From Micromonospora zamorensis (GTDB taxonomy: Bacteria > Actinomycetota > Actinomycetes > Mycobacteriales > Micromonosporaceae): a DNA stretch of 64,000 nt. This document shows positions 1-64,000 of this stretch, piece after piece. Location of the stretch: NCBI RefSeq assembly GCF_900090275.1, contig NZ_LT607755.1, positions 3,596,001 to 3,660,000 of the forward strand, given 5' to 3'. Under the pieces are notes generated by a model that was given only the letters and a program-made list of their open reading frames with translations, ran no database searches and was not told the DNA's origin. The position numbers and the translations under genes are program-made. How positions within the stretch are numbered: the first letter of the stretch is position 1; each line of letters starts with the position of its first letter.

Positions 1-171
1 CACCCAGGGGTCGGGCCAGCCCAGCGGGTTGGTGGACAGCTGGCCGTTGTCCTTGAAGCCGCCGAGCACACCGAACCACACCGGCACGACGATGAGCGCG
101 CCGACGGCGATGCAGACGAGGTGCAGCACGACGCTGCGGGTCCGCTGGGCACGGCTCGCCGTGGCGGTCAT
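1..171 (-). CDS. Carbohydrate ABC transporter permease, MalG type (N-terminal fragment)
   Basis: The gene runs off the left edge, so only the first 57 codons are present. They begin with a short basic cytoplasmic segment (MTATASRAQRTRS), then one hydrophobic membrane helix, then the motif GGFKDNGQLSTNPLGWP. That motif is typical of the first periplasmic loop of MalG-family (BPD_transp_1) inner-membrane permeases for sugars. Its ATG overlaps the stop of the preceding permease gene in an ATGA arrangement at 168-171, so the two are probably translationally coupled. It would be the second permease of the importer encoded by the next two genes. The sugar is not known from sequence; the divergent GH43 gene suggests xylo- or arabino-oligosaccharides. 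Confidence 0.85.
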   Translation of the reverse strand, partial: MTATASRAQRTRSVVLHLVCIAVGALIVVPVWFGVLGGFKDNGQLSTNPLGWPDPWV

Positions 172-1166
172 CGCTGGCCTCCCTGGTTGGTGATCGCGCC
201 CGCGGTGTCACGACGCAGCACGATGCGTTGGTAGAACAGGGCGAAGACGAGGCTCAGCAGGAACATGACGATGCTGATGGCGCTCGCGTAGCCGACCTCG
301 AAGCGGCGGAAGCCGAACTGGTACATCGTGACGGCCAGCGTCTCCGAGGAGTGGATCGGACCACCGCCGGTGAGCACCCAGACCATGTCGAACAGCTGGA
401 TGGTGCCGATGACGGACAGGAACACGCTGATCCGGATCGTCGGGCCGAGCAGGGGCAGAGTGACGTGCCGGAACGCCTGCCAGGCGGTGGCGCCGTCGGT
501 GACCGCAGCCTCGGACAACTCCTTGGGGATTCCCTGCCGGGCGGCCAGGAAGAGCATCATGTAGAGGCCGAAGTACTTCCAGGACACCACCAGGAAGACG
601 GCGAACAGCACGGTGTCCGGGTCGGCGAAGACCGCGCCCGCGTCGGCGCCCAGCCACCGGGAGACACCCTCGCCCAACCCTCGGTTCGGTGAGAACACCA
701 GGGTGAACAGGACGGCCGTGGTGACCTCGGAGAGCACGTACGGGGCGAAGAAGATCAGCCGGTAGATGGCCCGGCCGCGAATCGGCTGGTTGAGGAGCAT
801 GGCCAGGGCCAGCGCCACCGGCAGCTGCACGACCAGGGACAGCACCACCAGCACCAGGCCGCGCCTCAGGTCGCCGCGGAAGGTCGGGTCGCCGAAGGCG
901 CGGGTGTAGTTGTCCAGCCCGATGAAGTTCTCCGGCAGCCCGAAGCCGTTCCACTTGTAGAGGCTGGCGTAGCCGGCCACCACGATGGGGGTGAGGACAA
1001 GTAGCAGGAACAGCGCCAGGGCAGGCGCCAGGAACACGGCGAGGACGCCACCCCGGCCCGGCCGGGGCTGGCGGCCGCGCTGTCGCGCGGTGCCCGGCCC
1101 CGGTGCCGGCGGATCGGTCGCCGTGTCGCCGCGCCTCGTGTCCGACACGGTCGATGGCCTGGTCAT
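168..1166 (-). CDS. Carbohydrate ABC transporter permease, MalF type
   Basis: This is a 332-residue membrane protein. It has a Pro/Arg-rich cytoplasmic N-terminus of about 40 residues, six predicted membrane helices, and near residues 210-250 the EAA loop (ELSEAAVTDGATAWQAFRHV) that contacts the ATPase. Length and organisation match MalF/UgpA-like permeases of CUT1 sugar importers. It lies between the solute-binding lipoprotein gene (52 bp upstream) and the MalG-type permease (4-bp overlap). No ATPase gene is present; CUT1 systems of actinomycetes usually share an MsiK-type ATPase encoded elsewhere. Family and role are secure, the substrate is inferred only from context. Confidence 0.93.
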   Translation of the reverse strand: MTRPSTVSDTRRGDTATDPPAPGPGTARQRGRQPRPGRGGVLAVFLAPALALFLLLVLTPIVVAGYASLYKWNGFGLPENFIGLDNYTRAFGDPTFRGDLRRGLVLVVLSLVVQLPVALALAMLLNQPIRGRAIYRLIFFAPYVLSEVTTAVLFTLVFSPNRGLGEGVSRWLGADAGAVFADPDTVLFAVFLVVSWKYFGLYMMLFLAARQGIPKELSEAAVTDGATAWQAFRHVTLPLLGPTIRISVFLSVIGTIQLFDMVWVLTGGGPIHSSETLAVTMYQFGFRRFEVGYASAISIVMFLLSLVFALFYQRIVLRRDTAGAITNQGGQR

Positions 1167-1218
1167 GCCTGCTCCACTCGGGTTCTACGGCCGGCTACGG
1201 ATGGGTGATGGATCACGG

Positions 1219-2514
1219 TCAGACGGTCTTTGCCACCTGCGTGATGTCCTTGAGAATCGCCGCCGGCGACTTCTTGCCGGCGATGATCTCGGCGACGCTG
1301 TCGTTGATCTGCTGCCCGAGCGCGGGCGCGTACGCCTGGTCGAGGTAGAGCTGGAAGCCGGTGTTCTTGGCCAGGGTCTCCGCGACGACCTTGTTGTTGG
1401 CGTCGCTGATCGCCGAGGTGGCGTCCTTCACCGTGGGCAGCACCGCGCCGGTCTGCGCGGACCGCTTCTGGTTGTCGGCGCTGAGCAGGAACTTCAGGAA
1501 GTCGATGGTGGCGGCCGGCGCGTCCTTGCCGACGGCGAAACCGTTGCCGCCACCGAAGACCTCGGTCGCGGAGCCCTTGCCGCCGTCCACGGCCGGGAAC
1601 GGGAAGAAGCCGAGCTTGTCGCCGAGGCCCTTCTTGCTCGTGGAGCTGGACGCCTGCACCGCAGGTGCCCACTGCCCCATCAGCTCCATGGCCGCGCCGC
1701 CGTTGCCCATCGTGGCGGCCTGCCCGTCGGGCGAGCCGAACTCGGCGCCCAGGAACCCCTTCTGGAACGGCTGCAGGTCGACGAGCTCCTTGAGCCGCTC
1801 GCCGGCGGCGGCGAGGTCAGGGGTGTCGAAGTTCTTGTCGTCGACGGCCTTCTGCAACGCGCCCACGCCGCCGATGCGCATGGCGAGGTAGGACCAGTAG
1901 AAGTGGGCCGGCCACTTGTCCTTGCCGGCCAGGGCGACCGGGGTGATGCCGGCGGTCTTGAGCTTGCGGACCGCGTCGAGCAGGGCAGCCCAGGTGGCGG
2001 GAGCCTCGGTGATGCCGGCACGGGTGAAGAGGTCCTTGTTGTACCAGAACCCGACCATGCCGATGTCGAACGGGATGCCGTAGACCTTGCCGTCGATCGT
2101 GTAGGGCTGCATGGCGGCGGGCAGGATGCCGCCGACCAGATCCTTCACGTCGTCGGTGAGGTCCTTGACCAGGCCCGCGTCCACCTGCTGCTTGAGCACG
2201 CCGCCACCCCAGGACTGGAACAGGTCCGGCGGGTCGCCGGCCTGGGTGGCGGTGGTGAGCTTGGCCTTGAAGGCCTCGTTCTCCAGCGGCTGGATCGTCA
2301 ACGTGACGTTGCTGTGCGCGGTCTTGTACTCGTTGGCCATCGCGGCCCAGACCGGCAGCATCGGGTCGGTGTTCTGGATGTGCCACCAGTTGATGGTCTG
2401 CGGGGCGTTCGGGTCGCTGGATTTCTCGTCGCCGCTACAGGCGCTCAGCAGGTAGGCGCCGGCGCCGGCACCGGCGAGGCCGAGCAGCGTTCGGCGGGAA
2501 AGGTGTGTGGTCAT
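1219..2514 (-). CDS. Sugar-binding lipoprotein of an ABC importer
   Basis: This 431-residue family-1 extracellular solute-binding protein starts at 2514 (MTTHLSRRTLLGLAGAG), preceded by AGGGA at a normal distance. A longer frame to 2652 lacks a plausible signal sequence at its start. The N-terminus carries twin arginines (SRRTLLGL), a hydrophobic stretch and the lipobox LSAC near residue 24, so it is a membrane-anchored lipoprotein, possibly Tat-exported. The mature part follows the SBP_bac_1 pattern (TINWWHIQNTDPM near the start, FGGGNGFAVGKDA later). It heads a minus-strand operon with the two permeases and is divergent from the GH43 gene, 252 bp away. It would capture oligosaccharides released by secreted enzymes. 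Confidence 0.93.
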   Translation of the reverse strand: MTTHLSRRTLLGLAGAGAGAYLLSACSGDEKSSDPNAPQTINWWHIQNTDPMLPVWAAMANEYKTAHSNVTLTIQPLENEAFKAKLTTATQAGDPPDLFQSWGGGVLKQQVDAGLVKDLTDDVKDLVGGILPAAMQPYTIDGKVYGIPFDIGMVGFWYNKDLFTRAGITEAPATWAALLDAVRKLKTAGITPVALAGKDKWPAHFYWSYLAMRIGGVGALQKAVDDKNFDTPDLAAAGERLKELVDLQPFQKGFLGAEFGSPDGQAATMGNGGAAMELMGQWAPAVQASSSTSKKGLGDKLGFFPFPAVDGGKGSATEVFGGGNGFAVGKDAPAATIDFLKFLLSADNQKRSAQTGAVLPTVKDATSAISDANNKVVAETLAKNTGFQLYLDQAYAPALGQQINDSVAEIIAGKKSPAAILKDITQVAKTV

Positions 2515-2766
2515 GATCCATCCCTTCGGGGACTCACGGGGTGCTCGGACGCCGGCCGAGCCGGCGGGGTGGAACCTATGGATCTCCGGAACTTTCAAAG
2601 CTTCGCCGGTATTACCGGTCGATGGCGGGCACGCTACGAGCTGTTTCCGCAACGGTCAAGACCTCTGTCCTATTGCGAAAAGACCGGCTAGCGTAGTCAC
2701 GACTTCGAGCGATCCGGGACCGCAAGTTTCCGGAAGTTCCAGACAGCCCCGTCCAGAGGAGCCATC
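2515..2766. promoter_or_regulatory. Divergent promoter region of sugar importer and GH43 gene, with candidate operators
   Basis: This region separates the importer operon from the GH43 gene. I see a perfect dyad CCGGTATTACCGG at 2606-2618, next to CTTTCAAAG at 2592-2600. A second element, AAGTTTCCGGAAGTTCC, lies at 2724-2740 about 26 bp before the GH43 start. GAAA/TTTC-type palindromes are known in front of xylanolytic genes in streptomycetes, so a shared sugar-responsive repressor is plausible. No regulator gene is in view and the operator assignment is inference. Confidence 0.4.
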
Positions 2767-4392
2767 GTGTCGACCGACATCGCTAACGTGGCGACCGCTA
2801 CCCGGTCGATCCGCAATCCCGTCCTCGCCGGGTTCCACCCGGACCCGTCGATCCTGCGTGTCGGGGACGACTACTACCTGGCCACCTCGACGTTCGAGTG
2901 GTATCCGGGCGTGCGTGTGCACCATTCGCGTGATCTCGTGAACTGGCGCACCCTGGGCGGGGTCATCACGGACCGCCGCCTGCTCGACCTGCGAGGCTGC
3001 GGTGACTCCAACGGGGTGTGGGCACCCGACCTGACGTACCACGACGGCCAGTTCCATCTCGTCTACAGCGACGTCGCCAGCTTTGCCAGCGGCTACTGGG
3101 ACCCGCAGAACTTCCTGGTCACCGCCGAGGACATCACCGGCCCCTGGTCGGATCCGGTGAAACTGCACGGGCGCGGTTTCGACGCCGCGCTGTTCCACGA
3201 CGACGACGGCACCAGTTGGCTGCTGAGCATGAGCGCGGACTGGCGACCCGGTCGGGACCGCTTCGGCGGCATCGAGATCCAGCAGTACGACAGGGCCGCG
3301 CGCAGTCTGGTCGGCCGGCCGCGCATCCTGTTCACCGGCACCCCGGTCGGGGTCACCGAGGGCCCGCACATCTACCGGCACGACGGCTGGTACTGGCTGA
3401 TCACCGCCGAGGGCGGCACCAGCTGGGAGCACCAGGTCACCGTGGCGCGGTCCCGGGAGCTGTTCGGGCCGTACGAGGTGGACCCGGACGGTCCGCTGCT
3501 CACCTCCGTCGGCCGCCCCGAACTGCGGTTGCAGAAGGCGGGCCACGGCAGCCTGGTCCGTACGCAGGACGGCGAGTGGTACCTCGCCCACCTGGTGGGC
3601 CGCCCCTACTCCCCGCTGGGCAGTTGTGTGCTCGGCCGGGAGACCGCGATCCAGCGGGTCGAGTGGCCGGCTGACGGCTGGCCGCAGATCGCCGGAGGGG
3701 TGCCGGCAGACGAGGTGGTCGCACCGGACCTGCCCGCGCACCCGTGGCCGGCGGAGCCCGACACCGACCACTTCGACGCCCCCGAGCTGGGCCTGTGCTG
3801 GTCGACGCTGCGCCGGCCGGCCACCGCGGACTGGGTCGACCTGCACAGCCGCCCGTCGCACCTTCGCATCCACGGCGGGCAGTCACCGGTCGGTCGGCAG
3901 GCCCCCAGCCTGGTCGGGCGACGCGTCGGCGCGATGCACTGCTCCCTGGAGACCGTGCTGGAGTTCGACCCGGTCGACCATCGCCAGCTCGCCGGGATCA
4001 CCGCCTACTACAACACCCTCAACTGGCACCACCTCTACCTCACCCGCGCCGACGACGGGCGGACGGTGCTAGAGCTGCTCAGTTCCGACAACGGGCGGCG
4101 CACCCCGCACCCCGAGCTGACCGTCGACGCCAGCGGCGTGGACCGGGTCGGCCTGCGGGCCGTGTTCGACGGGCCGGTGGTGCGTTTCGACTACGACCTC
4201 GGCGCCGGTTGGCAGCGGCTACCGGTCGACCTGGACGCGACGATCCTGTCCGACGAGCACGCCGCGCTGATCATCGACGGTGAGCCGGCGGCGTGGGGTT
4301 TCACCGGGGCGTTCCTGGGCCTGTGGGTGCAGGACCTCGGCGGCGACGGCGCGTACGCCGACTTCGATCTGGCCACCTATCGCGAGCAGTGA
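2767..4392 (+). CDS. Glycoside hydrolase family 43, probable beta-xylosidase/arabinofuranosidase
   Basis: This 541-residue protein starts with GTG behind AGAGGAG. The N-terminal five-bladed propeller of GH43 (about residues 15-310) begins NPVLAGFHPDPSIL. The three acidic residues expected of GH43 are visible: Asp26 (base), Asp139 (pKa modulator, in GFDAALFHDDDG) and Glu198 (acid, in GVTEGPHIYR). The spacing of 113 and 59 residues equals that of characterised GH43 beta-xylosidases. The C-terminal half (about 330-541) is the beta-sandwich common in this subgroup. There is no signal peptide, so it probably acts in the cytoplasm on oligosaccharides imported by the divergent ABC system. Beta-xylosidase, alpha-arabinofuranosidase or both activities are possible. 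Confidence 0.93.
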   Translation: MSTDIANVATATRSIRNPVLAGFHPDPSILRVGDDYYLATSTFEWYPGVRVHHSRDLVNWRTLGGVITDRRLLDLRGCGDSNGVWAPDLTYHDGQFHLVYSDVASFASGYWDPQNFLVTAEDITGPWSDPVKLHGRGFDAALFHDDDGTSWLLSMSADWRPGRDRFGGIEIQQYDRAARSLVGRPRILFTGTPVGVTEGPHIYRHDGWYWLITAEGGTSWEHQVTVARSRELFGPYEVDPDGPLLTSVGRPELRLQKAGHGSLVRTQDGEWYLAHLVGRPYSPLGSCVLGRETAIQRVEWPADGWPQIAGGVPADEVVAPDLPAHPWPAEPDTDHFDAPELGLCWSTLRRPATADWVDLHSRPSHLRIHGGQSPVGRQAPSLVGRRVGAMHCSLETVLEFDPVDHRQLAGITAYYNTLNWHHLYLTRADDGRTVLELLSSDNGRRTPHPELTVDASGVDRVGLRAVFDGPVVRFDYDLGAGWQRLPVDLDATILSDEHAALIIDGEPAAWGFTGAFLGLWVQDLGGDGAYADFDLATYREQ

Positions 4393-4394
4393 GC

Positions 4395-4427
4395 ACGCGG
4401 ACGGCACCCGGTGGGTGCCGTCCGCGT
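4395..4427. terminator. Strong bidirectional hairpin terminator
   Basis: A perfect 15-bp stem (ACGCGGACGGCACCC pairing with its complement) closes a 3-nt loop, starting 2 bp after the GH43 stop codon. It sits between convergent genes and can serve both. There is no U tract, as is common in high-GC actinobacteria. Confidence 0.85.
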
Positions 4428-4440
4428 TCCAGTCGTCGTC

Positions 4441-5055
4441 CTACTTCACCTGGGCGGCGACGGCGCGGAGCTGGCCGAGGGCGGTGCGGAAACCGTGGCC
4501 GGACACGGCCGGGTCCTCGTCGACCAGGCCGCTGACGGCCATCGTCTGCGAGCGGGACACCGCGACGGCGTCGTCACCGGTCCCGGTCACGTCGAACACC
4601 CCGAAGTCGCCGCTGAGCGTGCGGAACGTCGGGGCCGCCGCGTCCTTGGCGAGGTAGAGCACCACGACCTGACCCGCCGTGAGCGTGGACATCTGGGCCA
4701 TGTCCGCCACGCCGCGATCCAGGCTGGCGAGCGTGATCCGCGTCCCCGCCCCGACTGCCGATCCGTTCGCCGCGCGCAGCACCTCGTCCACCCGGAACCC
4801 GGTCGCCTCGACCTCACCCCGTACCACCAGGTCCGCGGCCTCACTGAGCTGCCGCACCGTGCCGTACCCGCGCAGCTTGCCCTTGACCGCCGGCAGCGCG
4901 GCGCCGGTCGGCGTGGCCTCGGTCGGCGCGGCGGCGCTCGGCGCGCCGACCGGGTCGGCGGCGTCGGCGCTGCCGCAGGCGGACAACGCCGCCACGGCCA
5001 GCACGGCGGCGGCCGTGGCCCACAGAGACGGGGTACGGCGGAGGGGGACTGCCAT
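4441..5055 (-). CDS. Hypothetical lipoprotein
   Basis: This predicted lipoprotein has 204 residues. The start at 5055 is chosen because AAGGAG precedes it and it gives a clean signal peptide (MAVPLRRTPSLWATAAAVLAV) ending in the lipobox LSAC near residue 27. An Ala/Pro/Thr-rich linker of about 30 residues follows, then a compact alpha/beta-looking domain (about 60-200) without Cys. I recognise no family. The segments ADLVVRGEVEATGFRVDEVL and GQVVVLYLAKD recall small lipid-anchored proteins with an OB- or beta-barrel-like fold, which is only an impression. It is convergent with the GH43 gene and stands alone. Confidence 0.8.
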   Translation of the reverse strand: MAVPLRRTPSLWATAAAVLAVAALSACGSADAADPVGAPSAAAPTEATPTGAALPAVKGKLRGYGTVRQLSEAADLVVRGEVEATGFRVDEVLRAANGSAVGAGTRITLASLDRGVADMAQMSTLTAGQVVVLYLAKDAAAPTFRTLSGDFGVFDVTGTGDDAVAVSRSQTMAVSGLVDEDPAVSGHGFRTALGQLRAVAAQVK

Positions 5056-5335
5056 GGAACGCTCCTTGCGTGTCGGTGCCGTCCCGGGTCGTCTCGCCCG
5101 GGACCGCGGCACTGCTGACGACATCCAACTGGGCGGGCCGGGCATCGAGCTCTCGGGTGTCTGTCAACGAGATGAACATGCGTCGTCACGGCCTGCGCTC
5201 GTCGATTGACGATGCACCGACGTACTGATATCTGTTAATACAGTTTCCTGATGCTCGCGGTGCCCGCCGGGGCCGAACCGCCGCGCCGGGCCACCGACCG
5301 GCCGGCGGCACGCCGCCCCTTCCCCGAGGAACACC
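5056..5335. promoter_or_regulatory. Intergenic promoter region upstream of the chitosanase gene
   Basis: This 280-bp divergent spacer holds the promoters of the lipoprotein and chitosanase genes. It contains an unusually AT-rich patch (about 5222-5250) with the short dyad CTGT-TAAT-ACAG at 5232-5243, a possible core promoter or operator. The chitosanase ATG at 5336 is preceded by GAGGA. I see no gene. Confidence 0.4.
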
Positions 5336-6538
5336 ATGGTTCACAAGAGAACAGCCGCCTACGTCGTGGGCGCCCTGCTGATGGGCGTCGCCGCGATCGG
5401 TTACGGTCTGCCGTCGGCCAGCGCCGCGACCGCCGGCCCGATCACCGGCCTCGGCGGGAAGTGCGTCGACGTGGCCGCCGCCAACTCGGCCAACGGCACG
5501 GCGGTCCAGCTCTACGACTGCAACGGCAGCGCGGCCCAGACGTGGACCGTCGGCAACACCGACAACTCGATCCGGGCACTCGGCAAGTGTCTCGACGTGA
5601 CCGCCGCGTCGACCGCCAACGGCGCCAAGATCCAGTTGTACGACTGCAACGGCACCGGCGCGCAGAAGTGGACCGCCAGCAACGGCGCGCTGGTCAACAC
5701 CGGCTCCGGAAAGTGCCTCGACGTCACCGACCAGAGCACAGCGAACGGCGCCCGGTTGCAGATCTGGACCTGCGGCGGCACCACCAACCAGCAGTGGACC
5801 CTGCCCGGCGGCGGCACCCCAACGCCCACCACCCCGACCGGGACCAACCTCGACGACCCGGCGAAGAAGGACGTCGCCATGCAGCTCGTCTCGGCTGCGG
5901 AGAACTCCTCGCTCGACTGGCGCGCGCAGTTCTCCTACATCGAGGACATCGGCGACGGGCGCGGCTACACCGCCGGCATCATCGGCTTCTGCTCCGGCAC
6001 CGGCGACATGCTCGAACTGGTCGAGGCGTACACGCGCACCAAGCCGGGCAACGTGCTGGCCGGCTACCTGCCGGCGCTGCGCGCCGTCAACGGCACCCCC
6101 TCGCACTCCGGCCTGGACCCCAACTTCCCCCGCGACTGGCGGACCGCGGCCAACGACTCGGTGTTCCAAGCCGCACAGGAGGCCGAGCGGGACCGGGTCT
6201 ACTTCAATCCATCGGTACGCGACGGCAAGAACGACCAGGTCCGGGCGCTCGGTCAGTTCGCCTACTACGACGCGGCGGTCATGCACGGGTACGAGGGGAT
6301 GCGCCAGATCCGCAACCGCGCCCTCGCTCGGGCGAAGCCCCCGGCGCAGGGCGGCGACGAGCGGGCCTGGCTCAACGCCTTCCTCGACGAGCGGGTCATC
6401 GAGATGAAGAAGGAAGCGGCCCACTCGGACACGTCCCGCGTCGATACGGCCCAGCGGGTGTTCCTCAACAACGGCAACTTCAACCTGAACACGCCGTTGG
6501 TGTTCGCCGTCTACGGCGACCAGTTCCGCATCGGCTAG
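5336..6538 (+). CDS. csn: Secreted chitosanase (GH46) with N-terminal ricin-type carbohydrate-binding domain
   Basis: This 400-residue protein has a Sec signal peptide (residues 1-31, ending SASAA). A CBM13/ricin-B domain follows (about 34-155) with three repeats of the form GKCLDV...QLYDCNG...QxW. A Thr/Pro linker (156-170) leads to a GH46 catalytic domain (171-400). The two GH46 catalytic acids are identifiable as Glu189 (AAEN) and Asp207 (DIGDGRGYT). Their 18-residue spacing is the same as Glu22/Asp40 of the classical Streptomyces enzyme. It would hydrolyse chitosan outside the cell, with the lectin domain targeting polysaccharide. Lectin-plus-GH46 fusions are less common than stand-alone GH46. 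It is a single-gene unit closed by a strong hairpin. Confidence 0.95.
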   Translation: MVHKRTAAYVVGALLMGVAAIGYGLPSASAATAGPITGLGGKCVDVAAANSANGTAVQLYDCNGSAAQTWTVGNTDNSIRALGKCLDVTAASTANGAKIQLYDCNGTGAQKWTASNGALVNTGSGKCLDVTDQSTANGARLQIWTCGGTTNQQWTLPGGGTPTPTTPTGTNLDDPAKKDVAMQLVSAAENSSLDWRAQFSYIEDIGDGRGYTAGIIGFCSGTGDMLELVEAYTRTKPGNVLAGYLPALRAVNGTPSHSGLDPNFPRDWRTAANDSVFQAAQEAERDRVYFNPSVRDGKNDQVRALGQFAYYDAAVMHGYEGMRQIRNRALARAKPPAQGGDERAWLNAFLDERVIEMKKEAAHSDTSRVDTAQRVFLNNGNFNLNTPLVFAVYGDQFRIG

Positions 6539-6546
6539 CGCACAGA

Positions 6547-6579
6547 GGCTCAGGGCGCCGCATCGCGGCGCCCTGAGCC
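6547..6579 (+). terminator. Hairpin terminator after chitosanase
   Basis: A perfect 15-bp stem beginning GGCTCAGGGCGCC with a 3-nt ATC loop starts 9 bp after the chitosanase stop codon. Confidence 0.85.
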
Positions 6580-6581
6580 AT

Positions 6582-6654
6582 GCCTGGGCCTGGGCCTGGG
6601 TTCGGGCCTGAGCCTGGGCTCAGGGCTGGGCCTGGGCTCGGGCCTGGGTTCGGG
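6582..6654. repeat. Low-complexity GGGCCTG/GGGCTCG tandem-like repeat
   Basis: About 70 bp made of degenerate 6-8-nt units (CTGGGC, CTGGGTTCGGG, CTGAGC). It lies between the chitosanase terminator and the MerR promoter. It has strong strand asymmetry (G-rich on the plus strand) with many GGG runs, so it could slip during replication or form a quadruplex. I see no credible gene in it. Confidence 0.7.
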
Positions 6655-6661
6655 AGCAGCC

Positions 6662-6692
6662 TTGCCTTGACGCTGACGACAAGGTTTAGCCT
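6662..6692 (+). promoter_or_regulatory. MerR-type promoter with operator dyad
   Basis: A -35-like TTGCCT (6662-6667) and a -10-like TAGCCT (6687-6692) are separated by 19 bp, the long spacer typical of MerR-controlled promoters. The dyad CCTTGACGCTGACGACAAGG (6665-6684) fills the spacer. It lies about 30 bp upstream of the merR-like start, so autoregulation of the merR-trx pair is likely. Confidence 0.6.
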
Positions 6693-6721
6693 GGTCGCGA
6701 CAGGCTGGTCGAGGAGGTCTG

Positions 6722-7114
6722 ATGCTGATCGGCGAGCTGGCGGAACGGGCCGGCACGAGCACCCGAACGCTGCGCTACTACGAAGCCCACGGGCTGGTAC
6801 AACCGCAGCGCTCAGCGAACGGCTACCGCGTCTACGACGAGGCGGAGCTGCGGGTCGTCCGGGAGATCCGGGCGCTGCTCGACGTCGGCTTCGGCCTCGA
6901 CGACGTCCGACCGTTCGTCGCCTGCCTGCGAGCGGGCAACGCGTCCGGTGACGTCTGTCCGGATTCCGTGCTGGTGCTGCGACGCAAGCTCGCCGAGGTC
7001 GACGACTACCTCGATCGGCTCGGAGCGGTCCGTCAGCAGTTGCACACCCAGCTCACCCACGCCATCGAGCACCGGGAGAAAACATGCCCCAGGAAACGAG
7101 CGTCAGCTCCCTGA
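6722..7114 (+). CDS. MerR family transcriptional regulator
   Basis: This 130-residue regulator begins with the canonical MerR winged helix-turn-helix (MLIGELAERAGTSTRTLRYYE...GLVQPQRSANGYRVYDE) and continues into a coiled dimerisation helix (about 80-125). The effector part is short. It has Cys78 (VACLRAG) and a second Cys in GDVCPDS about ten residues on, which could sense a thiol or metal, but there is no SoxR-type iron-sulphur cluster motif. GAGGAGGT precedes the ATG. It overlaps the thioredoxin gene by 31 bp, so the pair is coupled. The 19-bp-spacer promoter upstream supports self-control. A redox role is inferred from the thioredoxin partner. Confidence 0.92.
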   Translation: MLIGELAERAGTSTRTLRYYEAHGLVQPQRSANGYRVYDEAELRVVREIRALLDVGFGLDDVRPFVACLRAGNASGDVCPDSVLVLRRKLAEVDDYLDRLGAVRQQLHTQLTHAIEHREKTCPRKRASAP

Positions 7115-7431
7115 TCACCGTCACCGACGACACGTTCGCCGAGCTGGTGCTGGCCAGCGACCGGCCCGTCGTGGTCGACTTCTGGGCGGAGTGGTGCCCG
7201 CCGTGCAAGATGATCGAGAAGAGCCTCGTCGAGCTGGCACAGGAGTTCGGCGACCGGATGGTCATCGCCAAGCTCAACTCCGACGACAACCCGCAGGCCA
7301 CGCGGCGCTACGCAGTCATGTCCCTGCCGACACTGCTGGTGATCCGTGGCGGCGAGGTCGTCGGCTCGATCGTCGGATCCAGGCCGAAACTCCACCTGCG
7401 GCAGAGCCTGACCATGCACGCCGGCCTGTGA
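7084..7431 (+). CDS. Thioredoxin with WCPPC active site
   Basis: This 115-residue protein has the thioredoxin fold. The active site WAEWCPPCKM lies at about residues 34-43 and the cis-proline loop is SLPTLLVI. The CPPC variant differs from the canonical CGPC and usually shifts redox potential or partner choice. There is no signal peptide, so it is cytoplasmic. Translation begins inside the 3' end of the merR-like gene. A thiol-reducing function is clear from the family; that it answers the same signal as the upstream regulator is inference. Confidence 0.94.
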   Translation: MPQETSVSSLITVTDDTFAELVLASDRPVVVDFWAEWCPPCKMIEKSLVELAQEFGDRMVIAKLNSDDNPQATRRYAVMSLPTLLVIRGGEVVGSIVGSRPKLHLRQSLTMHAGL

Positions 7432-7463
7432 CCGTCACCGCTGGTCGAGTGCCGCCTCCCGCC

Positions 7464-7533
7464 TCCTGCTGTTGAGCGTGGCGACGGTGGTCCGCGTCTG
7501 GCGGCACCGGTCCTCGCCGCGCGGGTGGTGGAG
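7464..7533 (+). pseudogene. Relic of an ABC exporter gene fragment
   Basis: This non-coding stretch aligns with about 80% identity to 12895-12965, the first membrane helix region of the ABC exporter gene at 12762. Shared blocks include TCCTGCTG, TGAGCGTGG, GGCGGCACC, GTCCTCGCC and CGGGTGGTGGAG. One base is missing near 7496 relative to the intact gene, which shifts the frame. It is probably the remnant of a duplicated or homologous exporter gene. The extent outside these 70 bp is not recognisable. Confidence 0.55.
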
Positions 7534-7570
7534 CGACCGTCTCCCCTCCGTCTGAACACGGCGTCGTGAC

Positions 7571-8080
7571 GTGCGAATAACCCGACCCCTGCTGCTGCTC
7601 GACATCGACGGCGTCCTCAACCCGTACGGCAGTCCTCAACCGCCGGCCGGCTACACCGAGCACCGCCTGTTCCCCGGAGAGGAACCCGTCCGTGTCAACC
7701 CCGTACACGGCACCTGGATCACTGAAGCGAGTGCCGTCCTGGACATAGCCTGGGCCACGAGCTGGAACGATGAAGCAAACCAACTCCTCGCTCCGCTTCT
7801 GCACATCACTCCCCTGCCGGTGGTCACCATGCCGTGCACACCATTCCACCCCAGCGAGAAAATCCCACTCATTGCCGCCTACGCCCAGCAACGGCCCGCA
7901 ACATGGATTGACGACCTTCACTCGCCCGAAGCCCACGTCTGGGCCGCGAGGCGTACCAGCCCCACTTTGCTGATCACCACCGACCCGGCGATCGGCCTCA
8001 CCCGCGATTCCATCGACCGCGTCATCACCTGGGCCAGGCCCTTCAACAACCCTCAGGAACCTCTCGGCTCCGCCTCATAA
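7571..8080 (+). CDS. HAD-like hydrolase domain protein of unknown function
   Basis: This 169-residue cytoplasmic protein begins with a HAD motif I (LLLLDIDGVLNPYG, nucleophile in DIDG). It continues with motif II-like ATSWND and ends with motif IV-like WIDD before a C-terminal helix. This pattern is that of the small HAD-domain hypothetical proteins common in actinomycetes, whose substrates are unknown. The GTG at 7571 has a weak ribosome binding site; no better in-frame start is seen upstream. Its codon use is slightly less GC-biased than its neighbours. It is monocistronic. Confidence 0.8.
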   Translation: MRITRPLLLLDIDGVLNPYGSPQPPAGYTEHRLFPGEEPVRVNPVHGTWITEASAVLDIAWATSWNDEANQLLAPLLHITPLPVVTMPCTPFHPSEKIPLIAAYAQQRPATWIDDLHSPEAHVWAARRTSPTLLITTDPAIGLTRDSIDRVITWARPFNNPQEPLGSAS

Positions 8081-8106
8081 CGATCGATCATTGCCACTGA
8101 AAGTTG

Positions 8107-8122
8107 TCGCACACCTGTTCTA
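8107..8122. promoter_or_regulatory. Probable LexA (SOS) box
   Basis: TCGCACACCTGTTCTA matches the actinobacterial SOS box TCGAAC-N4-GTTCGA with one mismatch in each arm. It lies 11 bp upstream of the ATG of the DUF222-HNH gene. Members of this family (13E12 repeats) are LexA-regulated in mycobacteria, which supports the call. Confidence 0.6.
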
Positions 8123-8132
8123 GTGTGTGGTC

Positions 8133-9383
8133 ATGGTCGAGGAGTTGGCGCAGGTAGACGACGCGGTCGCTGCCTGCGTTGACGACGCCGTCTGGGCCCT
8201 CGCCGATGATGAGCTGGTCGCGGCGCTCGATGCCGCGCACCGCTTGGAGCAGCGTCTCGCCGCCGTGAAGCTGGCGTTGGTGCGGGAGGTGGACGGTCGG
8301 GGCACTGCGGTCGCGCAGGGCGCGTCCAGCACCGCGGTCTGGCTGCGCGAGCGACTGCGCCTCACCGTTCCCGCTGCCCGCCGGCTCGTCGACCTCGCCG
8401 CCGCACTGGACACCGGCAACCCCGGGATACGACAAGCGTTGGCCGATGGGCACATCACCCTCGACCAGGCCAGGGTCATCGCCGACACCGTCACCACCGT
8501 GCACACGTCGGCCGGCGCCCAGGCCGCCGACAAGGCCGTCGGTGTGCTCACCGAGTGGGCCGGCCAGTTCGACCCCACCCTGCTGCGCAAGCTCGGCACC
8601 CGCATCCTCGACCACGTCGCACCCGACATCGCCGACGCCGCCGCCCAGGCCACACTGGAAGCCGACGCCCGCCGAACGAGCCGCGACCGCCACGTCACGA
8701 TGTCGACGCTGACCGACGGCCGACTCCGACTCACCGGCATCCTCGACAGCGAAACGGCCGGCCTGCTGCGCGCCGCGATCGACCCGCTGACCGCCCCGTC
8801 CGGCCCCGACGACCAGCGCTGCGCCGGGCAGCGCCGCCACGACGCCCTCGCTGACCTCTGCCGGCTCAGCCTGCGCACCGGGGAGCTACCCGAACACGGC
8901 GGCGACCCCGCCCAGGTCGTCGTCACCACCAGCTACGACGCCCTCGCGGGGCAACTCGGCGCCGGCACCCTCGACACCGGCCTGCACCTCACACCGGAAA
9001 CGGTGCGCCGACTCGCCTGCGACGCCGCGATCCTGCCCGCCGTGCTCGGCGGCACCGGTCAGGTCCTCGACGTCGGCCGACAACGCCGCCTCATCACCGG
9101 CCCACTACGCCGCGCCCTCGTGCTCCGCGACCGCGGCTGCGCCTTCCCCGGCTGCGACCGCCCACCCCGCTGGTGCGACGCCCACCACATCCACCACTGG
9201 GCCGACGGCGGCCCCACCAACCTCAACAACGCCGTCCTACTCTGCGGCCACCACCACCGACACCTCCACCACAACGACTGGACCGTCCGACTCGGCGACG
9301 ACGGCCATCCAGAGTTCGTACCCCCGGCCTGGCTCGACCCCGACCAGCTCCCCCGCCGCAACCACTACCACCGACGGACATAG
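8133..9383 (+). CDS. DUF222 / 13E12-type HNH endonuclease
   Basis: This protein has 416 residues from the ATG at 8133; a GTG two codons upstream is also possible. The N-terminal two thirds is the helical DUF222 domain (AAVKLALVREVDGRG...ASSTAVWLRERLRL). The C-terminal HNH nuclease domain (about 325-390) shows CAFPGCDRPPRWCDAHHIHHWADGG in outline, followed by NNAVLLCGHHHRHLHH: zinc-binding cysteine pairs, the catalytic DAHH histidine and an Asn-Asn/His-His tail. These genes are multicopy in actinobacteria and resemble homing-type elements; the cellular role is not established. The upstream SOS-like box suggests induction by DNA damage. Confidence 0.9.
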   Translation: MVEELAQVDDAVAACVDDAVWALADDELVAALDAAHRLEQRLAAVKLALVREVDGRGTAVAQGASSTAVWLRERLRLTVPAARRLVDLAAALDTGNPGIRQALADGHITLDQARVIADTVTTVHTSAGAQAADKAVGVLTEWAGQFDPTLLRKLGTRILDHVAPDIADAAAQATLEADARRTSRDRHVTMSTLTDGRLRLTGILDSETAGLLRAAIDPLTAPSGPDDQRCAGQRRHDALADLCRLSLRTGELPEHGGDPAQVVVTTSYDALAGQLGAGTLDTGLHLTPETVRRLACDAAILPAVLGGTGQVLDVGRQRRLITGPLRRALVLRDRGCAFPGCDRPPRWCDAHHIHHWADGGPTNLNNAVLLCGHHHRHLHHNDWTVRLGDDGHPEFVPPAWLDPDQLPRRNHYHRRT

Positions 9384-9542
9384 ACACGACCAGCGGAGAG
9401 CCATCACTCCTGCCGTGGTGACGAGGCATGCCCTCGGGACGACTCCACGAGTGGTCGGTCGCGTTGATGCCCGACATCGGGCCCTTCTGTGCCGCCGTCG
9501 ACGGGCGCCACCCGCGCTGCTGCCGTCCACGATCGCTGGTCT

Positions 9543-10859
9543 CTAGACGGCCTCCGCTGAGTGCGGACGCGTTCGCTCGCCCCACCGGACGACCGCCGGG
9601 GCGGCGAGCCCGACCGCGACGAAGATGCCGCCCATCAGCAGCCATCCGGGGGCACCCCAGGCGATGCAGAGCAGGCCCAGTATGGAAGGTGCGGCGACGT
9701 TGGCCAGGCCCGTGCCGAGCCCGGAGATTCCCGTGTACTGCCCCTGCGCGTGCGCAGGTGCGAACCGGAACTGCAACTCGAGTGAGCCCGCCGCGTGCCA
9801 CAGCTCGCCGACGGTGTGCGCGGCGACCCCCAGCGTCATCACCGTAACGGCGAGCCAGCCGGGCATCGCCGCCGTGGCGGCGATCAGGGCCATCCCGATC
9901 AGGAACGCCACCCCGGAGCGGCGCATGGCCCGACCGGCCGCTGGACTGGTGTCGATCCCCCGGCTCGCTCTGACCTGGAGTGACGCCACGAGGGCGGTGT
10001 TGACCAGCACGGCCACTCCGACGAACCAGCGCGGCGCGTGGGTCTGCGAGACGATCCACACCGGCAGCGCGAAGACCAGCACCTGGCCCTGAATTCCCAG
10101 GATGGCGTCCAGCGCGGTGACTGCCAGATAGGGCTTGTCCTTCAGTGCGATCCAGCGCCCGGTCATCTGGGGCACTGGAATGGGCGGCAACGAGGGCAGC
10201 CGAGTGATGATCGCGGCGCACGCCAGGAAACTGATGGCGTTGCCGACGACCAGGGCCAGGTAGGCCGCACGGGTGTCCAGTTGCACCGCGGCGCCGGCTG
10301 CGAGGGCGCCACAACATCCGGCGAGGTTGGCGACCGAACGCAGATAGGCCCGGTACCGGGCCAGGTGCGTGCCGCCGAAGCCCCGCACCAGCGGACCGCG
10401 AGACGCCCCGCCGGCTGAGTGGGCGAGTTGGGTCAGGCAGACCAGGACGACGAACAGCCAGAACGTGTGCACGAAGGCCAGGGCGGCCATGGTGGCGGCA
10501 CGGATGATCAGAGTCAGCAGATAAATCTCGCGCGGCCCCCGGCGATCGGCGAGGTGCCCCACCGGGATCCCGGCGAGCATCCCGACGAACGCTGCGATGC
10601 CCATGCCCAGAGCGACCTGCGCAAGGGGAAGCCCGACGGATCGGGTGAAGAAGAGCACGGCGCTGGCCATGAAGATGCCGCTTCCGAGCATGTTGACGAA
10701 GGTCGCGAAGGCCAGGACGCGCCGAGGGCCATGATCGGGGATGAGTCCTCGGGCGACGAGCCATGAGCTGTCGGGCGGCGGAATGGGAATGGGCGTTGTC
10801 GCTGCCTGCACAGGGACGGACCTTCCGTCGGAGGTCGTGGGCTCGCGGCAGGGCCGCAT
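9543..10859 (-). CDS. MFS transporter
   Basis: This 438-residue protein has about 12 hydrophobic helices. The major-facilitator signature between helices 2 and 3 reads GIPVGHLADRRGPREIY (GxxxDRxGRR type). It follows the aldo/keto reductase gene by 12 bp on the same strand, so the two probably form an operon. The N-terminal 30 residues are Pro-rich and might be shortened by an internal GTG start. It belongs to the drug-efflux-like MFS proteins; the substrate is unknown. Confidence 0.9.
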   Translation of the reverse strand: MRPCREPTTSDGRSVPVQAATTPIPIPPPDSSWLVARGLIPDHGPRRVLAFATFVNMLGSGIFMASAVLFFTRSVGLPLAQVALGMGIAAFVGMLAGIPVGHLADRRGPREIYLLTLIIRAATMAALAFVHTFWLFVVLVCLTQLAHSAGGASRGPLVRGFGGTHLARYRAYLRSVANLAGCCGALAAGAAVQLDTRAAYLALVVGNAISFLACAAIITRLPSLPPIPVPQMTGRWIALKDKPYLAVTALDAILGIQGQVLVFALPVWIVSQTHAPRWFVGVAVLVNTALVASLQVRASRGIDTSPAAGRAMRRSGVAFLIGMALIAATAAMPGWLAVTVMTLGVAAHTVGELWHAAGSLELQFRFAPAHAQGQYTGISGLGTGLANVAAPSILGLLCIAWGAPGWLLMGGIFVAVGLAAPAVVRWGERTRPHSAEAV

Positions 10860-10871
10860 CCTGCCGGGCCG

Positions 10872-11738
10872 CTACTCGAGGCTGGCCAAATCGTCCGGCG
10901 ACAGGACCAGCGCCCCGGCGGCCAGGTTCTCGACCAGGTGGTCGGGGTTGCCGGTACCGGGGATGGCCAGCAGGTGCGGGCCGCGGCTGAGGGTCCACGC
11001 GATACGCACCTGTGCCGGCGTCGCGCCGTGCGTGCGCGCGACGGCCTGCACTGCCGCGTTGGCGGCCACGCCGCCGGCCTCACGTCCGTCGCCAGCGATC
11101 GCGAAGAACGGCACGAACGCGACACCTTGGTCGCCGCAGGTACGCACGAACTGGTCGTGCATGCGTCGGGTGTCGACACCGTACGTGTTCTGCACACAGA
11201 CCACCGGGGCGATCGCCTGCGCCTGCGCGAGGTGCTGCGGGCGAATGTTGGACAGGCCGAGGTGCCGGATGAGACCGGCGTCGCGCAGTTCGGCCAGCGC
11301 GCCGAAGTGCTCCGCGACCGAGTCCAGTCCGTGCTGGCGCAGGTTCACCACATCCAGATGGTCACGGCCGAGTTGGCGCAGGTTCTCCTCGACCTGCCCG
11401 CGCAGCTGGTCCGGCCGGGCCAACGGCAGCCATTCCCCCGAGGGGTCGCGGCCCGGCCCGACCTTGGTGGTGATGACCAGGTCATCGGCGTACGGCGACA
11501 GCGCACTATTGATCAACTCGTTGGCCGACCGGAGCGGCGAGAAGTAGAACGCCGCCGTGTCGATGTGGTTCACGCCGAGCTCGACCGCCCGGCGCAGCAC
11601 GCCGACGGCCCGCGCGCGGTCGCTCGCCGCGCTGCCGTTGCCCGTCAGGCGCATCGCGCCGAATCCGATCCGGTTGACGGTCAGGTCGCCGAGGGTCCAG
11701 GTGCCAGCGGAACTCGCACTGATCATGTTCGTGGGCAT
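10872..11738 (-). CDS. Aldo/keto reductase
   Basis: This 288-residue NADPH-dependent oxidoreductase has a TIM-barrel fold. Active-site elements seen are Asp in NHIDTAAFY, Tyr in the same segment, Lys in VITTKVG and a His in VVNLRQHGL. Substrate-loop and cofactor motifs (LGLSNIRPQHL, ...IPGTGNPDHL) follow. It is the first gene of a two-gene operon with the MFS transporter. A role in detoxifying carbonyl compounds followed by export would fit the pairing, which is inference. Residues MPTNM give two possible ATG starts 12 bp apart. Confidence 0.93.
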   Translation of the reverse strand: MPTNMISASSAGTWTLGDLTVNRIGFGAMRLTGNGSAASDRARAVGVLRRAVELGVNHIDTAAFYFSPLRSANELINSALSPYADDLVITTKVGPGRDPSGEWLPLARPDQLRGQVEENLRQLGRDHLDVVNLRQHGLDSVAEHFGALAELRDAGLIRHLGLSNIRPQHLAQAQAIAPVVCVQNTYGVDTRRMHDQFVRTCGDQGVAFVPFFAIAGDGREAGGVAANAAVQAVARTHGATPAQVRIAWTLSRGPHLLAIPGTGNPDHLVENLAAGALVLSPDDLASLE

Positions 11739-12068
11739 TGGGCGAACTTAGCCACCGCCGCTGACCTGCGCAGTCGGTCGTCTGCCCGATACCGATCGCG
11801 CAGAATCGTTGTTAGGTTATCTATCGTGGGAAGCGCTCCTTCGGCGGCGCAGTGACAGCCCGAATTTCATCTCGGTCGTGGTGCCCCTACCGTCCACGTC
11901 TGACGGATCCGCCTCCGAAGGCACGGTCGCCGTCGCTCAGCGCGGTCCCGATCAGCACGGTCGCGGCCTCGCCCTCCTGTCCACTGTCGTTCAGCGCTCG
12001 GGGCGGGTCTTGTGGCAGCGGGGCGTTGAGATATCTTTCGCGCGAAATCGAGACGGGGACGGGACTCA
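11739..12068. other. 330-bp intergenic region without a confident gene
   Basis: This holds the promoters of the aldo/keto reductase (left) and the lipoprotein (right). An 87-codon TTG-started frame (11809-12072) ends with HGRGLALLSTVV...EISFAR, weakly reminiscent of the C-terminus of RsbW-type anti-sigma kinases. It could be a gene relic, but the evidence is too thin to call a CDS. Confidence 0.4.
12036..12047. promoter_or_regulatory. Palindrome TTTCGCGCGAAA upstream of the lipoprotein gene
   Basis: A perfect 12-bp palindrome ends 21 bp before the lipoprotein ATG. Its position suits an operator overlapping the transcription start. The regulator is unknown. Confidence 0.35.
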
Positions 12069-12710
12069 ATGACGCGCACGATGCCGACTGGCCCAACCAT
12101 CGTCGGCGCGCTGACGTCGGCGATCCTGCTGTTCACGACCGGGTGCTCGGGGCAGTCCGACACTCCCGCGCCGGCAGCGGCCACGCAGTCGTCGCCCCCC
12201 GCTGCGGCGATGCGCATCGACAAGCCAGCCAAGCTCCTGGGCACCTGGACCGAATCCGTGGATCGGGTCATCCGCGGCCAAGCTGAGCAGAACATGGGCA
12301 ACTTCAAGAAGCTGCTCGCCGCTGGGCCCACCAGCGCGATGGGCACCGCCTACGTCCGGGCCGAAGAGGTGTACTCCCGTGAGCGCGGGCTGCACATTCC
12401 CAGCGATGACCAGCGGGGCATCCTGATCAGCGCGGTGTCCGGCACGATCACCAACCCGACCGCGACACTGAACAAGATCTTCGCCGGGCTGCCGAAGGTC
12501 ACCGACGTGGGGTCGGTCGTGCCGGGCCCGCTGGGCGGGGTGGCCGGCTGCGGCACCGGTCAGGCCGGGACGGGCATCCCGGTCGACGTCTGCGTGTGGA
12601 GTGATCAGCACACCATCGGCATGGTGACCTTCATGAATTTCACGAGGGCCGATGACCCGCGAAGTGTGTTCGGTCAGATCCGCGCCGAACTGGAACGCCC
12701 CGCGCGGTGA
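12069..12710 (+). CDS. Hypothetical lipoprotein
   Basis: This 213-residue protein has a signal peptide and lipobox (ILLFTTGCSG, Cys at about residue 26), an Ala/Pro/Ser linker, and a conserved-looking domain (about 55-210). That domain contains two Cys (GVAGCGTG and VDVCVWSD) that may form a disulphide outside the membrane. No family is recognised. It resembles actinomycete lipoproteins of unknown function whose C-terminus ends in a short amphipathic segment (FGQIRAELE). It ends 51 bp before the ABC exporter gene, but that gene has its own promoter. The ribosome binding site is weak. Confidence 0.75.
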   Translation: MTRTMPTGPTIVGALTSAILLFTTGCSGQSDTPAPAAATQSSPPAAAMRIDKPAKLLGTWTESVDRVIRGQAEQNMGNFKKLLAAGPTSAMGTAYVRAEEVYSRERGLHIPSDDQRGILISAVSGTITNPTATLNKIFAGLPKVTDVGSVVPGPLGGVAGCGTGQAGTGIPVDVCVWSDQHTIGMVTFMNFTRADDPRSVFGQIRAELERPAR

Positions 12711-12711
12711 C

Positions 12712-12742
12712 TTGACCTCAAGCTCGGGTGAGGTCCTAACCT
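12712..12742 (+). promoter_or_regulatory. SoxR/MerR-type promoter of the ABC exporter gene
   Basis: TTGACC (12712-12717) and TAACCT (12737-12742) are separated by 19 bp. The spacer carries the perfect dyad GACCTCA-N8-TGAGGTC (12714-12735). The 18-bp core CCTCAAGCTCGGGTGAGG shares the left half and outer right half of the SoxR box. Such long-spacer promoters are activated by MerR-family proteins that untwist the DNA. Confidence 0.7.
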
Positions 12743-12761
12743 CCGGTATCGGAGGTAAGGC

Positions 12762-14654
12762 ATGAGCATGGAATTTACCGCGTGGACGTCTCTGCACCAC
12801 GCGATGAACGCGCAGGAAGAACGACCACTGTCCCGTGTCACCCTGAAGCGCATCGTGGAGTTCGCGCGGCCGCACCGGGCCCTGATCGTCAGGTTCCTGC
12901 TGCTGAGCGTGGTGACGGCGGTCCTCACGGTGGCGGCACCCGTCCTCGCCGGACGGGTGGTGGAGGCCATCGTGGACGGCGGCGACAGCGGCGTCGTGAT
13001 CCGGTTGGCGGTGCTGATCGCCGTGATCGCCCTGGCCGAAGCCGGCCTGGGTCTGGTGACGCGGTTCCATTCCGCCAGCATCGGTGAGGGGCTCATCGTC
13101 CAGCTGCGGACGGCTGTCTTCGACCACGTGCAGCGCATGCCGGTGGCGTTCTTCACCAGGACGCGCACCGGCGCGCTGGTCAGCCGCCTGAACAACGACG
13201 TGATCGGTGCGCAGCGGGCCTTCAGCGACACGCTGTCCGGGGTGGTCGGCAATGCGGTCACCCTGGCACTGACGTTGGCGGTGATGCTCAGCTTCTCGTG
13301 GCAGATCACGGTGCTGGCGCTCGTGCTGCTGCCCATCTTCGTTCTCCCGGCGCGCCGGATGGGTTCGAAGCTCGCCCAGTTGCAGCGTGAGGCGGCCGAG
13401 CACAACGCGGCCATGAGCACGCGGATGACGGAACGCTTCTCCGCGCCCGGCGCGACCCTGGTCAAGCTGTACGGGCGGCCGGCCGAGGAGTCCGCCGAGT
13501 TCGCGGCGCGGGCCCGTCGGGTGCGGGACATCGGCATCCGTACCGCCATGCTCCAGTGGGTCTTCATCACCGCGCTCACCGTCGTCGGCTCGCTGGCGCT
13601 GGCCCTGGTCTACGGGCTGGGTGGTATCTACGCACTCCGGGGCAGCCTCGACGCCGGCACCGTGGTCGCCCTCGCGCTGCTGCTGTCGCGCCTCTACGCG
13701 CCGTTGACCTCGCTGGCCAGCGCCCGGGTGGAGGTGATGAGCGCGCTGGTGAGCTTCGAGAGGGTGTTCGAGATCCTCGACATCAAGCCGCTGATCCTCG
13801 ACCGGCCTGACGCCCGCCCGCTTCCCGACGGGCCGGTCGCGGTGGAGTTCGACGACGTACGGTTCGGCTACCCGTCGGCGGACAAGGTGTCGCTCGCGTC
13901 TCTTGAAGATGTTGTGAAGCTCGATGCCCGCGGCGGCGAGGAAGTGCTGCACGGTGTGTCGTTCCGCGCCGAGGCGGGGCAGATGGTCGCCCTCGTCGGC
14001 TCCTCCGGGGCGGGCAAGTCGACGATCGCGCAGCTCCTCCCCCGCCTGTACGACGTCGAGGACGGCGCGGTGCGGCTCGCCGACGTCGACGTACGCGACC
14101 TGTCAGCCGAGTCGATCCGGACGGCGCTGGGTGTCGTCACCCAGGACGGGCATCTCTTCCACGAGAGCATCCGCGCCAACCTGGCGTTCGCTCAGCCGGA
14201 CGCCACGGAGGACGAGATGTGGGAGGTGCTCCGGCGGGCCCGCCTCGACGACCTGATCCGCACACTTCCCGATGGGCTCGACACCGTCGTCGGTGAACGC
14301 GGGTACCGGTTGTCGGGCGGGGAACGGCAACGGCTCACCATCGCGCGGCTGCTGCTGGCCCGTCCACGCGTGGTCATCCTCGACGAGGCCACCGCGCATC
14401 TCGACTCCACCTCCGAGGCCGCGGTTCAGGAGGCTCTCGCCGAAGCCCTGACCGGCCGCACGAGCGTGGTCATCGCGCACCGACTCTCCACCATCCGGGC
14501 GGCCGACCAGATCCTCGTCGTCGAAGACGGACGCATCGTCGAGCGTGGGCGACACGGCGACCTGCTCGACGCCGGCGGCCGGTATCAGGAGTTGTACCGC
14601 ACCCAGTTCGACCAGGACCAGCCGACGGTGAAGGAGCAACGCGTCGCCATCTGA
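12762..14654 (+). CDS. ABC exporter, fused membrane and ATPase domains
   Basis: This 630-residue half-transporter has six membrane helices (about 45-330) and a nucleotide-binding domain (about 360-610). Walker A (GSSGAGKST, about 412-420), signature LSGGERQR (about 517), Walker B VVILDEAT (about 537) and H-loop IAHRLST are all intact, so it can work as a homodimer of the MsbA/LmrA type. GGAGGT precedes the ATG by 5 nt. A 12-residue segment (SLASLEDVVKLD) is inserted before the Walker A region, as in many actinobacterial members. Its promoter has MerR/SoxR architecture, suggesting induction by redox-cycling or toxic small molecules. The substrate is unknown. Confidence 0.94.
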   Translation: MSMEFTAWTSLHHAMNAQEERPLSRVTLKRIVEFARPHRALIVRFLLLSVVTAVLTVAAPVLAGRVVEAIVDGGDSGVVIRLAVLIAVIALAEAGLGLVTRFHSASIGEGLIVQLRTAVFDHVQRMPVAFFTRTRTGALVSRLNNDVIGAQRAFSDTLSGVVGNAVTLALTLAVMLSFSWQITVLALVLLPIFVLPARRMGSKLAQLQREAAEHNAAMSTRMTERFSAPGATLVKLYGRPAEESAEFAARARRVRDIGIRTAMLQWVFITALTVVGSLALALVYGLGGIYALRGSLDAGTVVALALLLSRLYAPLTSLASARVEVMSALVSFERVFEILDIKPLILDRPDARPLPDGPVAVEFDDVRFGYPSADKVSLASLEDVVKLDARGGEEVLHGVSFRAEAGQMVALVGSSGAGKSTIAQLLPRLYDVEDGAVRLADVDVRDLSAESIRTALGVVTQDGHLFHESIRANLAFAQPDATEDEMWEVLRRARLDDLIRTLPDGLDTVVGERGYRLSGGERQRLTIARLLLARPRVVILDEATAHLDSTSEAAVQEALAEALTGRTSVVIAHRLSTIRAADQILVVEDGRIVERGRHGDLLDAGGRYQELYRTQFDQDQPTVKEQRVAI

Positions 14655-14678
14655 GGCACGCCTGCTCCACGACCAGCG

Positions 14679-14714
14679 CGCCGCCCGCCCGGGGGATCCC
14701 CGTGACGGGCGGCG
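14679..14714. terminator. Hairpin between convergent ABC exporter and PepSY genes
   Basis: GCCGCCCG pairs with CGGGCGGC around an inner GGGGATCCCC palindrome, 25 bp after the exporter stop codon. It can act in both directions. Confidence 0.6.
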
Positions 14715-14725
14715 GCGCCGGACGG

Positions 14726-15295
14726 TCAGTCGTCGTCGTTGTCGTCGTTGTCGTCGTTGTCGTCGTCGTCGTTGTCGTCGTTGTCGTCGTCGTCCTTGTC
14801 GTCGGCGTCATCGTCCTTGTCGTCGGCGTCATCGTCGCCGTCGACCGGCTCCTGCTCGGCCTTGACCACTGAACCGTTGTCCCGGTCGACGTCCACCTCG
14901 TGCTCGATGTCGCCAGCGACGATCTCGACGCTCCACACCGGTCGACCGTGCTCCTGCTCGGACTCGACCTCGACGATCTGACCGCCACCGGCCTTGGCGA
15001 GCGCGATCTCACCGGCACGCTTCTCGTCGACCGCGCTACCCGCCGGCGAGGTGCCAGCTGACGGCGTCCCGCTGGACGGCGTACCCGATGGGGTCTCGGC
15101 CGACGGCGTGCCGCTGGCCGACGGCGAACCGCTGGCCCCGGGCGCGTCCGTGGCCGTCGGCGCGACGGTCGCCGCGGCGAGCGTCGTGCCGCCGGTCCGC
15201 GAGTCGTTCGCGGCGTTGACGCCCAGCGCGACCCCGGCCACCGCCAGCACCGCCGAACCGCCGACCGTCGCCAGAAGCAGATTGGTGCGCTTCAT
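14726..15295 (-). CDS. PepSY-domain membrane protein with extremely acidic C-terminal tail
   Basis: This 189-residue protein starts at 15295 behind GAAAGG. It has an N-terminal membrane anchor or signal (about 5-28), a Ser/Gly/Thr/Pro linker (about 35-85) and one PepSY-like domain (about 88-150: EKRAGEIALAKAGG...VWSVEIVAGDIEHEVDVDRDNGSVV). It ends in about 38 residues that are almost all Asp with some Lys and Asn. PepSY proteins are commonly extracytoplasmic partners or targets of two-component systems. It lies downstream of such a system and carries a motif shared with the divergent side of the regulator gene. The acidic tail could bind divalent cations; that is inference. Confidence 0.87.
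   Translation of the reverse strand: MKRTNLLLATVGGSAVLAVAGVALGVNAANDSRTGGTTLAAATVAPTATDAPGASGSPSASGTPSAETPSGTPSSGTPSAGTSPAGSAVDEKRAGEIALAKAGGGQIVEVESEQEHGRPVWSVEIVAGDIEHEVDVDRDNGSVVKAEQEPVDGDDDADDKDDDADDKDDDDNDDNDDDDNDDNDDNDDD
14729..14843. repeat. GTC/GTT trinucleotide tract encoding poly-Asp/Asn
   Basis: About 115 bp of nearly uninterrupted GTC and GTT triplets (GAC and AAC on the coding strand) encode the acidic tail of the PepSY protein. A higher-order block including TCATCGTCCTTGTCGTCGGC is present twice. Such a tract is prone to slippage in units of three, changing tail length without frameshift. Confidence 0.85.
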
Positions 15296-15364
15296 GGTGG
15301 TGTCCACCTTTCCTCGGTTGTCGACTCCGAGGATCGGTCAAATCGGGATAGCAGCGCGCTGTCG

Positions 15365-15384
15365 GGACGCTAAGGCCAGGTTAA
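15365..15384 (-). promoter_or_regulatory. Putative response-regulator box upstream of the PepSY gene
   Basis: On the gene strand this reads TTAACCtggCCTTAGCGTCC, 69 bp before the PepSY start. The same 17 fixed bases with a different 3-nt spacer occur at 18005-18024. The TTAaC/TTAgC half-sites are 11 bp apart, as expected for OmpR/PhoB-family tandem binding. Confidence 0.6.
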
Positions 15385-15401
15385 GGCGGTCGACGGACAA
15401 A

Positions 15402-15956
15402 TCAGCCGCGCCGGTTGAGTTCCGCTTCGAGCCGCTGGACGAGCGTCTTGCGGTCCTTGCTGGCACGCTCGTTACGCAGTGCGGTCTTGAGCTGTCGCGT
15501 GTCGAGGCCCCGGACCAGCTTTGCCGCCTCGGCGACCGACATCTCGGTCATCCGGCCGGCCGTGGTGGCGTCTCGACGCGCTCGCTTGGCCGGGCCGGTG
15601 TTCGCGACGTACTGCCTGCCGGTGCGGGAGGCTTCGCGCTTCTTGGTGTCGGTCGCGCGCTTCTGGCTCTCCGACATCTCGTCCCAGGCCTTCTTGGGCA
15701 GGTAGCGACTCGTCGTGTCGCCCTTGCGCGCCCGCGTGTCGCCCTCTTTCGTCTGCCACTTCTCGTTGCCCCAGCGCTGGAGCGACTTCTGCCGCTCGTC
15801 CTTTTCGCCGAGGAATCCCCCGCCGCGCTTCTTGTACTCCTGGGTGACCAGCTGCGATTTGCGCGCCGACCACTGTCCCGGCCGGCCGCCCTTGTCGGAG
15901 GACTTGATTTCTTCCTTGATCTGCTCTCTGAGCTCGGGTTTCGTGTACCGCGCCAT
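15402..15956 (-). CDS. DUF5872 family protein
   Basis: This 184-residue, strongly basic, Lys/Arg-rich cytoplasmic protein begins MARYTKPELREQIKEEIKSS and has the block GGRPGQWSARKSQL...EYKKRGGGF characteristic, from memory, of DUF5872 proteins of unknown function. The central region (TRYLPKKAW-like SRYLPKKAWDEMSESQKRAT) and the helical C-terminus resemble nucleic-acid-associated proteins. There is no catalytic motif. It lies 28 bp after the histidine kinase gene on the same strand, so it may be the third gene of the operon. No function is assigned. Confidence 0.82.
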   Translation of the reverse strand: MARYTKPELREQIKEEIKSSDKGGRPGQWSARKSQLVTQEYKKRGGGFLGEKDERQKSLQRWGNEKWQTKEGDTRARKGDTTSRYLPKKAWDEMSESQKRATDTKKREASRTGRQYVANTGPAKRARRDATTAGRMTEMSVAEAAKLVRGLDTRQLKTALRNERASKDRKTLVQRLEAELNRRG

Positions 15957-15984
15957 GACTCGCAGCTACCCGGGACCGCAGCGG

Positions 15985-17271
15985 CTATGCCTGCCGCCGT
16001 GACGTCGGTGGTCCGAGCCGCAGCAGCACCTGCGCCCCGCCCCGCGGGCCGGTCCGCAACTCCAGGCGACCGCCGGCGGCCTGCGCGGCGCGGCGGGCGA
16101 TGTCCAGGCCGAGGCCGGTCGAGCCGGCCGCGCTCGCGCCCCGGCGGACGGCGCCGGCCGGCATGCCCGGCCCCTCGTCGGCGACGCTGAGGACCACCTC
16201 CCCCGCGTCCGGGGCGAGCCGGACGGCGAACGGCGTTTCATCGGGGGTGTGCGCGAAGACGTTGCCGAGCAGAGCGTCCACGGCCGCCGCCAGGTCGTCG
16301 GCTGCCACACCGACCGGGAGAGGCCCAGGTGCCAGGTCGAGGGTGACGGCCCGGCCGGTGTCCTCGGCCAGCACAGACCAGAACGCGACCCGGTCGGCGA
16401 CGATCGCCGCCGCGTCCGAGGCGGCCGGGCCCGTCGGTGAGTGCCGCCACCGGGCCTGCCGGATCAGCCCGGTGACCGCACGTTCGAGACCGTCGGCGGC
16501 GGCGGTGATCCGGGCCGCGTCCTCCGGGTCGCGCAGCGACTCCGCCTCCAGCCGCAACGCCGTCAGCGGTGTCCGCAACCGGTGGGACAGGTCGGCGACC
16601 TGCTCGCGTTCCTGGACGAGGAGCACCTGGATCCGGGTGGCGAGGTGGTTAAGCGCACCAGCGACCTCGCGCAGCTCGGGCGGGCCGGCCGGGGTGACCC
16701 TGGCGTCCAGCTCGGCGTTGGCGAGCCGGTGTGAGACGGCGGAGAGGTCGCTGATCGGCCGGACCAGGGTGCGTGCCAGCCGGTCGGCGACCAGCAGCCC
16801 GATCAGCACGAGGATCACGCCGAGCAGCGCGAGCACCAGCCAGGCCCGGGTGACCCCGGCGGTCAGTTCGTGCTGCGGCACCACGATCCGGATCACGCCG
16901 GTGCCGTCCGCCCGGCCCTGCACGGCGATGACCACCTCCCGGCCGGCCGCCGACTTCCCGGTGAGGCTCTGCCCACGCGCGGCCAGGGCCACCGCCGGCG
17001 TACGGGGGGTCTGGGCGCCGAGCACCGTGCCGTCCGGCAGGAACACGCTCACCGGTCGTCCGGACTCCGCGGCGAGCTGCTCGACGGTGAGCCGGATGGT
17101 CGCCGCGTCGGCGGTGCCGACCACCGGCACGAGACTCTGCGCGTCGGCGGTGGCCCGGACGGTGGCCCGGTCCTCGGCGACAGTGCGGACCAGCAGCGCC
17201 AGCGGCACCAGGAAGGCGATGAGGGTCAGCACACTGACCGCGGCGACCAGCAACGCGAGCCGTGCCCTCAT
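15985..17271 (-). CDS. Sensor histidine kinase
   Basis: This 428-residue membrane kinase has TM1 (about 5-29), an extracytoplasmic sensor of about 110 residues, TM2 (about 143-163) and a HAMP domain. The dimerisation box ADLSHRLRTPLTAL has the phospho-acceptor His230. The ATPase domain has an N box (NVFAHTP), G1 (VADEGPGMP) and G2 (GSTGLGLDIA). The N box and catalytic acid region are slightly unusual for the HPK family, but all key residues are visible. Its start overlaps the response regulator stop by 4 bp (ATGA). The signal is unknown; PepSY partners suggest an envelope signal. Confidence 0.94.
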   Translation of the reverse strand: MRARLALLVAAVSVLTLIAFLVPLALLVRTVAEDRATVRATADAQSLVPVVGTADAATIRLTVEQLAAESGRPVSVFLPDGTVLGAQTPRTPAVALAARGQSLTGKSAAGREVVIAVQGRADGTGVIRIVVPQHELTAGVTRAWLVLALLGVILVLIGLLVADRLARTLVRPISDLSAVSHRLANAELDARVTPAGPPELREVAGALNHLATRIQVLLVQEREQVADLSHRLRTPLTALRLEAESLRDPEDAARITAAADGLERAVTGLIRQARWRHSPTGPAASDAAAIVADRVAFWSVLAEDTGRAVTLDLAPGPLPVGVAADDLAAAVDALLGNVFAHTPDETPFAVRLAPDAGEVVLSVADEGPGMPAGAVRRGASAAGSTGLGLDIARRAAQAAGGRLELRTGPRGGAQVLLRLGPPTSRRQA

Positions 17272-17963
17272 GGCTGCGCCGCCGGCGCTTCGAGACGCAC
17301 CCCGACACCGCGCACGGTGTGCAGGTAACGAGGCTGCTGGGCGTTCTCCCCCAACTTGCGACGCAACCAGGACAGGTGCACGTCGACGGTCTTGTCGGCA
17401 CCTCCGTAGGGGATCTGCCAGACCTCGGTGAGCAGTTCACGTTTCGTGACCACCTGGCCGGGCCGGCCGGCGAGGTGGTGCAGCAGGTCGAACTCGCGCG
17501 GCGTCAGCTCGACCACCACCCCGTCCAGGGTGACCTGCCGGGCCCGGGGATCGACGCGCAGCCCGCCGACGACGAGCGCCGGGTCCTGCGCGTCGGCACC
17601 GGAGGGCCCCCGCCGCAGCACCGCCCGGGCGCGGGCGTCGAGCTGCGCCGCCGTGAACGGCTTGACCAGGTAGTCGTCGGCACCGGCGTCGAGCACCCGT
17701 ACGATCTCGGCCTCGTCGTCGCGCGCGGTGGCCACGATGACCGGCACCGAGCTGACCGCGCGCAGCATCCGCAGCAGCTCGCGTCCGTCCAGGTCGGGCA
17801 GGCCCAGGTCGAGCACGACGAGATCGGGACGGTCCTCCAGTGCGTCGCGGAGCCCGGCCATCGCGGTCGAGGCCGCGGCCACCGCATGGCCGCGTTCCCG
17901 CAGGGCACGGATCAGCGGGGTACGGATGGTCAGGTCGTCCTCGATGAGCAACAGGCGGGCCAC
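17268..17963 (-). CDS. OmpR-family response regulator
   Basis: This 231-residue protein has a receiver domain (1-120: acidic pair in IEDD, phospho-acceptor Asp52 in VLDLGLPD, Thr in VATARD, Lys in LVKPF) and a winged-helix DNA-binding domain (about 130-225: TPREFDLLHHLAGRPGQVV ... VHLSWLRRKLG). It is the first gene of a minus-strand operon with the kinase, then DUF5872, then PepSY. A tandem half-site motif present both upstream of PepSY and in the divergent promoter is the best candidate for its binding site. Confidence 0.95.
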   Translation of the reverse strand: MARLLLIEDDLTIRTPLIRALRERGHAVAAASTAMAGLRDALEDRPDLVVLDLGLPDLDGRELLRMLRAVSSVPVIVATARDDEAEIVRVLDAGADDYLVKPFTAAQLDARARAVLRRGPSGADAQDPALVVGGLRVDPRARQVTLDGVVVELTPREFDLLHHLAGRPGQVVTKRELLTEVWQIPYGGADKTVDVHLSWLRRKLGENAQQPRYLHTVRGVGVRLEAPAAQP

Positions 17964-18004
17964 AGCTGGCAGGCTAACCGCTACCGCTGTCAGCTAGGCG
18001 CACG

Positions 18005-18024
18005 TTAACCATGCCTTAGCGTCC
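18005..18024 (+). promoter_or_regulatory. Putative response-regulator box in the divergent promoter
   Basis: TTAACCatgCCTTAGCGTCC lies 41 bp before the gene at 18066 and in the same orientation relative to it as the copy upstream of PepSY. It is 42 bp from the response regulator start on the other strand, so it may also serve autoregulation. Confidence 0.6.
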
Positions 18025-18065
18025 GGATGTGCCAACGACAAGGACGGATCGGGGATAGTCAGAGC

Positions 18066-18530
18066 ATGGGCCGTCGTTCGATTCTCGTCGCCGCCGGGTG
18101 GGTGGCCACCGTCGCCGTGGCGACCCTGATCGGGTTGGGCGCGATCCGGTTGGTCGGCGAGAGCCTCACCGGCACACCGGGTGGGGTGCGCAGCGAGGCC
18201 GAGATCGAACGGGCGCTCGCCTCGCCGGAGCCGGTGCCCACCGGCACGACGGGCACCGCCTCAGTCGGGCCGGGCACGGCCAGCCCCACGCCGAGCGCGA
18301 GCTCCGGGGTCCGCCGGGGGTTCGCCACCGACGGCGGCACGGCCGTGGCCGAGTGCGGTGCCGGTGGCGTACGCCTCGTCTCCTGGGCGCCCGCGCAGGG
18401 CTACCGGGTCAGGGACGTGGACCGGGGCCCGGACGACGACGTCGAGGTCAAGTTTCGGGGGCCGACCCGGGAGTACGAGTTGAAGGTGCGCTGCATCGGC
18501 TCGGAGCCGGTGGCCGTCGCCGACGACTGA
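18066..18530 (+). CDS. Hypothetical membrane-anchored protein, probable two-component target
   Basis: This 154-residue protein starts at 18066 (MGRRSILVAAGWVATVAVATL), which gives an N-terminal membrane helix (about 5-30). A Thr/Ser/Pro-rich linker (about 55-90) and a small C-terminal domain (about 90-154) follow, with two Cys (AVAECGAGG and KVRCIGS) likely disulphide-bonded outside the cell. Its last 60 residues (GVRLVSWAPAQGYRVRDVDRG...) recall septum-formation or secreted accessory domains, but no family is certain. It is divergent from the response regulator and carries the motif shared with PepSY, so co-regulation is likely. Confidence 0.75.
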   Translation: MGRRSILVAAGWVATVAVATLIGLGAIRLVGESLTGTPGGVRSEAEIERALASPEPVPTGTTGTASVGPGTASPTPSASSGVRRGFATDGGTAVAECGAGGVRLVSWAPAQGYRVRDVDRGPDDDVEVKFRGPTREYELKVRCIGSEPVAVADD

Positions 18531-18566
18531 CGGCCCGGGCGCAGGTGCGGTGAGTGTCGCGGCGGT

Positions 18567-19019
18567 TCACCGGCTCTGCAGGGCGTCCACCAACCGCCTG
18601 AGCGTCGCGCGCGCATTCTCGAGATCCCTGAGGCTGAGGCCGGCTCGTTCCACGGCGTCCCGGCGGTCGGCGTCGGAGCGTTCCAGGAGGCCGGTGAGCG
18701 TGGCCAGCCCTGCCGTCGTGAGTGTCACCAGTGGCGCGCGGCGGTGATCGGGGTTGTCGTGCAACTCCACCATCCCGGCACGGGCCAGGTCGTCGACCAC
18801 TCGCTGCACGCTCTGTCGAGCGAGGCCGAGTCTGCGCGCCGCGCTGGCGACGGTGCGGGCACCGTCGGAGAGCACGCTCATCACGTGCAATCGGGCGGCA
18901 GTTTGGCCCTCTTCTCGGGCGAGCTCCTCGCTTGAGCGCCGAGACTCGCCTGCCAGTTCATACACGTCTGCTACCAGCAGCCGATACGCGTCGACCCGGT
19001 CCTGTTTCCGTTCGGTCAT
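18567..19019 (-). CDS. MarR family transcriptional regulator
   Basis: This protein has 150 residues from the ATG at 19019 (MTERKQDRVDAYRLL); the longer frame to 19076 runs through the operator. The MarR winged helix is clear: TAARLHVMSVLSDGARTVASAARRLGLARQSVQRVVDDL, then wing DNPDHRRAPLVTLT, flanked by dimerisation helices. It is divergent from a small monooxygenase-like gene. A perfect 18-bp palindrome between them is the expected operator, so it probably represses that gene and itself. The ligand is unknown. Confidence 0.92.
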   Translation of the reverse strand: MTERKQDRVDAYRLLVADVYELAGESRRSSEELAREEGQTAARLHVMSVLSDGARTVASAARRLGLARQSVQRVVDDLARAGMVELHDNPDHRRAPLVTLTTAGLATLTGLLERSDADRRDAVERAGLSLRDLENARATLRRLVDALQSR

Positions 19020-19058
19020 CGGCAGCACCTTACCGCACGTTGACAGCCTACTACTGGA

Positions 19059-19076
19059 ATGACAGCATGCTGTCAT
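19059..19076. promoter_or_regulatory. MarR operator palindrome overlapping a start codon
   Basis: ATGACAGCATGCTGTCAT is a perfect 18-bp palindrome whose last two bases are the first two of the ATG at 19075. TTGACA at 19040-19045 lies 17 bp before CAGCAT, which would place the transcription start at the ATG itself. Repressor binding here would block a leaderless transcript. Confidence 0.7.
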
Positions 19077-19434
19077 GATTCTTCGACTGTGGAGCGGGTG
19101 GACGGAGCCCGCTCTCGCTGACGCCTACGATCGGCTGTTGACGCAGGACATCGCGCCCTCGATCCTCGCCCGGGGGGTGGCCGGGCTTCGGGAGCTTCGG
19201 GTTCTGCGTCGTTCCCCGCAGGAGCTGGACCCCACCGAGGGCAGCGAATTTCTCACCGCCATGACTTTCACGGACTTCGCCGCAGTGTCGGCCTTCACCG
19301 GCGGCGATCCGTCCGCCTCCGTTGTCCCGCCTGCCGCCCGCGATCTGCTCGGACGCTTCGATCGGCAGTCGCGGCACTATCTGACCCGAGCGGTGTTCCG
19401 CGCCGGTGATGGCCAGCCGCCAGGCGTCGGGTGA
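19075..19434 (+). CDS. Small protein, possible antibiotic-biosynthesis-monooxygenase-like (ABM) fold
   Basis: This is a 119-residue protein without signal or membrane helix. The pattern MILRLWSGWTEPALADAYDRLL...GLRELRVLRRS...EFLTAMTFTDFAAVSAFTGGD...RHYL resembles dimeric alpha/beta barrel (ABM or heme-degrading-like) proteins, where a beta-strand starting with the second residue packs against a helix. No Shine-Dalgarno sequence is present before the ATG, consistent with leaderless translation. It is divergent from, and probably controlled by, the MarR-type regulator. The function is not established. Confidence 0.75.
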   Translation: MILRLWSGWTEPALADAYDRLLTQDIAPSILARGVAGLRELRVLRRSPQELDPTEGSEFLTAMTFTDFAAVSAFTGGDPSASVVPPAARDLLGRFDRQSRHYLTRAVFRAGDGQPPGVG

Positions 19435-19447
19435 ACACCCGTCCACC

Positions 19448-20524
19448 TCACTGACCCAATGGCTGCTCGCGGTCGACGTTCCGGCCGAGGGCGACCATCC
19501 GCAGGGTCTCCTCTCGCCGCCGCACCAGTAGCGCCCCGGCCAGGAAGGTCACCGGCGCGACGAGCACCAGCATCGCCCACTGAGCCGGCACCAGGGGGAC
19601 GGTGTGTCCCATGTGCATGGTCGAGGTGACCCAACCGGCGAGGGCGCTGTCAATCACCAGGGCGAGGGCTGCCACGGGCAGCAGCATGACGACGATCCGT
19701 CGGCGTACCTCCGGAGTGAGCGTGGCCACCGCGATCACCATGGCCAAAGCGGCAGCCGCCAGGCCCGCGACGTAGAGCCAGACGACCAGCTCACTGCTGG
19801 CCTCGATGCCGTACAAGACCTGGTACGACACCTCGCCGACGAAGCCGAACGTGGGGCTGGTCGCCCGGTTCGTCACAAGGAGCGCGACCATCGCGGCCGG
19901 TGCGAGCAGCAGGGCCAGCAGTCGGCGTACGCCCAGCAGCGCGATCGCCCGGCGGCGCAGCGCCGGCACGGTGAGCGCGGCGGCAGCCACCACGGCGAGG
20001 GCGAACTGCGGCAACGTGTCCACCACATACGTCGGGTTGTCACCGGCCTGCGGCGCGACGAGCGCACCCCAACCGAGCACGCCGGCCCAGGCGAGACCGG
20101 CGGCGACCCAACGCCACCCGACCAGCACCGCTGCGCAGACGCCCGCCCAGCCGGCGACGTGCAACCAGTCGACGAGATCCGGACCGCTCGACGCGAACCC
20201 GGGCGGCGGACTCGACGCGCGGACGAGCAGGTCGAGCAGCGTCCTGCTGGCGAGCGCCAGCAGTACGACTCCGACCAGCAGGCCGGTCACCGTCGCCGCG
20301 TCCGCCCAGCTCGACTCGGTGAACCCCCGTGCGCCCACCCGTAGCCGCGCCCGCAAGCCGGCGCCGACCAGATTCCGCACGTCGGCGGCGCCGGGTCGTC
20401 GCTGGCCCGGCCGTGCACCAGCGAGGAGCACGGCCAGCATCTCGTCCTCGTACACCCGACGGTGTTCCCACGGATAGACGGCCAGCAGCCGCCGGTAGCG
20501 GCGCTCCAGATCGTCGCTGCTCAC
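19448..20524 (-). CDS. Multi-helix membrane protein of unknown function
   Basis: This protein has 358 residues from a GTG at 20524 behind GGAGGT; longer starts read through an Arg-rich non-coding-like segment. The cytoplasmic N-terminus SSDDLERRYRRLLAVYPWEHRRVYEDEMLAVLL is the conserved head of an actinomycete family often paired with PadR regulators. About eight to nine hydrophobic helices follow (about 90-340). No PadR gene is adjacent here. No catalytic motif is seen and no function is assigned. Confidence 0.82.
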   Translation of the reverse strand: MSSDDLERRYRRLLAVYPWEHRRVYEDEMLAVLLAGARPGQRRPGAADVRNLVGAGLRARLRVGARGFTESSWADAATVTGLLVGVVLLALASRTLLDLLVRASSPPPGFASSGPDLVDWLHVAGWAGVCAAVLVGWRWVAAGLAWAGVLGWGALVAPQAGDNPTYVVDTLPQFALAVVAAAALTVPALRRRAIALLGVRRLLALLLAPAAMVALLVTNRATSPTFGFVGEVSYQVLYGIEASSELVVWLYVAGLAAAALAMVIAVATLTPEVRRRIVVMLLPVAALALVIDSALAGWVTSTMHMGHTVPLVPAQWAMLVLVAPVTFLAGALLVRRREETLRMVALGRNVDREQPLGQ

Positions 20525-20611
20525 GCCGCACCTCCGTCGGTCAGTAGGCCGCTGCGGCGTAGCCGCACCCGAGCGGCGTCCGCGTTGTGTCGCAGGCGAG
20601 CTGCATTGACG

Positions 20612-20647
20612 GACGTGGCCGGCACGAATCACCGTGCCGGCCACGTC
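20612..20647 (-). terminator. Hairpin terminator after the large ThuA/dehydrogenase gene
   Basis: A perfect 15-bp stem (GACGTGGCCGGCACG with its complement) and a 6-nt loop lie 13 bp beyond the stop codon of the minus-strand gene ending at 20660. Confidence 0.85.
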
Positions 20648-20659
20648 AACGGTGGTGGT

Positions 20660-23600
20660 TCAGCTGGTGTAGGCCTCCACCTCCCAGAGCGAGTGCCCGT
20701 AGCCGGTGCCCCGGGCGGTGCCGTTGATCCGCAGGTAGCGGCCGTTGGCACCGAGCGCGGTGTGCTCGTCCACGCCGCCGTCGGCGCCGGTCACCGTCTT
20801 CACCGTCGTCCAGGTGGTGCCGTCGTTAGAGGTCTGGATCTGGTACGCGCTGCTGTACGCCGCCTCCCAGCTCAGCTTGACCCGACCGATCGCTGTGGGA
20901 CTGCCGAGGTCGACGCGGATCCACTGCGGGTCGGAGAACGTGCTCGACCAGCGGGTGGTGAGGCTGCCGTCCACCGCCTGGGCGCCGGACACGTCGGCCC
21001 CCTCGTTGCTGGAGGTCGACGTGGGCTTGTTGAGCAGAAGGTTGCCGCCGGAGGGGCCACCGGTGCCGCCGTACACCTCGAACTCGAACAGTGAGTAGCC
21101 CCAGGCGGTCCCCCGGGTGGTGCCCAGGAGCCGGACGTACCGGCCGGACCCGCTGAGCCCGGTCAGGTCGTCCACCCCGCCGTCGCCGCCGGTCACCGTA
21201 CGGATCGTGGTGAAGTTGACCCCGTCCGGCGAGGTCTGGATCTGGTAACCACTGCCGTACGCCGCCTCCCAGGTCAGCTTGACCCGGTTGAGCGAGTACG
21301 TGGCGCCGAGGTCCACATCGATCCACTGCGGGTCACTGAAGGCGCTGCCCCACCGGGTTCCGGCCACGCCGTCGAACGCGTTGGCCGCGCCGTACGCGCC
21401 CTCGAAGCTGGACGCTCGTGCCGGCTTGCCCCGGGCCAGGTTGGTGCCCGGCTCGGGATCCGGGTCGGGGTCCGGGTCCGGCCCGGGTCCACCAGGGCTG
21501 GTGGAGAGGGTGAACTCGTCGATGTCGAACCACGGCCCAGCGCCCTTGAAGACCAGGAACAGGGTTCGGGTGCCGGTCGGGGCGGTGACCCCACCGGTGA
21601 CCGTGGCGAAATTGGCGTACCCGCCGGTGGGCACCACGGTGGCCGAGCCGACCAGCGGCCCGGTGGGCGAGTCGACCCGCAACTCCACCGTGCCGCCGCC
21701 ACCGGCCGGTGCTCCGACCCGGGCGCTGAACGACTGGACGCCGGTCAGGTTGTAGGGGCGGAACGAGATCCAGTCGTTGTTGTCGACGTAGCCGACCGCC
21801 GCGCCGCCGTGCCCCGCCGCCCCGGCGACGATCTGGACACCTGACGAGTCACCGAAGTGCTCGGCCTGGCGTACCCGAGGTTGCAGGACGGCCTGGGTGT
21901 GCGTGGTCAGCGGCGGCTGGCTACCACCGCCCAGGTCGGTGTATTCGGCGTCGATGATGCCGAAGATGTTCGCCGCGGTGTCGTGCTCGCCGTCCGCCGA
22001 GGTCTGGATGACGCCGGAGCAGCCCTGCACGCTGCCGAGCTGGTGGCCGTGCGAGTCGTGGCCGAGGACGTAGTTCACCTTCACCCGGGCGCAGTTGATC
22101 GCACCGTCCTGGGCGTCGGTGACGGTGACCGAGAACGGCACGGCGTCCCCGAAGGTGAAGGTCTGCCCGTTCAACGGGGTGTTCACGGTGACCATCGGGG
22201 CGCTGTTGCCGACCGTGACCACCACGCTCGCGGTGGCCGTCTTGCCGGTGGTGTCCCGGACCGTCAACGTCGGGCTGCGGGTCCCGTTGGTGGTGTACGT
22301 GAAGCTCGGGTTGGCCGCTGTCGAGTCGGTGGTGCCGTTGTTGTCGAAGTCCCAGGCGTAGGTGAACGGGTCACCGTCCGGGTCGAGCGTGCCGGCCGAG
22401 GAGAAGGCCACGGTCAGCGGCGCGGTGCCGCTGGTCGGGGTGGCCGAGACCTTGGCGACGGGCGCTCGGCCCTCGCGGGCGTACTCGATGCGGTAGAGCG
22501 CCGAGTTGGCGTCGCCGTTGAACCAGCCGGTGCCGTAGTCGAGCACGTAGAGCGCGCCGTCCGGCCCGAACTCCATGTCCATGACCTGCGTGCCGGTCCA
22601 CGGGAACGGGTTGATCTTCAGCGGTTGGCCGGACGCGTCGAGCTTGATGTTCTTGATCCAGCGGCGACCGAACTCACCGGCGAAGTAGGTCCCGTCGTAG
22701 TACTCGGGGAACGCCACGGGCGAGGTGTTGTTCGGGTCGTACCGGTAGACCGGGCCGCCCATCGGCGACAGGCCACCGCCGGTGAACTCCGGCGGCGAGC
22801 CGGAGCCGCCGTACGGCAGCCACGCCGGGACGGCCGGCGGCAGCTGGGTGATGCCGGTGTTGTTGGGCGAGTTGTTGACCGGCCCGCCCGCGCAGTTGAA
22901 CTTCGGCCCGGACGGCCCGGACGGGAAGGTGTAGTCGTTGTACGCGTCGTTGCGGGCGGTGCAGTACGGCCAGCCGTAGAAGCCGGGTCGGTCGATCCGG
23001 GCGAACTCCACGTTGCCCGCCGGCCCCCGGTTCGGGTCGGCGGTGCCCGCGTCGGGACCGTAGTCACCGAGGTAGACGATGCCGGTGGCCTTGTCCACGC
23101 TCATCCGGAACGGGTTGCGGAAGCCCATCGCATAGACCTCCGGGCGGGTCCTCGCGGTGCCCGGGGCGAACATGTTGCCGGCCGGGATGGTGTAGCCCCC
23201 GGCGGCGCTCGGCTTGATCCGGAGCACCTTGCCGCGCAGGTCGTTGCTGTTCGCGGAGGTGCGTTGCGCGTCGAACGCCGGGTTGCGCCCGGCCCGCTCG
23301 TCGATCGGGGTGAAGCCGGCCGAGTCGAACGGGTTGGTGTCGTCACCGGTGGACAGGTAGAGGTTGCCCGCCGCGTCGAAGTCCATGTCACCGCCGACGT
23401 GGCAGCACATGCCCCGGCTGGTCGGCACGTTGAGGATCAGCGTCTCGCTGGCCAGGTTGATGGTGTTGTCCGCGTTGACGGTGAACCGGGCGAGCCGGTT
23501 GACGCCTTCCCAGACTGCGAACTCGGCCGGTGTGCCGGTGGCTGGGGCGCCGCCACCGGGGGTGCTCAGTGGTGGGGCGAAGTAGGCGTACACCCAGCGG

Positions 23601-24601
23601 TTGGTGGCGAAGTTCGGGTCGGCCTTGATGCCCTGCAGACCCTCCTCGTCTCCGGTGTAGACCGGCAGGGTCGCGGCGATCTTGGTGTTGCCGGCGGCGT
23701 CGGTGTGCCGGATCACGCCGTTGCGGGAGGTGTGCAGCACGCCCCGGTCCGGCAGGACGGTCAGGCTCATCGGCTCACCGGTCTCGGCCGCGCCCTTGGC
23801 CAGCTCCACCTGTTGGAAGCTGCTGGTGACGGTGGCGCCACAGTCGGCGTCGACCTCCCCGGCCGCGGTCCTGATGCCACCGAGCAGGTGCTGACGGAAG
23901 CTCGCCTCGGTGTACGACGCGTCGGTGTGCCCCAGGCCCGTGTACCAGGCCCGGCCGCCGGAGTAGTTCTGGCACCAGGAGATCGGGTGGTCGGCGCCCA
24001 TGCTCCCGCCGGTGTAGGTGCTCTCGTCCAGCGTGGCCAGCACGTGCACGTTGCCCCGGGGGTTGGTGCGGTAGTTGTACAGCTCGTCGAACCGGTTCCA
24101 CCGCTGCGGCAGCGTCGCGGTGGACGGGTGCACCTGGTCGGCGACCTTGACGGTGACGTTCTGCTCGGCGGGGTGCGAGGCGAAGTACGCCCCAACCAGC
24201 CCGCCGTACCAGGGCCAGTCGTACTCGGTGTCGGAGGCGGAGTGCACGCCGACGTAGCCGCCGCCGCCGGTGATGTAGCGCTCGAACGCGGCCTGCTGGG
24301 CGGCGTTGAGCACGTCGCCGGTGGTGGACAGCCAGATCACCGCGGCGAACCGGTCGAGGTTGGCGTCGGTGAACTGGGCGGCGTCCTCGGTCGCCTCGAC
24401 GGTGAAGCCGTTGGCGGCGCCGAGCTGCTGGATGGCGGTGATGCCCGGGGTGATGGATCCGTGCCGGAATCCGGCGGTCTTGCTGAAGACCAGCACGGTG
24501 AAGGGTGCGGCGCTGGCCGTGGGCGGCGCGGCGACGATGCCTCCGGCCACGAGGATCGTGCTCAGCGCGAGGCCGAGCCACGATCTCAGGGATCTGCGCA
24601 C
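20660..24601 (-). CDS. Large secreted ThuA / PQQ-type sugar dehydrogenase protein with PKD, CBM6 and two F5/8C domains
   Basis: This protein has 1313 residues from a GTG at 24601 behind AAAGGA. A Sec signal peptide (1-32) is followed by a ThuA glutamine-amidotransferase-like domain (about 33-245, TVLVFSKTAGFRHGSI). Next is a six-bladed glucose/sorbosone-dehydrogenase propeller (about 258-705, with CCHVGGDMDFD and LRGKVLRIKP), a PKD domain (about 710-800), a CBM6-like domain (about 912-1032), a Pro/Asp linker and two discoidin F5/8C domains (about 1050-1180 and 1187-1313). The last two are 60-70% alike and look duplicated. It is extracellular and probably polysaccharide-bound, oxidising or binding sugars. 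The enzymatic activity of such fusions is not well established. A strong terminator follows. Confidence 0.92.
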   Translation of the reverse strand: MRRSLRSWLGLALSTILVAGGIVAAPPTASAAPFTVLVFSKTAGFRHGSITPGITAIQQLGAANGFTVEATEDAAQFTDANLDRFAAVIWLSTTGDVLNAAQQAAFERYITGGGGYVGVHSASDTEYDWPWYGGLVGAYFASHPAEQNVTVKVADQVHPSTATLPQRWNRFDELYNYRTNPRGNVHVLATLDESTYTGGSMGADHPISWCQNYSGGRAWYTGLGHTDASYTEASFRQHLLGGIRTAAGEVDADCGATVTSSFQQVELAKGAAETGEPMSLTVLPDRGVLHTSRNGVIRHTDAAGNTKIAATLPVYTGDEEGLQGIKADPNFATNRWVYAYFAPPLSTPGGGAPATGTPAEFAVWEGVNRLARFTVNADNTINLASETLILNVPTSRGMCCHVGGDMDFDAAGNLYLSTGDDTNPFDSAGFTPIDERAGRNPAFDAQRTSANSNDLRGKVLRIKPSAAGGYTIPAGNMFAPGTARTRPEVYAMGFRNPFRMSVDKATGIVYLGDYGPDAGTADPNRGPAGNVEFARIDRPGFYGWPYCTARNDAYNDYTFPSGPSGPKFNCAGGPVNNSPNNTGITQLPPAVPAWLPYGGSGSPPEFTGGGLSPMGGPVYRYDPNNTSPVAFPEYYDGTYFAGEFGRRWIKNIKLDASGQPLKINPFPWTGTQVMDMEFGPDGALYVLDYGTGWFNGDANSALYRIEYAREGRAPVAKVSATPTSGTAPLTVAFSSAGTLDPDGDPFTYAWDFDNNGTTDSTAANPSFTYTTNGTRSPTLTVRDTTGKTATASVVVTVGNSAPMVTVNTPLNGQTFTFGDAVPFSVTVTDAQDGAINCARVKVNYVLGHDSHGHQLGSVQGCSGVIQTSADGEHDTAANIFGIIDAEYTDLGGGSQPPLTTHTQAVLQPRVRQAEHFGDSSGVQIVAGAAGHGGAAVGYVDNNDWISFRPYNLTGVQSFSARVGAPAGGGGTVELRVDSPTGPLVGSATVVPTGGYANFATVTGGVTAPTGTRTLFLVFKGAGPWFDIDEFTLSTSPGGPGPDPDPDPDPEPGTNLARGKPARASSFEGAYGAANAFDGVAGTRWGSAFSDPQWIDVDLGATYSLNRVKLTWEAAYGSGYQIQTSPDGVNFTTIRTVTGGDGGVDDLTGLSGSGRYVRLLGTTRGTAWGYSLFEFEVYGGTGGPSGGNLLLNKPTSTSSNEGADVSGAQAVDGSLTTRWSSTFSDPQWIRVDLGSPTAIGRVKLSWEAAYSSAYQIQTSNDGTTWTTVKTVTGADGGVDEHTALGANGRYLRINGTARGTGYGHSLWEVEAYTS

Positions 24602-24996
24602 GGTGGGGTCCTTTCGCGGTGCGAGGGACGGCGTGCGCCGATCACGCCTGGCGGTGGTGGAACGAGATATGTGAATGCATCGTTGCGCCCGAATCACGGG
24701 CGCGTCAAGCACTCTCCCACCATCCGTGAGAGCGTTATCTCCGCAGGTCAGGGACGACCGTCGAGAGCTAGATCGAATAACGGTTTTCCGGCTGCGATCC
24801 GTGCGCGGAGGGCCCCCGAGGTGCGGTGGACGCGCTCGCAGCCCGACGCGTTCGGCGAATGACCGAATCGGATCACAGCTGTTAGGTAAGCCTGGCCTAT
24901 GCGAAATATCCCCGAAAGAGGTTACTGATGGGGATTTGTCCCGTCGGAGCTGGGTACTGGGATTGCCCGGCTCCGACGACGGAAGCGAGATCGCTG
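24602..24996. promoter_or_regulatory. 395-bp divergent spacer with candidate iron box
   Basis: No gene is seen here. TTAGGTAAGCCTGGCCTAT at 24882-24900 matches the DtxR/IdeR box TWAGGTTAGSCTAACCTWA at 15 of 19 positions, 97 bp before the DUF1540 start. ATGAATGCATC-like sequence (AATGCATC at about 24674) lies in the promoter of the ThuA gene. Confidence 0.4.
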
Positions 24997-25299
24997 ATGA
25001 CTGACATGCTGGAGATGCCGCGGGTACACGAGTGCACAGTCACCGACTGCGGCTACAACCACGATGGCTGCCACGCGTTCGCCATCACCATCGGGCAGGA
25101 GAACGGGCACGAGAACGCCAACTGCGCCACGTTCATCGACACCTCGGCCAAGGGCGGGCTGGACCGGGTCATCGCCCAGGTCGGCGCCTGCAAGCGCAGC
25201 GACTGCCAACACAACGCCGAGTTGGAGTGCCACGCACCGTCCATTCGGGTCGGCCCGGGGCAGGACATCGCCGACTGCCAGACATACCAACCGCGCTGA
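24997..25299 (+). CDS. DUF1540 protein with two cysteine-rich repeats
   Basis: This is a 100-residue cytoplasmic protein. It contains two copies of the DUF1540 pattern: HECTVTDCGYNHDGCHAFAI...ANCATF and ACKRSDCQHNAELECHAPSI...ADCQTY, i.e. two four-cysteine sets that probably each bind a metal ion. The start at 24997 is chosen because the repeat begins soon after and the upstream residues are not conserved-looking. It is a single-gene unit between a divergent large gene and a strong terminator. A candidate iron box upstream hints at metal-dependent control, which is inference. No enzymatic role is known. Confidence 0.88.
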   Translation: MTDMLEMPRVHECTVTDCGYNHDGCHAFAITIGQENGHENANCATFIDTSAKGGLDRVIAQVGACKRSDCQHNAELECHAPSIRVGPGQDIADCQTYQPR

Positions 25300-25312
25300 G
25301 CCCTGCGGGCAC

Positions 25313-25345
25313 CGATGGAGGCGGCCGAGACGGCCGCCCCCATCG
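25313..25345. terminator. Bidirectional terminator between DUF1540 and iniC-like genes
   Basis: The stem CGATGG-a-GGCGGCC pairs with GGCCGCC-c-CCATCG around a 5-nt loop (13 bp plus one mismatch). It lies between convergent genes. Confidence 0.8.
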
Positions 25346-25378
25346 CGTCTCAGATCACGCCAGGTACGACCGCCGCTC

Positions 25379-26839
25379 TCAGCGACCGCCCGCGACCAGC
25401 TCGGCGATCATTCCCTCGCAACTGCGGGCGACGACCTGGGCTCCGCGCCGCTGCGCCAGCGGAAGCAGCAGGTCCTCGGCCCGGTCCCGCCACCGCCACT
25501 GCGCGTCGGCGGCGACCTCCCAGAGCCGCTGCGCGGTCGCCTCGTGCTCGACACCGAGCCGGGCGGCGAGGCCCACCCCGTTGCCCCCGACCAGTCGCTG
25601 CGCCTCGTCGGCCAGCTCCACGTCGAACCCGAGCCGGGTGTTGCGCAGGGCCACCAGCAGGCGCAGCTCCCGGAACTCGTGCGCACCGGCGAGGATCTGC
25701 TCGACCGCGCCAACCAGCTCGTCGGAACCCCGGGTGGGCTCGGCCCGCAGCAGCGTCTCCACCGCGGCCAGCGCGGACCGGGCCTTGAGCGTGTCGCGGC
25801 GATCGATGAAACAACGGGTCACCGACTCCCGCAGCTCGGTGAGGCCACTGCGCCGGATGAGTTCGGCGGAGAGCTTCACCCGACTGTCGAAGCCACTGCG
25901 GACCAGGGTGGCCGCCAGCCGGACACCGAAGATCCCGAACCGGTCCAGCAGCGCGCCGCGCACCTCGGTCTCCAGCCGTACCGGCAGCTCGCCACGGAGG
26001 AAGCGCTCGGCGGAGATCAGGTGAGCGTCCAACTTCGCCCGGGGCACCGAGGCCAGCGTCGCGAGCGCCGCGAAGTCCGATTCGCCGAGCATCCGGCCCG
26101 CCAGGCCGAGCATCCCGCTGCACGCCACCACGTTCACGCTGACTGCGCTCACCCGCGGATCGCGGTAGTGCCGCCGGGCGAGCTGACGCGCGCTGAGCAG
26201 ACCGTCGATCCGACCTCCCCCGGTCTCGTCCGCCCGGGACAACACCATGATCACGTTGATCGGGGCGGCCTGCCCGATGGCGCCGTCCCGGCCCGCCTCC
26301 AGCATCCGCAGATCACTGTCGCGACCGTCACGGGTCAGGTACAACACCGCGTCCGAGTCCCGCAGCACCCGCTCCACCAACGGCATCCGGCCCTGCTCGA
26401 CGTCGCCCGGGAGCGCCGGGGTGTCGATCAGCGTGACCTGCCGGAGCGCGCGCGTCGGCCACTGCACCACGATGTCGCGTACGTCCCCGGTGTCCCAGCC
26501 GAGATCCACCCGCAACCCGGTCGCCGACTTGACCACCGTCAGCTCCTGCGGGGGCTGACCGGCCGGGTAGGCGGTGGCACGCGGGGCAGGGCCGTCCTCG
26601 TACCAGGTGAACACACCGTCGGCCCTCTCGACCGGCGCGACCTCCTCGCCCATCAGCGCGTTGAGCACCGTCGACTTGCCGGACCGCCACGGCCCGGCGA
26701 CAGCGATGCGCAGCGGTTGCTCCAACCGGGCCACCTGATTGCGCAACTGCCCCACGGCCCGGGGGTTGCCCTGATAGAGGTCGATGGCCTGGTGCAGCAA
26801 CCCCCAGGCCGCCTCGTCCAGGCGCAGGCCCACTGTCAT
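25379..26839 (-). CDS. iniC: Dynamin-like GTPase, IniC-like
   Basis: This 486-residue protein has an N-terminal GTPase domain: P-loop GPWRSGKST (49-57), switch region with Thr, G3 in TLIDTPALPGD and G4-like SRADE. A long helical C-terminal part (about 250-486) resembles the stalk of bacterial dynamin-like proteins. It overlaps the upstream dynamin-like gene by 4 bp (stop and start at 26836-26839), so the two are coupled and probably act as a pair, like IniA/IniC of mycobacteria or DynA/DynB of streptomycetes. Such pairs remodel membranes during envelope stress or cell division. The symbol rests on synteny with the IniB-like gene. Confidence 0.82.
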   Translation of the reverse strand: MTVGLRLDEAAWGLLHQAIDLYQGNPRAVGQLRNQVARLEQPLRIAVAGPWRSGKSTVLNALMGEEVAPVERADGVFTWYEDGPAPRATAYPAGQPPQELTVVKSATGLRVDLGWDTGDVRDIVVQWPTRALRQVTLIDTPALPGDVEQGRMPLVERVLRDSDAVLYLTRDGRDSDLRMLEAGRDGAIGQAAPINVIMVLSRADETGGGRIDGLLSARQLARRHYRDPRVSAVSVNVVACSGMLGLAGRMLGESDFAALATLASVPRAKLDAHLISAERFLRGELPVRLETEVRGALLDRFGIFGVRLAATLVRSGFDSRVKLSAELIRRSGLTELRESVTRCFIDRRDTLKARSALAAVETLLRAEPTRGSDELVGAVEQILAGAHEFRELRLLVALRNTRLGFDVELADEAQRLVGGNGVGLAARLGVEHEATAQRLWEVAADAQWRWRDRAEDLLLPLAQRRGAQVVARSCEGMIAELVAGGR

Positions 26840-28695
26840 GTCTGCGGCTCCAACAGCAGCGGGGCCGAACGCGTAACGGTCAACTGCTGGGCCTGCTCGT
26901 AGAGCGCGGCCAACCGGGTCATCTTCAACCGGATCTCGCGCTGCCGCTGCTCGCGCAGGGAGGCGTCGGTGTCGGCCTCCTGCTTCGCGCTGCGGAACGA
27001 CTGCACGATGGCCTCCTGAAGCTCCTCGGTCAGCCCCGTGAAGTGGTCACGCAGCATCCGCTGCACCTGCCGGACGGCGTCCCGGCAGTCCCGGGTGATC
27101 CGGACGAAGAAGTCGTCGACGTGGCGCTGGATCGCGGTCTTGACGGTCGCCTGGCGGCGTCGGAGCAACTGCTTGCTCTCGTCGCGGATGCTCTTGCCGC
27201 CGAAGAGCGCCCCGATGCCGACCGAGACCGGGTTGATCATCGGCATTCCGGCCAGGGTGGTCGCCAGGCCGAACATCAACATGCCGCCGTACGAGCCCTT
27301 CATGCCGGTGAACAGCTTCTGGCCGGTGGTGAACCTGTCGATCGTCGGCCGTTGCAACTCCGGCAGTCGCCGGGCGATGTCGTCCGGCATGGACATGGAC
27401 CAGGGTGGCAGGACGTCGTAGCCGTACCGGTTGAAGTTGGCGGCCACCCGGCGGGCGATCCAGTCGCAGCGCTGGATCAGCCACTCGTGGTTGGCCTCCG
27501 CCGCCTCGACCAGGCTCCGCTCCAACCAGTCCTGAAAGGTGTCCCAGGCGTCCAGCGGATCGGCGGTGTCGAACGCCTCGTCCACCGTGCGCAGGATCTG
27601 CCGGGTCCGGTCCCGAAGGTCGTACTCGATGTCGGAGAGCAGGTCGGCGATCTCGTCGTTGAGCGTGTTCTGCCAACGGGTTGAGCAGCGACGCAGCTCG
27701 TCGACCTCGCGCTGGGCGGCGTGCAGGCGGGAGATCGGCCCGGACTGCTCCTCGGCCTCCTGGGTCGCCAGCTCGGCGCGCAGCGGTGCGGCCAGCTGCT
27801 CCACCACCGTCCGCGCCACCGCCTGCACCGACGCCCGGGCCAGGTGGTCGGACTTGCCGGCCAGGTCCCGCTGTAGTCGGGCGATCAGCGCGGGAAAGCC
27901 GGACTCGGCGTTGAGATCACGGTCGTCGGACGCGGCGGCGCGCAGCCGTAGCGTCGCCGAGACCGGGATCAGCGCCGCCGGGACGCCGGCCTCGACGAGA
28001 TGCTGCCGGTTGCGCTCGGCGACCGCACGCCAGTCGGCCACCAGATCGGTCTTGCTCTGCACCACGACCACGTTCGGGTGCGCGCGCATCACGTGCAGCA
28101 ACATGTTCAGCTCGGCGACCGACAACTCCCGGGTGGAGTCCGAGACCAGCAGCACGGTGTCCGCGCGGGCGGGAGCCGCGACCGGGGCGGCACCGCCGAC
28201 ACCGGCGACCTCGTCGGTGCCCGGAGTGTCCACCAGCACCAGCCCGGCGCCGAGCAGGGCACGCGGCACCCCGATCTCGACGTACGCCGGACCGCCGCCC
28301 GCCCGACGCCCGATCATGCCGGCCACGCCCGCGGCGACCTGGTTGAGCGCCACCGGAGTCCGCTCCACGGTCACCGTGGCGGCGCCGCCGGCGGGACGAC
28401 CCGTGGCTGGTGGCGGCGCCTGAGCCACTGCGGCGGACGGGGCTTCGGCGTGCTGCACCACGGTCGGCAGGACTGTCGTGCGGCCGTCGCCCACCGGGCA
28501 GGCGGGGGCGTTGATGATCGCGTTGATCAGCTGACTCTTGCCCTGGTTCGGCTCACCGATGACCAGGACCCGAAGCGTCGGGTCCAGCAGTTGGGCACGC
28601 TTCTGCCGCACCGTCTGGAGCAGGTCACCACGACCATGAGCACTGCACGTACGGGCGATCTCGTCCAGCACGTCCAACCAGATCCCGGCCATCAC
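26836..28695 (-). CDS. iniA: Dynamin-like GTPase, IniA-like
   Basis: This protein has about 619 residues (GTG at 28695 directly followed by ATG at 28692). GTPase motifs are P-loop GEPNQGKSQ (47-55), G3 LVDTPGTDE and G4 QSKTD. An Ala/Pro/Gly-rich insert lies between the P-loop and G3. A long helical region follows, then a hydrophobic hairpin (about 455-490, GGMLMFGLATTLAGMPMINP) that corresponds to the membrane-inserting paddle of bacterial dynamins, then helices to the end. It lies 112 bp after the IniB-like gene and is coupled to the IniC-like gene. IniA of M. tuberculosis remodels membranes under cell-wall-antibiotic stress; the same role is inferred here. Confidence 0.85.
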   Translation of the reverse strand: MMAGIWLDVLDEIARTCSAHGRGDLLQTVRQKRAQLLDPTLRVLVIGEPNQGKSQLINAIINAPACPVGDGRTTVLPTVVQHAEAPSAAVAQAPPPATGRPAGGAATVTVERTPVALNQVAAGVAGMIGRRAGGGPAYVEIGVPRALLGAGLVLVDTPGTDEVAGVGGAAPVAAPARADTVLLVSDSTRELSVAELNMLLHVMRAHPNVVVVQSKTDLVADWRAVAERNRQHLVEAGVPAALIPVSATLRLRAAASDDRDLNAESGFPALIARLQRDLAGKSDHLARASVQAVARTVVEQLAAPLRAELATQEAEEQSGPISRLHAAQREVDELRRCSTRWQNTLNDEIADLLSDIEYDLRDRTRQILRTVDEAFDTADPLDAWDTFQDWLERSLVEAAEANHEWLIQRCDWIARRVAANFNRYGYDVLPPWSMSMPDDIARRLPELQRPTIDRFTTGQKLFTGMKGSYGGMLMFGLATTLAGMPMINPVSVGIGALFGGKSIRDESKQLLRRRQATVKTAIQRHVDDFFVRITRDCRDAVRQVQRMLRDHFTGLTEELQEAIVQSFRSAKQEADTDASLREQRQREIRLKMTRLAALYEQAQQLTVTRSAPLLLEPQT

Positions 28696-28711
28696 CGCAC
28701 CAAGTGTGCGG
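28695..28711. promoter_or_regulatory. Dyad CCGCAC-N5-GTGCGG at the iniA-like start
   Basis: A perfect 6-bp inverted repeat touches the GTG/ATG start. On the gene strand TTGATA is followed after 17 bp by ACACTT, a possible weak promoter giving a leaderless iniA-like message. It may be an operator or an mRNA hairpin that limits translation. Confidence 0.35.
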
Positions 28712-28756
28712 ATTTCGGCTCAATTATCAAGAGGGACCGGATGTGGAACCGGAGAG

Positions 28757-28783
28757 GGCCGGATCGCCCGAAGCGACCCGGCC
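28757..28783 (-). terminator. Intercistronic hairpin between iniB-like and iniA-like genes
   Basis: GGCCGG-a-TCGC pairs with GCGA-c-CCGGCC around a 5-nt loop, 25 bp beyond the IniB-like stop codon. It could partly terminate transcription, making the small IniB-like product more abundant than the GTPases. Confidence 0.5.
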
Positions 28784-28807
28784 TCCCGCTCCTACCGGAG
28801 ATCCCTG

Positions 28808-29692
28808 TCAGAGCAGGCCGCCGGTGATACCCAGCAGGCCGTGGTCCGGCGAGGCGTGCGAGTCGCCCAGCACACCATCGGTGGCGCCCCCGGTCACATC
28901 GCCGACCGCGCCGGTGACACCGGGAAGGAGGCTGTCCACCTGGTGCGTCACACCGCCCACAGTGGACGGAACGTCGAGCGGCGGGACGACGCCACCGACA
29001 GCGCCGCCCGCGTGGCCCAGACCCAGCCCGCCCAGGGTGTCGTCGACACCGAGGGAACCCACGACACCGTTGAGCTGACCGTGGGTGCCGGAGAGGGCAC
29101 CGCCGGTCAGGTCGCCGCCGAGCAGGCCCGGGTCGGTTGCGCCGAGGAGACCGCTCGGATCGCCGGCCACGCCGGTGACGTTCCCCAGAACCGGGTCCGC
29201 GATGGCGTCCACTGGCTGCACCACGTCGGCGTCGAGGGTGTGCGCCACGTCGGAGACACCAGCCAGGTCGCTGTCCAACCCGTACGGACCGACGCCCAGG
29301 CCGATCCCCGGCAGCACGGTGATCCCGGCGGCGGCAGCCGACGGGTCGACTGCGATGGCGCCGAGCACGCCGGCCTTGATGTCCACGCCGGTGGGAGAAC
29401 TCGTGACGCTGATCTGCTGCGCCACGCTCTGCAACTGGCCCACCACGTCGGTGGTGTCGGTGACCAGCGGGTCGAACCCGAGCTGCCCGACGGCCGGCAC
29501 CAGTGGGGTGAGGCCCTGCCCCGGCGCGTAGTCGACCACCAGCGGCACCACGTCCTGCACGTCCGCCGCGGTGATGTCGCTGAGCCCTGCGGCCCGCAGC
29601 GCACCCTCGGGGTCGAGGTCGAAGGCCGACCGCGCGTCGGGGTTCGTCAACAGGTCGAGCACGAAGTCGTGGAGGGTCTGGTGCGAGTCCAT
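28808..29692 (-). CDS. iniB: IniB N-terminal-domain protein
   Basis: This protein has 294 residues from the ATG at 29692 (MDSHQTLHDFVLDLL) behind GAGGAG. The first 55 residues form the helical IniB N-terminal domain (HDFVLDLLTNPDARSAFDLD...LRAAGLSDITAADVQDVVPLV). The rest is a low-complexity Gly/Asp/Val/Leu-rich region of repeating GxxGGVTGxVGDxxG-like units, as in mycobacterial IniB. There is no classical signal peptide. It is the first gene of the minus-strand iniB-iniA-iniC-like operon and is divergent from an Hsp70-like and an IniR-like gene. In mycobacteria iniB is the marker gene of the cell-wall-inhibitor response; its molecular role is unknown. Confidence 0.85.
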   Translation of the reverse strand: MDSHQTLHDFVLDLLTNPDARSAFDLDPEGALRAAGLSDITAADVQDVVPLVVDYAPGQGLTPLVPAVGQLGFDPLVTDTTDVVGQLQSVAQQISVTSSPTGVDIKAGVLGAIAVDPSAAAAGITVLPGIGLGVGPYGLDSDLAGVSDVAHTLDADVVQPVDAIADPVLGNVTGVAGDPSGLLGATDPGLLGGDLTGGALSGTHGQLNGVVGSLGVDDTLGGLGLGHAGGAVGGVVPPLDVPSTVGGVTHQVDSLLPGVTGAVGDVTGGATDGVLGDSHASPDHGLLGITGGLL

Positions 29693-29989
29693 GTGCCGGT
29701 TCTCCTCGGATCTGGCCGTCGGCGGGTGTCGTACATCGACAGTGACGCTATTGCCCAGCCCACCCCCGGGCATCGGGGCTCAGCCCGCATCCGGGCCGGT
29801 TGAACTAGGGGCTCCGCCGCCTCGTACGTTAGGGGGACAGGGGGAAACCGACCCGGCGAGATTAGGGTCCCGACCAGGGACTGATCTCTGGTACGAACGT
29901 AGGAGCCCGCGGGGTTCGCCGGGGGTGGGTCGTCGGCAGCACCGACGCCATCGCCATCGGCCGGCCAACTCACGGGGGGAGAAGAGACG
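29693..29989. promoter_or_regulatory. Divergent regulatory region of the ini-like locus
   Basis: This 297-bp spacer lies between iniB-like and Hsp70-like genes and has no gene. It contains GTCCC-gacca-GGGAC (29867-29881), flanked by AGAT and ATCT, and two related elements CGTACGTTAGG (about 29823) and GGTACGAACGTAGG (about 29890). These are candidates for binding by the IniR-like regulator. Confidence 0.4.
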
Positions 29990-31255
29990 ATGCCGTACGT
30001 CCTGGGGATAGACATCGGAAGCACCAACACCGCCGCCGCGGTCGCACGGTCGCACGGCACGACCTGGACCCGCCCCGAGCCCGTCCCGCTGCAGGTCGGT
30101 TCCGCTCTCGTGCCATCGGTGCTGTGCCTGTCCGAGGACGGCTCGCTGCACGTTGGCGAGCCCGCCACCGACGACGGCAGCCGCACCACACGCGACTTCG
30201 TGCACCGGATCGGCGATGACGTACCCCTGCTGCTCGGCGGCGAAACGTGCGCGCCGCAGACGCTCACCGCCGAACTGGCGGCGTGGGTGGTCGAGCGGGT
30301 CCACGCCCTGGAGGGCGGCCCGGCAGAGGCGATAGTGCTCAGCCACCCGGCGGGGTGGCGCCCCTACCGACGAGAGGTGCTGCACCGGGCGCTGTCCGGC
30401 TTCGGCCTGCGCAACGTGACGTTGCTTCCGCGCACGGTCACGGTCGCCGAGAGCCACGCGGCCCGCGGGTTCGCGGGCAGCACCGCTGTCGTCTACGCCC
30501 TGGGGGGCAACAGCTTCGAGGCGGCTCTCGTGCGTCGCACCCCGCGCGGCACCTACGAGACGTTCGGCACCCCACAGGGCCTGGACCCGATCGGCGGGGC
30601 CGACTTCGACGAGGCGCTGGCCGACCACACCCGTACCGCGCTGGCCCGGGAGTTGGCCACCAGCGCACGCCGCGGCACCCAGGCCGCGCTGCGCGGGCTG
30701 CGCGCGGAGTGTGACCGGGTCAAGCGGGTGCTGACCGTCGACCTGACGGCCGACGTGGTGCTGGCCCTGCCGGGCGGCCCGGCGCGGATACCGGTGACCC
30801 GGGCCCAGTTCGAGGACATGATCCGCCCGACGGTGCAGGTCACCGTCGACCTCCTGCTGCGGGCCGTGCGCAGCGCCAACCTGACGCCGGGGCAGCTCGA
30901 CGGTGTCCTGCTGGCGGGCGGGTCGACCCGCGTGCCACTCGTCACCGAGCTGATCAGCGCGGCCCTCCCGGTCCCCGTCGAGGTGGAACCGGACTCCCAG
31001 TTGACCGCCGCCACCGGTGCGGCGATGGCCGCGTGCCAGGTGGTGTCGCCGCGCCCCCGCCGACAGCCACCGGCCCGCGATCCATCCCCGGTCAGCGGTG
31101 CCGGTCGGGCCTCCGTCCCGGCTACCCGCCGCCCCCACCACGACACCACCGTCCCGGGCGATCCGCCACCGCGGCCCCCGGTCCGGGTCCTCCCACTGGA
31201 CCTGCCGAAACCGTCCCGCCTGGCCTTGGCCCGCAGCCGGGGACGCGAAGGATGA
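29990..31255 (+). CDS. Hsp70-family protein, nucleotide-binding domain only
   Basis: This 421-residue protein begins with the actin/Hsp70 phosphate-1 loop GIDIGSTNTAAAV. It has the adenosine motif VLLAGGSTRVPLV (about 305-317). The phosphate-2 segment is divergent (YALGGNSFEAAL instead of DLGGGTFD). The nucleotide-binding domain ends near residue 345. The substrate-binding domain is absent and replaced by a Pro/Arg-rich tail of about 75 residues. It is therefore not a classical chaperone; such shortened Hsp70s probably act as ATP-dependent switches. Its stop overlaps the ATG of the IniR-like gene, so the two are coupled. It is divergent from the iniB-like gene. Confidence 0.88.
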   Translation: MPYVLGIDIGSTNTAAAVARSHGTTWTRPEPVPLQVGSALVPSVLCLSEDGSLHVGEPATDDGSRTTRDFVHRIGDDVPLLLGGETCAPQTLTAELAAWVVERVHALEGGPAEAIVLSHPAGWRPYRREVLHRALSGFGLRNVTLLPRTVTVAESHAARGFAGSTAVVYALGGNSFEAALVRRTPRGTYETFGTPQGLDPIGGADFDEALADHTRTALARELATSARRGTQAALRGLRAECDRVKRVLTVDLTADVVLALPGGPARIPVTRAQFEDMIRPTVQVTVDLLLRAVRSANLTPGQLDGVLLAGGSTRVPLVTELISAALPVPVEVEPDSQLTAATGAAMAACQVVSPRPRRQPPARDPSPVSGAGRASVPATRRPHHDTTVPGDPPPRPPVRVLPLDLPKPSRLALARSRGREG

Positions 31256-33825
31256 CCCCAATGATCATGAATGACATCGCCGAGACCGGGCTGACGCTGG
31301 ACCGGGGGCCGCAGGTCCTGCTGGACACTGTCGGACAGGACCCGACCGGCCCGCTCAGCGTCGGCATCGCCGGCCCGGGCGGTCACGGGAAGACCGCGCT
31401 GCTCACGGAGCTGGCGCGAGTCCATCAACGGGCCGGGATCACCGTGCGCACGACCGCCCCGGAGCCGGGCGAACCGGTCGACGCCGACACCCTGGTGCTG
31501 GTCGACGACGCGCACCTGCTCGACGACGCACGGATCGAAGTGCTGCAGGGTCTGGCCGCCACCCGTCGGCACCGACTGGTGGTCGCCCACCGCCCGTGGC
31601 CCCGGTCGGCGGCGCTCAGCGAGCTGGTCGACGCGCTCCGACGCGACGGGCAGGCCCTGCTCCTCACGCCGTTCACCCGGGAGCAGACCGCCGCCTACCT
31701 CGCCTCCACACCCGAGCTGGGCAGCCGAGACGACCTGGTCGACTTCGTCCACACGCAGACCTGCGGCGTACCCCGGGATGTCGAGCGGCTGGCCCGCGGC
31801 CTGGCCGCCGCGGAGACCCCGACCGGCGCGGTGGTCGACCCACCCCGGTCCGTCGTCGGCGAGTTCGGGCCGGACCTGGACGTCCAACCCGACGCGGTAC
31901 GACGGCTGCTGCTCGCCGTCGCGGCGGGCGGGACGCTGCCGGTGAGCATGCTCGGCGCCCTCCTGGGCCGGGAGCCGGCGGCGGTGGACGATCTGATCGC
32001 CACGACCAGGGCGGCCGGGCTGCTCGGTGCCGACGGCCGGCTCGCACCGATCGTCCGGCGGGCCGTCACGACGCTGAGCGCCACCACCGAGCGGACGGCG
32101 GTCTGGCGTCGGCTCACCGAGTTGCAGCTCGCCAGGGGTGGCGCGGTGCTGCCGTTGGTCCGGTCCCTGCTCGCGGTCGGCGCGCTCGGCGACTGCCCGG
32201 TCCCGACCCTGGCCGCGGCGGCGAACGAGGCTCTGGCCGACGAGCCGGCGTTCGCCGCCGACCTGTTCGCGGCCGCCACGGCGGCCGGAAGGCCAGCAAG
32301 CGCCGAGCAGGCGCTCGCCGCCGCACTGGCCGGCCACCTCGACGACGCCCTACGGCTGGCGGACCGACTGCTGTCCACGGCCACTCCCCCCGATCGCCGC
32401 GAGGCGGCAGTGGTGGCCGCGACCGCCCTGGCGCACCGTGGGCACGTCGGTCGCAGCGTGGAGCTGTACCGGTGGTCGGGCAGCGCGTCAGCGCTGGCGT
32501 TCGCCACCGTCGGCGGGTTCGCCACCGGCGACCTGAGCGCCGCCGCCGATCCGCCGGCCGGTGATCCCGGCGGCGAACCCCCGACCCTGCGCGCCAGCGC
32601 CGCCCGGCTGATGGCCACCGGCGTCCGCGACAGCGTGACCGGCTCACCGACCGCCGCGCTCTCCGCGCTCGTGCAGGCCGCCGCGCTGCTGGAGCCGGAC
32701 GGACGCGCGGCACTCCTACCGGACAGCCCGGCGGCGCTCGCCGCGCTGACGGCAGTGCACTGCGGCGAGCTGGAGATCGCCGAGCAGGTGCTGCACCGGG
32801 CCCTGGCCGCCGGTGTCGGCGGCCCCCTGATGGCTCGTCGACACCGGCTGTTGCAGGCCTGGATCCTGATGGTCCGGGGCGAGACGCACGCCGCGGCCGA
32901 ACGTCTCGCCACGGTGACTCTCGACGGGCGGCCGTTGGAGTCGCGCGACCTGCTCTTCGCCGCCGCGATCCGGATGGGCGTCAGCCGGCGCAACAGCGAC
33001 CTCGGCGCGCTCAAGCGCGGATGGGGGCAGGCGCTGGAGGCGGTGGTCCGGCACCCCGTCGACCTGTTCACGCTGTTGCCGCTGGGTGAGCTGGCCATCG
33101 CGGGCGCACGGCTCGGTGACCTGGCCCGCCTGGAGCCGTACCTGCTCCAGGGACGCGCCCTGCTGGGCCGCCTCGGCGACCCACCACTGTGGAGTGTTCC
33201 GCTGCACTGGAGCGGGCTGCACGCCGCCATCCTGACCGCCGAGCCGGCAGTCGCCGACGAACACGTCGCCGCGCTGCTCGCCGCCGCCGGTCACAGCCGG
33301 TACGCCGCCGTGGTCGCCGCCGCCGCGGAGAGCTGGGTGGAGGTGTTGCGGGGCGTCGTCGACCCGACCCGGGTGGAGGCCGCCGCCCGAGGGCTGCACG
33401 ACACCGGACTGTGCTGGGACGGTGCTCGCCTCGCCGGTCAGGCCGCGATCCGCACCGCGGACCGGCGGGCGATGACCACCCTGCTGGAGTGCGCCCGCGC
33501 GCTCCAGGGGCGGCCACCCGGCGGCCACGGCGGGCAGACACCGACGACCGGCGCGAGCCCAGCGCGCGCGGCCGGCCCCACCCAGCAGGGGCTCAGCGAC
33601 CGCGAGTACGAGGTCGCCGAGCTGGTGCTGGCCGGGTTGACCTACCGGGAGATCGGCGACCGGCTCTTCATCTCGGCGAAGACGGTGGAACACCACGTGG
33701 CGCGGATGCGCCACCGACTCAACTGCGCCAACCGCACCGAGCTGCTGGCCCTGCTGCGCACCATCGTCGCCGACCGGGCCAGCGACACGGCCGGACAGCC
33801 GTGGCCACAGCGGACGACCCGATGA
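31252..33825 (+). CDS. Signal-transduction ATPase with LuxR helix-turn-helix, IniR-like
   Basis: This protein has 857 residues from the ATG overlapping the Hsp70 stop (ATGA at 31252-31255); ATGs 9 and 15 bp further on are alternatives. The N-terminal ATPase has Walker A GPGGHGKTALL and Walker B TLVLVDDAHLL. A long alpha-helical, TPR-like middle follows (about 280-770). The C-terminus is a LuxR-type DNA-binding domain (about 790-850: LSDREYEVAELVLAGLTYREIG...ISAKTVEHHVARMRHRL). This is the large STAND/LAL architecture. Its place beside the iniB-like operon matches mycobacterial IniR (Rv0339c type), which senses a sugar signal and activates iniBAC. Orthology is inferred from architecture and synteny only. 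Confidence 0.85.
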   Translation: MTPMIMNDIAETGLTLDRGPQVLLDTVGQDPTGPLSVGIAGPGGHGKTALLTELARVHQRAGITVRTTAPEPGEPVDADTLVLVDDAHLLDDARIEVLQGLAATRRHRLVVAHRPWPRSAALSELVDALRRDGQALLLTPFTREQTAAYLASTPELGSRDDLVDFVHTQTCGVPRDVERLARGLAAAETPTGAVVDPPRSVVGEFGPDLDVQPDAVRRLLLAVAAGGTLPVSMLGALLGREPAAVDDLIATTRAAGLLGADGRLAPIVRRAVTTLSATTERTAVWRRLTELQLARGGAVLPLVRSLLAVGALGDCPVPTLAAAANEALADEPAFAADLFAAATAAGRPASAEQALAAALAGHLDDALRLADRLLSTATPPDRREAAVVAATALAHRGHVGRSVELYRWSGSASALAFATVGGFATGDLSAAADPPAGDPGGEPPTLRASAARLMATGVRDSVTGSPTAALSALVQAAALLEPDGRAALLPDSPAALAALTAVHCGELEIAEQVLHRALAAGVGGPLMARRHRLLQAWILMVRGETHAAAERLATVTLDGRPLESRDLLFAAAIRMGVSRRNSDLGALKRGWGQALEAVVRHPVDLFTLLPLGELAIAGARLGDLARLEPYLLQGRALLGRLGDPPLWSVPLHWSGLHAAILTAEPAVADEHVAALLAAAGHSRYAAVVAAAAESWVEVLRGVVDPTRVEAAARGLHDTGLCWDGARLAGQAAIRTADRRAMTTLLECARALQGRPPGGHGGQTPTTGASPARAAGPTQQGLSDREYEVAELVLAGLTYREIGDRLFISAKTVEHHVARMRHRLNCANRTELLALLRTIVADRASDTAGQPWPQRTTR

Positions 33826-33868
33826 GGCACCCACGCGGCGGACGCCTCCGCGCCGGGCGGGGCCGACC

Positions 33869-35785
33869 GTGACGCGCGACGAGGTGCGACTGATCCGGGT
33901 CAGGCTGGTCGTGCTGTGCGCCGTCCTCGTCTCGCTCTGGTCCTACGCCGCCTACGTGGCCGGCCAGGACGCGGCCGACCTGCTGCGCGTGCGGGCCCTG
34001 GCGGACACCCTGGGCCAGCCCGCCGACCGGCTGATCCTGGGCCTGCAGGCCGAACGTCGGCTCACCGCCGAGCGGGTCGCCGCAGCCGCGCCGACGGCGC
34101 CCCCGTTGGTCGCGGCACGCGAGGGCACCGACCGGGCCGCCGCCGAGGTCCGCGCGTTCACCGAGGGCCGTGACCTTCGACTGCTCAGCGCCGGTGACGT
34201 CCGCGACCGGGCAGGCGAGCTGGTCCGCCGGCTCGACGGCCTGGGCACGATCCGGTCCCAGGTGGACGCCGGGAGTCTCGACCTGACCGAGGCCGTCGAC
34301 GCGTACGACCAGGTCGTCGACGTCGCCTTCCGGGTGTACGGCCCGGAGTGGGGCGCGTACGAGAGCGCTCTGGCCGCCGACACCCGGGCGGTGATCGCGC
34401 TTGCCCGTGCCCGGGAGCTGCTCGCCCGGGAGGACACACTGGTCAGCGCGGCCCTGACCGGCGCTCGGCTCGGTGCCGACGAGCGGAGCCGGCTGATCGA
34501 ACTCGTCGGCGGCCAGCGGTACGCGCGCACCGAGGCGGCGGCAGGGCTGCCCGTGGACGGCCGCACTGAGCACCAGCGCCTCGTGACCGGCCCCGACTTC
34601 GCGGGTCTGCTCGCCCTGGAGGCCCGACTGCTCGCAGCCGACACGGCGCTGACCGGGATCACCGTCCAGGCCTGGCGGGCCGCGGCTGACGCCGCCCTGG
34701 GCGCACTGCAGACGCTGGTGACGACCACCGCCCGCAGCAGTGCCGAGCGGGCCGCGCCGGGCGCCGCGGCGGTCGTCGCGCGTACCGGCGCCGTGGTGGG
34801 GCTCGGCCTCATCATCGTGCTCGTGCTCCTGCTGGGTTGGGTGAGCACCGTCCGACGCCTGACCGAGGACCGGACCGGTTCGAACCACGACGCTCCGGCC
34901 GCTGATGCCACGGCGACGCCCGACGGCGCCAACCAGGAGTTGTTCCTGCGGCTCACCCGACGCAACCAGGTCCTGCTGCGCGATCAGCTCGGCCTGCTGG
35001 ACGGGATGCAACGCCGGGAGCGGTCCGCCGAGGAGACAAACGAGCTGTTCCAGCTCGACCATCTCACCACCCGGATCCGACGCAACGTGGAGAAGCTGAT
35101 CACGCTCGCCGGCGCGAGGCCCGCCCGCCGCTGGCGACGGCCCGTGCCGCTGCTCGACGTGACGCGCGGCGCGGTCGCCGAGGTGCCGGACTACCACCGG
35201 GTCCTGATCGCGCCGCACTGGCCCTGGTCGCTCGCGGGCAACGCCGTCACGGACGTCGTCCACCTGCTGTCGGAGCTGATCGAGAACGCCCTCGCCTTCT
35301 CCGCTGCGGACACCACCGTACGGGTCAGGGGCGAGCACCGACCGCAGGGTTGCGCGGTCCTGGTCGTCGACGACGGGCCGGGTCTGGACGCGTCCGCGCT
35401 GGCCGAGGCGAACCACCTGCTCGGCAACCCGCCACCGGACGGCCCGCCCCCGGGTTCCGCGGGTCTGTACGCGGCCGCCGTGCTGGCCTGCCGATGCGGC
35501 GCACAGGTCTCGTTGCGCCCCAGCCGGCGCGGTGGGACCGCCGCCACCGTGCTCCTACCGGCCGGGCTGGTCACACCGAACGTCACCGGCCGTGGCGCGG
35601 CCACGGCGCCACCCGGCATCCCCCACCCGCCGGCCCGCGACGCCGCCGACCCCTCCGGCCCGAACGGCGACGGCGAGCTGCCGACGCGGACACGCCACAC
35701 CGGGCCGACCGGCCCGGAACCCGGCAGGACCAGCCTCGACACCGTCGAGTTCCCGGTCGCTAGAGCAACAAGGAGACACCCATGA
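33869..35785 (+). CDS. CvnA-type sensor ATPase (conservon component)
   Basis: This 638-residue protein has TM1 (about 8-28), an extracytoplasmic helical sensor of about 270 residues (nitrate/nitrite-sensing-like), TM2 (about 303-325), a linker with LFQLDHLTTRIRRNVEKLITLAG (conservon version of the dimerisation helix) and a GHKL ATPase domain (about 450-575: SELIENALAFS, VVDDGPGLD). The C-terminal 60 residues are Pro/Thr-rich. No classical phospho-acceptor H box is evident. The start GTG is 43 bp after the IniR-like gene and the stop overlaps the CvnB-like start (ATGA). Conservons assemble a membrane complex of CvnA-D that recalls GPCR signalling. Confidence 0.88.
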   Translation: MTRDEVRLIRVRLVVLCAVLVSLWSYAAYVAGQDAADLLRVRALADTLGQPADRLILGLQAERRLTAERVAAAAPTAPPLVAAREGTDRAAAEVRAFTEGRDLRLLSAGDVRDRAGELVRRLDGLGTIRSQVDAGSLDLTEAVDAYDQVVDVAFRVYGPEWGAYESALAADTRAVIALARARELLAREDTLVSAALTGARLGADERSRLIELVGGQRYARTEAAAGLPVDGRTEHQRLVTGPDFAGLLALEARLLAADTALTGITVQAWRAAADAALGALQTLVTTTARSSAERAAPGAAAVVARTGAVVGLGLIIVLVLLLGWVSTVRRLTEDRTGSNHDAPAADATATPDGANQELFLRLTRRNQVLLRDQLGLLDGMQRRERSAEETNELFQLDHLTTRIRRNVEKLITLAGARPARRWRRPVPLLDVTRGAVAEVPDYHRVLIAPHWPWSLAGNAVTDVVHLLSELIENALAFSAADTTVRVRGEHRPQGCAVLVVDDGPGLDASALAEANHLLGNPPPDGPPPGSAGLYAAAVLACRCGAQVSLRPSRRGGTAATVLLPAGLVTPNVTGRGAATAPPGIPHPPARDAADPSGPNGDGELPTRTRHTGPTGPEPGRTSLDTVEFPVARATRRHP

Positions 35786-36231
35786 CGTCCGCAGTGGTCA
35801 CCGACGACGACCTGACCGGCGCCCTGGACCGCCTGGTCGACCGAGTGCACGGCGCGGAGTTCGCCGTGGTGCTCTCCCCCGACGGGCTGTTCCTCGGCGG
35901 TTCCCAACAGGTCAAGGGCGAGCTCGCCGAGCAGCTCTCCGGCGTGGTCGCCGGTCTGATCGCGTTGGGGCTGGCCGCCACGCGGATCTGCGAAGGGGGC
36001 GGTCTGCGTCAGGTCGTGGTGCAGATGGCGCGAGCGTTCCTGTTCGTCGCCACCATTCCGAACGGCACCATCCTCACCGTGCGGATCGCCGGTGACGACG
36101 TCAAGGTCGGCGACATGGCGTACGAGGTGGCGCTCTTCGTCGGGCAGGCCGAGCGGCACCTGCCGATCCGTCTCGGGCCCGCCTCCTCGGCGACGATCGG
36201 GGATCCTGGTGCGCAGCACCGGCAGCGCTGA
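35782..36231 (+). CDS. CvnB-type roadblock/LC7 protein
   Basis: This is a 149-residue roadblock/LC7-fold protein: LDRLVDRVHGAEFAVVLSPDGLFLGGS, then EQLSGVVAGLIALG, and VVVQMARAFLFVATIPNGTILTVRIAGDDVKVGDMAYEV in outline. Such proteins normally regulate the small GTPase (CvnD). It is translationally coupled to CvnA (4-bp overlap) and to the next gene (23-bp overlap). AAGGAG precedes the ATG. The partner GTPase is missing from this locus. Confidence 0.92.
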   Translation: MTSAVVTDDDLTGALDRLVDRVHGAEFAVVLSPDGLFLGGSQQVKGELAEQLSGVVAGLIALGLAATRICEGGGLRQVVVQMARAFLFVATIPNGTILTVRIAGDDVKVGDMAYEVALFVGQAERHLPIRLGPASSATIGDPGAQHRQR

Positions 36232-36589
36232 CGAGGCGTGGTACGACGACGACGCTGGCCCGGTGGCCCGGCCGTACACGATGACCGGGGGGCGCACCGC
36301 GCCCACGGGCGACAAGTTCGACCTGATCTCACTGGTCGTCGCTCGCCGGGGGGTCACGCCGCCCACACCGCTCTTTCCCGAACAGGCGCGGATCGTCGAG
36401 CTGTGCCACGATCCGGTGTCGGTGGCCGAGGTGGGTGCCGAGCTGGACCTTCCACTGGGGACGGTCCGGGTGTTGCTCGGTGACCTGCTCACGGCCGGGC
36501 TGATCGAGGCGCATGACCCGCCGATGCTGTCGGAGGTGCCGAACGAGGATCTGCTCAAGGCGATACTCGTCGGGCTCCGCGCCCTGTGA
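36209..36589 (+). CDS. CvnC-type DUF742 protein
   Basis: This 126-residue DUF742 protein starts at the GTG at 36209 behind GGGGA, inside the end of the cvnB-like gene. The pattern RPYTMTGGRTAP...FDLISLVVARR...LFPEQARIVELCHDPVSVAEVGAELDLPLGTVRVLLGDLLTAGLIEAH is diagnostic; the C-terminal half is a winged-helix-like fold. It is the third conservon component. After it the expected CvnD GTPase is absent; instead a membrane protein with a cellulose-binding-like domain follows 74 bp on. Confidence 0.92.
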   Translation: MRSTGSADEAWYDDDAGPVARPYTMTGGRTAPTGDKFDLISLVVARRGVTPPTPLFPEQARIVELCHDPVSVAEVGAELDLPLGTVRVLLGDLLTAGLIEAHDPPMLSEVPNEDLLKAILVGLRAL

Positions 36590-36663
36590 CAGGGCAGATG
36601 CCATCCGCGACCCGCACGGATCGCGGGCGCGCATCCGGCGACGAACTGAAGGGGAGACAGGCA

Positions 36664-37404
36664 GTGCCGGCAACACCACCCCAGCCACGCCGTACCGTGG
36701 CGATCATCCTGCTGGACCGGATCGTGGCCTTCGGCACGACCGCGCGGCGGGTGCTCACCGGACGGGACGACGTCTCGCGGGCCACCTGGGTGGCCGTGAT
36801 CGCGGCGTTCGGGGTGCTGGTCGCGACGGCCGTCTCCGTCATCGGGTTGCTGCGTACGCCGGAGAAGCTGACGCCGGTGACCCTCGACGCGCCACCGTCC
36901 GTCGAGCAGGTGGGCACTCCACCGACCGGCACTCCCCGGGCGCAGGCACGGCCGGCGGCCAGCAGCCCGGCGGCGCCCGCTCCCCCACCGCCCGCGTCGG
37001 CCACCGCCGTCCCGACGACCGCAGGTGCGTCGACCCGGCCCACACCGACCGGTGCGACGGCCTCGCCCACCCCGACTCCCCTGAACGCCGACTTCGCCAT
37101 CGCGGACAACGCCCTGCTCAGTTACGGTGCGGCCGTGACGATCAGCAACCCGGGGTCGGTGCCGGTGCCGCAGTGGACGCTGACCGTCACCCTGCCCCGG
37201 GAGTCGCTGCGGGTCAGCGCGGTCGAGGGCGCGCGGGTCAGCCGGGACGGTGCGGTGTGGACGTTCGTGCCGGACGGAAGCGCCGGTCAGGTGCCCGGCA
37301 GCACCTCGGTCCAGGTGACGTTTCGCGTCAACGGTTCACCGGCGGGTGCCGCCCCCGAGGCCTGCGCCATCGACGGGGCCGCCTGCACCGGCCTGCCGCA
37401 CTGA
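36664..37404 (+). CDS. Membrane-anchored protein with extracellular CBM2-like domain
   Basis: This protein has 246 residues from the GTG at 36664, chosen because AAGGGGAG lies 7 nt before it; a GTG at 36586 has no such site. A basic cytoplasmic segment is followed by one membrane helix (about 38-60), a Pro/Ala/Thr-rich wall-spanning linker (about 70-138), and a C-terminal beta-sandwich of about 105 residues (ADFAIADNALLSYGAAVTISNPG...PQWTLTVTLP...) resembling CBM2, with two closing Cys (EACAIDGAACTG). It takes the place of CvnD in the conservon and may act as an extracellular sensor binding wall or polymer sugars. Confidence 0.8.
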   Translation: MPATPPQPRRTVAIILLDRIVAFGTTARRVLTGRDDVSRATWVAVIAAFGVLVATAVSVIGLLRTPEKLTPVTLDAPPSVEQVGTPPTGTPRAQARPAASSPAAPAPPPPASATAVPTTAGASTRPTPTGATASPTPTPLNADFAIADNALLSYGAAVTISNPGSVPVPQWTLTVTLPRESLRVSAVEGARVSRDGAVWTFVPDGSAGQVPGSTSVQVTFRVNGSPAGAAPEACAIDGAACTGLPH

Positions 37405-37414
37405 CCGGGTCGAG

Positions 37415-38032
37415 TCAGCGGGTCGAGTGCGGTACACCCGGCGTTCCGGCGACAGCCGGAAGCGCGGGCGCCAACGCCGCCAGGATGCACAGGCCGCCGA
37501 TGGGGAGCAGGTTGAGCGTTACCGCCGGCGCCACGATGCCGACGACCAGCAGCGGAACGCTCCACCACGGCAGCCGCCGTCTGACCACGAGCATGCCGGC
37601 GAGCACGACCAGGCCGAGGAAGAAGAACTGGGGTACGACGTCGTAGAAGGCCACCTCGACACCGGGGATGTCCTTGAAGTCCGCGCCGAGGGCCGACATC
37701 TCCGCACGGTCCGCGGCCAGGAGCCCTTCGACGATGTCGGCGCCGAACTGCACCATGGTCGCGGCCAGCCCGACCATGGTCAGGGCCACCACCCCGGTAC
37801 GCCATGGGCTGCGGGGCAGCAGGCCGGCCAGGGCGAGCACGGCCGGGACGAAGCACACCATGCCCGCGAGGCCGACGAGATGCGCGGCCTGCCAGTCGAA
37901 CCCGGGGCCGTACACCCCGTCGGACCTACCCCACAGGCGTACGAGGCCGTAGGCCGCGATGCCGACCGGTCCGGCGATCACGAAGAGCGCAGCGCGTTTC
38001 ATGCCAGCCATCATCTGGCCGGCGACACCCAC
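37415..38032 (-). CDS. Small multi-helix membrane protein (unknown function)
   Basis: This 205-residue protein has six predicted membrane helices. The start is uncertain: GTG at 38032 follows GGAGGT closely, while ATGs at 38014 and 38002 would start nearer the first helix (MKRAALFVIAGPVGIAAYGLV). There are few polar residues in the helices; an acidic loop FGADIVEGLLAADRAEMSALGADF lies in the middle. The organisation is similar to small DUF998-like proteins but I do not recognise the family firmly. It is convergent with the CBM2-like gene, 10 bp away, and stands alone. Confidence 0.72.
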   Translation of the reverse strand: MGVAGQMMAGMKRAALFVIAGPVGIAAYGLVRLWGRSDGVYGPGFDWQAAHLVGLAGMVCFVPAVLALAGLLPRSPWRTGVVALTMVGLAATMVQFGADIVEGLLAADRAEMSALGADFKDIPGVEVAFYDVVPQFFFLGLVVLAGMLVVRRRLPWWSVPLLVVGIVAPAVTLNLLPIGGLCILAALAPALPAVAGTPGVPHSTR

Positions 38033-38125
38033 CCGACCTCCGGGAAGCTCCCCTGCCCGGCCCTGGACTTCGTCTCAGGTCTTCCACTGAGCAGACCCTC
38101 GGTGCCGCCGGCGGTGTGAACGGGC

Positions 38126-38689
38126 TCACTGCTCCTTGATCAGTGGGGCGTAGGCGGCGCGGGTGAGCGGGTCGGCGGACAGCGAACCGTCGGCCCGGGG
38201 CACACCGAGCGGTCTGCCGTCGCGCAGGAAGGCCACTGTGGTGACGTCGTCGCGGCTGGTCAGGGTGCAGACGATCTGCCCGAAGGCGAGGACCTCGTCG
38301 CTGCGGCCGGCGTCGACGGCCGGCGCGTCCACCGCGACGAGAGCCTGCGTGCCGGTCACCGTCACACCAGCGGCGTTGACCGCTCCCGGCAGCGCGCTGG
38401 TCAGGTCGCTGTCACGTTCCTCCCCGGTGGGTCCGGCGAGCAGATGCCGCAGTTGGTCAGCCATGCTCGGCACACTGTCGACGCGCCGGACCACGGGGAT
38501 GATCCAGTTGTCGCGTACGAGGCAGAGGGTTTCGACGACGTGGCCGGCCGGTGCGGTGGCGTCGGCGGGAACGGAGCTGTGGAACGGCCCACGCGGTGGC
38601 TGCACCGTTCGGGGGCCGTCGTCGGTGGGGATGCCGCAACCGGTCAACAGCAGGACGAGTGCCAACGGGGCGAGACGGCGTCGGTTCAC
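38126..38689 (-). CDS. GerMN-domain lipoprotein, LpqB-like short form
   Basis: This 187-residue lipoprotein has a signal peptide and lipobox LLLTGCGIP (Cys at about residue 18). A GerMN-like domain follows (about 45-150: ETLCLVRDNWIIPVVRRVDSVPSMADQLRHLLAGPTGEE...AVNAAGVTVTGTQALVAVD). It is the third gene of the operon response regulator - kinase - lipoprotein with 4-bp overlaps. The order is that of mtrA-mtrB-lpqB. LpqB is about 580 residues and has a propeller domain absent here, so this is a reduced paralogue that probably modulates the kinase outside the membrane. Confidence 0.88.
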   Translation of the reverse strand: MNRRRLAPLALVLLLTGCGIPTDDGPRTVQPPRGPFHSSVPADATAPAGHVVETLCLVRDNWIIPVVRRVDSVPSMADQLRHLLAGPTGEERDSDLTSALPGAVNAAGVTVTGTQALVAVDAPAVDAGRSDEVLAFGQIVCTLTSRDDVTTVAFLRDGRPLGVPRADGSLSADPLTRAAYAPLIKEQ

Positions 38690-40041
38690 GGCAGGCTGCC
38701 CGGAAGCGCGACCCGGAAGCGTGCGCCGCCCCCGGGGCGGTCGACGACGGTGGCGTGCCCCTCGTGCGCTGCGGCGTGCTGGGCCACCAGCGCGAGCCCG
38801 AGCCCCGTGCCGTCACCTGCGCCACGGGTGTGGGCGGCCCGACCCCGAACGAAACGGTCGAAGATCGCCTCACGATCCTCCACGGGCACGCCCGGGCCAT
38901 CGTCGTCGACCTCGATGACGCCGGTGTCACCGTCGCGGCAGAGGCGGACGGCTGCGGGGCCGGCGCCGTAGGTCACGGCGTTGTCGAGCAGGTTCGCCAG
39001 GACCTGGGCGATCCGCCGCCGCTCGACGTGCCAGGTCGGGGGGACGTCCGGTGCCAGGTGGACGAGGCTGACCGGCAGGTCGTACGCGTGGCAGGCCTCT
39101 TCGGCCAGCTCCACCACGTCCACCGTGGCACGGTGTGCGGGCTGGTCGCTGCGAGCCAGGTCGATCAGGTCGTTGACCAGTCGCTGGAAACGGTCGATCT
39201 CGTCGGCGACGAGCCCGGCGGCAGTCGCCGTCCGGTCGTCCTGGTGTTCCCGACGACGGGCCAGGACGCTGGCCGCCGCGGCGAGGGTCTGCAGCGGTGA
39301 GCGCAGTTCGTGGCTGACGTCGGCGGCGAAGCGGCGGTCCCGTTCGATGCGGCGGGCGAGCTGGTCGACCATCTGGTTGAACGAGGAGGAGAGGCGGGTC
39401 AGGTCGGGGTCGGTGGCCGGGTCCAGCCGGGCGGTGAAGTCACCGGCGGCGATCTTCTGGGCAGCGTCGGCGACCGCCGTCAGCGGCCGTAGTCCGTGTC
39501 GGGTGGCGTACCACCCGAGGGCGGCACCGGACCCGGCGACCAGCACCGCGACGGTGGTCAACGCCAGCGCCAGGACCTGGAACGTCTGCTCCAACTCACG
39601 CATCGAGTTGACCTCGAAATATGCCGCCGACGAGGACAGCGGCACCCCCACCACCAGGGCGGGTTGCCCGGCGACGCGTACGCGCTGCACCGCCGGCTCC
39701 CCGGCGGCGACGATTCGACGCAACTCGGCGGGGATGGCGGCGGTGGTGTCCGGGTCCGCTGTGCGCGCGTACCACTCGCCGTTGAGGTGCAGCACCGGCC
39801 GCCGGCTCCCGCCGGTGTCCAGCGACCGGAGCACCTCCACCACGTCCGGACTGTCCGTGTCGAGCCCGGCGTGCACCACCGCGGCGTCGAAGTAGGCGGC
39901 CCGTAGTGCGATGCGTTCCCGGTCGTCGAGCAGGGACTGCCGGGTCAGTTCGTAGGAGACCAGGGCCATCGACGCGGAGAGCAGGAGCGCGCCGACCGCG
40001 AACGCGGCTGCCACCCGGGTACGCAGTCCGAGGCGTCTCAT
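38686..40041 (-). CDS. MtrB-like sensor histidine kinase
   Basis: This 451-residue kinase has TM1 (about 9-31), an extracytoplasmic sensor (about 32-150), TM2 (about 155-178) and HAMP. The H box RDRRFAADVSHELRSPLQTL has phospho-acceptor His244. The ATPase domain has N box (NLLDNAVTYG), G1 (VDDDGPGVP), F box and G2 (GTGLGLALV). The H-box wording is very close to MtrB of actinobacteria. It overlaps the regulator gene by 4 bp upstream and the lipoprotein gene by 4 bp downstream. Confidence 0.94.
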   Translation of the reverse strand: MRRLGLRTRVAAAFAVGALLLSASMALVSYELTRQSLLDDRERIALRAAYFDAAVVHAGLDTDSPDVVEVLRSLDTGGSRRPVLHLNGEWYARTADPDTTAAIPAELRRIVAAGEPAVQRVRVAGQPALVVGVPLSSSAAYFEVNSMRELEQTFQVLALALTTVAVLVAGSGAALGWYATRHGLRPLTAVADAAQKIAAGDFTARLDPATDPDLTRLSSSFNQMVDQLARRIERDRRFAADVSHELRSPLQTLAAAASVLARRREHQDDRTATAAGLVADEIDRFQRLVNDLIDLARSDQPAHRATVDVVELAEEACHAYDLPVSLVHLAPDVPPTWHVERRRIAQVLANLLDNAVTYGAGPAAVRLCRDGDTGVIEVDDDGPGVPVEDREAIFDRFVRGRAAHTRGAGDGTGLGLALVAQHAAAHEGHATVVDRPGGGARFRVALPGSLP

Positions 40042-40727
40042 CGTTGCAGCTTGTAGCCCAGACCCCGCAGGGTCACCAGGTGCCGGGGGTTCGCCGGGTC
40101 CGGCTCGATCTTCTGCCGCAGTCGGCCGACGTGCACGTCGACCAGCCGTTCGTCCCCGCTGTCGTACCCCCAGACCCGTTGCAGCAGCTGCTGACGGGAC
40201 AGCACCCGGCCGGCGTGCTCGGCCAGCTCGCAGAGCAGGCGGAACTCGGTGCGGGTGACGGTGACCTGCTGACCGGCGCGGCGCACCTCCCCCGCCTCCG
40301 GACTGATCTCCAACTCTCCGAAGGCCACGGCCGGCACCGGATCCGGCGTCGACGCCGCCGCCAGCGGTCGGGCGCGCCGACGCAGGGCTCGCAGTCGGGC
40401 GGTCAGCTCCCTGATCGCCACGGGTTTGACGACGTAGTCGTCGGCGCCGGCTTCGAGAGCGGCCACGATGTCGTCGGTTCCGTCCCGGGCGCTGACGACC
40501 ACGATCGGAACGTCGTCGTCACGGCGCAGTTGTCGGATGCACTCGAAGCCGTCGAGGCCGGGGAGCATCAGGTCGACGAGCACGTAGTCGGCCGGGTGGT
40601 GACGCTGGGCGCGCAGGCCCTCCTCCGCGGTAGCCGCCCCGAGGGCGTCGTAGCCCTCGTCCTCCAGTGCGAGCAGCAGCGCGAGCCGGATGCGGTCGTC
40701 GTCCTCGATCACCAGTACGGCCGTCAT
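40038..40727 (-). CDS. MtrA-like OmpR-family response regulator
   Basis: This protein has 229 residues from the ATG at 40727. The receiver (1-120) has acidic residues in IEDDD, phospho-acceptor Asp52 (VDLMLPGLDG), Ser in VVVSARD and Lys in VVKPV. The winged helix (about 130-228) includes VTRTEFRLLCELAEHAGRVLSRQQLLQRVWGYD and VDVHVGRLRQKIEPDPANPRHLVTLRGLGYKL. The wording is close to MtrA but the canonical essential mtrA is usually elsewhere, so this is probably a paralogue. A GTCACA direct repeat 61-77 bp upstream fits autoregulation. Confidence 0.92.
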   Translation of the reverse strand: MTAVLVIEDDDRIRLALLLALEDEGYDALGAATAEEGLRAQRHHPADYVLVDLMLPGLDGFECIRQLRRDDDVPIVVVSARDGTDDIVAALEAGADDYVVKPVAIRELTARLRALRRRARPLAAASTPDPVPAVAFGELEISPEAGEVRRAGQQVTVTRTEFRLLCELAEHAGRVLSRQQLLQRVWGYDSGDERLVDVHVGRLRQKIEPDPANPRHLVTLRGLGYKLQR

Positions 40728-40787
40728 GCCGGAATCATCCTCGGCGGCCCGCCGAGCGGCCAACCGTGCTGCCCAGCTCGCGGTTTT

Positions 40788-40804
40788 GTCACACAACTGT
40801 CACA
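40788..40804. promoter_or_regulatory. MtrA-type direct repeat GTCACA-N5-GTCACA
   Basis: GTCACAcaactGTCACA has two identical hexamers 11 bp apart, the spacing and sequence of the MtrA box known from actinobacteria. It lies between the divergent mtrA-like gene (61 bp from its start) and the STAS gene (76 bp from its start), so both could respond. Confidence 0.65.
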
Positions 40805-40879
40805 GAGCCTTGCAGCTATCGCCAACCCCGCCCGTAACGGTGGTGGTGGACCGAAGGGCTGACGGAGAGGGGCACGGCC

Positions 40880-41248
40880 ATGACAACGCCGGTGATGCCG
40901 ACGCGGTACACACTGCCGCTGGTCGAGGTGCGCGTCACCGAACTCGACCTGGCCTGCCTACCGGAGGTCGGTGCGATGTTCGATCGGCTGCTCAGCCTGC
41001 GCCCCGCGCAGGTCGTGCTCGACCTCTCCGACTGCCGACACCTCGACGCCGCCGCCATCGGCCTGCTCCTCGACCTGCACCGGAGACTGGCTCGCGCCGA
41101 CGCGGTCCTCACCGTGCGCAACCCGAACCCTCGGGTCCGCCGCATCCTGCACATCGCCCGCCTCGACCAGGTGCTGTCGATCGTCACCGGCCCGGGCCGG
41201 GCGATGCGGACCGCGCCAGCCCAGGGCGTAGGAAGGACCCCAGCATGA
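40880..41248 (+). CDS. STAS-domain protein lacking the phosphorylatable serine
   Basis: This 122-residue single STAS domain has LVEVRVTELDLACLPEVGAMFDRLL...AQVVLDLSDCRHLDAAAIGLLLDLHRRL in outline. In anti-sigma-factor antagonists the loop after the third strand carries D-S-(S/T)-G with the phosphorylated Ser; here it is LDAAAIG. It should therefore be insensitive to an anti-sigma kinase, either constitutively binding its partner or acting in another role. The next gene, coupled by ATGA, encodes a STAS protein with an intact site. Confidence 0.88.
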   Translation: MTTPVMPTRYTLPLVEVRVTELDLACLPEVGAMFDRLLSLRPAQVVLDLSDCRHLDAAAIGLLLDLHRRLARADAVLTVRNPNPRVRRILHIARLDQVLSIVTGPGRAMRTAPAQGVGRTPA

Positions 41249-41841
41249 CCGTCGTCCCGGACGAGTACCTGATGACCCTGATCTGCGACACCTGTGGCGA
41301 GACCATCCGCGGCACCGCGTGCGTGCTACCCGACGCCGAGGTCGTCTGGACCCTGGTGGCAGAGCACGGCTGGAGCGGCTCTCCGTTCGCCACCGGGCCG
41401 CACCGCTGCCCGCACTGCAGCCTGCTGCCACCCCCGCGCCGCGGGCCGGGCTCGTGCGACGACCACGGTCCCGGAGGCATCCTCGGCATCGACCACCTCG
41501 ACGACGTCACCGTCATCGCCGCGACGGGCGACATCGACCTCGACACCGGCGACACGCTGCGCACGGCACTGCGGCACGTGGCCGAGGTGGGCGGGCACGT
41601 GGTCGTCGACCTGAGCCGTGTGCACATCATCGACTCGACCGGGCTCGGTCTTCTCGTCCGCGCACACCGCGACGCGCGGGAACGCGGGGTCACGCTCTGC
41701 CTCGCCGCGCCGTCGCGATTCATCCGCACCGTCCTGCACACCATGCGCCTGGACGGAGCGTTCCCGATCTTCGAGAGCCTCGACGACGCCGTCGGCCAGT
41801 TGTCCGACGACGCCACGCGACGCCAGCACGTGGCCGGCTGA
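41245..41841 (+). CDS. STAS anti-sigma-factor antagonist with N-terminal zinc-ribbon-like segment
   Basis: This protein has 198 residues from the ATG overlapping the previous stop. The N-terminal 70 residues contain CDTCGE and HRCPHC, a four-cysteine pattern likely to bind zinc. The STAS domain (about 82-190) has the intact site VVVDLSRVHIIDSTGLGLLVRAH, with Ser as the probable phosphorylation residue. The pair of STAS proteins may release the same sigma factor under different conditions. No anti-sigma kinase or sigma factor gene is adjacent. Confidence 0.88.
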   Translation: MTVVPDEYLMTLICDTCGETIRGTACVLPDAEVVWTLVAEHGWSGSPFATGPHRCPHCSLLPPPRRGPGSCDDHGPGGILGIDHLDDVTVIAATGDIDLDTGDTLRTALRHVAEVGGHVVVDLSRVHIIDSTGLGLLVRAHRDARERGVTLCLAAPSRFIRTVLHTMRLDGAFPIFESLDDAVGQLSDDATRRQHVAG

Positions 41842-41912
41842 CCGCGCGCATGCTCCGGCGAGGAGGGGCGGAAGGGCCGCGTGGCCCGGTGGCGAGCATC
41901 GCTCATGCTGGA

Positions 41913-42296
41913 GTGGTGATTCGTTTCGTACTGAACGTGCTGTGGCTCATCTTCGGCGGTGGCATCGTGCTGGCGGTCGGGTACGGCGTCGCCGCACTGA
42001 TCTGCTTCGTCCTGGTCGTGACGATCCCGTTCGGGGTCGCGTCGCTCCGCCTCGCCGTCTATTCGCTGTGGCCCTTCGGCCGCACCCTGGTGCCGAAGCC
42101 CGGCGCGGGCGTCGCCTCCGGTCTGGCGAACATCCTCTGGCTGGTGCTGGCGGGCTGGTGGCTCGCGCTGTCCCACATCGTCGCCGGGGTCGCCCTCTGC
42201 GTGACGATCATCGGGATTCCGTTCGGCATCGCCAACTTCAAGCTCGTGCCGGCGGCGTTCTGGCCCCTCGGCCGCGAGGTCGTGGACACGCCCTGA
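41913..42296 (+). CDS. YccF-domain membrane protein
   Basis: This protein has about 127 residues (GTG at 41913 or 41916). It contains two copies of the YccF motif, LVVTIPFGVASLRLAVYSLWPFGR and VTIIGIPFGIANFKLVPAAFWPLGR in outline, between hydrophobic helices. YccF proteins are small inner-membrane proteins of unknown function. Longer upstream frames read through non-coding-looking sequence and are rejected. It is followed 55 bp later by the helR promoter region. Confidence 0.9.
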   Translation: MVIRFVLNVLWLIFGGGIVLAVGYGVAALICFVLVVTIPFGVASLRLAVYSLWPFGRTLVPKPGAGVASGLANILWLVLAGWWLALSHIVAGVALCVTIIGIPFGIANFKLVPAAFWPLGREVVDTP

Positions 42297-42351
42297 GCTT
42301 GGAAAATGGGGACACCTGGCCCCCTGCCACTTCTAACATATAGCGCACTGG

Positions 42352-42370
42352 GGGGCTTGCGGCAAGACCC
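42352..42370. promoter_or_regulatory. Rifamycin-associated-element-like dyad upstream of helR
   Basis: GGGGCTTGCGGCAAGACCC is a 19-bp near-perfect inverted repeat (arms GGGxCTTGC and GCAAGxCCC). It has, from memory, the sequence and length of the rifamycin-associated element that precedes rifamycin-inducible resistance genes in actinobacteria. It lies 58 bp before the helR start. Confidence 0.7.
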
Positions 42371-42428
42371 GGTCCGTGCCGCAAAATCGTCGGCCGAGGC
42401 CAGAATCTGCCGAATTGGAAGTTCCCAT

Positions 42429-44579
42429 TTGAATTCCTTGCCCACCTCCGTGTTCGATCTCTCCGATCACCTCTCCCCCAAGGCCGACCCGGCGCTGATC
42501 GGCCGCGACGAGCAGCATTTCGCGACGATGGCGGAGAGCCTTGATCAGCTGAACGCCGAGCTGTCCGAGCGCCTTGCCGCCGAGCGCAGGGCGCCCGGCG
42601 GCAAGGGCCGGCAGGCGATGGACCGGGACGAGGAGATCCGTCGGCTGACCGGCCGCCTGCGTGCGCTGAGTCGTTACGGTCTGGACCTGTGTCTCGGCCA
42701 CGTGGTCGGTGCGGACAACCCCGAGCCCGTGTACGTCGGACGTCGCGGCCTCACAGACAGCGAGGGTCGGCGGTTGCTGCTCGACTGGCGCTCGCCCGCC
42801 GCCGAGCCGTTCTTCGGCGCGACCCACGCCAACCCGATGGGTCTGTCGAGCCGTCGCCGGTACCGGTGGACGCGCGGTCGGATCAGCGACTACTGGGATG
42901 AGGTCTTCACCCCGGACGGGTTCGTGGGGCACGCCGTCGCGCTCGACGACCAGTCCGCGTTCATCGCCAGCCTCGGCAGCGCCCGGTCGACCCGGATGCG
43001 GGACGTGCTCAGCACCATCCAGGCCGACCAGGACGCCATCATCCGAGCGGGATCGGCCGGGGCGCTCGTCGTGGACGGCGGTCCGGGCACCGGAAAGACC
43101 GTCGTCGCGCTGCACCGCACCGCCTACCTGCTCTATTCCGACCCTCGCCTGGGTCAGCGCCGGGGTGGCGTGCTCTTCGTCGGGCCGCACCAGCCCTACC
43201 TGGCCTATGTCGCTGACGTCCTGCCCAGCCTCGGCGAGGAGGACGTGCAGACCTGCACCCTGCGGAACCTCGTCGGCGAGGGCGCCGGGGCGACTGTCGA
43301 ACCCGATCCGGACGTGGCCCGGTTGAAGTCCTCCGCGGAGCTGGTCGGTGCGATCGACGCCGCGGTCAGGTTTTACGAGGACCCACCGGTCAAACCGATG
43401 ACGGTCACGACCGACGAGGCCGACATCTGGCTGGGTGCCGACGACTGGGCCGACGCGTTCCAGGCGCCCGGGCCGGGCACCCCGCACAACGAGGCGCGAG
43501 ACGAGATCTGGGAGGAGTTGCTCACGATCCTCGTGGACAGGTACGACGGCGACGAGCCGGACGACGTGGTCCGCAGGTCGCTGCTGCGCAACAGGGAGCT
43601 GCGCGCGACCGTCAACCGCGCCTGGCCCCTGCTCGACGCCGCCGACATCGTGGGAGACCTGTGGTCGGTGCCCGCGTACCTGCGCACGTGTGCTCCCTGG
43701 CTCAGCCCGGCGGACGTCCGGAAGCTGCAGCGCGACGACGCCCGGGCCTGGACCGTGTCCGACCTGCCGCTCCTGGACGCGGCACGGCGGCGCCTCGGTG
43801 ACGCGTCGGAGCGTCCGCGTCGGCACGACCCCGCCGCCGCCGTCGAACGCGAGCACCGGGCCCGGGTCGTCGACGAACTGCTCGCGGCCGACGCCTACGA
43901 CGACGGCGAGGGCCTGCTGACGATGCTGCGCCAGCCGGACCTGCGCGACGCCCTGGCCGACGAGTCCGCGCTCCCCGCCGCCGATCCGGATCTGCTGGCC
44001 GGCCCGTTCGCCCACATCGTCGTGGACGAGGCCCAGGAGCTGACCGACGCCGAGTGGCAGATGCTGCTGGCCCGCTGCCCGTCGCACAGCTTCACCATCG
44101 TCGGGGACCGCGCCCAGGCCCGGCACGGGTTCACCGAGTCGTGGCAGGAACGCCTGGAGCGCATCGGGCTCGACCGGATCACGCTGGCCACCCTGAGCAT
44201 CAACTACCGGACCCCGGAGGAGGTCATGGCGGAGGCCGAGCCGGTCATCCGGGCTGTGCTCCCCGACGCCAACGTGCCGACCTCCATCCGCAGCAACGGG
44301 CTGCCCGTCGTCCACGGATCGGCCGCCGAGCTGGGCGCGATCCTCGACGCCTGGCTCGGCGAGCACGCCGACGGGACCGCCTGCGTGATCGGCGATCCGA
44401 CGTTCCCACCGACGTCCCGCGTCCGGTCGCTGAGCCCGGAGCAGGCCAAGGGTCTCGAGTTCGACCTGGTCGTCCTGGTCGACCCGGAGGCGTTCGGCAC
44501 GGGCATCGAGGGGGCGGTCGACCGCTACGTCGCGATGACCCGGGCGACCCAGCAACTCGTGATCCTGACGAGTTCCTGA
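42429..44579 (+). CDS. helR: HelR-type RNA polymerase recycling helicase (rifamycin tolerance)
   Basis: This protein has 716 residues from the TTG at 42429, chosen because GGAAG lies 7 nt upstream and the protein then begins with the conserved VFDLSDHLSPKADPALI. Coiled N-terminal arm (about 25-90) is followed by UvrD/HelD-like domains with Walker A GGPGTGKTVVALHR (about 216) and Walker B-like HIVVDEAQELTDAEW. Helicase motifs SINYRTPEEV and LVVLVDPEAFG...YVAMTRATQQL come later. Class-II HelD proteins of this type pull stalled or drug-bound RNA polymerase off DNA and displace rifamycin. The upstream element supports rifamycin-inducible expression. It stands alone with a terminator downstream. 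Confidence 0.9.
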   Translation: MNSLPTSVFDLSDHLSPKADPALIGRDEQHFATMAESLDQLNAELSERLAAERRAPGGKGRQAMDRDEEIRRLTGRLRALSRYGLDLCLGHVVGADNPEPVYVGRRGLTDSEGRRLLLDWRSPAAEPFFGATHANPMGLSSRRRYRWTRGRISDYWDEVFTPDGFVGHAVALDDQSAFIASLGSARSTRMRDVLSTIQADQDAIIRAGSAGALVVDGGPGTGKTVVALHRTAYLLYSDPRLGQRRGGVLFVGPHQPYLAYVADVLPSLGEEDVQTCTLRNLVGEGAGATVEPDPDVARLKSSAELVGAIDAAVRFYEDPPVKPMTVTTDEADIWLGADDWADAFQAPGPGTPHNEARDEIWEELLTILVDRYDGDEPDDVVRRSLLRNRELRATVNRAWPLLDAADIVGDLWSVPAYLRTCAPWLSPADVRKLQRDDARAWTVSDLPLLDAARRRLGDASERPRRHDPAAAVEREHRARVVDELLAADAYDDGEGLLTMLRQPDLRDALADESALPAADPDLLAGPFAHIVVDEAQELTDAEWQMLLARCPSHSFTIVGDRAQARHGFTESWQERLERIGLDRITLATLSINYRTPEEVMAEAEPVIRAVLPDANVPTSIRSNGLPVVHGSAAELGAILDAWLGEHADGTACVIGDPTFPPTSRVRSLSPEQAKGLEFDLVVLVDPEAFGTGIEGAVDRYVAMTRATQQLVILTSS

Positions 44580-44590
44580 CGGCACGAGCT

Positions 44591-44629
44591 GTCTCCGCGA
44601 GGCCACCCACGTGGTGGCCCCGCGGAGAC
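44591..44629. terminator. Strong bidirectional terminator
   Basis: GTCTCCGCG-a-GGCCACC pairs with GGTGGCC-c-CGCGGAGAC around CACGT (16 bp plus one mismatch). It lies between helR and the convergent sugar dehydrogenase gene. Confidence 0.88.
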
Positions 44630-44656
44630 GTCACTCAATGAACCGCTGCGGTCCCG

Positions 44657-46729
44657 CTAGTTGCCGAGCGTGACGTGCAGGATCCGCTCGTTGCTGTTGT
44701 TCGGGGTGCTGTCCTTGTCACCGGTGTTGGTGGTGGTCAGCCAGAGCCCTCCGTCGGGAGCCGGCTCCACCGTCCGCAACCGACCGTAGGTGCCGCTGAA
44801 GTACGTCTGCACGTTCGTCAGACTGCTGCCGCTGATCACCGCGCGGTACATTCGGGCACCACGCGCGCAGGCCACGTAGAGCGCGTCCCGCACGATCGTG
44901 ATGCCCGAGCACGACCCTTCGGCGGTGGGATAGGTACGCGCCGGCGCGATGAACCCGGCGGTGCCGCACGTGCCGCTGGTGCCCTCGCACGCCGGCCAGC
45001 CGTAGTTGCCGCCCCGGGTGATCAGGTTGGTCTCATCCATGACCGAGTTGCCGAACTCCTGCTCCCACAGCCGGCCCTGCGAGTCGAACGCCAGCCCCTG
45101 CGGATTGCGGTGGCCGTAGCTCCACACGTAGTTGCCGAACGGGTTGTCGGAGGGAACGGTGCCGTCCGGGTTGAGGCGCAGGATCTTGCCTTCGAGGGCC
45201 GCCCGGTCCTGTGCGTAGTTGCCGTTCTGCGCGTCACCCGTGCTGGCGTACAACTTGCCGTCCGGGCCGAACCGTAGGCGCCCACCGTCGTGGTATTTGT
45301 TGCGCCGGATGCCGCTGACCAGCACCTGCTCGCTGGCCGTGTTGAGTCGCCCGTTCTCCAACCTGATCCGCACGATCCGGTTGTCGCTGGGCGAGGTGTG
45401 CATGATGTACAACCAGCGGTCGCTGCTGTAGCTGGCCGAGATGGCGAGCCCGAGCAGGCCGCCCTCACCGTCGGTGCTCTGCACGTTCGGCACCGTGCCC
45501 AGGTTGGTCTTGGCGCCGGTGGTGGGGTTGAGCTGGATGATGTCGTGCGCGTCGCGGCGGTTGTAGAGCACGTTGCCGTCCGGAAGCGTCACCAGCCCCC
45601 ACGGGATGTCGGTGTCGGTGGTGACCTGGCGCACCCCGCACACCGGGTTGCCGCACGCCGCGCCGGTCGTCACTGTCGTCGTGCCGCTGCGCGAGGAGGC
45701 GTTGTCCTGGGCGTCCCGCGCCACCACGTAGTACTGGTACGCGGTGTTCGCGGCCAGCCCGCTGTCGGTGAACGTGGTCGCCGGCGGCGCGCCGGTGACC
45801 GTGCCGACCTTCACGCCGGCGCGGTGGATGTCGTACGCCCGGACCCCGATGTTGTCGCTCGACGCGGTCCACCGCAGTGTCACGGTGGTGCCCGACGCGG
45901 TGCCGGTGAGCTGTTGTGGCGCGGTCGGTGGCTGGGTGTCGGCCTGGCAGGGCGGCGGCGTGATCGAGACCGTGGTGCTCGCCTGGGACACGTTGCCGGC
46001 GGCGTCGCGGGCGTTGACGTACAGGCCCCAGGTCGCGCCGGCGACCACCGTGAGGGTGGTGGACAGCGTCGTGCCGCTCACCGATTTCATCAGCTGGCCG
46101 TCGTGGTAGACGTCGTAGAAGGCGACAGCGACGTTGTCCGTCGAGGCGTTCCACGCGAAGGTCACCGAGTTGCAGGTCAGGCCACTCACCCGCGGGCTGC
46201 CCGGCGCCGTGGGCGGCTGGCTGTCGCTGCTGCCCAGGGCAGTCGTCCACCGTTGGTTGGTCTGCCCGTTGCAGGTCCAGAGACCGACAGTGGTGCTGTT
46301 GGCGGTGCCCGCGCCGGTCACGTCCAGGCACAGGCCGGACTGGACGCCGACGATGGTCCCGTTGGTGTTGATCCGAAAGCGCTGGTTGGCACCACCGTTG
46401 CAGCCGTTGATCTGCAGTGCGGCCGGCGCGGTGGTGTCCTGGCCGACCACGTCGAGACACATCGTCTCGTTGTAGACCCGCAGCTCACCGGCGGAGGTGA
46501 GGCTCCACGCCTGGTTGGCCTGACCGTTGCAGTCGTAGATGTTGATGCCGGCGCCGGCGGTCCGCACGTTGCCGACCACGTCCAGGCACCGGCCGCTGGC
46601 CACGCCGACCACCGTCGACGGTGCCGCTGCGGCGGCCGGCACGCCGACGGCCACGGTCAGCAGCGTCACCGCCGCCATCACCGCCGGCAACAGCCGCCGT
46701 CGTGGTTTGGTTCGCGCGATGACTCGCAT
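44657..46729 (-). CDS. Secreted PQQ-type sugar dehydrogenase with ricin-B lectin and two FN3 domains
   Basis: This protein has 690 residues from the ATG at 46729 behind GGAGG. Signal peptide (1-36) precedes a CBM13/ricin-B domain (about 38-165) with three repeats (GRCLDVVG...YDCNGQANQAW, LCLDVTGAG...WTCNGQTNQRW in outline). Two FN3 domains (about 175-265 and 275-370) lead to a glucose/sorbosone-dehydrogenase propeller (about 378-690, TDIPWGLVTLPDG, LEGKILRLNPDGT, YGHRNPQGL). The propeller family binds PQQ and Ca and oxidises aldoses outside the cell; activity here is inferred. It is the second secreted member of this family in the window and has different accessory domains from the first. Confidence 0.92.
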   Translation of the reverse strand: MRVIARTKPRRRLLPAVMAAVTLLTVAVGVPAAAAAPSTVVGVASGRCLDVVGNVRTAGAGINIYDCNGQANQAWSLTSAGELRVYNETMCLDVVGQDTTAPAALQINGCNGGANQRFRINTNGTIVGVQSGLCLDVTGAGTANSTTVGLWTCNGQTNQRWTTALGSSDSQPPTAPGSPRVSGLTCNSVTFAWNASTDNVAVAFYDVYHDGQLMKSVSGTTLSTTLTVVAGATWGLYVNARDAAGNVSQASTTVSITPPPCQADTQPPTAPQQLTGTASGTTVTLRWTASSDNIGVRAYDIHRAGVKVGTVTGAPPATTFTDSGLAANTAYQYYVVARDAQDNASSRSGTTTVTTGAACGNPVCGVRQVTTDTDIPWGLVTLPDGNVLYNRRDAHDIIQLNPTTGAKTNLGTVPNVQSTDGEGGLLGLAISASYSSDRWLYIMHTSPSDNRIVRIRLENGRLNTASEQVLVSGIRRNKYHDGGRLRFGPDGKLYASTGDAQNGNYAQDRAALEGKILRLNPDGTVPSDNPFGNYVWSYGHRNPQGLAFDSQGRLWEQEFGNSVMDETNLITRGGNYGWPACEGTSGTCGTAGFIAPARTYPTAEGSCSGITIVRDALYVACARGARMYRAVISGSSLTNVQTYFSGTYGRLRTVEPAPDGGLWLTTTNTGDKDSTPNNSNERILHVTLGN

Positions 46730-46793
46730 CCGTCCTCCAGGATCAGGGCGTGGACGGGGCCACCCGGACGACCGAGCACTCGACCACACCCAA

Positions 46794-46812
46794 CGATAGA
46801 CATCGACTATCG
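46794..46812. promoter_or_regulatory. Dyad CGATAG-N7-CTATCG upstream of the sugar dehydrogenase gene
   Basis: A perfect 6-bp inverted repeat lies 65-83 bp upstream of the minus-strand start, followed by AGATGCATTCG. It is a candidate operator; the regulator is unknown. Confidence 0.35.
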
Positions 46813-46889
46813 AAGATGCATTCGTCGCACAAGTCAAACGATGTCACTCGATCGGGGGCAAACCCGCAGAACGGCGTACGGTTCGCTCA

Positions 46890-47079
46890 GCCGCCCCCCG
46901 TCTCCACCAACGCCTGGCTCGACGGACTGCTGCCGGCCGCGCTCGACCGCACCGGCATCGCGGGGGCCACGGTCGCCGTCGTGGGCGACGGCAGGATCAT
47001 CACAACCCGGGGGTACGGCTACGCCGACACCGGTGACGGTGGCGACGGCGCCGTGCCGGTCGACCCGGACCGGCATCTC
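46890..47079 (+). pseudogene. N-terminal relic of a beta-lactamase-family serine hydrolase
   Basis: One frame reads WLDGLLPAALDRTGIAGATVAVV, then GDGRIITTRGYGYADTG, then PVDPDRHL. This is the typical start of class-C beta-lactamase/D-alanyl-carboxypeptidase-like proteins just before the SVSK motif. The frame then runs directly into an unrelated gene end, so the catalytic motifs are lost. No start codon with a ribosome binding site is evident. It is a truncated remnant. Confidence 0.7.
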
Positions 47080-47090
47080 CGCGGCAGCGG

Positions 47091-47180
47091 CACCCCGGGC
47101 GGGCCATGGCCAAGATCGGCGTACGGGACCGGTTGCAGACCGTGGTGTGGGCGTACCAGAACGCGGTGATCCGCCGCTGA
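47091..47180 (+). pseudogene. C-terminal relic of a LuxR-family response regulator
   Basis: The frame ending at 47180 reads HPGRAMAKIGVRDRL then QTVVWAYQNAVIRR and a stop. That is the last helix of the LuxR/NarL helix-turn-helix domain (compare THVGRIMAKLGVRDRxQAVVxAY). No receiver domain precedes it. It is joined within about 12 bp to the serine-hydrolase relic, marking a deletion that fused two genes. Confidence 0.7.
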
Positions 47181-47213
47181 CAGCCGCGCCGAGGCAGGCG
47201 TGGCTGTCAGCGG
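47174..47213 (-). terminator. Hairpin downstream of the small secreted protein gene
   Basis: CCGCTGACAGCC pairs perfectly with GGCTGTCAGCGG (12 bp) around a 16-nt loop, 15 bp beyond the stop at 47228. It overlaps the stop codon of the LuxR relic. Confidence 0.7.
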
Positions 47214-47227
47214 CGCCCCCGGAGAGG

Positions 47228-47593
47228 TCAGGTGCGGGAGGTGTCCCAGGCGCCGCACGTGACCTGGTTGAACACGCCGTAGCGGGTGCAGACCCGGATG
47301 GTGATCCACCGCTTCTCCGCCACGTCCTCGTTGCAGCCGATCCGACCGCCGATGTTGTCACCGCAGATCCCGGTCCGGCCGTAGTCGGTGTACCACTCGG
47401 CGTAGGAGGCGTAGAAGCCCGGGTAGGGGTCGTAGGTGTAGTGGGTGAGGGTGATGTAGTCCCCGCTGCTCTGGAAGTTGACCGACCCGTAGGCGTTGCT
47501 GGAGAAGGCATCGGCGCTCGCCGGCGCCGCCGTCCCCGTCAGGAGCGCCGCGACCATCGCACCCGAGATGGCCAACATTCTGAGCACCTTCAT
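47228..47593 (-). CDS. Small secreted cysteine-containing protein of unknown function
   Basis: This protein has 121 residues from the ATG at 47593 behind GGGAGAG. A Sec signal peptide (1-28, ...TAAPASA-DA) is followed by a mature domain of about 93 residues rich in Tyr, Gly and Ser, with four Cys (GICGDNI, IGCNED, RVCTRYG, QVTCGAW) that can form two disulphides. It resembles small actinomycete secreted proteins without assigned function. Three 10-bp direct repeats lie in its promoter region. Confidence 0.83.
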   Translation of the reverse strand: MKVLRMLAISGAMVAALLTGTAAPASADAFSSNAYGSVNFQSSGDYITLTHYTYDPYPGFYASYAEWYTDYGRTGICGDNIGGRIGCNEDVAEKRWITIRVCTRYGVFNQVTCGAWDTSRT

Positions 47594-47679
47594 TGATCTC
47601 TCCCTGCCGTCGACTGCGCGGTGGAGCCCTCGGCTCCGACTACAGCCTGAGCGGCGGCCGAGTCGGGCGGAACCGCTTC

Positions 47680-47707
47680 GAACAGTCCCGAACAATCCCG
47701 TACAGAC
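47680..47707. repeat. Three 10-bp direct repeats (CGAACAgTCC / CGAACAaTCC / CGtACAgac)
   Basis: The repeats run in phase with one helical turn, 87-114 bp upstream of the minus-strand start at 47593 and 121-148 bp before the methyltransferase. On the minus strand they read TGTTCGGGA-like. The pattern suits cooperative binding of a SARP/OmpR-like or multimeric regulator. Confidence 0.5.
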
Positions 47708-47827
47708 GGCGCTACCTTCACCCGGCAGACCGAACGCCCGGCGTCGACAGTGGACGGCCTCGGAGTACGATCCCGGTCACACCGCAGAGGTGATCTCCCG
47801 CCGACGACCCCTCGATAGGAGCCTGGC

Positions 47828-48625
47828 ATGGCCGGCCCGGACGCCGAACTCACCGCGAAGCTTCAGCCCGACGTGCCGCACGCGGCCCGGATCTGGAACT
47901 ACTGGATGGGCGGCAAGGACAACTTCCAGTCCGACCGGGCGGCCGGCGACGCGGTCGCCGAGGTCTACCCGGAGATCGTCCTCATGGCGCAGCAGTCGCG
48001 CCTGTTCCTGGTGCGGGCCGTGCGTTACCTGGCGGCCGAGGCGGGCATCCGGCAGTTCCTGGACATCGGCACCGGCCTGCCCACCATGCAGAACACGCAC
48101 GCGGTCGCCCAGGGGGTCGCGCCCGACTCGCGGATCGTCTACGTGGACAACGACCCGATGGTGCTGGTGCACGCGCGGGCGCTGCTGGCGAGCACGACGT
48201 CCGAGGGTGTCACCACCTACGTACCCGCCGACTACCACGACCCGGAGAGGATCCTCGCCGAGGCGGCGCAGACGCTCGACTTCGACCAGCCCGTCGCGGT
48301 GATGTTCATGGGTGTGATGGGCTACGAGCCCGACCTCTCCGTGGTGCGCTCGATCGTCGAGCGGACCATGGACGCGATACCCTCCGGCAGCTACCTCGTG
48401 CTCTGGGACGGCACCAACACCAGCCCGGCTGTCGTCTCCGGTGCGGAGCGACTGGCACAGAGCGGCGGCGTCCCGTACATCCTGCGCAGCCCGGCGGACC
48501 TGGACAGTTGCTTCTCCGGCCTGTCGAAGGTGGAGCCGGGCCTGGTGCCGATCCCCCTGTGGCGACCGGACGAGCCCGACGTCACCGCGATCGACGCCTA
48601 CGGCGCGGTGGCCCGTAAACCCTGA
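47828..48625 (+). CDS. SAM-dependent methyltransferase, PF04672 (DUF574) family
   Basis: This 265-residue protein begins with the family hallmark PHAARIWNYWMGGKDNFQSDR. It continues with the SAM-binding motif FLDIGTGLPT, then VYVDNDPMVLVHARALL and later the block VAVMFMGVMGYEPD. The family is greatly expanded in actinomycetes and substrates are unknown; some members are associated with developmental regulation. The start at 47828 has AGGAG upstream. It is monocistronic, closed by a hairpin. Confidence 0.94.
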   Translation: MAGPDAELTAKLQPDVPHAARIWNYWMGGKDNFQSDRAAGDAVAEVYPEIVLMAQQSRLFLVRAVRYLAAEAGIRQFLDIGTGLPTMQNTHAVAQGVAPDSRIVYVDNDPMVLVHARALLASTTSEGVTTYVPADYHDPERILAEAAQTLDFDQPVAVMFMGVMGYEPDLSVVRSIVERTMDAIPSGSYLVLWDGTNTSPAVVSGAERLAQSGGVPYILRSPADLDSCFSGLSKVEPGLVPIPLWRPDEPDVTAIDAYGAVARKP

Positions 48626-48636
48626 CCGACAGCACG

Positions 48637-48673
48637 CCGCCCCGCTCGCGCCAGCACGGCGGGAGCGGGGCGG
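48637..48673. terminator. Hairpin between convergent methyltransferase and FN3/CBM2 genes
   Basis: CCGCCCCGCTC pairs with GAGCGGGGCGG (11 bp) around a 15-nt loop. Confidence 0.75.
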
Positions 48674-48680
48674 ACGTCGT

Positions 48681-49403
48681 TTACCGGGCGCAGGCCATCG
48701 TCAACCCGTCGGGCACCGCGCTGGTCGTCACCAGCATTCCGAACGTCGTCACGGCGTCCAACGCCAGCGTCCCGTTGTACGAGGCGTTGCGGACCGTGAC
48801 GTCGACACCGGCGGCCTCCGCCACGCCACCCCAGACGGTCTGGACGCGCTCGTCACCGGACCACCGCCAGGAGACGCGCCACCCGTCCAGTGGCTCCGTC
48901 CCGGTGTTGCGGACCGTGACCGTGGCGACGAAGCCGTTGCCCCAACGGGCGTCGATCGTGGCCGTGGCGCGGCAGGAAGCAAGGGGGGATGTCCGCGCCG
49001 ATGAGAACGCGTACGGGTCCCGCCGGCCCTCGACGTCGGTCAACCGGTACCAGTACTCCGTGTCCGGGGTCAGCCGGTCGACGGTGACCGAGCCGTTGCG
49101 CTCCGGCCCGGAGACGGCCACGGCAACCGGCGTCCGCCACTGTTGGGCGTCCTCACGGCTGGCGAAGAGGCTGACGGTCATCGGCGGGTCGTAGCCGCAG
49201 GGTGGGCGGAGGAAGATCGAGTACGAGATGGTGACGCTGGTGGTGGTGACCCCGGCGACGTTGGCGGTGATCGGCAACACGGGCGGGCAGGTGAGCGTCG
49301 GCGAGGGCGTCGGCGTGGCCGTGGGCGTGGGCTCTGTGGTGCCGCTCGCCCCGCCCCAGACGGCGAGCGCCACGGTCGTGACGGCGAGGAACATGCGAAG
49401 CAT
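48681..49403 (-). CDS. Secreted protein with FN3-like and CBM2-like domains
   Basis: This protein has 240 residues from the ATG at 49403 behind GGAGGT. Signal peptide (1-20) is followed by a Thr/Pro linker (TTEPTPTATPTPSPT), an FN3-like domain (about 40-135, with ERNGSVTVDRLTPDTEYWYRLTDVEG) and a CBM2-like domain (about 140-238: CRATATIDARWGNGFVATVTVRNTG...GWRVSWRWSGDERVQTVWG...). The CBM2 is bounded by the expected N- and C-terminal Cys and has the binding-face Trp residues. It has no catalytic domain, so it may be a chitin/cellulose-binding accessory protein. Confidence 0.85.
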   Translation of the reverse strand: MLRMFLAVTTVALAVWGGASGTTEPTPTATPTPSPTLTCPPVLPITANVAGVTTTSVTISYSIFLRPPCGYDPPMTVSLFASREDAQQWRTPVAVAVSGPERNGSVTVDRLTPDTEYWYRLTDVEGRRDPYAFSSARTSPLASCRATATIDARWGNGFVATVTVRNTGTEPLDGWRVSWRWSGDERVQTVWGGVAEAAGVDVTVRNASYNGTLALDAVTTFGMLVTTSAVPDGLTMACAR

Positions 49404-49619
49404 CGGTACCTCCGGTGGTTGCCGGGCACCGCTGACCGAGGGGGTAGCCGGTGCCGTGCTCAGGATCCGGTCGCCGACGAGGACTGCCCGGCACGGGTGA
49501 ACTGGCCACCGCGTGCGTCCCGTGGACCGGAGAAGGTGTGGTGCGCGCTGGCTCCCGAGCACGACCGAACCACATCATGGCAGTCGACAATCATCGATAC
49601 AAGGCCGTTGGGGATGGCC

Positions 49620-50717
49620 TCACCGGGGCGACGCGGCGACCCGCACCCGGTCGCTCTCCTTGTCGGAGAGGAACAGCGCCAGTGCCTGCCCCTGCTCGGC
49701 GACGGCGGTGCGGTCGGCCCGGGAGAAGCCGGTCAACGGGTTGACGGTCACCGTGCCCGCCTCGACGCTCCAGGTCGCGGCGACCCGGCCGTCGACCAGC
49801 ACCACGCGCTCACCGGCCACGGACAGGCCGCGGTGGGCGTCGTCGATGATCCGGCTGCGGTCGTCGTAGCCGAGGATCGCGTTGTCGAACGCCGGGAGGA
49901 AGCGCACCGGAGCGGGTGTCTCGGGGTCGGGGCGTGGTGCGTCGGCGAGGTCGATCAACTTTCGGCCACGCTCGTCGCGGAAGGTGATCAGCTCGTCGCG
50001 CATCGCGGCCACTGCGGCCGGCAGCCCGGCGAGGCCGGACCAGGCGCGCACGTCGGCCGTGGCGGCCGGCCCGAACGCGGCCAGATAGCGCCGTACGAGG
50101 ATCTGGCCGACGGGATCGGCGTCGTCCGGCGTCGGCGGGTGGACCTCCCGACCCAGCCACGCGGAGAGCAGGGCGTGTCGGGCGCCGCCCTTCATCCGCC
50201 ACACTCCGCGTGGCGGCAGTTGGGTCAGCGGGACGAGGGCCATCGCCATCTCGCCCAGGGCCTGCGGGCCCGGTGTCGGCCAGTGCTCGCCGAGCGCTCG
50301 CCCGATCTCGGGCATCGAGCGCGGCTCACCGTCGGCCAGCAGCGCCCGCGCCGCCGCGGCGAGCTCGTCGAGGCCAACCCCGTCCAACTCGCCGCGGTAG
50401 ACCCCGAGCACCCGCTGGCACAGCATGGCCTGGTGCCGGGATCGCCAGGCCAGCGCGTCGTCGGCGACGAGCAGGTGCACGGTGCGGCGCATGAGATGGG
50501 TACGCACCACCTGTCGCTGGGTCAGCAGGGTCGAGAGCACCGCGGGGTCGAAGGTGCGCAGCCGCGACCAGAGCCCGACGAAGGGTTCCTGCGGTTCCTG
50601 CGCCTGCAGGCCGCCGAGGTGCGCGACGGCGTCGAGGACCGGCAGGTCGGCGCGATCGAGCAGCAACTGCCGGGCGAGCGTCGCGCGGTTGAGCGCCCGC
50701 GGGTCGAGAACGGTCAC
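49620..50717 (-). CDS. Winged-helix DNA-binding protein, PF06224 (YcaQ/AlkX-like)
   Basis: This 365-residue protein shows the conserved pattern of the HTH_42 family: NRATLARQLLLDRADLPVLDAVAHLGGLQAQEPQEPFVGLWSRL in outline, then MRRTVHLLVADDALAWR, RRYLAAFGPAATADVRAWSGL, and VRFLPAFDNAILGYDDRSRI. Family members include DNA glycosylases acting on interstrand cross-links and alkylated bases. The QAQ/QEP segment matches the catalytic region of YcaQ-type enzymes. The GTG start at 50717 abuts GAGGAG, an unusually short spacing. It is monocistronic. Confidence 0.88.
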   Translation of the reverse strand: MTVLDPRALNRATLARQLLLDRADLPVLDAVAHLGGLQAQEPQEPFVGLWSRLRTFDPAVLSTLLTQRQVVRTHLMRRTVHLLVADDALAWRSRHQAMLCQRVLGVYRGELDGVGLDELAAAARALLADGEPRSMPEIGRALGEHWPTPGPQALGEMAMALVPLTQLPPRGVWRMKGGARHALLSAWLGREVHPPTPDDADPVGQILVRRYLAAFGPAATADVRAWSGLAGLPAAVAAMRDELITFRDERGRKLIDLADAPRPDPETPAPVRFLPAFDNAILGYDDRSRIIDDAHRGLSVAGERVVLVDGRVAATWSVEAGTVTVNPLTGFSRADRTAVAEQGQALALFLSDKESDRVRVAASPR

Positions 50718-50745
50718 CTCCTCATTGTCAGGCCCGGGGTGACAG

Positions 50746-50886
50746 TCACTGACGACGCGGCCGGTCGACGGGGCGGGTCACCGGGAACGAGCCGTACGTG
50801 ACGCCCGGCGCGAGCCTCCCGGTCGAGGTGAAGGTGATCCGGGTGCCCGCCTGGGCTACCGTGGCGGTCGCGGGCTGCGGGGACAC
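50746..50886 (-). pseudogene. C-terminal coding remnant
   Basis: A minus-strand frame of 46 codons ends with ATATVAQAGTRITFTSTGRL then APGVTYGSFPVTRPVDRPRRQ and a stop, with actinomycete-like third-position GC. It breaks off at about 50887 into an AT-rich patch containing CAAAAACTTTTG. It looks like the beta-stranded tail of a secreted protein whose upstream part is gone. The rest of the 319-bp spacer (50718-51036) holds the promoter of the carboxylase gene. Confidence 0.4.
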
Positions 50887-51036
50887 CAAAAACTTTTGTT
50901 CACTTCCTACAACTGAGAGACGGTTGGTTCGGTGGTTGCGCCATAGCGCTGGCAGCCGCCAGCCGGAAAGGTGATCACTGCTGGGAGCCGTCGTCTCGCG
51001 GCACGCAGTTCAAGGTCTAGCTAAGGGGTCAGTCGG

Positions 51037-54000
51037 GTGTTCAACCGTGTCGCCATCGTCAACCGTGGTGAAGCCGCCATGCGGCTCATCCACGCGGTCC
51101 GCGAGTTGGCCGCGGAGACCGGCAACCAGATCGAAACCGTCGCTCTCTACACCGACGTCGACCGCACCGCCACCTTCGTCCGCGAAGCGGACATCGCCTA
51201 CGATCTCGGTCCCGCGTCTGCCCGCCCGTACCTCAATCTGGCGGTGCTGGAGCGCGCCCTGACGGAGACCGGGGCCGACGCCGCCTGGGTCGGCTGGGGT
51301 TTCGTCGCCGAGGATCCCGCGTTCGCGGAGCTGTGCGAGAAGATCGGCGTCACCTTCGTCGGGCCGAGCCCGGACGCCATGCGCCAGCTCGGCGACAAGA
51401 TCGGCTCCAAGCTGATCGCCGAGGAGGTCGGCGTGCCGGTCGCGCCGTGGAGCCGCGGCGCCGTCGAGACCCTGGACGCCGCCCGCGCCTCGGCAGCCAA
51501 GATCGGCTACCCGCTGATGCTGAAGGCGACAGCGGGCGGCGGCGGGCGCGGCATCCGCGTGGTCCGCACCGAGGCCGAGCTGGTCGACGCGTACGAGCGG
51601 ACCAGTCAGGAGGCCGCGCGGGCATTCGGCAGCGGCATCGTGTTCCTGGAACGCCTGGTCACCGGGGCCCGGCACGTCGAGGTCCAGGTGATCGCCGACG
51701 GGCAGGGCACCGCATGGGCGCTCGGGGTGCGCGACTGCTCGGTGCAGCGACGCAACCAGAAGGTCATTGAGGAGTCGGCGTCGCCGGTGCTCGACCCGGC
51801 GCAGACCGCCGAGCTCAAGACGTCGGCCGAGCGGCTGGCCATCGCGGTCGGCTACCGCGGCGCGGCGACCGTCGAGTTCCTGTACCACCCCGGCGACCGG
51901 CTGTTCGCGTTCCTGGAGGTCAACACCCGCCTCCAGGTCGAGCACCCGATCACCGAGTTGACCACCGGGTTCGATCTGGTCAAGGCGCAGCTGCACGTCG
52001 CCTCCGGTGGGCGGCTCGACGGCGAGCCGCCGATGGAGCGCGGGCACGCCATCGAGGCCCGCCTGAACGCCGAGGATCCCGACCGCGACTTCGCGCCGTC
52101 GCCGGGGCGGATCGCGCGGCTGGACCTGCCCAGCGGCCCCGGCATCCGGGTGGACACCGGCGTCAGCGAGGGCGACACCATCCCGGCCGACTTCGACTCG
52201 ATGATCGCGAAGATCATCGCGTACGGCCGCAACCGCGACGAGGCGCTCGGCAAGCTGCGTCGGGCGATGGCGAACACCACGGTGATCATCGAGGGTGGCG
52301 CGACGAACAAGAGCTTCGTGCTCGACCTGCTCGACCAGCCCGAGGTGATCGACGCCAGCGCCGACACCGGCTGGATCGACCGCGTCCGCGGTGAGGGCCG
52401 ACTCGTCACGCACCGCCACTCCGCGGTCGCCCTGGCGGCCGCCGCCATCGAGTCGTACGAGGAGGAGGAGCGCGCCGAGCGGCAGCGGCTGCTGTCGACG
52501 GCGTCCGGTGGGCGCCCGCAGGTGCAGCACGCCAGCGGCCGACCGCTGGACCTCAAGCTGCGCGGTGTCGGCTACCGCACCCGCGTGGCACGGGTCGGCC
52601 CACACCGGTTCCGGGTCGGCATCGAGGCGGGCACCGTCGTCCGCACCGCCGACGTCGAACTCGACCGGTTCGACCGGCACACCGGCCAGATCGTCGTCAA
52701 CGGCATCCGGTACCGCCTGCTCACCGGCACGTACGGGCCGACCCACCTGGTCGAGGTGGACGGTGTGACGCACCGGGTCAGCCGCGACGAGGGCGGCGTC
52801 CTGCGCTCCCCGATGCCGGCACTCGTCGTCGCCACACCGATGGAGGTCGGCGCCGAGGTCGAGGCGGGCGCTCCGGTGCTGGTGCTCGAAGCGATGAAGA
52901 TGGAGACGGTGCTGCGTGCGCCGTTCAGGGCGCGTCTCAAGGAGTGCGCCGTCTCGGTGGGCAGCCAGGTCGAGGCGGGCGCGCCGCTGCTGCGCCTGGA
53001 GCCGCTCGCGGACGACGCCGAGGAGACCACGGACGACCCGACCGCCGAGACCGTCGAACTGGACCTGCCGACCGCCTACGAGACCGTTCCGGCGGAGGAG
53101 CGGGGCAGGCGCGGTCAGGAGGACCTGCGGGGTCTGCTGCTCGGCTTCGACGTCGACCCGCACGACGACCGCCGGGTGCTCGACGGCTACCTCGCCGCGC
53201 GGCGGGAGGCCGCCGAGGCCGGTCACCGGCCACTGGCCGCGGAACTCGACCTCATCGAGGTGTTCGCCGACCTCACCGAACTGAGCCGCAACCGGCCGAC
53301 GGGTGAGGACGGCGGCGCCGCGCACGTGCACAGCGCGCGGGAGTACTTCCACACCTACCTGCAGAGCCTCGACGTCGAGCGGGCCGGGCTGCCGGACGCC
53401 TTCCAGACCAGGCTCGCCAAGGCACTCGGCCGTTACGGCGTCACCGACCTGGAGCGCTCCCCCGCCCTCGAAGCCGCCGTCTTCCGGATCTTCCTCGCCC
53501 AGCAGCGCGCGTCCGCCGACGCCACGGTCATCGCGACCCTGCTGCGCGCCTGGCTGCGGGAGACCCCGCCGGACGAGAGTTTGCGCGAGCCCGCCGGTCT
53601 GGCGCTGGAGCGGCTGATCGCCGCGACGCAGGTCCGCTTCCCCGTGGTCGCCGACCTCGCCCGCGGCGTGGTGTTCGCCTGGTTCGCCCAGCCGCTGCTG
53701 CGCCGCAACCGCGCCCGGGTCTACGCCGAGGTCCGTGGGCACCTGCGGCACCTGGACGCGCACCCGGACGCGGCGGACCGCGCCGAGCGCATCGCCGAGA
53801 TGGTACGCAGCACCGAGCCACTGGTCCGGCTGCTCGGCCAGCGGCTCGTCCGCGACCACCTCGACAACGCGGTCATGCTGGAGGTGCTGACCCGCCGGTA
53901 CTACGGCAACAGGGCCCTCACCAGCGTGCGTACCCAGGAGGCCGCGGGCTGCACGTTCGTGGTCGCCGAGCGCGCCGATTCGAGCGTGGTCTCCGCCGCG

Positions 54001-56499
54001 GTGAGCTTCGACGCGTTGGGCGGCGCGCTGCGCGGGCTGGCCGAGCTGGCCGGCGACGAGGACTCCGTCGACGCCGACATCTACCTCGGCTGGGAGAACC
54101 AGCCGGAGGACTTCGACGCGATGGCGGCGGCGCTGGCCGAGGTCATCGCCGCGCACCCGCTGCCGCCTCAGGTCCGCCGGGTCACCACCACCGTCGCGGG
54201 TCGCGGCGGAGCGGTGATGCACCACCACTTCACCTTCCGGCCGTCGGGCACCCAGCTGACCGAGGACCGGCTGATCCGCGGCCTGCACCCGTACATCGCG
54301 CAGCGGATGCAGTTGGAGCGTCTGCACAAGTTCGACCTGACCCGGCTGCCGTCGTCGGACGAGGAGGTCTACCTCTTCCAGTGCGTGGCGCGCGAAAACC
54401 GGTCGGACGAGCGCCTCGTGGCGTTCGCGCAGGTGCGTGACCTGACCGAGCTTCGCGAGCAGGACGGCCGACTGGTCGCGCTGCCGACGACCGAGGACGC
54501 CATCGCCGCCTGCCTCGACTCGATCCGCCGCGCCCAGTCGCTGCGGCCGTCGAAGACGCGCTTCAACACCAACCGGATCGTGGTCTACGTCTGGCCGCCG
54601 AGCGAACTCACCCGCGAGGAGATGGAAATGATCGCCGGGCGCGTGCGCCCGACGACCGCGGGGGCCGGGCTGGAGGAGATCCTGTTCATCGCCCGCCAGC
54701 GCGACCGCCGGACCGGCGAGCTGACCAAGATCGCCGTACGGATCTCGTTCGACGCCGCGGGCGGCGCGGAGCTGGCCGTCGGCGAGCCGCCGGTCGAGGC
54801 GATCGAGCCGCTCGACGAGTACCGGCTCAAGGTGTTGCGCGCGAGCAGCCGCAACACGGTGTACCCGTACGAGCTGACCGGCCGGCTCGGTGACTTCGTC
54901 GAGCACGACCTCGACGACGACCACGCGCTGCAGCCGGTGGACCGGCCGCGGGGGCGCAACAGCGCCGCGATCGTCGCCGGGGTGGTCACGACGCCGACCG
55001 AGCGCTACCCGCAGGGCGTCACCCGGGTGGTGCTGCTCGGCGACCCGACGAAGTCGCTGGGTGCCCTGTCCGAGCCGGAGTGCCGGCGCGTGATCGCCGC
55101 CCTGGACCTGGCGGAGCGGATGCACGTGCCGCTGGAGTGGTGGGCGCTGTCCGCCGGCGCCCGGATCTCGATGACGTCGGGCACGGAGAACATGGACTGG
55201 GTGGCCGCGGCGCTCAAGCGGATCGTCGAGTTCACCCAGGCCGGCGGTGAGATCAACATCGTGGTCGCGGGCATCAACGTCGGCGCGCAGCCGTACTGGA
55301 ACGCCGAGGCGACGATGCTCATGCACACCAAGGGCATCCTGGTGATGACCCCGGACTCGGCGATGGTGCTCACCGGCAAGCAGTCGCTGGACTTCTCCGG
55401 TGGCGTGTCGGCCGAGGACAACTTCGGCATCGGTGGCTACGACCGGGTCATGGGCCCGAACGGGCAGGCACAGTACTGGGCGCCGAACCTGACGGCCGCC
55501 CGGGACGTGGTGATGGCGCACTACGACCACACGTACGTCGCGCCCGGCGAGGACGCACCCCGACGGGCGGTCACCACCGACCCGACCGACCGCGACATCT
55601 CCGACTTCCCGCACGACGTGGCGGGCAGCGCCTTCGCCACCGTCGGGGAGATCTTCTCCGTCGAGGCCAACCCGGACCGCAAGAAGCCGTTCGACATCCG
55701 TACGGTGATGCGGGCCCTCTCCGACCAGGACCACCCGGTGCTGGAGCGCTGGGCGGGCATGGCCGACGCGGACACCGCGGTCGTGCAGGACATCCACCTC
55801 GGTGGCATCCCGGTCTGCCTGCTCGGCATCGAGTCCCGGTCGGTGCCGCGGCACGGCTTCCCGCCCACCGACGGTCCGGACACCTACACGGCGGGCACGC
55901 TGTTCCCCCGCTCGTCGAAGAAGGCAGCGCGGGCCATCAACGCGGCCAGCGGCAACCGGCCCCTCGTCGTGCTGGCGAACCTGTCGGGCTTCGACGGCTC
56001 ACCGGAGTCGATGCGCAAGCTGCAACTGGAGTACGGGGCCGAGATCGGCCGCGCGATCGTGAACTTCCGGGGGCCCATCGTCTTCTGCGTGATCTCGCGC
56101 TACCACGGCGGTGCGTTCGTGGTGTTCTCGAAGGCGCTGAACCCGAACATGACAGTGCTCGCGCTGGAGGGCTCGTTCGCCTCGGTGCTCGGTGGCGCGC
56201 CCGCCGCCGCTGTGGTGTTCGCCGCCGACGTCAACGCCCGTACGGCGGCAGACCCCCGCGTGCGGGACCTGGAAGCCCGCGTCGGTGCCGCGGCCGGCAC
56301 CGAACGCGCCGCGCTGACCGCGGAACTCGACGAGCTGCGCTCGTCGGTGCGCGCGGAGAAGCTCGGCGAGGTGGCGACCGAGTTCGACCGGGTGCACAAC
56401 ATCCAGCGCGCCGTGCAGGTCGGCTCGGTGGATGCCGTCATCCGCGCCGCCGAGCTGCGTCCGCGCATCATCGAGGCCATCGAGGCCCGACTGGGGTGA
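51037..56499 (+). CDS. Single-chain multidomain acyl-CoA carboxylase (biotin carboxylase-BCCP-carboxyltransferase)
   Basis: This 1820-residue biotin enzyme starts with a GTG 8 nt after AAGGGG. The biotin carboxylase (about 1-460) has ATP loop ATAGGGGRGIRV (about 162-174), RRNQKVIEE and EVNTRLQVEHPITE (about 294-307). The BCCP domain has EAMKMET with biotinyl-Lys621. A central helical region (about 680-1150) resembles the eukaryotic ACC central domains. The N- and C-lobes of carboxyltransferase (about 1290-1820) include AGARISMTSGTENMDWV and RPLVVLANLSGFDGSPESM. The order is that of eukaryotic ACC rather than of the split actinobacterial AccA3/AccD system. It probably carboxylates acetyl- or longer acyl-CoA. 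It is flanked by its own promoter region. Confidence 0.92.
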   Translation: MFNRVAIVNRGEAAMRLIHAVRELAAETGNQIETVALYTDVDRTATFVREADIAYDLGPASARPYLNLAVLERALTETGADAAWVGWGFVAEDPAFAELCEKIGVTFVGPSPDAMRQLGDKIGSKLIAEEVGVPVAPWSRGAVETLDAARASAAKIGYPLMLKATAGGGGRGIRVVRTEAELVDAYERTSQEAARAFGSGIVFLERLVTGARHVEVQVIADGQGTAWALGVRDCSVQRRNQKVIEESASPVLDPAQTAELKTSAERLAIAVGYRGAATVEFLYHPGDRLFAFLEVNTRLQVEHPITELTTGFDLVKAQLHVASGGRLDGEPPMERGHAIEARLNAEDPDRDFAPSPGRIARLDLPSGPGIRVDTGVSEGDTIPADFDSMIAKIIAYGRNRDEALGKLRRAMANTTVIIEGGATNKSFVLDLLDQPEVIDASADTGWIDRVRGEGRLVTHRHSAVALAAAAIESYEEEERAERQRLLSTASGGRPQVQHASGRPLDLKLRGVGYRTRVARVGPHRFRVGIEAGTVVRTADVELDRFDRHTGQIVVNGIRYRLLTGTYGPTHLVEVDGVTHRVSRDEGGVLRSPMPALVVATPMEVGAEVEAGAPVLVLEAMKMETVLRAPFRARLKECAVSVGSQVEAGAPLLRLEPLADDAEETTDDPTAETVELDLPTAYETVPAEERGRRGQEDLRGLLLGFDVDPHDDRRVLDGYLAARREAAEAGHRPLAAELDLIEVFADLTELSRNRPTGEDGGAAHVHSAREYFHTYLQSLDVERAGLPDAFQTRLAKALGRYGVTDLERSPALEAAVFRIFLAQQRASADATVIATLLRAWLRETPPDESLREPAGLALERLIAATQVRFPVVADLARGVVFAWFAQPLLRRNRARVYAEVRGHLRHLDAHPDAADRAERIAEMVRSTEPLVRLLGQRLVRDHLDNAVMLEVLTRRYYGNRALTSVRTQEAAGCTFVVAERADSSVVSAAVSFDALGGALRGLAELAGDEDSVDADIYLGWENQPEDFDAMAAALAEVIAAHPLPPQVRRVTTTVAGRGGAVMHHHFTFRPSGTQLTEDRLIRGLHPYIAQRMQLERLHKFDLTRLPSSDEEVYLFQCVARENRSDERLVAFAQVRDLTELREQDGRLVALPTTEDAIAACLDSIRRAQSLRPSKTRFNTNRIVVYVWPPSELTREEMEMIAGRVRPTTAGAGLEEILFIARQRDRRTGELTKIAVRISFDAAGGAELAVGEPPVEAIEPLDEYRLKVLRASSRNTVYPYELTGRLGDFVEHDLDDDHALQPVDRPRGRNSAAIVAGVVTTPTERYPQGVTRVVLLGDPTKSLGALSEPECRRVIAALDLAERMHVPLEWWALSAGARISMTSGTENMDWVAAALKRIVEFTQAGGEINIVVAGINVGAQPYWNAEATMLMHTKGILVMTPDSAMVLTGKQSLDFSGGVSAEDNFGIGGYDRVMGPNGQAQYWAPNLTAARDVVMAHYDHTYVAPGEDAPRRAVTTDPTDRDISDFPHDVAGSAFATVGEIFSVEANPDRKKPFDIRTVMRALSDQDHPVLERWAGMADADTAVVQDIHLGGIPVCLLGIESRSVPRHGFPPTDGPDTYTAGTLFPRSSKKAARAINAASGNRPLVVLANLSGFDGSPESMRKLQLEYGAEIGRAIVNFRGPIVFCVISRYHGGAFVVFSKALNPNMTVLALEGSFASVLGGAPAAAVVFAADVNARTAADPRVRDLEARVGAAAGTERAALTAELDELRSSVRAEKLGEVATEFDRVHNIQRAVQVGSVDAVIRAAELRPRIIEAIEARLG

Positions 56500-56527
56500 G
56501 CGGACGGGATCGGGCGGGGTCCCAGCC

Positions 56528-57142
56528 TCAGCTGGTTCGCCGCGTACGGCTCTGGTCGCCCTCGGCCTGCCAGGCGACGACGAGGTCCTCCCGTGCCCGG
56601 GCGACCCGGGAGCGGATCGTGCCGATGGGGCACTGGCAGACGTCCGCGGCCTCGGCGTAGGAGAGGCCGAGCACGTGGGTGGCGACGAACGCCTCGCGAC
56701 GCTCCCGGGTCAGGCCGGCGATCAACTGGTGCAGGGTCACGCCCTCGTCGGCTCCGGCGGCGATCGCGCCGGCTGACTCGGCCGCTGTCTGCCAGTCCGG
56801 CACCGACGCGATCCTCGGCCGGGCCACCGCCGTCCGGACGTGGTCGACGGCGACGCGCCGGGCGATCGTGAACACCCATGTCCGGGCCGACGAGCGGCCG
56901 GCGAAGCCGGGCAGGTTGCGGAACGCCCGCAGGAACGTCTCCTGGGTCAGGTCGTCAGCCTCACCCGGCCCGGCGAGGTGCGACAGGAACCGCCAGACCT
57001 GGTCCTGGAGGGCCCGGATGAACGCGGTGGCGGCCTGCCGGTCACCCCGGCCCGCCTCCTTCGCCCAGCGGGTCACCTGGTCGTCGTCAGCGACGCCGTC
57101 TCGCACGGACCACCGTCCTGTGTGCCACGGGCGCTCCTTCAT
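56528..57142 (-). CDS. sigC: ECF sigma factor, SigC-like
   Basis: This 204-residue sigma factor has region 2 (about 38-110: AFIRALQDQVWRFLSHLAGPGEADDLTQETFLRAFRNLPGF in outline, then SSARTWVFTIARRVAVDHVR) and region 4 (about 135-190: LIAGLTRERREAFVATHVLGLSYAEAADVCQCPIGTIRSRVARARE). The wording closely follows M. tuberculosis SigC. No anti-sigma gene is adjacent, as for SigC. A possible ECF-type GGGAAC (57213-57218, minus strand) lies upstream. ATG at 57142 or a later GTG near 57091 are possible starts. In mycobacteria SigC has been linked to copper acquisition. Confidence 0.9.
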   Translation of the reverse strand: MKERPWHTGRWSVRDGVADDDQVTRWAKEAGRGDRQAATAFIRALQDQVWRFLSHLAGPGEADDLTQETFLRAFRNLPGFAGRSSARTWVFTIARRVAVDHVRTAVARPRIASVPDWQTAAESAGAIAAGADEGVTLHQLIAGLTRERREAFVATHVLGLSYAEAADVCQCPIGTIRSRVARAREDLVVAWQAEGDQSRTRRTS

Positions 57143-57301
57143 GGCGAGGTGCCGTCGTCGGGACGCCGCCGGTCAGCCGCGCATCCTGGTTGTCGCTGGC
57201 CGGTCCGGAAAAGTTCCCGGGCGCCCCCATTCGGTCGACTTCCCGGTTGCGTACCGGCGGGCCGGGGGCCACGGCGGGACGGCGCGCGCCTCGCCGGCCG
57301 C

Positions 57302-59152
57302 TCAGCCCAGGACGGGCTGCTCCTCGATCTGCTCGGTGCTCCCGCGCCCCTGCGGCGGCACGGGGTCGGGCATGCGCCAGGACCGCCACAGCTGGCTGTA
57401 GCCGCCCCCGGCCGCCAGCAGCTCGGCGTGCGTGCCGTGCTCGGTGACACGCCCATGCTCCATCACGATGATGCGGTCGGCGGTGGCCGCCTGGCTCAGT
57501 CGGTGGGCGACGACCAGGGTGGTACGTCCCTCGGTGGCCGCCACGGCGGCGCGGTCGAGGTCACGCGCACCCGCGCTGCCCGCCTCCGCGGTGGCCTCGT
57601 CGAGGACCGCGACGGCGGGATCGGCGAGGACGAGGCGGGCCAGCGCGAGCTGCTGGGCCTGGGCAGCGGTGAGGTGCCGTCCACCCTCCCCCACCTCGGT
57701 GGCGAGGCCGTCCGGCAGGGTACGGAACCAGTGGGTGGCACCGACGAGGTCGAGGGCGGCGGTCAGCTCGTCGTCGGTGGCGTCCGGGTCGGCCAGCCGC
57801 AGGTCGTCGGCGAGCGGCCCGGCGAAGACGTGCACCTCCTGGCTGATGAGGGCGATCTCGCGGCGCAGCCGGTGCTCGCCGAGCTCGGCCAGCGGCACGC
57901 CGCGCAGGGTCACCGACCCGTGGGTGGGCGCGATGATGCCGGCGATGATCCCGGCGAGCGTGCTCTTGCCCGCGCCGCTGGCGCCCACGAGGGCGACGCG
58001 CTCGCCCGGTGCGAGTCGGAGGTCGACGTCGCGCAACACGACCGGCCCGGTGTCGTAGCGGTGCTGCGCGACGGTCACCTCCAGTGCCGCCGGTTCGGGC
58101 CGCGCCGGCCGGGCGGGCTCCGGGCCGGCCGGGGTCGCGGTGTCCGGCAGCGCGGTGACCCCGACGAGCCGGGCGAGACTGGCACCGGCCTGCAGCACGG
58201 AGTCAGATTCGAACAGCAGCAGGCCGATGGGGTTGAAGAGGCGGTGGAAGTAGAGCGCGGCGGTGGTGGCGGCTCCCACCGTGGCGAGGTCGTCGCGCAC
58301 CAGCAGGAAGCCGGCGAGCAGCACAGCGGCCAGCCCCACGAACTCCGATCGGTTGATGCGCAGCCCGAACCGCGTGAACAGCCCGAAGATCTCCAGCGAC
58401 AGGTCGCGGGCTACGCCGGAGCGCGCCGCGATCCGGGCGACGTGGGCGTCCTCCATCCGGTAGGCGCGCACGGTCGCCGCGCCGCGGAGCGCCTCGGCCG
58501 TCGCCTGCGCGCGTTCGCCAGTGGCCACCCGCTCGCGGGCGTAGTACGGGATCGACCGTTTGAGGTACCAGCGCAGCGCCAGCGCGTACGCCGGCGCGGC
58601 GACCAGCCCGGCGATGCCGAGCCGCCAGTCGAGGGCGAAGAGGCCCGCCGCGGTCAACACGACGGACAGCAGCGCGCCGAGGAAGGCCGGGCCGCTGGTG
58701 GCGATCACGTTCGTCACCACGGCCACGTCGTCGCCGGCGCGGGCCACCAGGTCCCCGGTGCCGGCTCGCTCCAGGGTGGCCGACGGCAGGTGCAGGGCGC
58801 GGTCGAGGACCCGCTCCCGGAGCCGGGCCAGCACCGTCTCGCCGAGGCGTGCGGCGACCGCGGCGCCGACCGCGGTGAGGATGCCCGCGAGCACCGCGGC
58901 ACCCGCGATCACGCCCGCCCAGGTCACGATCTGCGACGTGTCGGAGCCGGCGATGACGTCGTCCACGAGGCGACCGAGCACCCAGGGGGCGACGAGCCCG
59001 GTCGCGGACGCGGCCACCAGCAACGTGCCGGCGACGGCGCTGAGCCCCGGCAGGCGGGCCAGCTCGGTGCGGAGGGTGGCCCAGGTCTGCCCGGCGGTGG
59101 CCGTCGGCAGCAGTTGCCGGGGCTCGGCCCCGGTCATGGTCGGCTCGGTCAT
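57302..59152 (-). CDS. ABC transporter half, exporter fold, catalytically competent Walker motifs
   Basis: This 616-residue protein has six membrane helices (about 40-320) and an ATPase domain (about 350-600). Walker A GASGAGKST (about 390) and Walker B VAVLDEAT (about 512) with the catalytic Glu are intact, as is the H-loop VVAHRLSQ. The signature is altered to LTAAQAQQLALAR instead of LSGGQ. It overlaps the partner gene by 4 bp and forms a heterodimer with it. Exporter-fold pairs under iron control in actinobacteria include siderophore importers of the IrtAB/YbtPQ type, which is a plausible role. Confidence 0.92.
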   Translation of the reverse strand: MTEPTMTGAEPRQLLPTATAGQTWATLRTELARLPGLSAVAGTLLVAASATGLVAPWVLGRLVDDVIAGSDTSQIVTWAGVIAGAAVLAGILTAVGAAVAARLGETVLARLRERVLDRALHLPSATLERAGTGDLVARAGDDVAVVTNVIATSGPAFLGALLSVVLTAAGLFALDWRLGIAGLVAAPAYALALRWYLKRSIPYYARERVATGERAQATAEALRGAATVRAYRMEDAHVARIAARSGVARDLSLEIFGLFTRFGLRINRSEFVGLAAVLLAGFLLVRDDLATVGAATTAALYFHRLFNPIGLLLFESDSVLQAGASLARLVGVTALPDTATPAGPEPARPARPEPAALEVTVAQHRYDTGPVVLRDVDLRLAPGERVALVGASGAGKSTLAGIIAGIIAPTHGSVTLRGVPLAELGEHRLRREIALISQEVHVFAGPLADDLRLADPDATDDELTAALDLVGATHWFRTLPDGLATEVGEGGRHLTAAQAQQLALARLVLADPAVAVLDEATAEAGSAGARDLDRAAVAATEGRTTLVVAHRLSQAATADRIIVMEHGRVTEHGTHAELLAAGGGYSQLWRSWRMPDPVPPQGRGSTEQIEEQPVLG

Positions 59153-60855
59153 CGCAGGATCTCTTCCCGGTAGCGGGCGTCGCTGGCGAGCAACTGCTCG
59201 TGCGGCCCCTCGGCGATGACCCGGCCCCGGTCGAGCACGACGACCCGGTGTGTGACCCGCAGCAACGCCGGGCTGGTGGTGATCAGCACCGTGCCGTGGG
59301 TGTCCGCTCCGCGGGCCGAGGCCAGCCCGTCGGCGAGCAGGCCCTCGGTCACCGCGTCGACCGCCGTGGTGGGGTTGTGCAGCACCAGCACCGGGGGGTC
59401 GGCGACGAGCGCCCGGGCCAGCCCGATCCGCTGCCGCTGCCCGCCGGACAGGTTCGCCCCCCGCTCGGTGAGCTGGCGGTCGAAGCCGTGCGGGTGCGCG
59501 GCGAGCACGTCCTCGGCCGCCGCGGCCCGCACCGCGGCACGCAGGACCGTGTCGTCGACCTGGGCGCCGGCGCTGAGGTTGGCGCGCAGGCTGCCCTCGA
59601 ACAGCGCCACGTCATGCTGCTCCACCAGGACCACGGCGCGCAGGGCGTCGATGTGCAGCTCTTCGGCGGACACGCCGTCGACGTACAGCGTTCCCCGGCG
59701 CTCCGGTTGCGGCACCCGGCCGGCCAGCACCGCGACCAGCGCCTCGGCGTCGCTCGGGTCGTAGGCGAGCACGCCCAGGATCTCGCCGGCGCGGACGTGC
59801 AGGTTGACACTGTCGAGGCCCGCGTGACCGACCCCGTCGAGGGTCAGCCGGGACGGGGTCGGTGCGGGCGGCCCGGCGTCGCCCGGCGCCAGGACCGGTG
59901 CCGCGCCGAGGACCCGGGCGACCCGCCCCGCGGAGGCCCGGGCCATGGCGAACAGCTGTACGCAGTACCCGAGCGTCTGCACCGGCTCGGCGATGAACTG
60001 GGCCAGCCCGACGACGGCGACGAGTTCGCCGATGGTGAGCCGGCCCTGGAGCGCGAGCCAGCCCGCGACGCCGGCGACCGTCGCGAGGAACAGGCCGTTG
60101 ACCATGGTGGTGAGCCCGAGGTGCAGGCCCTTGGTGGTGGCGGCACGCAGGGTGACGTCGAGCGCGTGGCGGCTGGCACCCGCGTACCGGCGCGCGGCGT
60201 GGTCCTGCGCGCCGATACCGCGCAGCACGCGCAGGCCGGTGACGAGGTCGACGGCGAGCGCGGTGGTGGCCGCGAGGGCCTCCTGCTGCGACGAGCTGCG
60301 CCGGGTGAGCAGCGGCGCCATCCGTTGCAGGGCGAGGACCAGCAGGGGTACGCCGAGGAGCACACCGAGCCCGAGCGGGACGTCGACGACGAGCAGCGCG
60401 ACGGCCGCGACCACGATGGCGGTGAACGCGGCGGCGGTGAGCCCGGCGACCCGCACGACCAGCGCGGACAGTTCGGCGTCGGAGGCCGTGACGGACAGCA
60501 GCTCTCCGTCGCGCATGCCGGAGTGGTGTCCACGCGGGTCGAGGGCGCTCCGGGCGATCTCGACCCGCGTCGCGTGTGCCTCGTGCTCCACCGCGGCGTA
60601 GGCCATCCGCGCACCGGTCCGGTAGGCGAGGGCCAGGACGGTGAACAGGGCGGCCAGCCCGGCGAGTGAGAGCACCAGCGCGCGGACGTCACCGGTGGCG
60701 ACCGCCCGGTCGATGACCACCCCGATGGCGACGGGGACGAGGGCTTCGGTGGCCTGGTGTGTGCACAGCAGCGCGATGCCGAGCAGCACCCGGCCACGCT
60801 GTCGGCGCAGCGCGCGACGAAGCACCACGCCACCGCTGATCTCGGCGACTGACAT
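59149..60855 (-). CDS. ABC transporter half, exporter fold, degenerate ATP site
   Basis: This 568-residue partner has six membrane helices (about 15-300) and an ATPase-like domain (about 330-568). The Walker A loop is lost: the expected GxxGxGKS reads LAYDPSDAEALV (about 360-372). Walker B reads VLVLHNPTTA, missing the Asp-Glu pair. The signature LSGGQRQRIGLARAL is perfect. Together with the other half, one composite site (Walker A/B from the partner, LSGGQ from this protein) is complete and the other is dead. The start is 23 bp downstream of a near-perfect iron box on the transcribed strand. Confidence 0.92.
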   Translation of the reverse strand: MSVAEISGGVVLRRALRRQRGRVLLGIALLCTHQATEALVPVAIGVVIDRAVATGDVRALVLSLAGLAALFTVLALAYRTGARMAYAAVEHEAHATRVEIARSALDPRGHHSGMRDGELLSVTASDAELSALVVRVAGLTAAAFTAIVVAAVALLVVDVPLGLGVLLGVPLLVLALQRMAPLLTRRSSSQQEALAATTALAVDLVTGLRVLRGIGAQDHAARRYAGASRHALDVTLRAATTKGLHLGLTTMVNGLFLATVAGVAGWLALQGRLTIGELVAVVGLAQFIAEPVQTLGYCVQLFAMARASAGRVARVLGAAPVLAPGDAGPPAPTPSRLTLDGVGHAGLDSVNLHVRAGEILGVLAYDPSDAEALVAVLAGRVPQPERRGTLYVDGVSAEELHIDALRAVVLVEQHDVALFEGSLRANLSAGAQVDDTVLRAAVRAAAAEDVLAAHPHGFDRQLTERGANLSGGQRQRIGLARALVADPPVLVLHNPTTAVDAVTEGLLADGLASARGADTHGTVLITTSPALLRVTHRVVVLDRGRVIAEGPHEQLLASDARYREEILR

Positions 60856-60877
60856 GCGAGGCGGACTCCGTTATCGA

Positions 60878-60896
60878 TTAGGGTTGGCTAACCTAA
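60878..60896. promoter_or_regulatory. Iron box (DtxR/IdeR/DmdR type)
   Basis: TTAGGGTTGGCTAACCTAA matches TWAGGTTAGSCTAACCTWA at 17 of 19 positions. It lies 23 bp before the ATG of the ABC transporter operon and overlaps the last codons of the gluconokinase gene. Repression of the transporter by an iron-loaded DtxR-family protein is expected. Confidence 0.82.
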
Positions 60897-61460
60897 CACG
60901 CTCCGTTGCGGGTCCGGACGGCGGTAGGGGTGCAGGCCGAGGCCGTCCACTGCCGCCGCGACCAGCGCCTCCGGGGTGAGCGCGACGTCGAGCACGAGCA
61001 CCGACTCGTCCGGCTCCGCCGGCTCCAGCGTGGCGAGCTGGGACTCGAGCAGGCTCGCCGGCATGTAGTGCCCCTCGCGCCGGGCCATCCTGGCCCGGAT
61101 GACCTCCGCCGACCCGGCGAGGTGCACGAAGTCCAACCGGAGCGTGCCCTGGCGCAGCACGTCCCGGTACGACCGCTTGAGCGCCGAGCAGGCCAGCACC
61201 GTCGACCGGCCCTCCGCGCCGCGATCGGCGATCCACCCGGCGATGTCTCGCAGCCAGGGCCGGCGGGTGGTGTCGTCCAGCGGTACGCCCGAGCGCATGC
61301 GTGCCACGTTCGCCGGGGAGTGGAACTCGTCCGCCTCGGCGAACGCCAGCCCGGTCGCCGCGCCGATCCCCCGCGCCACGGTGGTCTTGCCGGCGCCGGA
61401 GACCCCCATCACCACGACGTGCCGGGTGGGCTGGGCGTCGCCCCGCCCCTCACCAGTCAT
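60888..61460 (-). CDS. gntK: Gluconokinase
   Basis: This 190-residue P-loop kinase has Walker [19 protein letters not shown] (about 16-33), the substrate segment [28 protein letters not shown]-like and [16 protein letters not shown]. These are diagnostic of GntK, which phosphorylates D-gluconate to 6-phosphogluconate. It overlaps the mannonate-dehydratase-like gene by 11 bp and is the last gene of the sugar-acid operon. A 2-keto-3-deoxygluconate kinase role is less likely from the sequence. Confidence 0.93.
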
Positions 61461-62679
61461 GGATCGTGCCGTCCTTGAGCCGGTTGAACGGCAGGTAGGC
61501 CGGCTCGTACGGGAAGCGGGCCGCCACCTCCTCGTCGAGCTCCACCCCGAGACCCGGCTGGTCGCCCGGGTGCAGGTAGCCGTCGGTGAAGGTGAACGAC
61601 TGCCGGAACACCTCGTTGGCCAGCGGGGTGTGCTTCATGTATTCCTGGATGCCGAAGTTGTGGATGGCCAGGTCCAGGTGCAGCGCCGCGGCCATGCCCA
61701 CCGGGGAGATGTCCGTGGGGCCGTGGATGCCGGACTTGATCTGGTACTGGGCGGCGAAGTCGAGCAGCTTGCGCATGGCGGTGATGCCACCGGTGTGGGT
61801 GACCGCGGACCGGACGTAGTCGATCAGCTGCTCGCGGATCAGGGTCTGGTAGTCCCAGACCGTGTTGAAGACCTCGCCGATGGCCAGCGGGGTGGTGGTG
61901 TGCTGGCGGACCAGCCGCAGGGCCTCCTGGTTCTCCGCCGGGGTGCAGTCCTCCAGCCAGAACAGGTCGTACGGTTCGAGGGCCTTGCCGAGCTTGGCGG
62001 CCTGGATCGGGGTCATCCGGTGGTGACCGTCGTGCAGCAGCGGCAACTCCGGGCCGAACTCACCGCGGACCGCCTCGAAGACCTCGGGCAGGTGGCGCAG
62101 GTACGCGCGGGTGTCCCAGTCCTCCTCGACGGGCAGCGGGGTGCGCTGCGCGGGTTCGTAGTCGTAGCGCTGGCCGGTGGCGCTGGGCTGGGCGGCCACG
62201 CCGTACACCGCGTTGATCCCCGGCACCGAGGTCTGCACCCGGATCGACCGGAAGCCCTCGTCGAGGTGGCGGCGGATGGAGTCGAACAGCTCGGGAAGGT
62301 CCCGTCCCGACGCGTGCCCGTACGCCATGATGCCGGTGCGGGACGCGCCGCCCAGCAGTTGGTACAGCGGCATGCCCGCGGCCTTGGCTTTGATGTCCCA
62401 CAGCGCCACGTCGACCGCCGCGATGGCCGCCATCGTGACCGGTCCACGACGCCAGTACGCCGAGCGGTACAGGAACTGCCAGGTGTCCTCGATCCGGTGC
62501 GGGTCCCGCCCCATCAGCAACGGGGCCACGTGGTCGCGCAGGTACGAGGCGACGGACAGCTCACGGCCGTTGAGCGTGGCGTCGCCCAGGCCGGTGATGC
62601 CCTCGTCGGTGGTGATCTTCAGGGTGACGAAGTTCCGGTCGGGGCTGGACACGATGATGTCTGCTGCGACGATCTTCAC
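61450..62679 (-). CDS. manD: Enolase-superfamily sugar-acid dehydratase, ManD (D-mannonate dehydratase) family
   Basis: This 409-residue protein starts [27 protein letters not shown]. The capping domain is residues 1-120; the barrel metal ligands are Asp in [10 protein letters not shown], Glu in [11 protein letters not shown] and Glu in LAIGEVFNT, with the ManD-specific His directly after the first ligand (DGHH). The C-terminal H-G-P-T-D and final DGTIHDW are also family features. ManD enzymes convert D-mannonate (or weakly D-gluconate) to 2-keto-3-deoxygluconate. It lies between the galactonate-dehydratase-like gene (36 bp) and gntK (11-bp overlap). Confidence 0.9.
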
Positions 62680-62715
62680 GGGGGTGCCTTTCGTTCCTTC
62701 AGAACCGGGGTGGTC

Positions 62716-63864
62716 TCACCATTCGGCGAACGAGCCGTCGGGGTGCCGCCAGGTCGGGCTACGCCAGGCGTGGCCCCGCTTGTCGGCCGTCCGCACCGCG
62801 TGCTCGTCGATCTCGATGCCGAGGCCGGGTGCGGTCAACCGCTGTACGTAGCCGTCGACGAAGGTCAGCGGGGTCTTGTCGAGGCAGTAGTCGAGCACCT
62901 CGGCGCCCTGGTTGTAGTGGATGCCGACGCTCTGCTCCTGGATCAGGAAGTTGGGCGTCGCGAAGCCGACCTGGAGGCAGGCGGCGAGGGCGATCGGCCC
63001 GAGCGGGCAGTGCGGGGCGAGCTGCACGTCGTACACCTCGGCCAGCGTGGCGATCTTGCGCACCTCGGTGATGCCGCCGGCGTGTGCGAGGTCCGGCTGG
63101 GCCACGGCGATGCCGGCCTGCAGCACGGGCAGGAACTCCTGCCGGCTGTAGAGCCGCTCCCCGGTCGAGACCGGGGTGGTGGTGCAGCGGACGACCTCGC
63201 CGATCAGGTGCGAGTTCTCCGGCACCACCGGTTCTTCGAGGAAGAACGGCCGGTACGGCTCCAGGAGTGGGGCGACCCGCCGGACGTTGGCGAGGGTGAA
63301 TCGCCCGTGGAAGTCGACAGCGACGTCGCGGTCGTCGCCGAGGACCTCGCGGGCGACGGCCACCCGCTGCACGACCGCGTCGAGTTCGGCAACCGAGGCC
63401 AGCGCGCCCATCCGCCCCGACGCGTTCATCTTCACCGCGGTCAGGCCCGCCTCGACCTGGGCGCTGATCTGGTCGCGGATCTCGGCGGGCTCGTCGCCAC
63501 CGACCCAGCCGTAGACCCGGATCCGGTCCCGGACCGGCCCGCCGAGCAGTTGGTGCACAGGGGCGCCGTAGTGCTTTCCGGCGATGTCCCAGAGCGCCTG
63601 GTCCAGACCGGACACCGCGCTGGCCAGGATCGGGCCGCCCCGATAGAAGGAGCCTTTGGTCATCACCTGCCAGTGGTCCTCGATGCGCAGCGCGTCCCGA
63701 CCCGTGAGCAGTTCGCTGAGCTGGTGGACGGCCGTGCGTACGGTCTCGGACCGACCCTCGCAGGTCGCCTCGCCCCAGCCGACGATGCCGGACTCCGTCT
63801 CGACCCGGACGAACAGCCAGCGCGGCGCGACCAGGAAGGTCTCCACCTTTGCGATCTTCGTCAT
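62716..63864 (-). CDS. dgoD: Enolase-superfamily dehydratase, D-galactonate-dehydratase-like
   Basis: This protein has 382 residues from the ATG at 63864 (MTKIAKVETFLVAPRWLFVRVETESGIVGWGEAT in outline). Barrel features are metal ligands Asp in VAVDFHGRF, Glu in FFLEEPVVPEN and Glu in STGERLYSR, with catalytic His in DFHGRF and in LAPHCPLGP. This is the DgoD pattern, giving 2-keto-3-deoxygalactonate. Specificity in this superfamily is hard to read from sequence, so gluconate- or other sugar-acid dehydration is possible. It follows the permease gene closely in the operon. Confidence 0.88.
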   Translation of the reverse strand: MTKIAKVETFLVAPRWLFVRVETESGIVGWGEATCEGRSETVRTAVHQLSELLTGRDALRIEDHWQVMTKGSFYRGGPILASAVSGLDQALWDIAGKHYGAPVHQLLGGPVRDRIRVYGWVGGDEPAEIRDQISAQVEAGLTAVKMNASGRMGALASVAELDAVVQRVAVAREVLGDDRDVAVDFHGRFTLANVRRVAPLLEPYRPFFLEEPVVPENSHLIGEVVRCTTTPVSTGERLYSRQEFLPVLQAGIAVAQPDLAHAGGITEVRKIATLAEVYDVQLAPHCPLGPIALAACLQVGFATPNFLIQEQSVGIHYNQGAEVLDYCLDKTPLTFVDGYVQRLTAPGLGIEIDEHAVRTADKRGHAWRSPTWRHPDGSFAEW

Positions 63865-63871
63865 GGAGCTG

Positions 63872-64000
63872 TCAGCCCTTCGTGGCACCGGCGGTGAGGC
63901 CGGAGACGACGTACTTCTGCACGAACAGGGCGATCAGCATGATCGGCAGGGTGACCACTGTCGCGGCGGCCATCAGGCCGCCCCAGTCGATGCTGGCGTA
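63872..64000 (-). CDS. Carbohydrate ABC transporter permease, MalG type (C-terminal fragment)
   Basis: The gene enters from the right edge; only the last 42 codons and stop are present. They read YASIDWGGLMAAATVVTLP then IMLIALFVQKYVVSGLTAGATKG, the typical end of MalG-family permeases (last membrane helix, then GLTAGAxKG). It ends 7 bp before the galactonate-dehydratase-like start, so uptake and catabolism of a sugar acid or its oligomer are encoded in one operon. Confidence 0.9.
   Translation of the reverse strand, partial: YASIDWGGLMAAATVVTLPIMLIALFVQKYVVSGLTAGATKG

Follow-up and report, generated by a model that had tools for sequence, protein, structure and literature searches.

A Micromonospora locus of the iniBAC/IniR type with an Hsp70-like protein consisting of a nucleotide-binding domain only

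In Escherichia coli, the regulator MalT is inhibited by MalK, Aes and MalY. In mycobacteria, the iniBAC genes are activated by IniR (Rv0339c), as found when the M. marinum and M. tuberculosis proteins were over-expressed in M. smegmatis (PMC5760070). That 2017 paper mentioned a dnaK-like gene beside iniR for M. smegmatis only, and its discussion asked what IniR senses or binds. Since M. smegmatis has this dnaK-like neighbour of its own, the over-expression result obtained there does not settle the role of the Hsp70. Studies of M. marinum and M. tuberculosis may have overlooked the gene. How envelope stress reaches IniR is the question left by that paper, and a conserved partner of Hsp70 fold, predicted to span the membrane in mycobacteria, is a concrete candidate for the sensor.

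The locus described here is from Micromonospora zamorensis (GCF_900090275.1, contig NZ_LT607755.1) and lies at 25379..33825 of a 64,000-nt stretch (3,596,001-3,660,000 of the forward strand), which we call the window and to which all coordinates refer (Table 1). It is of the iniBAC/IniR type, and all five genes were confirmed at the positions first assigned to them.

Table 1. Features of the locus, in window positions
Feature	Position	Strand	Basis
IniC-like dynamin-family GTPase, 486 aa	25379..26839	-	Dynamin_N; phmmer
IniA-like dynamin-family GTPase, 619 aa	26836..28695	-	Dynamin_N, residues 43-212; 6j72 match
IniB-like protein: IniB N-terminal domain and Gly-rich low-complexity tail	28808..29692	-	NF038175; likely start 29692
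ATCGGGG element, possibly promoter-proximal for iniB	29772..29778	+	Conservation in gaps
Candidate IniR operator: CTAGGG 29805, TTAGGG 29829, TTAGGG 29862	29805..29867	+	Repeats, conservation
Conserved block TCTGGTACGAAC, likely hsp70-iniR promoter	29887..29898	+	CTGGTACGAA in Micromonosporaceae gaps
Hsp70-fold protein lacking a substrate-binding domain, 421 aa; NBD in residues 1-356, then a disordered linker; conserved PPRPPVRVLPLDLP motif close to the C terminus	29990..31255	+	
IniR-like STAND ATPase with MalT-domain-III-like superhelix and LuxR HTH, 857 aa	31252..33825	+	NF038181; structure

The initial annotation had placed an IniB N-terminal domain (NTD) protein and two coupled IniA- and IniC-like dynamin GTPases on the minus strand, and this stands. 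The IniB_NTERM model NF038175 matched with 68.3 bits (cut-off 40). Residues 4-605 of the IniA-like protein match the solved M. smegmatis IniA structure 6j72 (297 bits, E 2.6e-87), the IniC-like protein matched the protein at the IniC position in all 11 mycobacterial loci compared (L089-L099; phmmer, 250-264 bits), and the two GTPase genes overlap by 4 bases. The iniB open reading frame is listed from 29773; its likely start is the downstream ATG preceded by GAGGAG, which resembles a ribosome-binding site. On the divergent strand, the Hsp70 with a nucleotide-binding domain (NBD) only, proposed from the outset, was borne out by domain and structure evidence. Its coupling to the next gene also stands: the iniR-like start lies inside the ATGA overlap, and the mechanical open reading frame start at 31033 is too early. 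The large ATPase likewise has the IniR architecture ascribed to it. Model NF038181 (IniR) aligned over positions 8-826 of 827 (E 1.6e-138), and domain and structure comparison identified a STAND ATPase, a MalT-domain-III superhelix and a LuxR helix-turn-helix, with the sugar-domain fold of MalT retained. Its score of 463.4 bits is below the NCBI equivalog cut-off of 750, which was passed by 12 of 296 genomes of the class, all of one genus (g45).

Structure comparison assigned the Hsp70-like protein to the Hsp70 NBD fold. The substrate-binding domain is absent: 65 residues, mostly of low confidence, follow residue 356, and the alignment to PF00012 stops at position 377 of 599. D8 is retained, and at K70, E171, D194, T199 and D201, the catalytic residues in E. 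coli DnaK numbering, the window protein has V, R or a gap depending on the alignment, A, S and E. Both the phosphate-2 motif and the catalytic Lys are lost. Key catalytic residues are missing in both the Micromonospora and the mycobacterial forms, K70 being lost in 115 of the 115 Micromonosporaceae and mycobacterial copies scored. Such a loss speaks against a switch driven by ATP hydrolysis and favours a pseudo-ATPase as partner. By hydropathy, a single membrane span is predicted for the mycobacterial form (64 of 65 complete copies at the iniB position), which also has a Thr/Pro-rich tail, whereas no hydrophobic span was found at a cut-off of 1.6 in 28 of 37 Micromonosporaceae copies, that of the window included and two of them, L119 and L126, broken or cut; these copies are therefore not expected to be membrane sensors themselves. 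Hsp70 relatives outside such loci carry lectin-like and propeller ectodomains.

The Hsp70 gene had initially been thought foreign to the mycobacterial locus. This view does not hold, since it lies between iniB and iniR, on the iniR strand, in all 53 named mycobacterial loci in which both iniB and iniR were detected. Of 24 loci taken as a sample of the class, 23 have an Hsp70 gene, and in the genus itself close copies of both Hsp70 and IniR occur in the same 50 of 101 genomes. As the 36 Micromonosporaceae loci were picked by Hsp70 match, their synteny was not counted as independent, and the unbiased counts are those of IniR- or IniA-anchored searches. In 296 class genomes, the same 27 scored for IniR (E<=1e-50) and for strong IniA (at least 700 bits), an association that is more than chance; 13 further genomes had only weaker IniA-like matches and no IniR at that threshold. 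A supposed Hsp70-IniR fusion in one genome (G141, Hsp70 within a 1414-codon open frame) was rejected, the two being in different frames.

The gap between iniB and hsp70 contains TTAGGG direct repeats. The pattern TTAGGGN{2,27}TTAGGG has a single match in the genome of 7.1 Mb, and it lies in this gap; one pair by itself is no enrichment (reversed control 3), and its place is the informative part. ATCGGGG was found in 36/36 Micromonosporaceae gaps (6.0 expected) and CTGGTACGAA in 31/36 (0.0 expected), and the mycobacterial counterpart of the former, ATCGGTG, in 73/75 gaps (2.6 expected), a set with some duplication (L093/L147 and L099/L132 are apparently the same genomes, L152/L204 one contig). 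TTAGGG repeats are also present upstream of iniB in the mycobacterial gaps; TTAGGGG is missing from two of the 75 (L089 and L200, shortened by a false IniB match), where paired repeats are present. The shared repeats are consistent with IniR binding and activating the iniBAC promoter, and from their position and conservation we regard them as its candidate operator. No report of an iniBAC promoter with TTAGGG was found in a literature search that left most subscription papers and figure-printed sequences uncovered, so an earlier report is possible.

We propose a model in which the pseudo-Hsp70 NBD, the regular neighbour of IniR, holds IniR inactive until envelope stress occurs. The NBD, its catalytic residues lost, would contact IniR, and by analogy with MalK, Aes and MalY on MalT the contact would be inhibitory. 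Envelope stress would free IniR, which would then bind the TTAGGG repeats and turn on transcription of both operons. Those relatives that have a membrane span may sense the envelope directly, and the span-less Micromonospora protein may use its PPRPPV tail to dock on a partner in the membrane. IniA and IniC would remodel the membrane; PMC6715688 reports fission by the IniA of M. smegmatis. Gating of IniR by Hsp70 is plausible, and for the model as a whole we see the chances as evenly balanced. With a predicted operator and the Micromonospora form in hand, it is directly testable. A further reading, which we put forward tentatively and think rather doubtful, is that iniBAC has its missing envelope sensor in the Hsp70-like protein. 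The NBD would then serve as a signalling receptor, keeping IniR clamped and letting it go once the envelope is damaged. In many lineages the protein would cross the membrane and carry an extracytoplasmic sensor (Thr/Pro-rich, four-Cys or beta-propeller), and in mycobacteria and Micromonospora it would have become a pseudo-ATPase. If so, the lectin-like and propeller relatives would place it, as a single branch, in a larger class of Hsp70 receptors.

Gene order bears on both the gating model and its alternatives. Both in the genus and in the majority of the mycobacterial loci scored, hsp70 immediately precedes iniR on the same strand and is outside the iniBAC operon. In the four f14 loci, however, IniR is 4.9-6.2 kb from Hsp70, behind iniC, with Hsp70 still adjoining iniB, and in L112 Hsp70 is near iniB or iniC with IniR kilobases away; the f14 layout counts against gating, since Hsp70 may there serve IniB, IniA and IniC rather than IniR. 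Also against gating are the span-less Micromonosporaceae copies and 13 of 16 sampled mycobacterial genomes with IniR and no triple repeat, which lack an Hsp70 between operator and iniR and carry it beyond iniC (across 148 mycobacterial genomes Hsp70 was judged by operator-to-IniR distance, an indirect proxy). The activation of iniBAC by over-expressed IniR also weighs against gating, though indecisively given the dnaK-like gene of the M. smegmatis host. The mirror-tree rank correlations weigh the same way (Hsp70-IniR 0.75, Hsp70-IniA 0.78, Hsp70-IniC 0.81, IniR-IniA 0.72, IniA-IniC 0.91), as they stem largely from common ancestry and do not mark IniR out as the Hsp70 partner. The Hsp70-like protein might instead be an effector-side scaffold, acting with IniB, IniA and IniC at the membrane and merely co-regulated with IniR. 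The displaced layouts speak for this, as do a second Hsp70 gene in 44 of 91 mycobacterial loci, often beyond iniC, and MSMEG_0692, the likely M. smegmatis member, a Pro/Thr-rich one-span protein (ortholog Rv0312) which, according to PMC11898655, was detected only in FhaA pull-downs and is listed with cell-wall synthesis proteins. The usual place of hsp70 before iniR, ATGA-coupled in the window, speaks against it, and we think a scaffold somewhat improbable.

A slightly better prospect, still short of even, is that the same machine answers another signal in Micromonospora, such as trehalose or a different sugar that IniR itself binds, Hsp70 then being its cofactor for ATP level or stability. 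The sugar-domain fold kept by IniR fits this, and mycolic acids, the drug context in mycobacteria, are not known from Micromonospora. Trehalose also induces iniBAC in mycobacteria (PMC5760070). Against it, the sole sugar-linked neighbour noted, a ThuA-domain gene, had no match in 60 other loci, and a trehalose link through it was rejected as chance. It is very unlikely that the Hsp70-like protein works as a normal chaperone in folding the large IniR ATPase, as it has no substrate-binding domain and K70 is lost in all the copies scored.

Searches for iniBAC with Hsp70 returned, judged by listing, only a review on exosomal miRNAs; 'IniB N-terminal domain' gave no literature match, and the listings on Hsp70 receptors nothing relevant except PMC7159879. 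The GTPase-centred conflict systems of that paper share with the locus GTPases and HSP70, some NBD-only, in actinobacteria, but those named are tubulins, GAP1-N2 systems and DO-GTPases, and neither dynamin nor IniB is mentioned in its main text. DnaK/Hsp70 chaperones differ from the window protein in having a substrate-binding domain, the catalytic Lys and the phosphate-2 motif. MalT is, like IniR, a STAND regulator with a domain III fold and a LuxR helix-turn-helix that a second protein would hold inactive; the candidate partner of IniR is an Hsp70 NBD instead of MalK, Aes or MalY. In M. smegmatis, as in the window, an Hsp70-type gene adjoins iniR. It is likely MSMEG_0692, an inference, as M. 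smegmatis was absent from the 80 named relatives returned, the best of which (92%) was M. wolinskyi (L129); PMC5760070 puts the dnaK-like gene 'downstream of iniR', whereas in M. wolinskyi Hsp70 is upstream. With mycobacterial iniBAC/IniR (PMC5760070) the locus shares the IniB-NTD, the IniA and IniC dynamin pair, the STAND, MalT-III-like and LuxR parts of IniR, and TTAGGG repeats 5' of iniB. It differs in having one IniB-NTD gene where mycobacterial loci often have two, an IniR under the equivalog cut-off, and an Hsp70 without the mycobacterial span. The locus is thus of a known kind, iniBAC/IniR with a dnaK-like gene by iniR as in M. smegmatis, here as a variant with an NBD-only Hsp70.

The iniBAC/IniR-type locus and its gene assignments are real, and the gene positions claimed in the initial annotation were all confirmed in the window. 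On the minus strand, the IniC-like and IniA-like genes overlap by four bases, with the gene for the IniB N-terminal domain (NTD) ahead of both; on the plus strand, an ATGA closes the hsp70 gene and is also the start of the IniR-like gene, and to judge from this overlap the two are coupled in translation. Among named proteins, those most similar to the Hsp70 are from Micromonospora (M. jinlongensis, 98%; M. taraxaci, 94%). The ThuA-domain protein was unmatched in the 60 other loci compared and is therefore placed outside the iniBAC/IniR module. The genes close behind iniR resemble a conservon, a gene set that normally includes a GTPase, without that GTPase; kinase and/or Roadblock matches occurred in 26/37 Micromonosporaceae loci (family f1; family and genus labels of the other sampled genomes were deduced from their proteins).

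Coordinates of features within the window and in a related locus (L100)
Feature	Location	Strand	Remark
IniR-like gene	starts at 31252	+	
NIT-domain histidine kinase, Roadblock and DUF742 genes	33869-36589	+	close behind iniR
ThuA / GSDH / PKD / CBM6 / F5-8C protein	20660-24712	-	1350 aa; adjoins iniC
Second IniR-like frame	L100:241-4332		partial; directly after IniR at contig end

The proposal that the Hsp70 is a non-mycobacterial addition was wrong. IniA matches gave 80 named mycobacterial loci; IniB and IniR were both detected in 53 of them, and in 53/53 an Hsp70 gene lay between the two on the strand of IniR, while a contig end truncates each of the remaining 27. IniR (E<=1e-50) was found in 27 of the 296 genomes sampled across the class, the same 27 that carried a strong IniA (at least 700 bits), while 13 more had weaker IniA-like matches only. 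The 24 of these loci that were fetched (all but the window's own genome, G421 and G218) held an Hsp70 gene above 150 bits in 23 cases, the exception (L100) being cut by a contig end; the gene was divergent from iniB in 18 of the 23, adjoined IniR in three and adjoined the iniA/iniC side in two (L097 and L112). Across the 101 genomes of the window's genus, 50 had an IniR best match of at least 60% and the same 50 an Hsp70 of at least 56%, four more (G452, G454, G478, G505) had a divergent IniR/Hsp70 pair, and five had a distant Hsp70 alone (34-40%) with no IniR match. The Hsp70 is a regular member of the locus. A dnaK-like gene beside iniR has already been mentioned for M. smegmatis, as "downstream of iniR" (PMC5760070); since the regular copy lies upstream of iniR in the relatives examined, this wording may refer to the side on the map or to an additional copy.

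Residue numbers and roles are those of DnaK. Among 115 scored copies (36 from Micromonosporaceae and 79 mycobacterial, four of the latter, L097, L134, L137 and L149, being beyond-iniC copies), K70 was absent in 36/36 and 79/79, and D201 in 115/115; D8 was lost in 79/79 mycobacterial and retained in 36/36 Micromonosporaceae copies, and E171 was retained in 14 of these 36. All seven checked residues were retained in four copies of family f14, in L109 and L112, and in 19 of 20 membrane relatives, L223 being the remaining one. Judged by sequence, the iniB-adjacent Hsp70s of mycobacteria and Micromonosporaceae thus resemble pseudo-ATPases, whereas those with the residues kept should retain ATP turnover. 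In the tree, the locus copies of both families form a cluster from which the membrane relatives are separate (local support 0.83-0.98). A second Hsp70 gene (>200 bits), beyond iniR or beyond iniC, was present in 44/91 mycobacterial loci, including L089, L091-L094 and L129.

Mycobacterial copies divergent from iniB numbered 75. The frame was complete within the locus in 65, and 64 of these had one strongly hydrophobic stretch behind the nucleotide-binding domain (NBD), followed by a tail of 119-197 residues in which Pro, Thr and Ser make up 61-74%; the frame of the sole exception (L173) stops early. In other families the tails differ and most copies have the span, which at the hydropathy cut-off of 1.6 was absent in L105 and L110 and slightly below it in L103 and L108; L112 has a Vgb_lyase/YNCE-type propeller match behind the span. 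A C-terminal span was found in 9/37 Micromonosporaceae copies, the window copy being without one. Weaker Hsp70 matches yielded 20 further loci of this family: 11 were of a second kind, with IniA, IniC, IniR and an Hsp70 with a span and four-Cys tail, one (L221) had IniA and IniC and no IniR, and eight had no IniA, IniC or IniR at comparable scores. The Hsp70 genes of these eight (L213-L216, L218, L219, L222, L223) have no strong iniA or iniR gene nearby and encode an NBD, one membrane span and varied tails; the ectodomains of L214, L218 and L219 match F5/8 type C (plus a sub-threshold ricin-type match), DUF1349 and PD40 propeller families. Catalytic residues are kept, with Ser at T199 in L223, and these proteins are possibly a class of Hsp70 receptors.

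A candidate operator of IniR lies in the gap between iniB and hsp70, which contains TTAGGGG/CCCCTAA in 36/36 Micromonosporaceae, 73/75 mycobacterial and 6/8 other loci (1.1, 2.6 and 0.3 expected from order-1 shuffles). In Micromonosporaceae, spacings of 24, 8, 31-33 and 55 are most frequent, the window having 24 and 33; in mycobacteria, those of 15, 17-18 and 32-33 are. The two arrangements are thus similar, not identical. TTAGGGN{2,27}TTAGGG occurs once in the window's 7.1-Mb genome, at this locus, and its reversed control three times, so that this count alone represents no enrichment. The triple repeat occurred once each in 75/148 Mycobacterium genomes (reversed control, 13 matches overall), and 73 of these 75 belong to the 103 genomes that carry IniR (Fisher p 4e-15, without correction for kinship). 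The remaining two are G593, where the match is a low-complexity stretch, and G534, a genome 84% complete. In 67/67 genomes with repeat and IniR on the same contig and strand, the repeat precedes the IniR match by 1.3-2.3 kb, enough space for the Hsp70 gene. Thirty IniR genomes were without the triple repeat; in 13 of the 16 fetched, the interval from iniR to the first IniB gene holds paired repeats and no Hsp70, and an Hsp70 is found beyond iniC, whereas three had the Hsp70 in the usual place.

A MalT-like STAND regulator can be kept inactive by a partner, as is known for MalT. IniR binds upstream of iniBAC and activates it (PMC5760070), and among the genes followed across loci its closest constant neighbour is the Hsp70, which in many relatives would be positioned to see the envelope. 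On these grounds, and given its coupling to iniR in the window, we favour a model in which the Hsp70 would gate IniR. The f14 gene order and the Hsp70 copies close to iniC support a different role, in which the Hsp70 works with IniB and IniA/IniC at the membrane and is merely co-regulated with IniR; we consider this less likely. In M. smegmatis, MSMEG_0692, a Pro/Thr-rich one-span protein that we infer to be the dnaK-like neighbour of iniR, was found only in FhaA pull-downs and is listed alongside cell-wall synthesis proteins (PMC11898655, Table 1). The FurA regulon table of PMC4319475 lists MAP3800 (M. tuberculosis counterpart Rv0312) with a value of -10.89.

Besides gating of IniR, the favoured reading, the comparison describes a locus component that appears to be a pseudo-Hsp70, often membrane-spanning, travelling with IniR beside repeats common to two families. 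The Hsp70 part is wider and stranger than the initial annotation supposed, though not new to mycobacteria.
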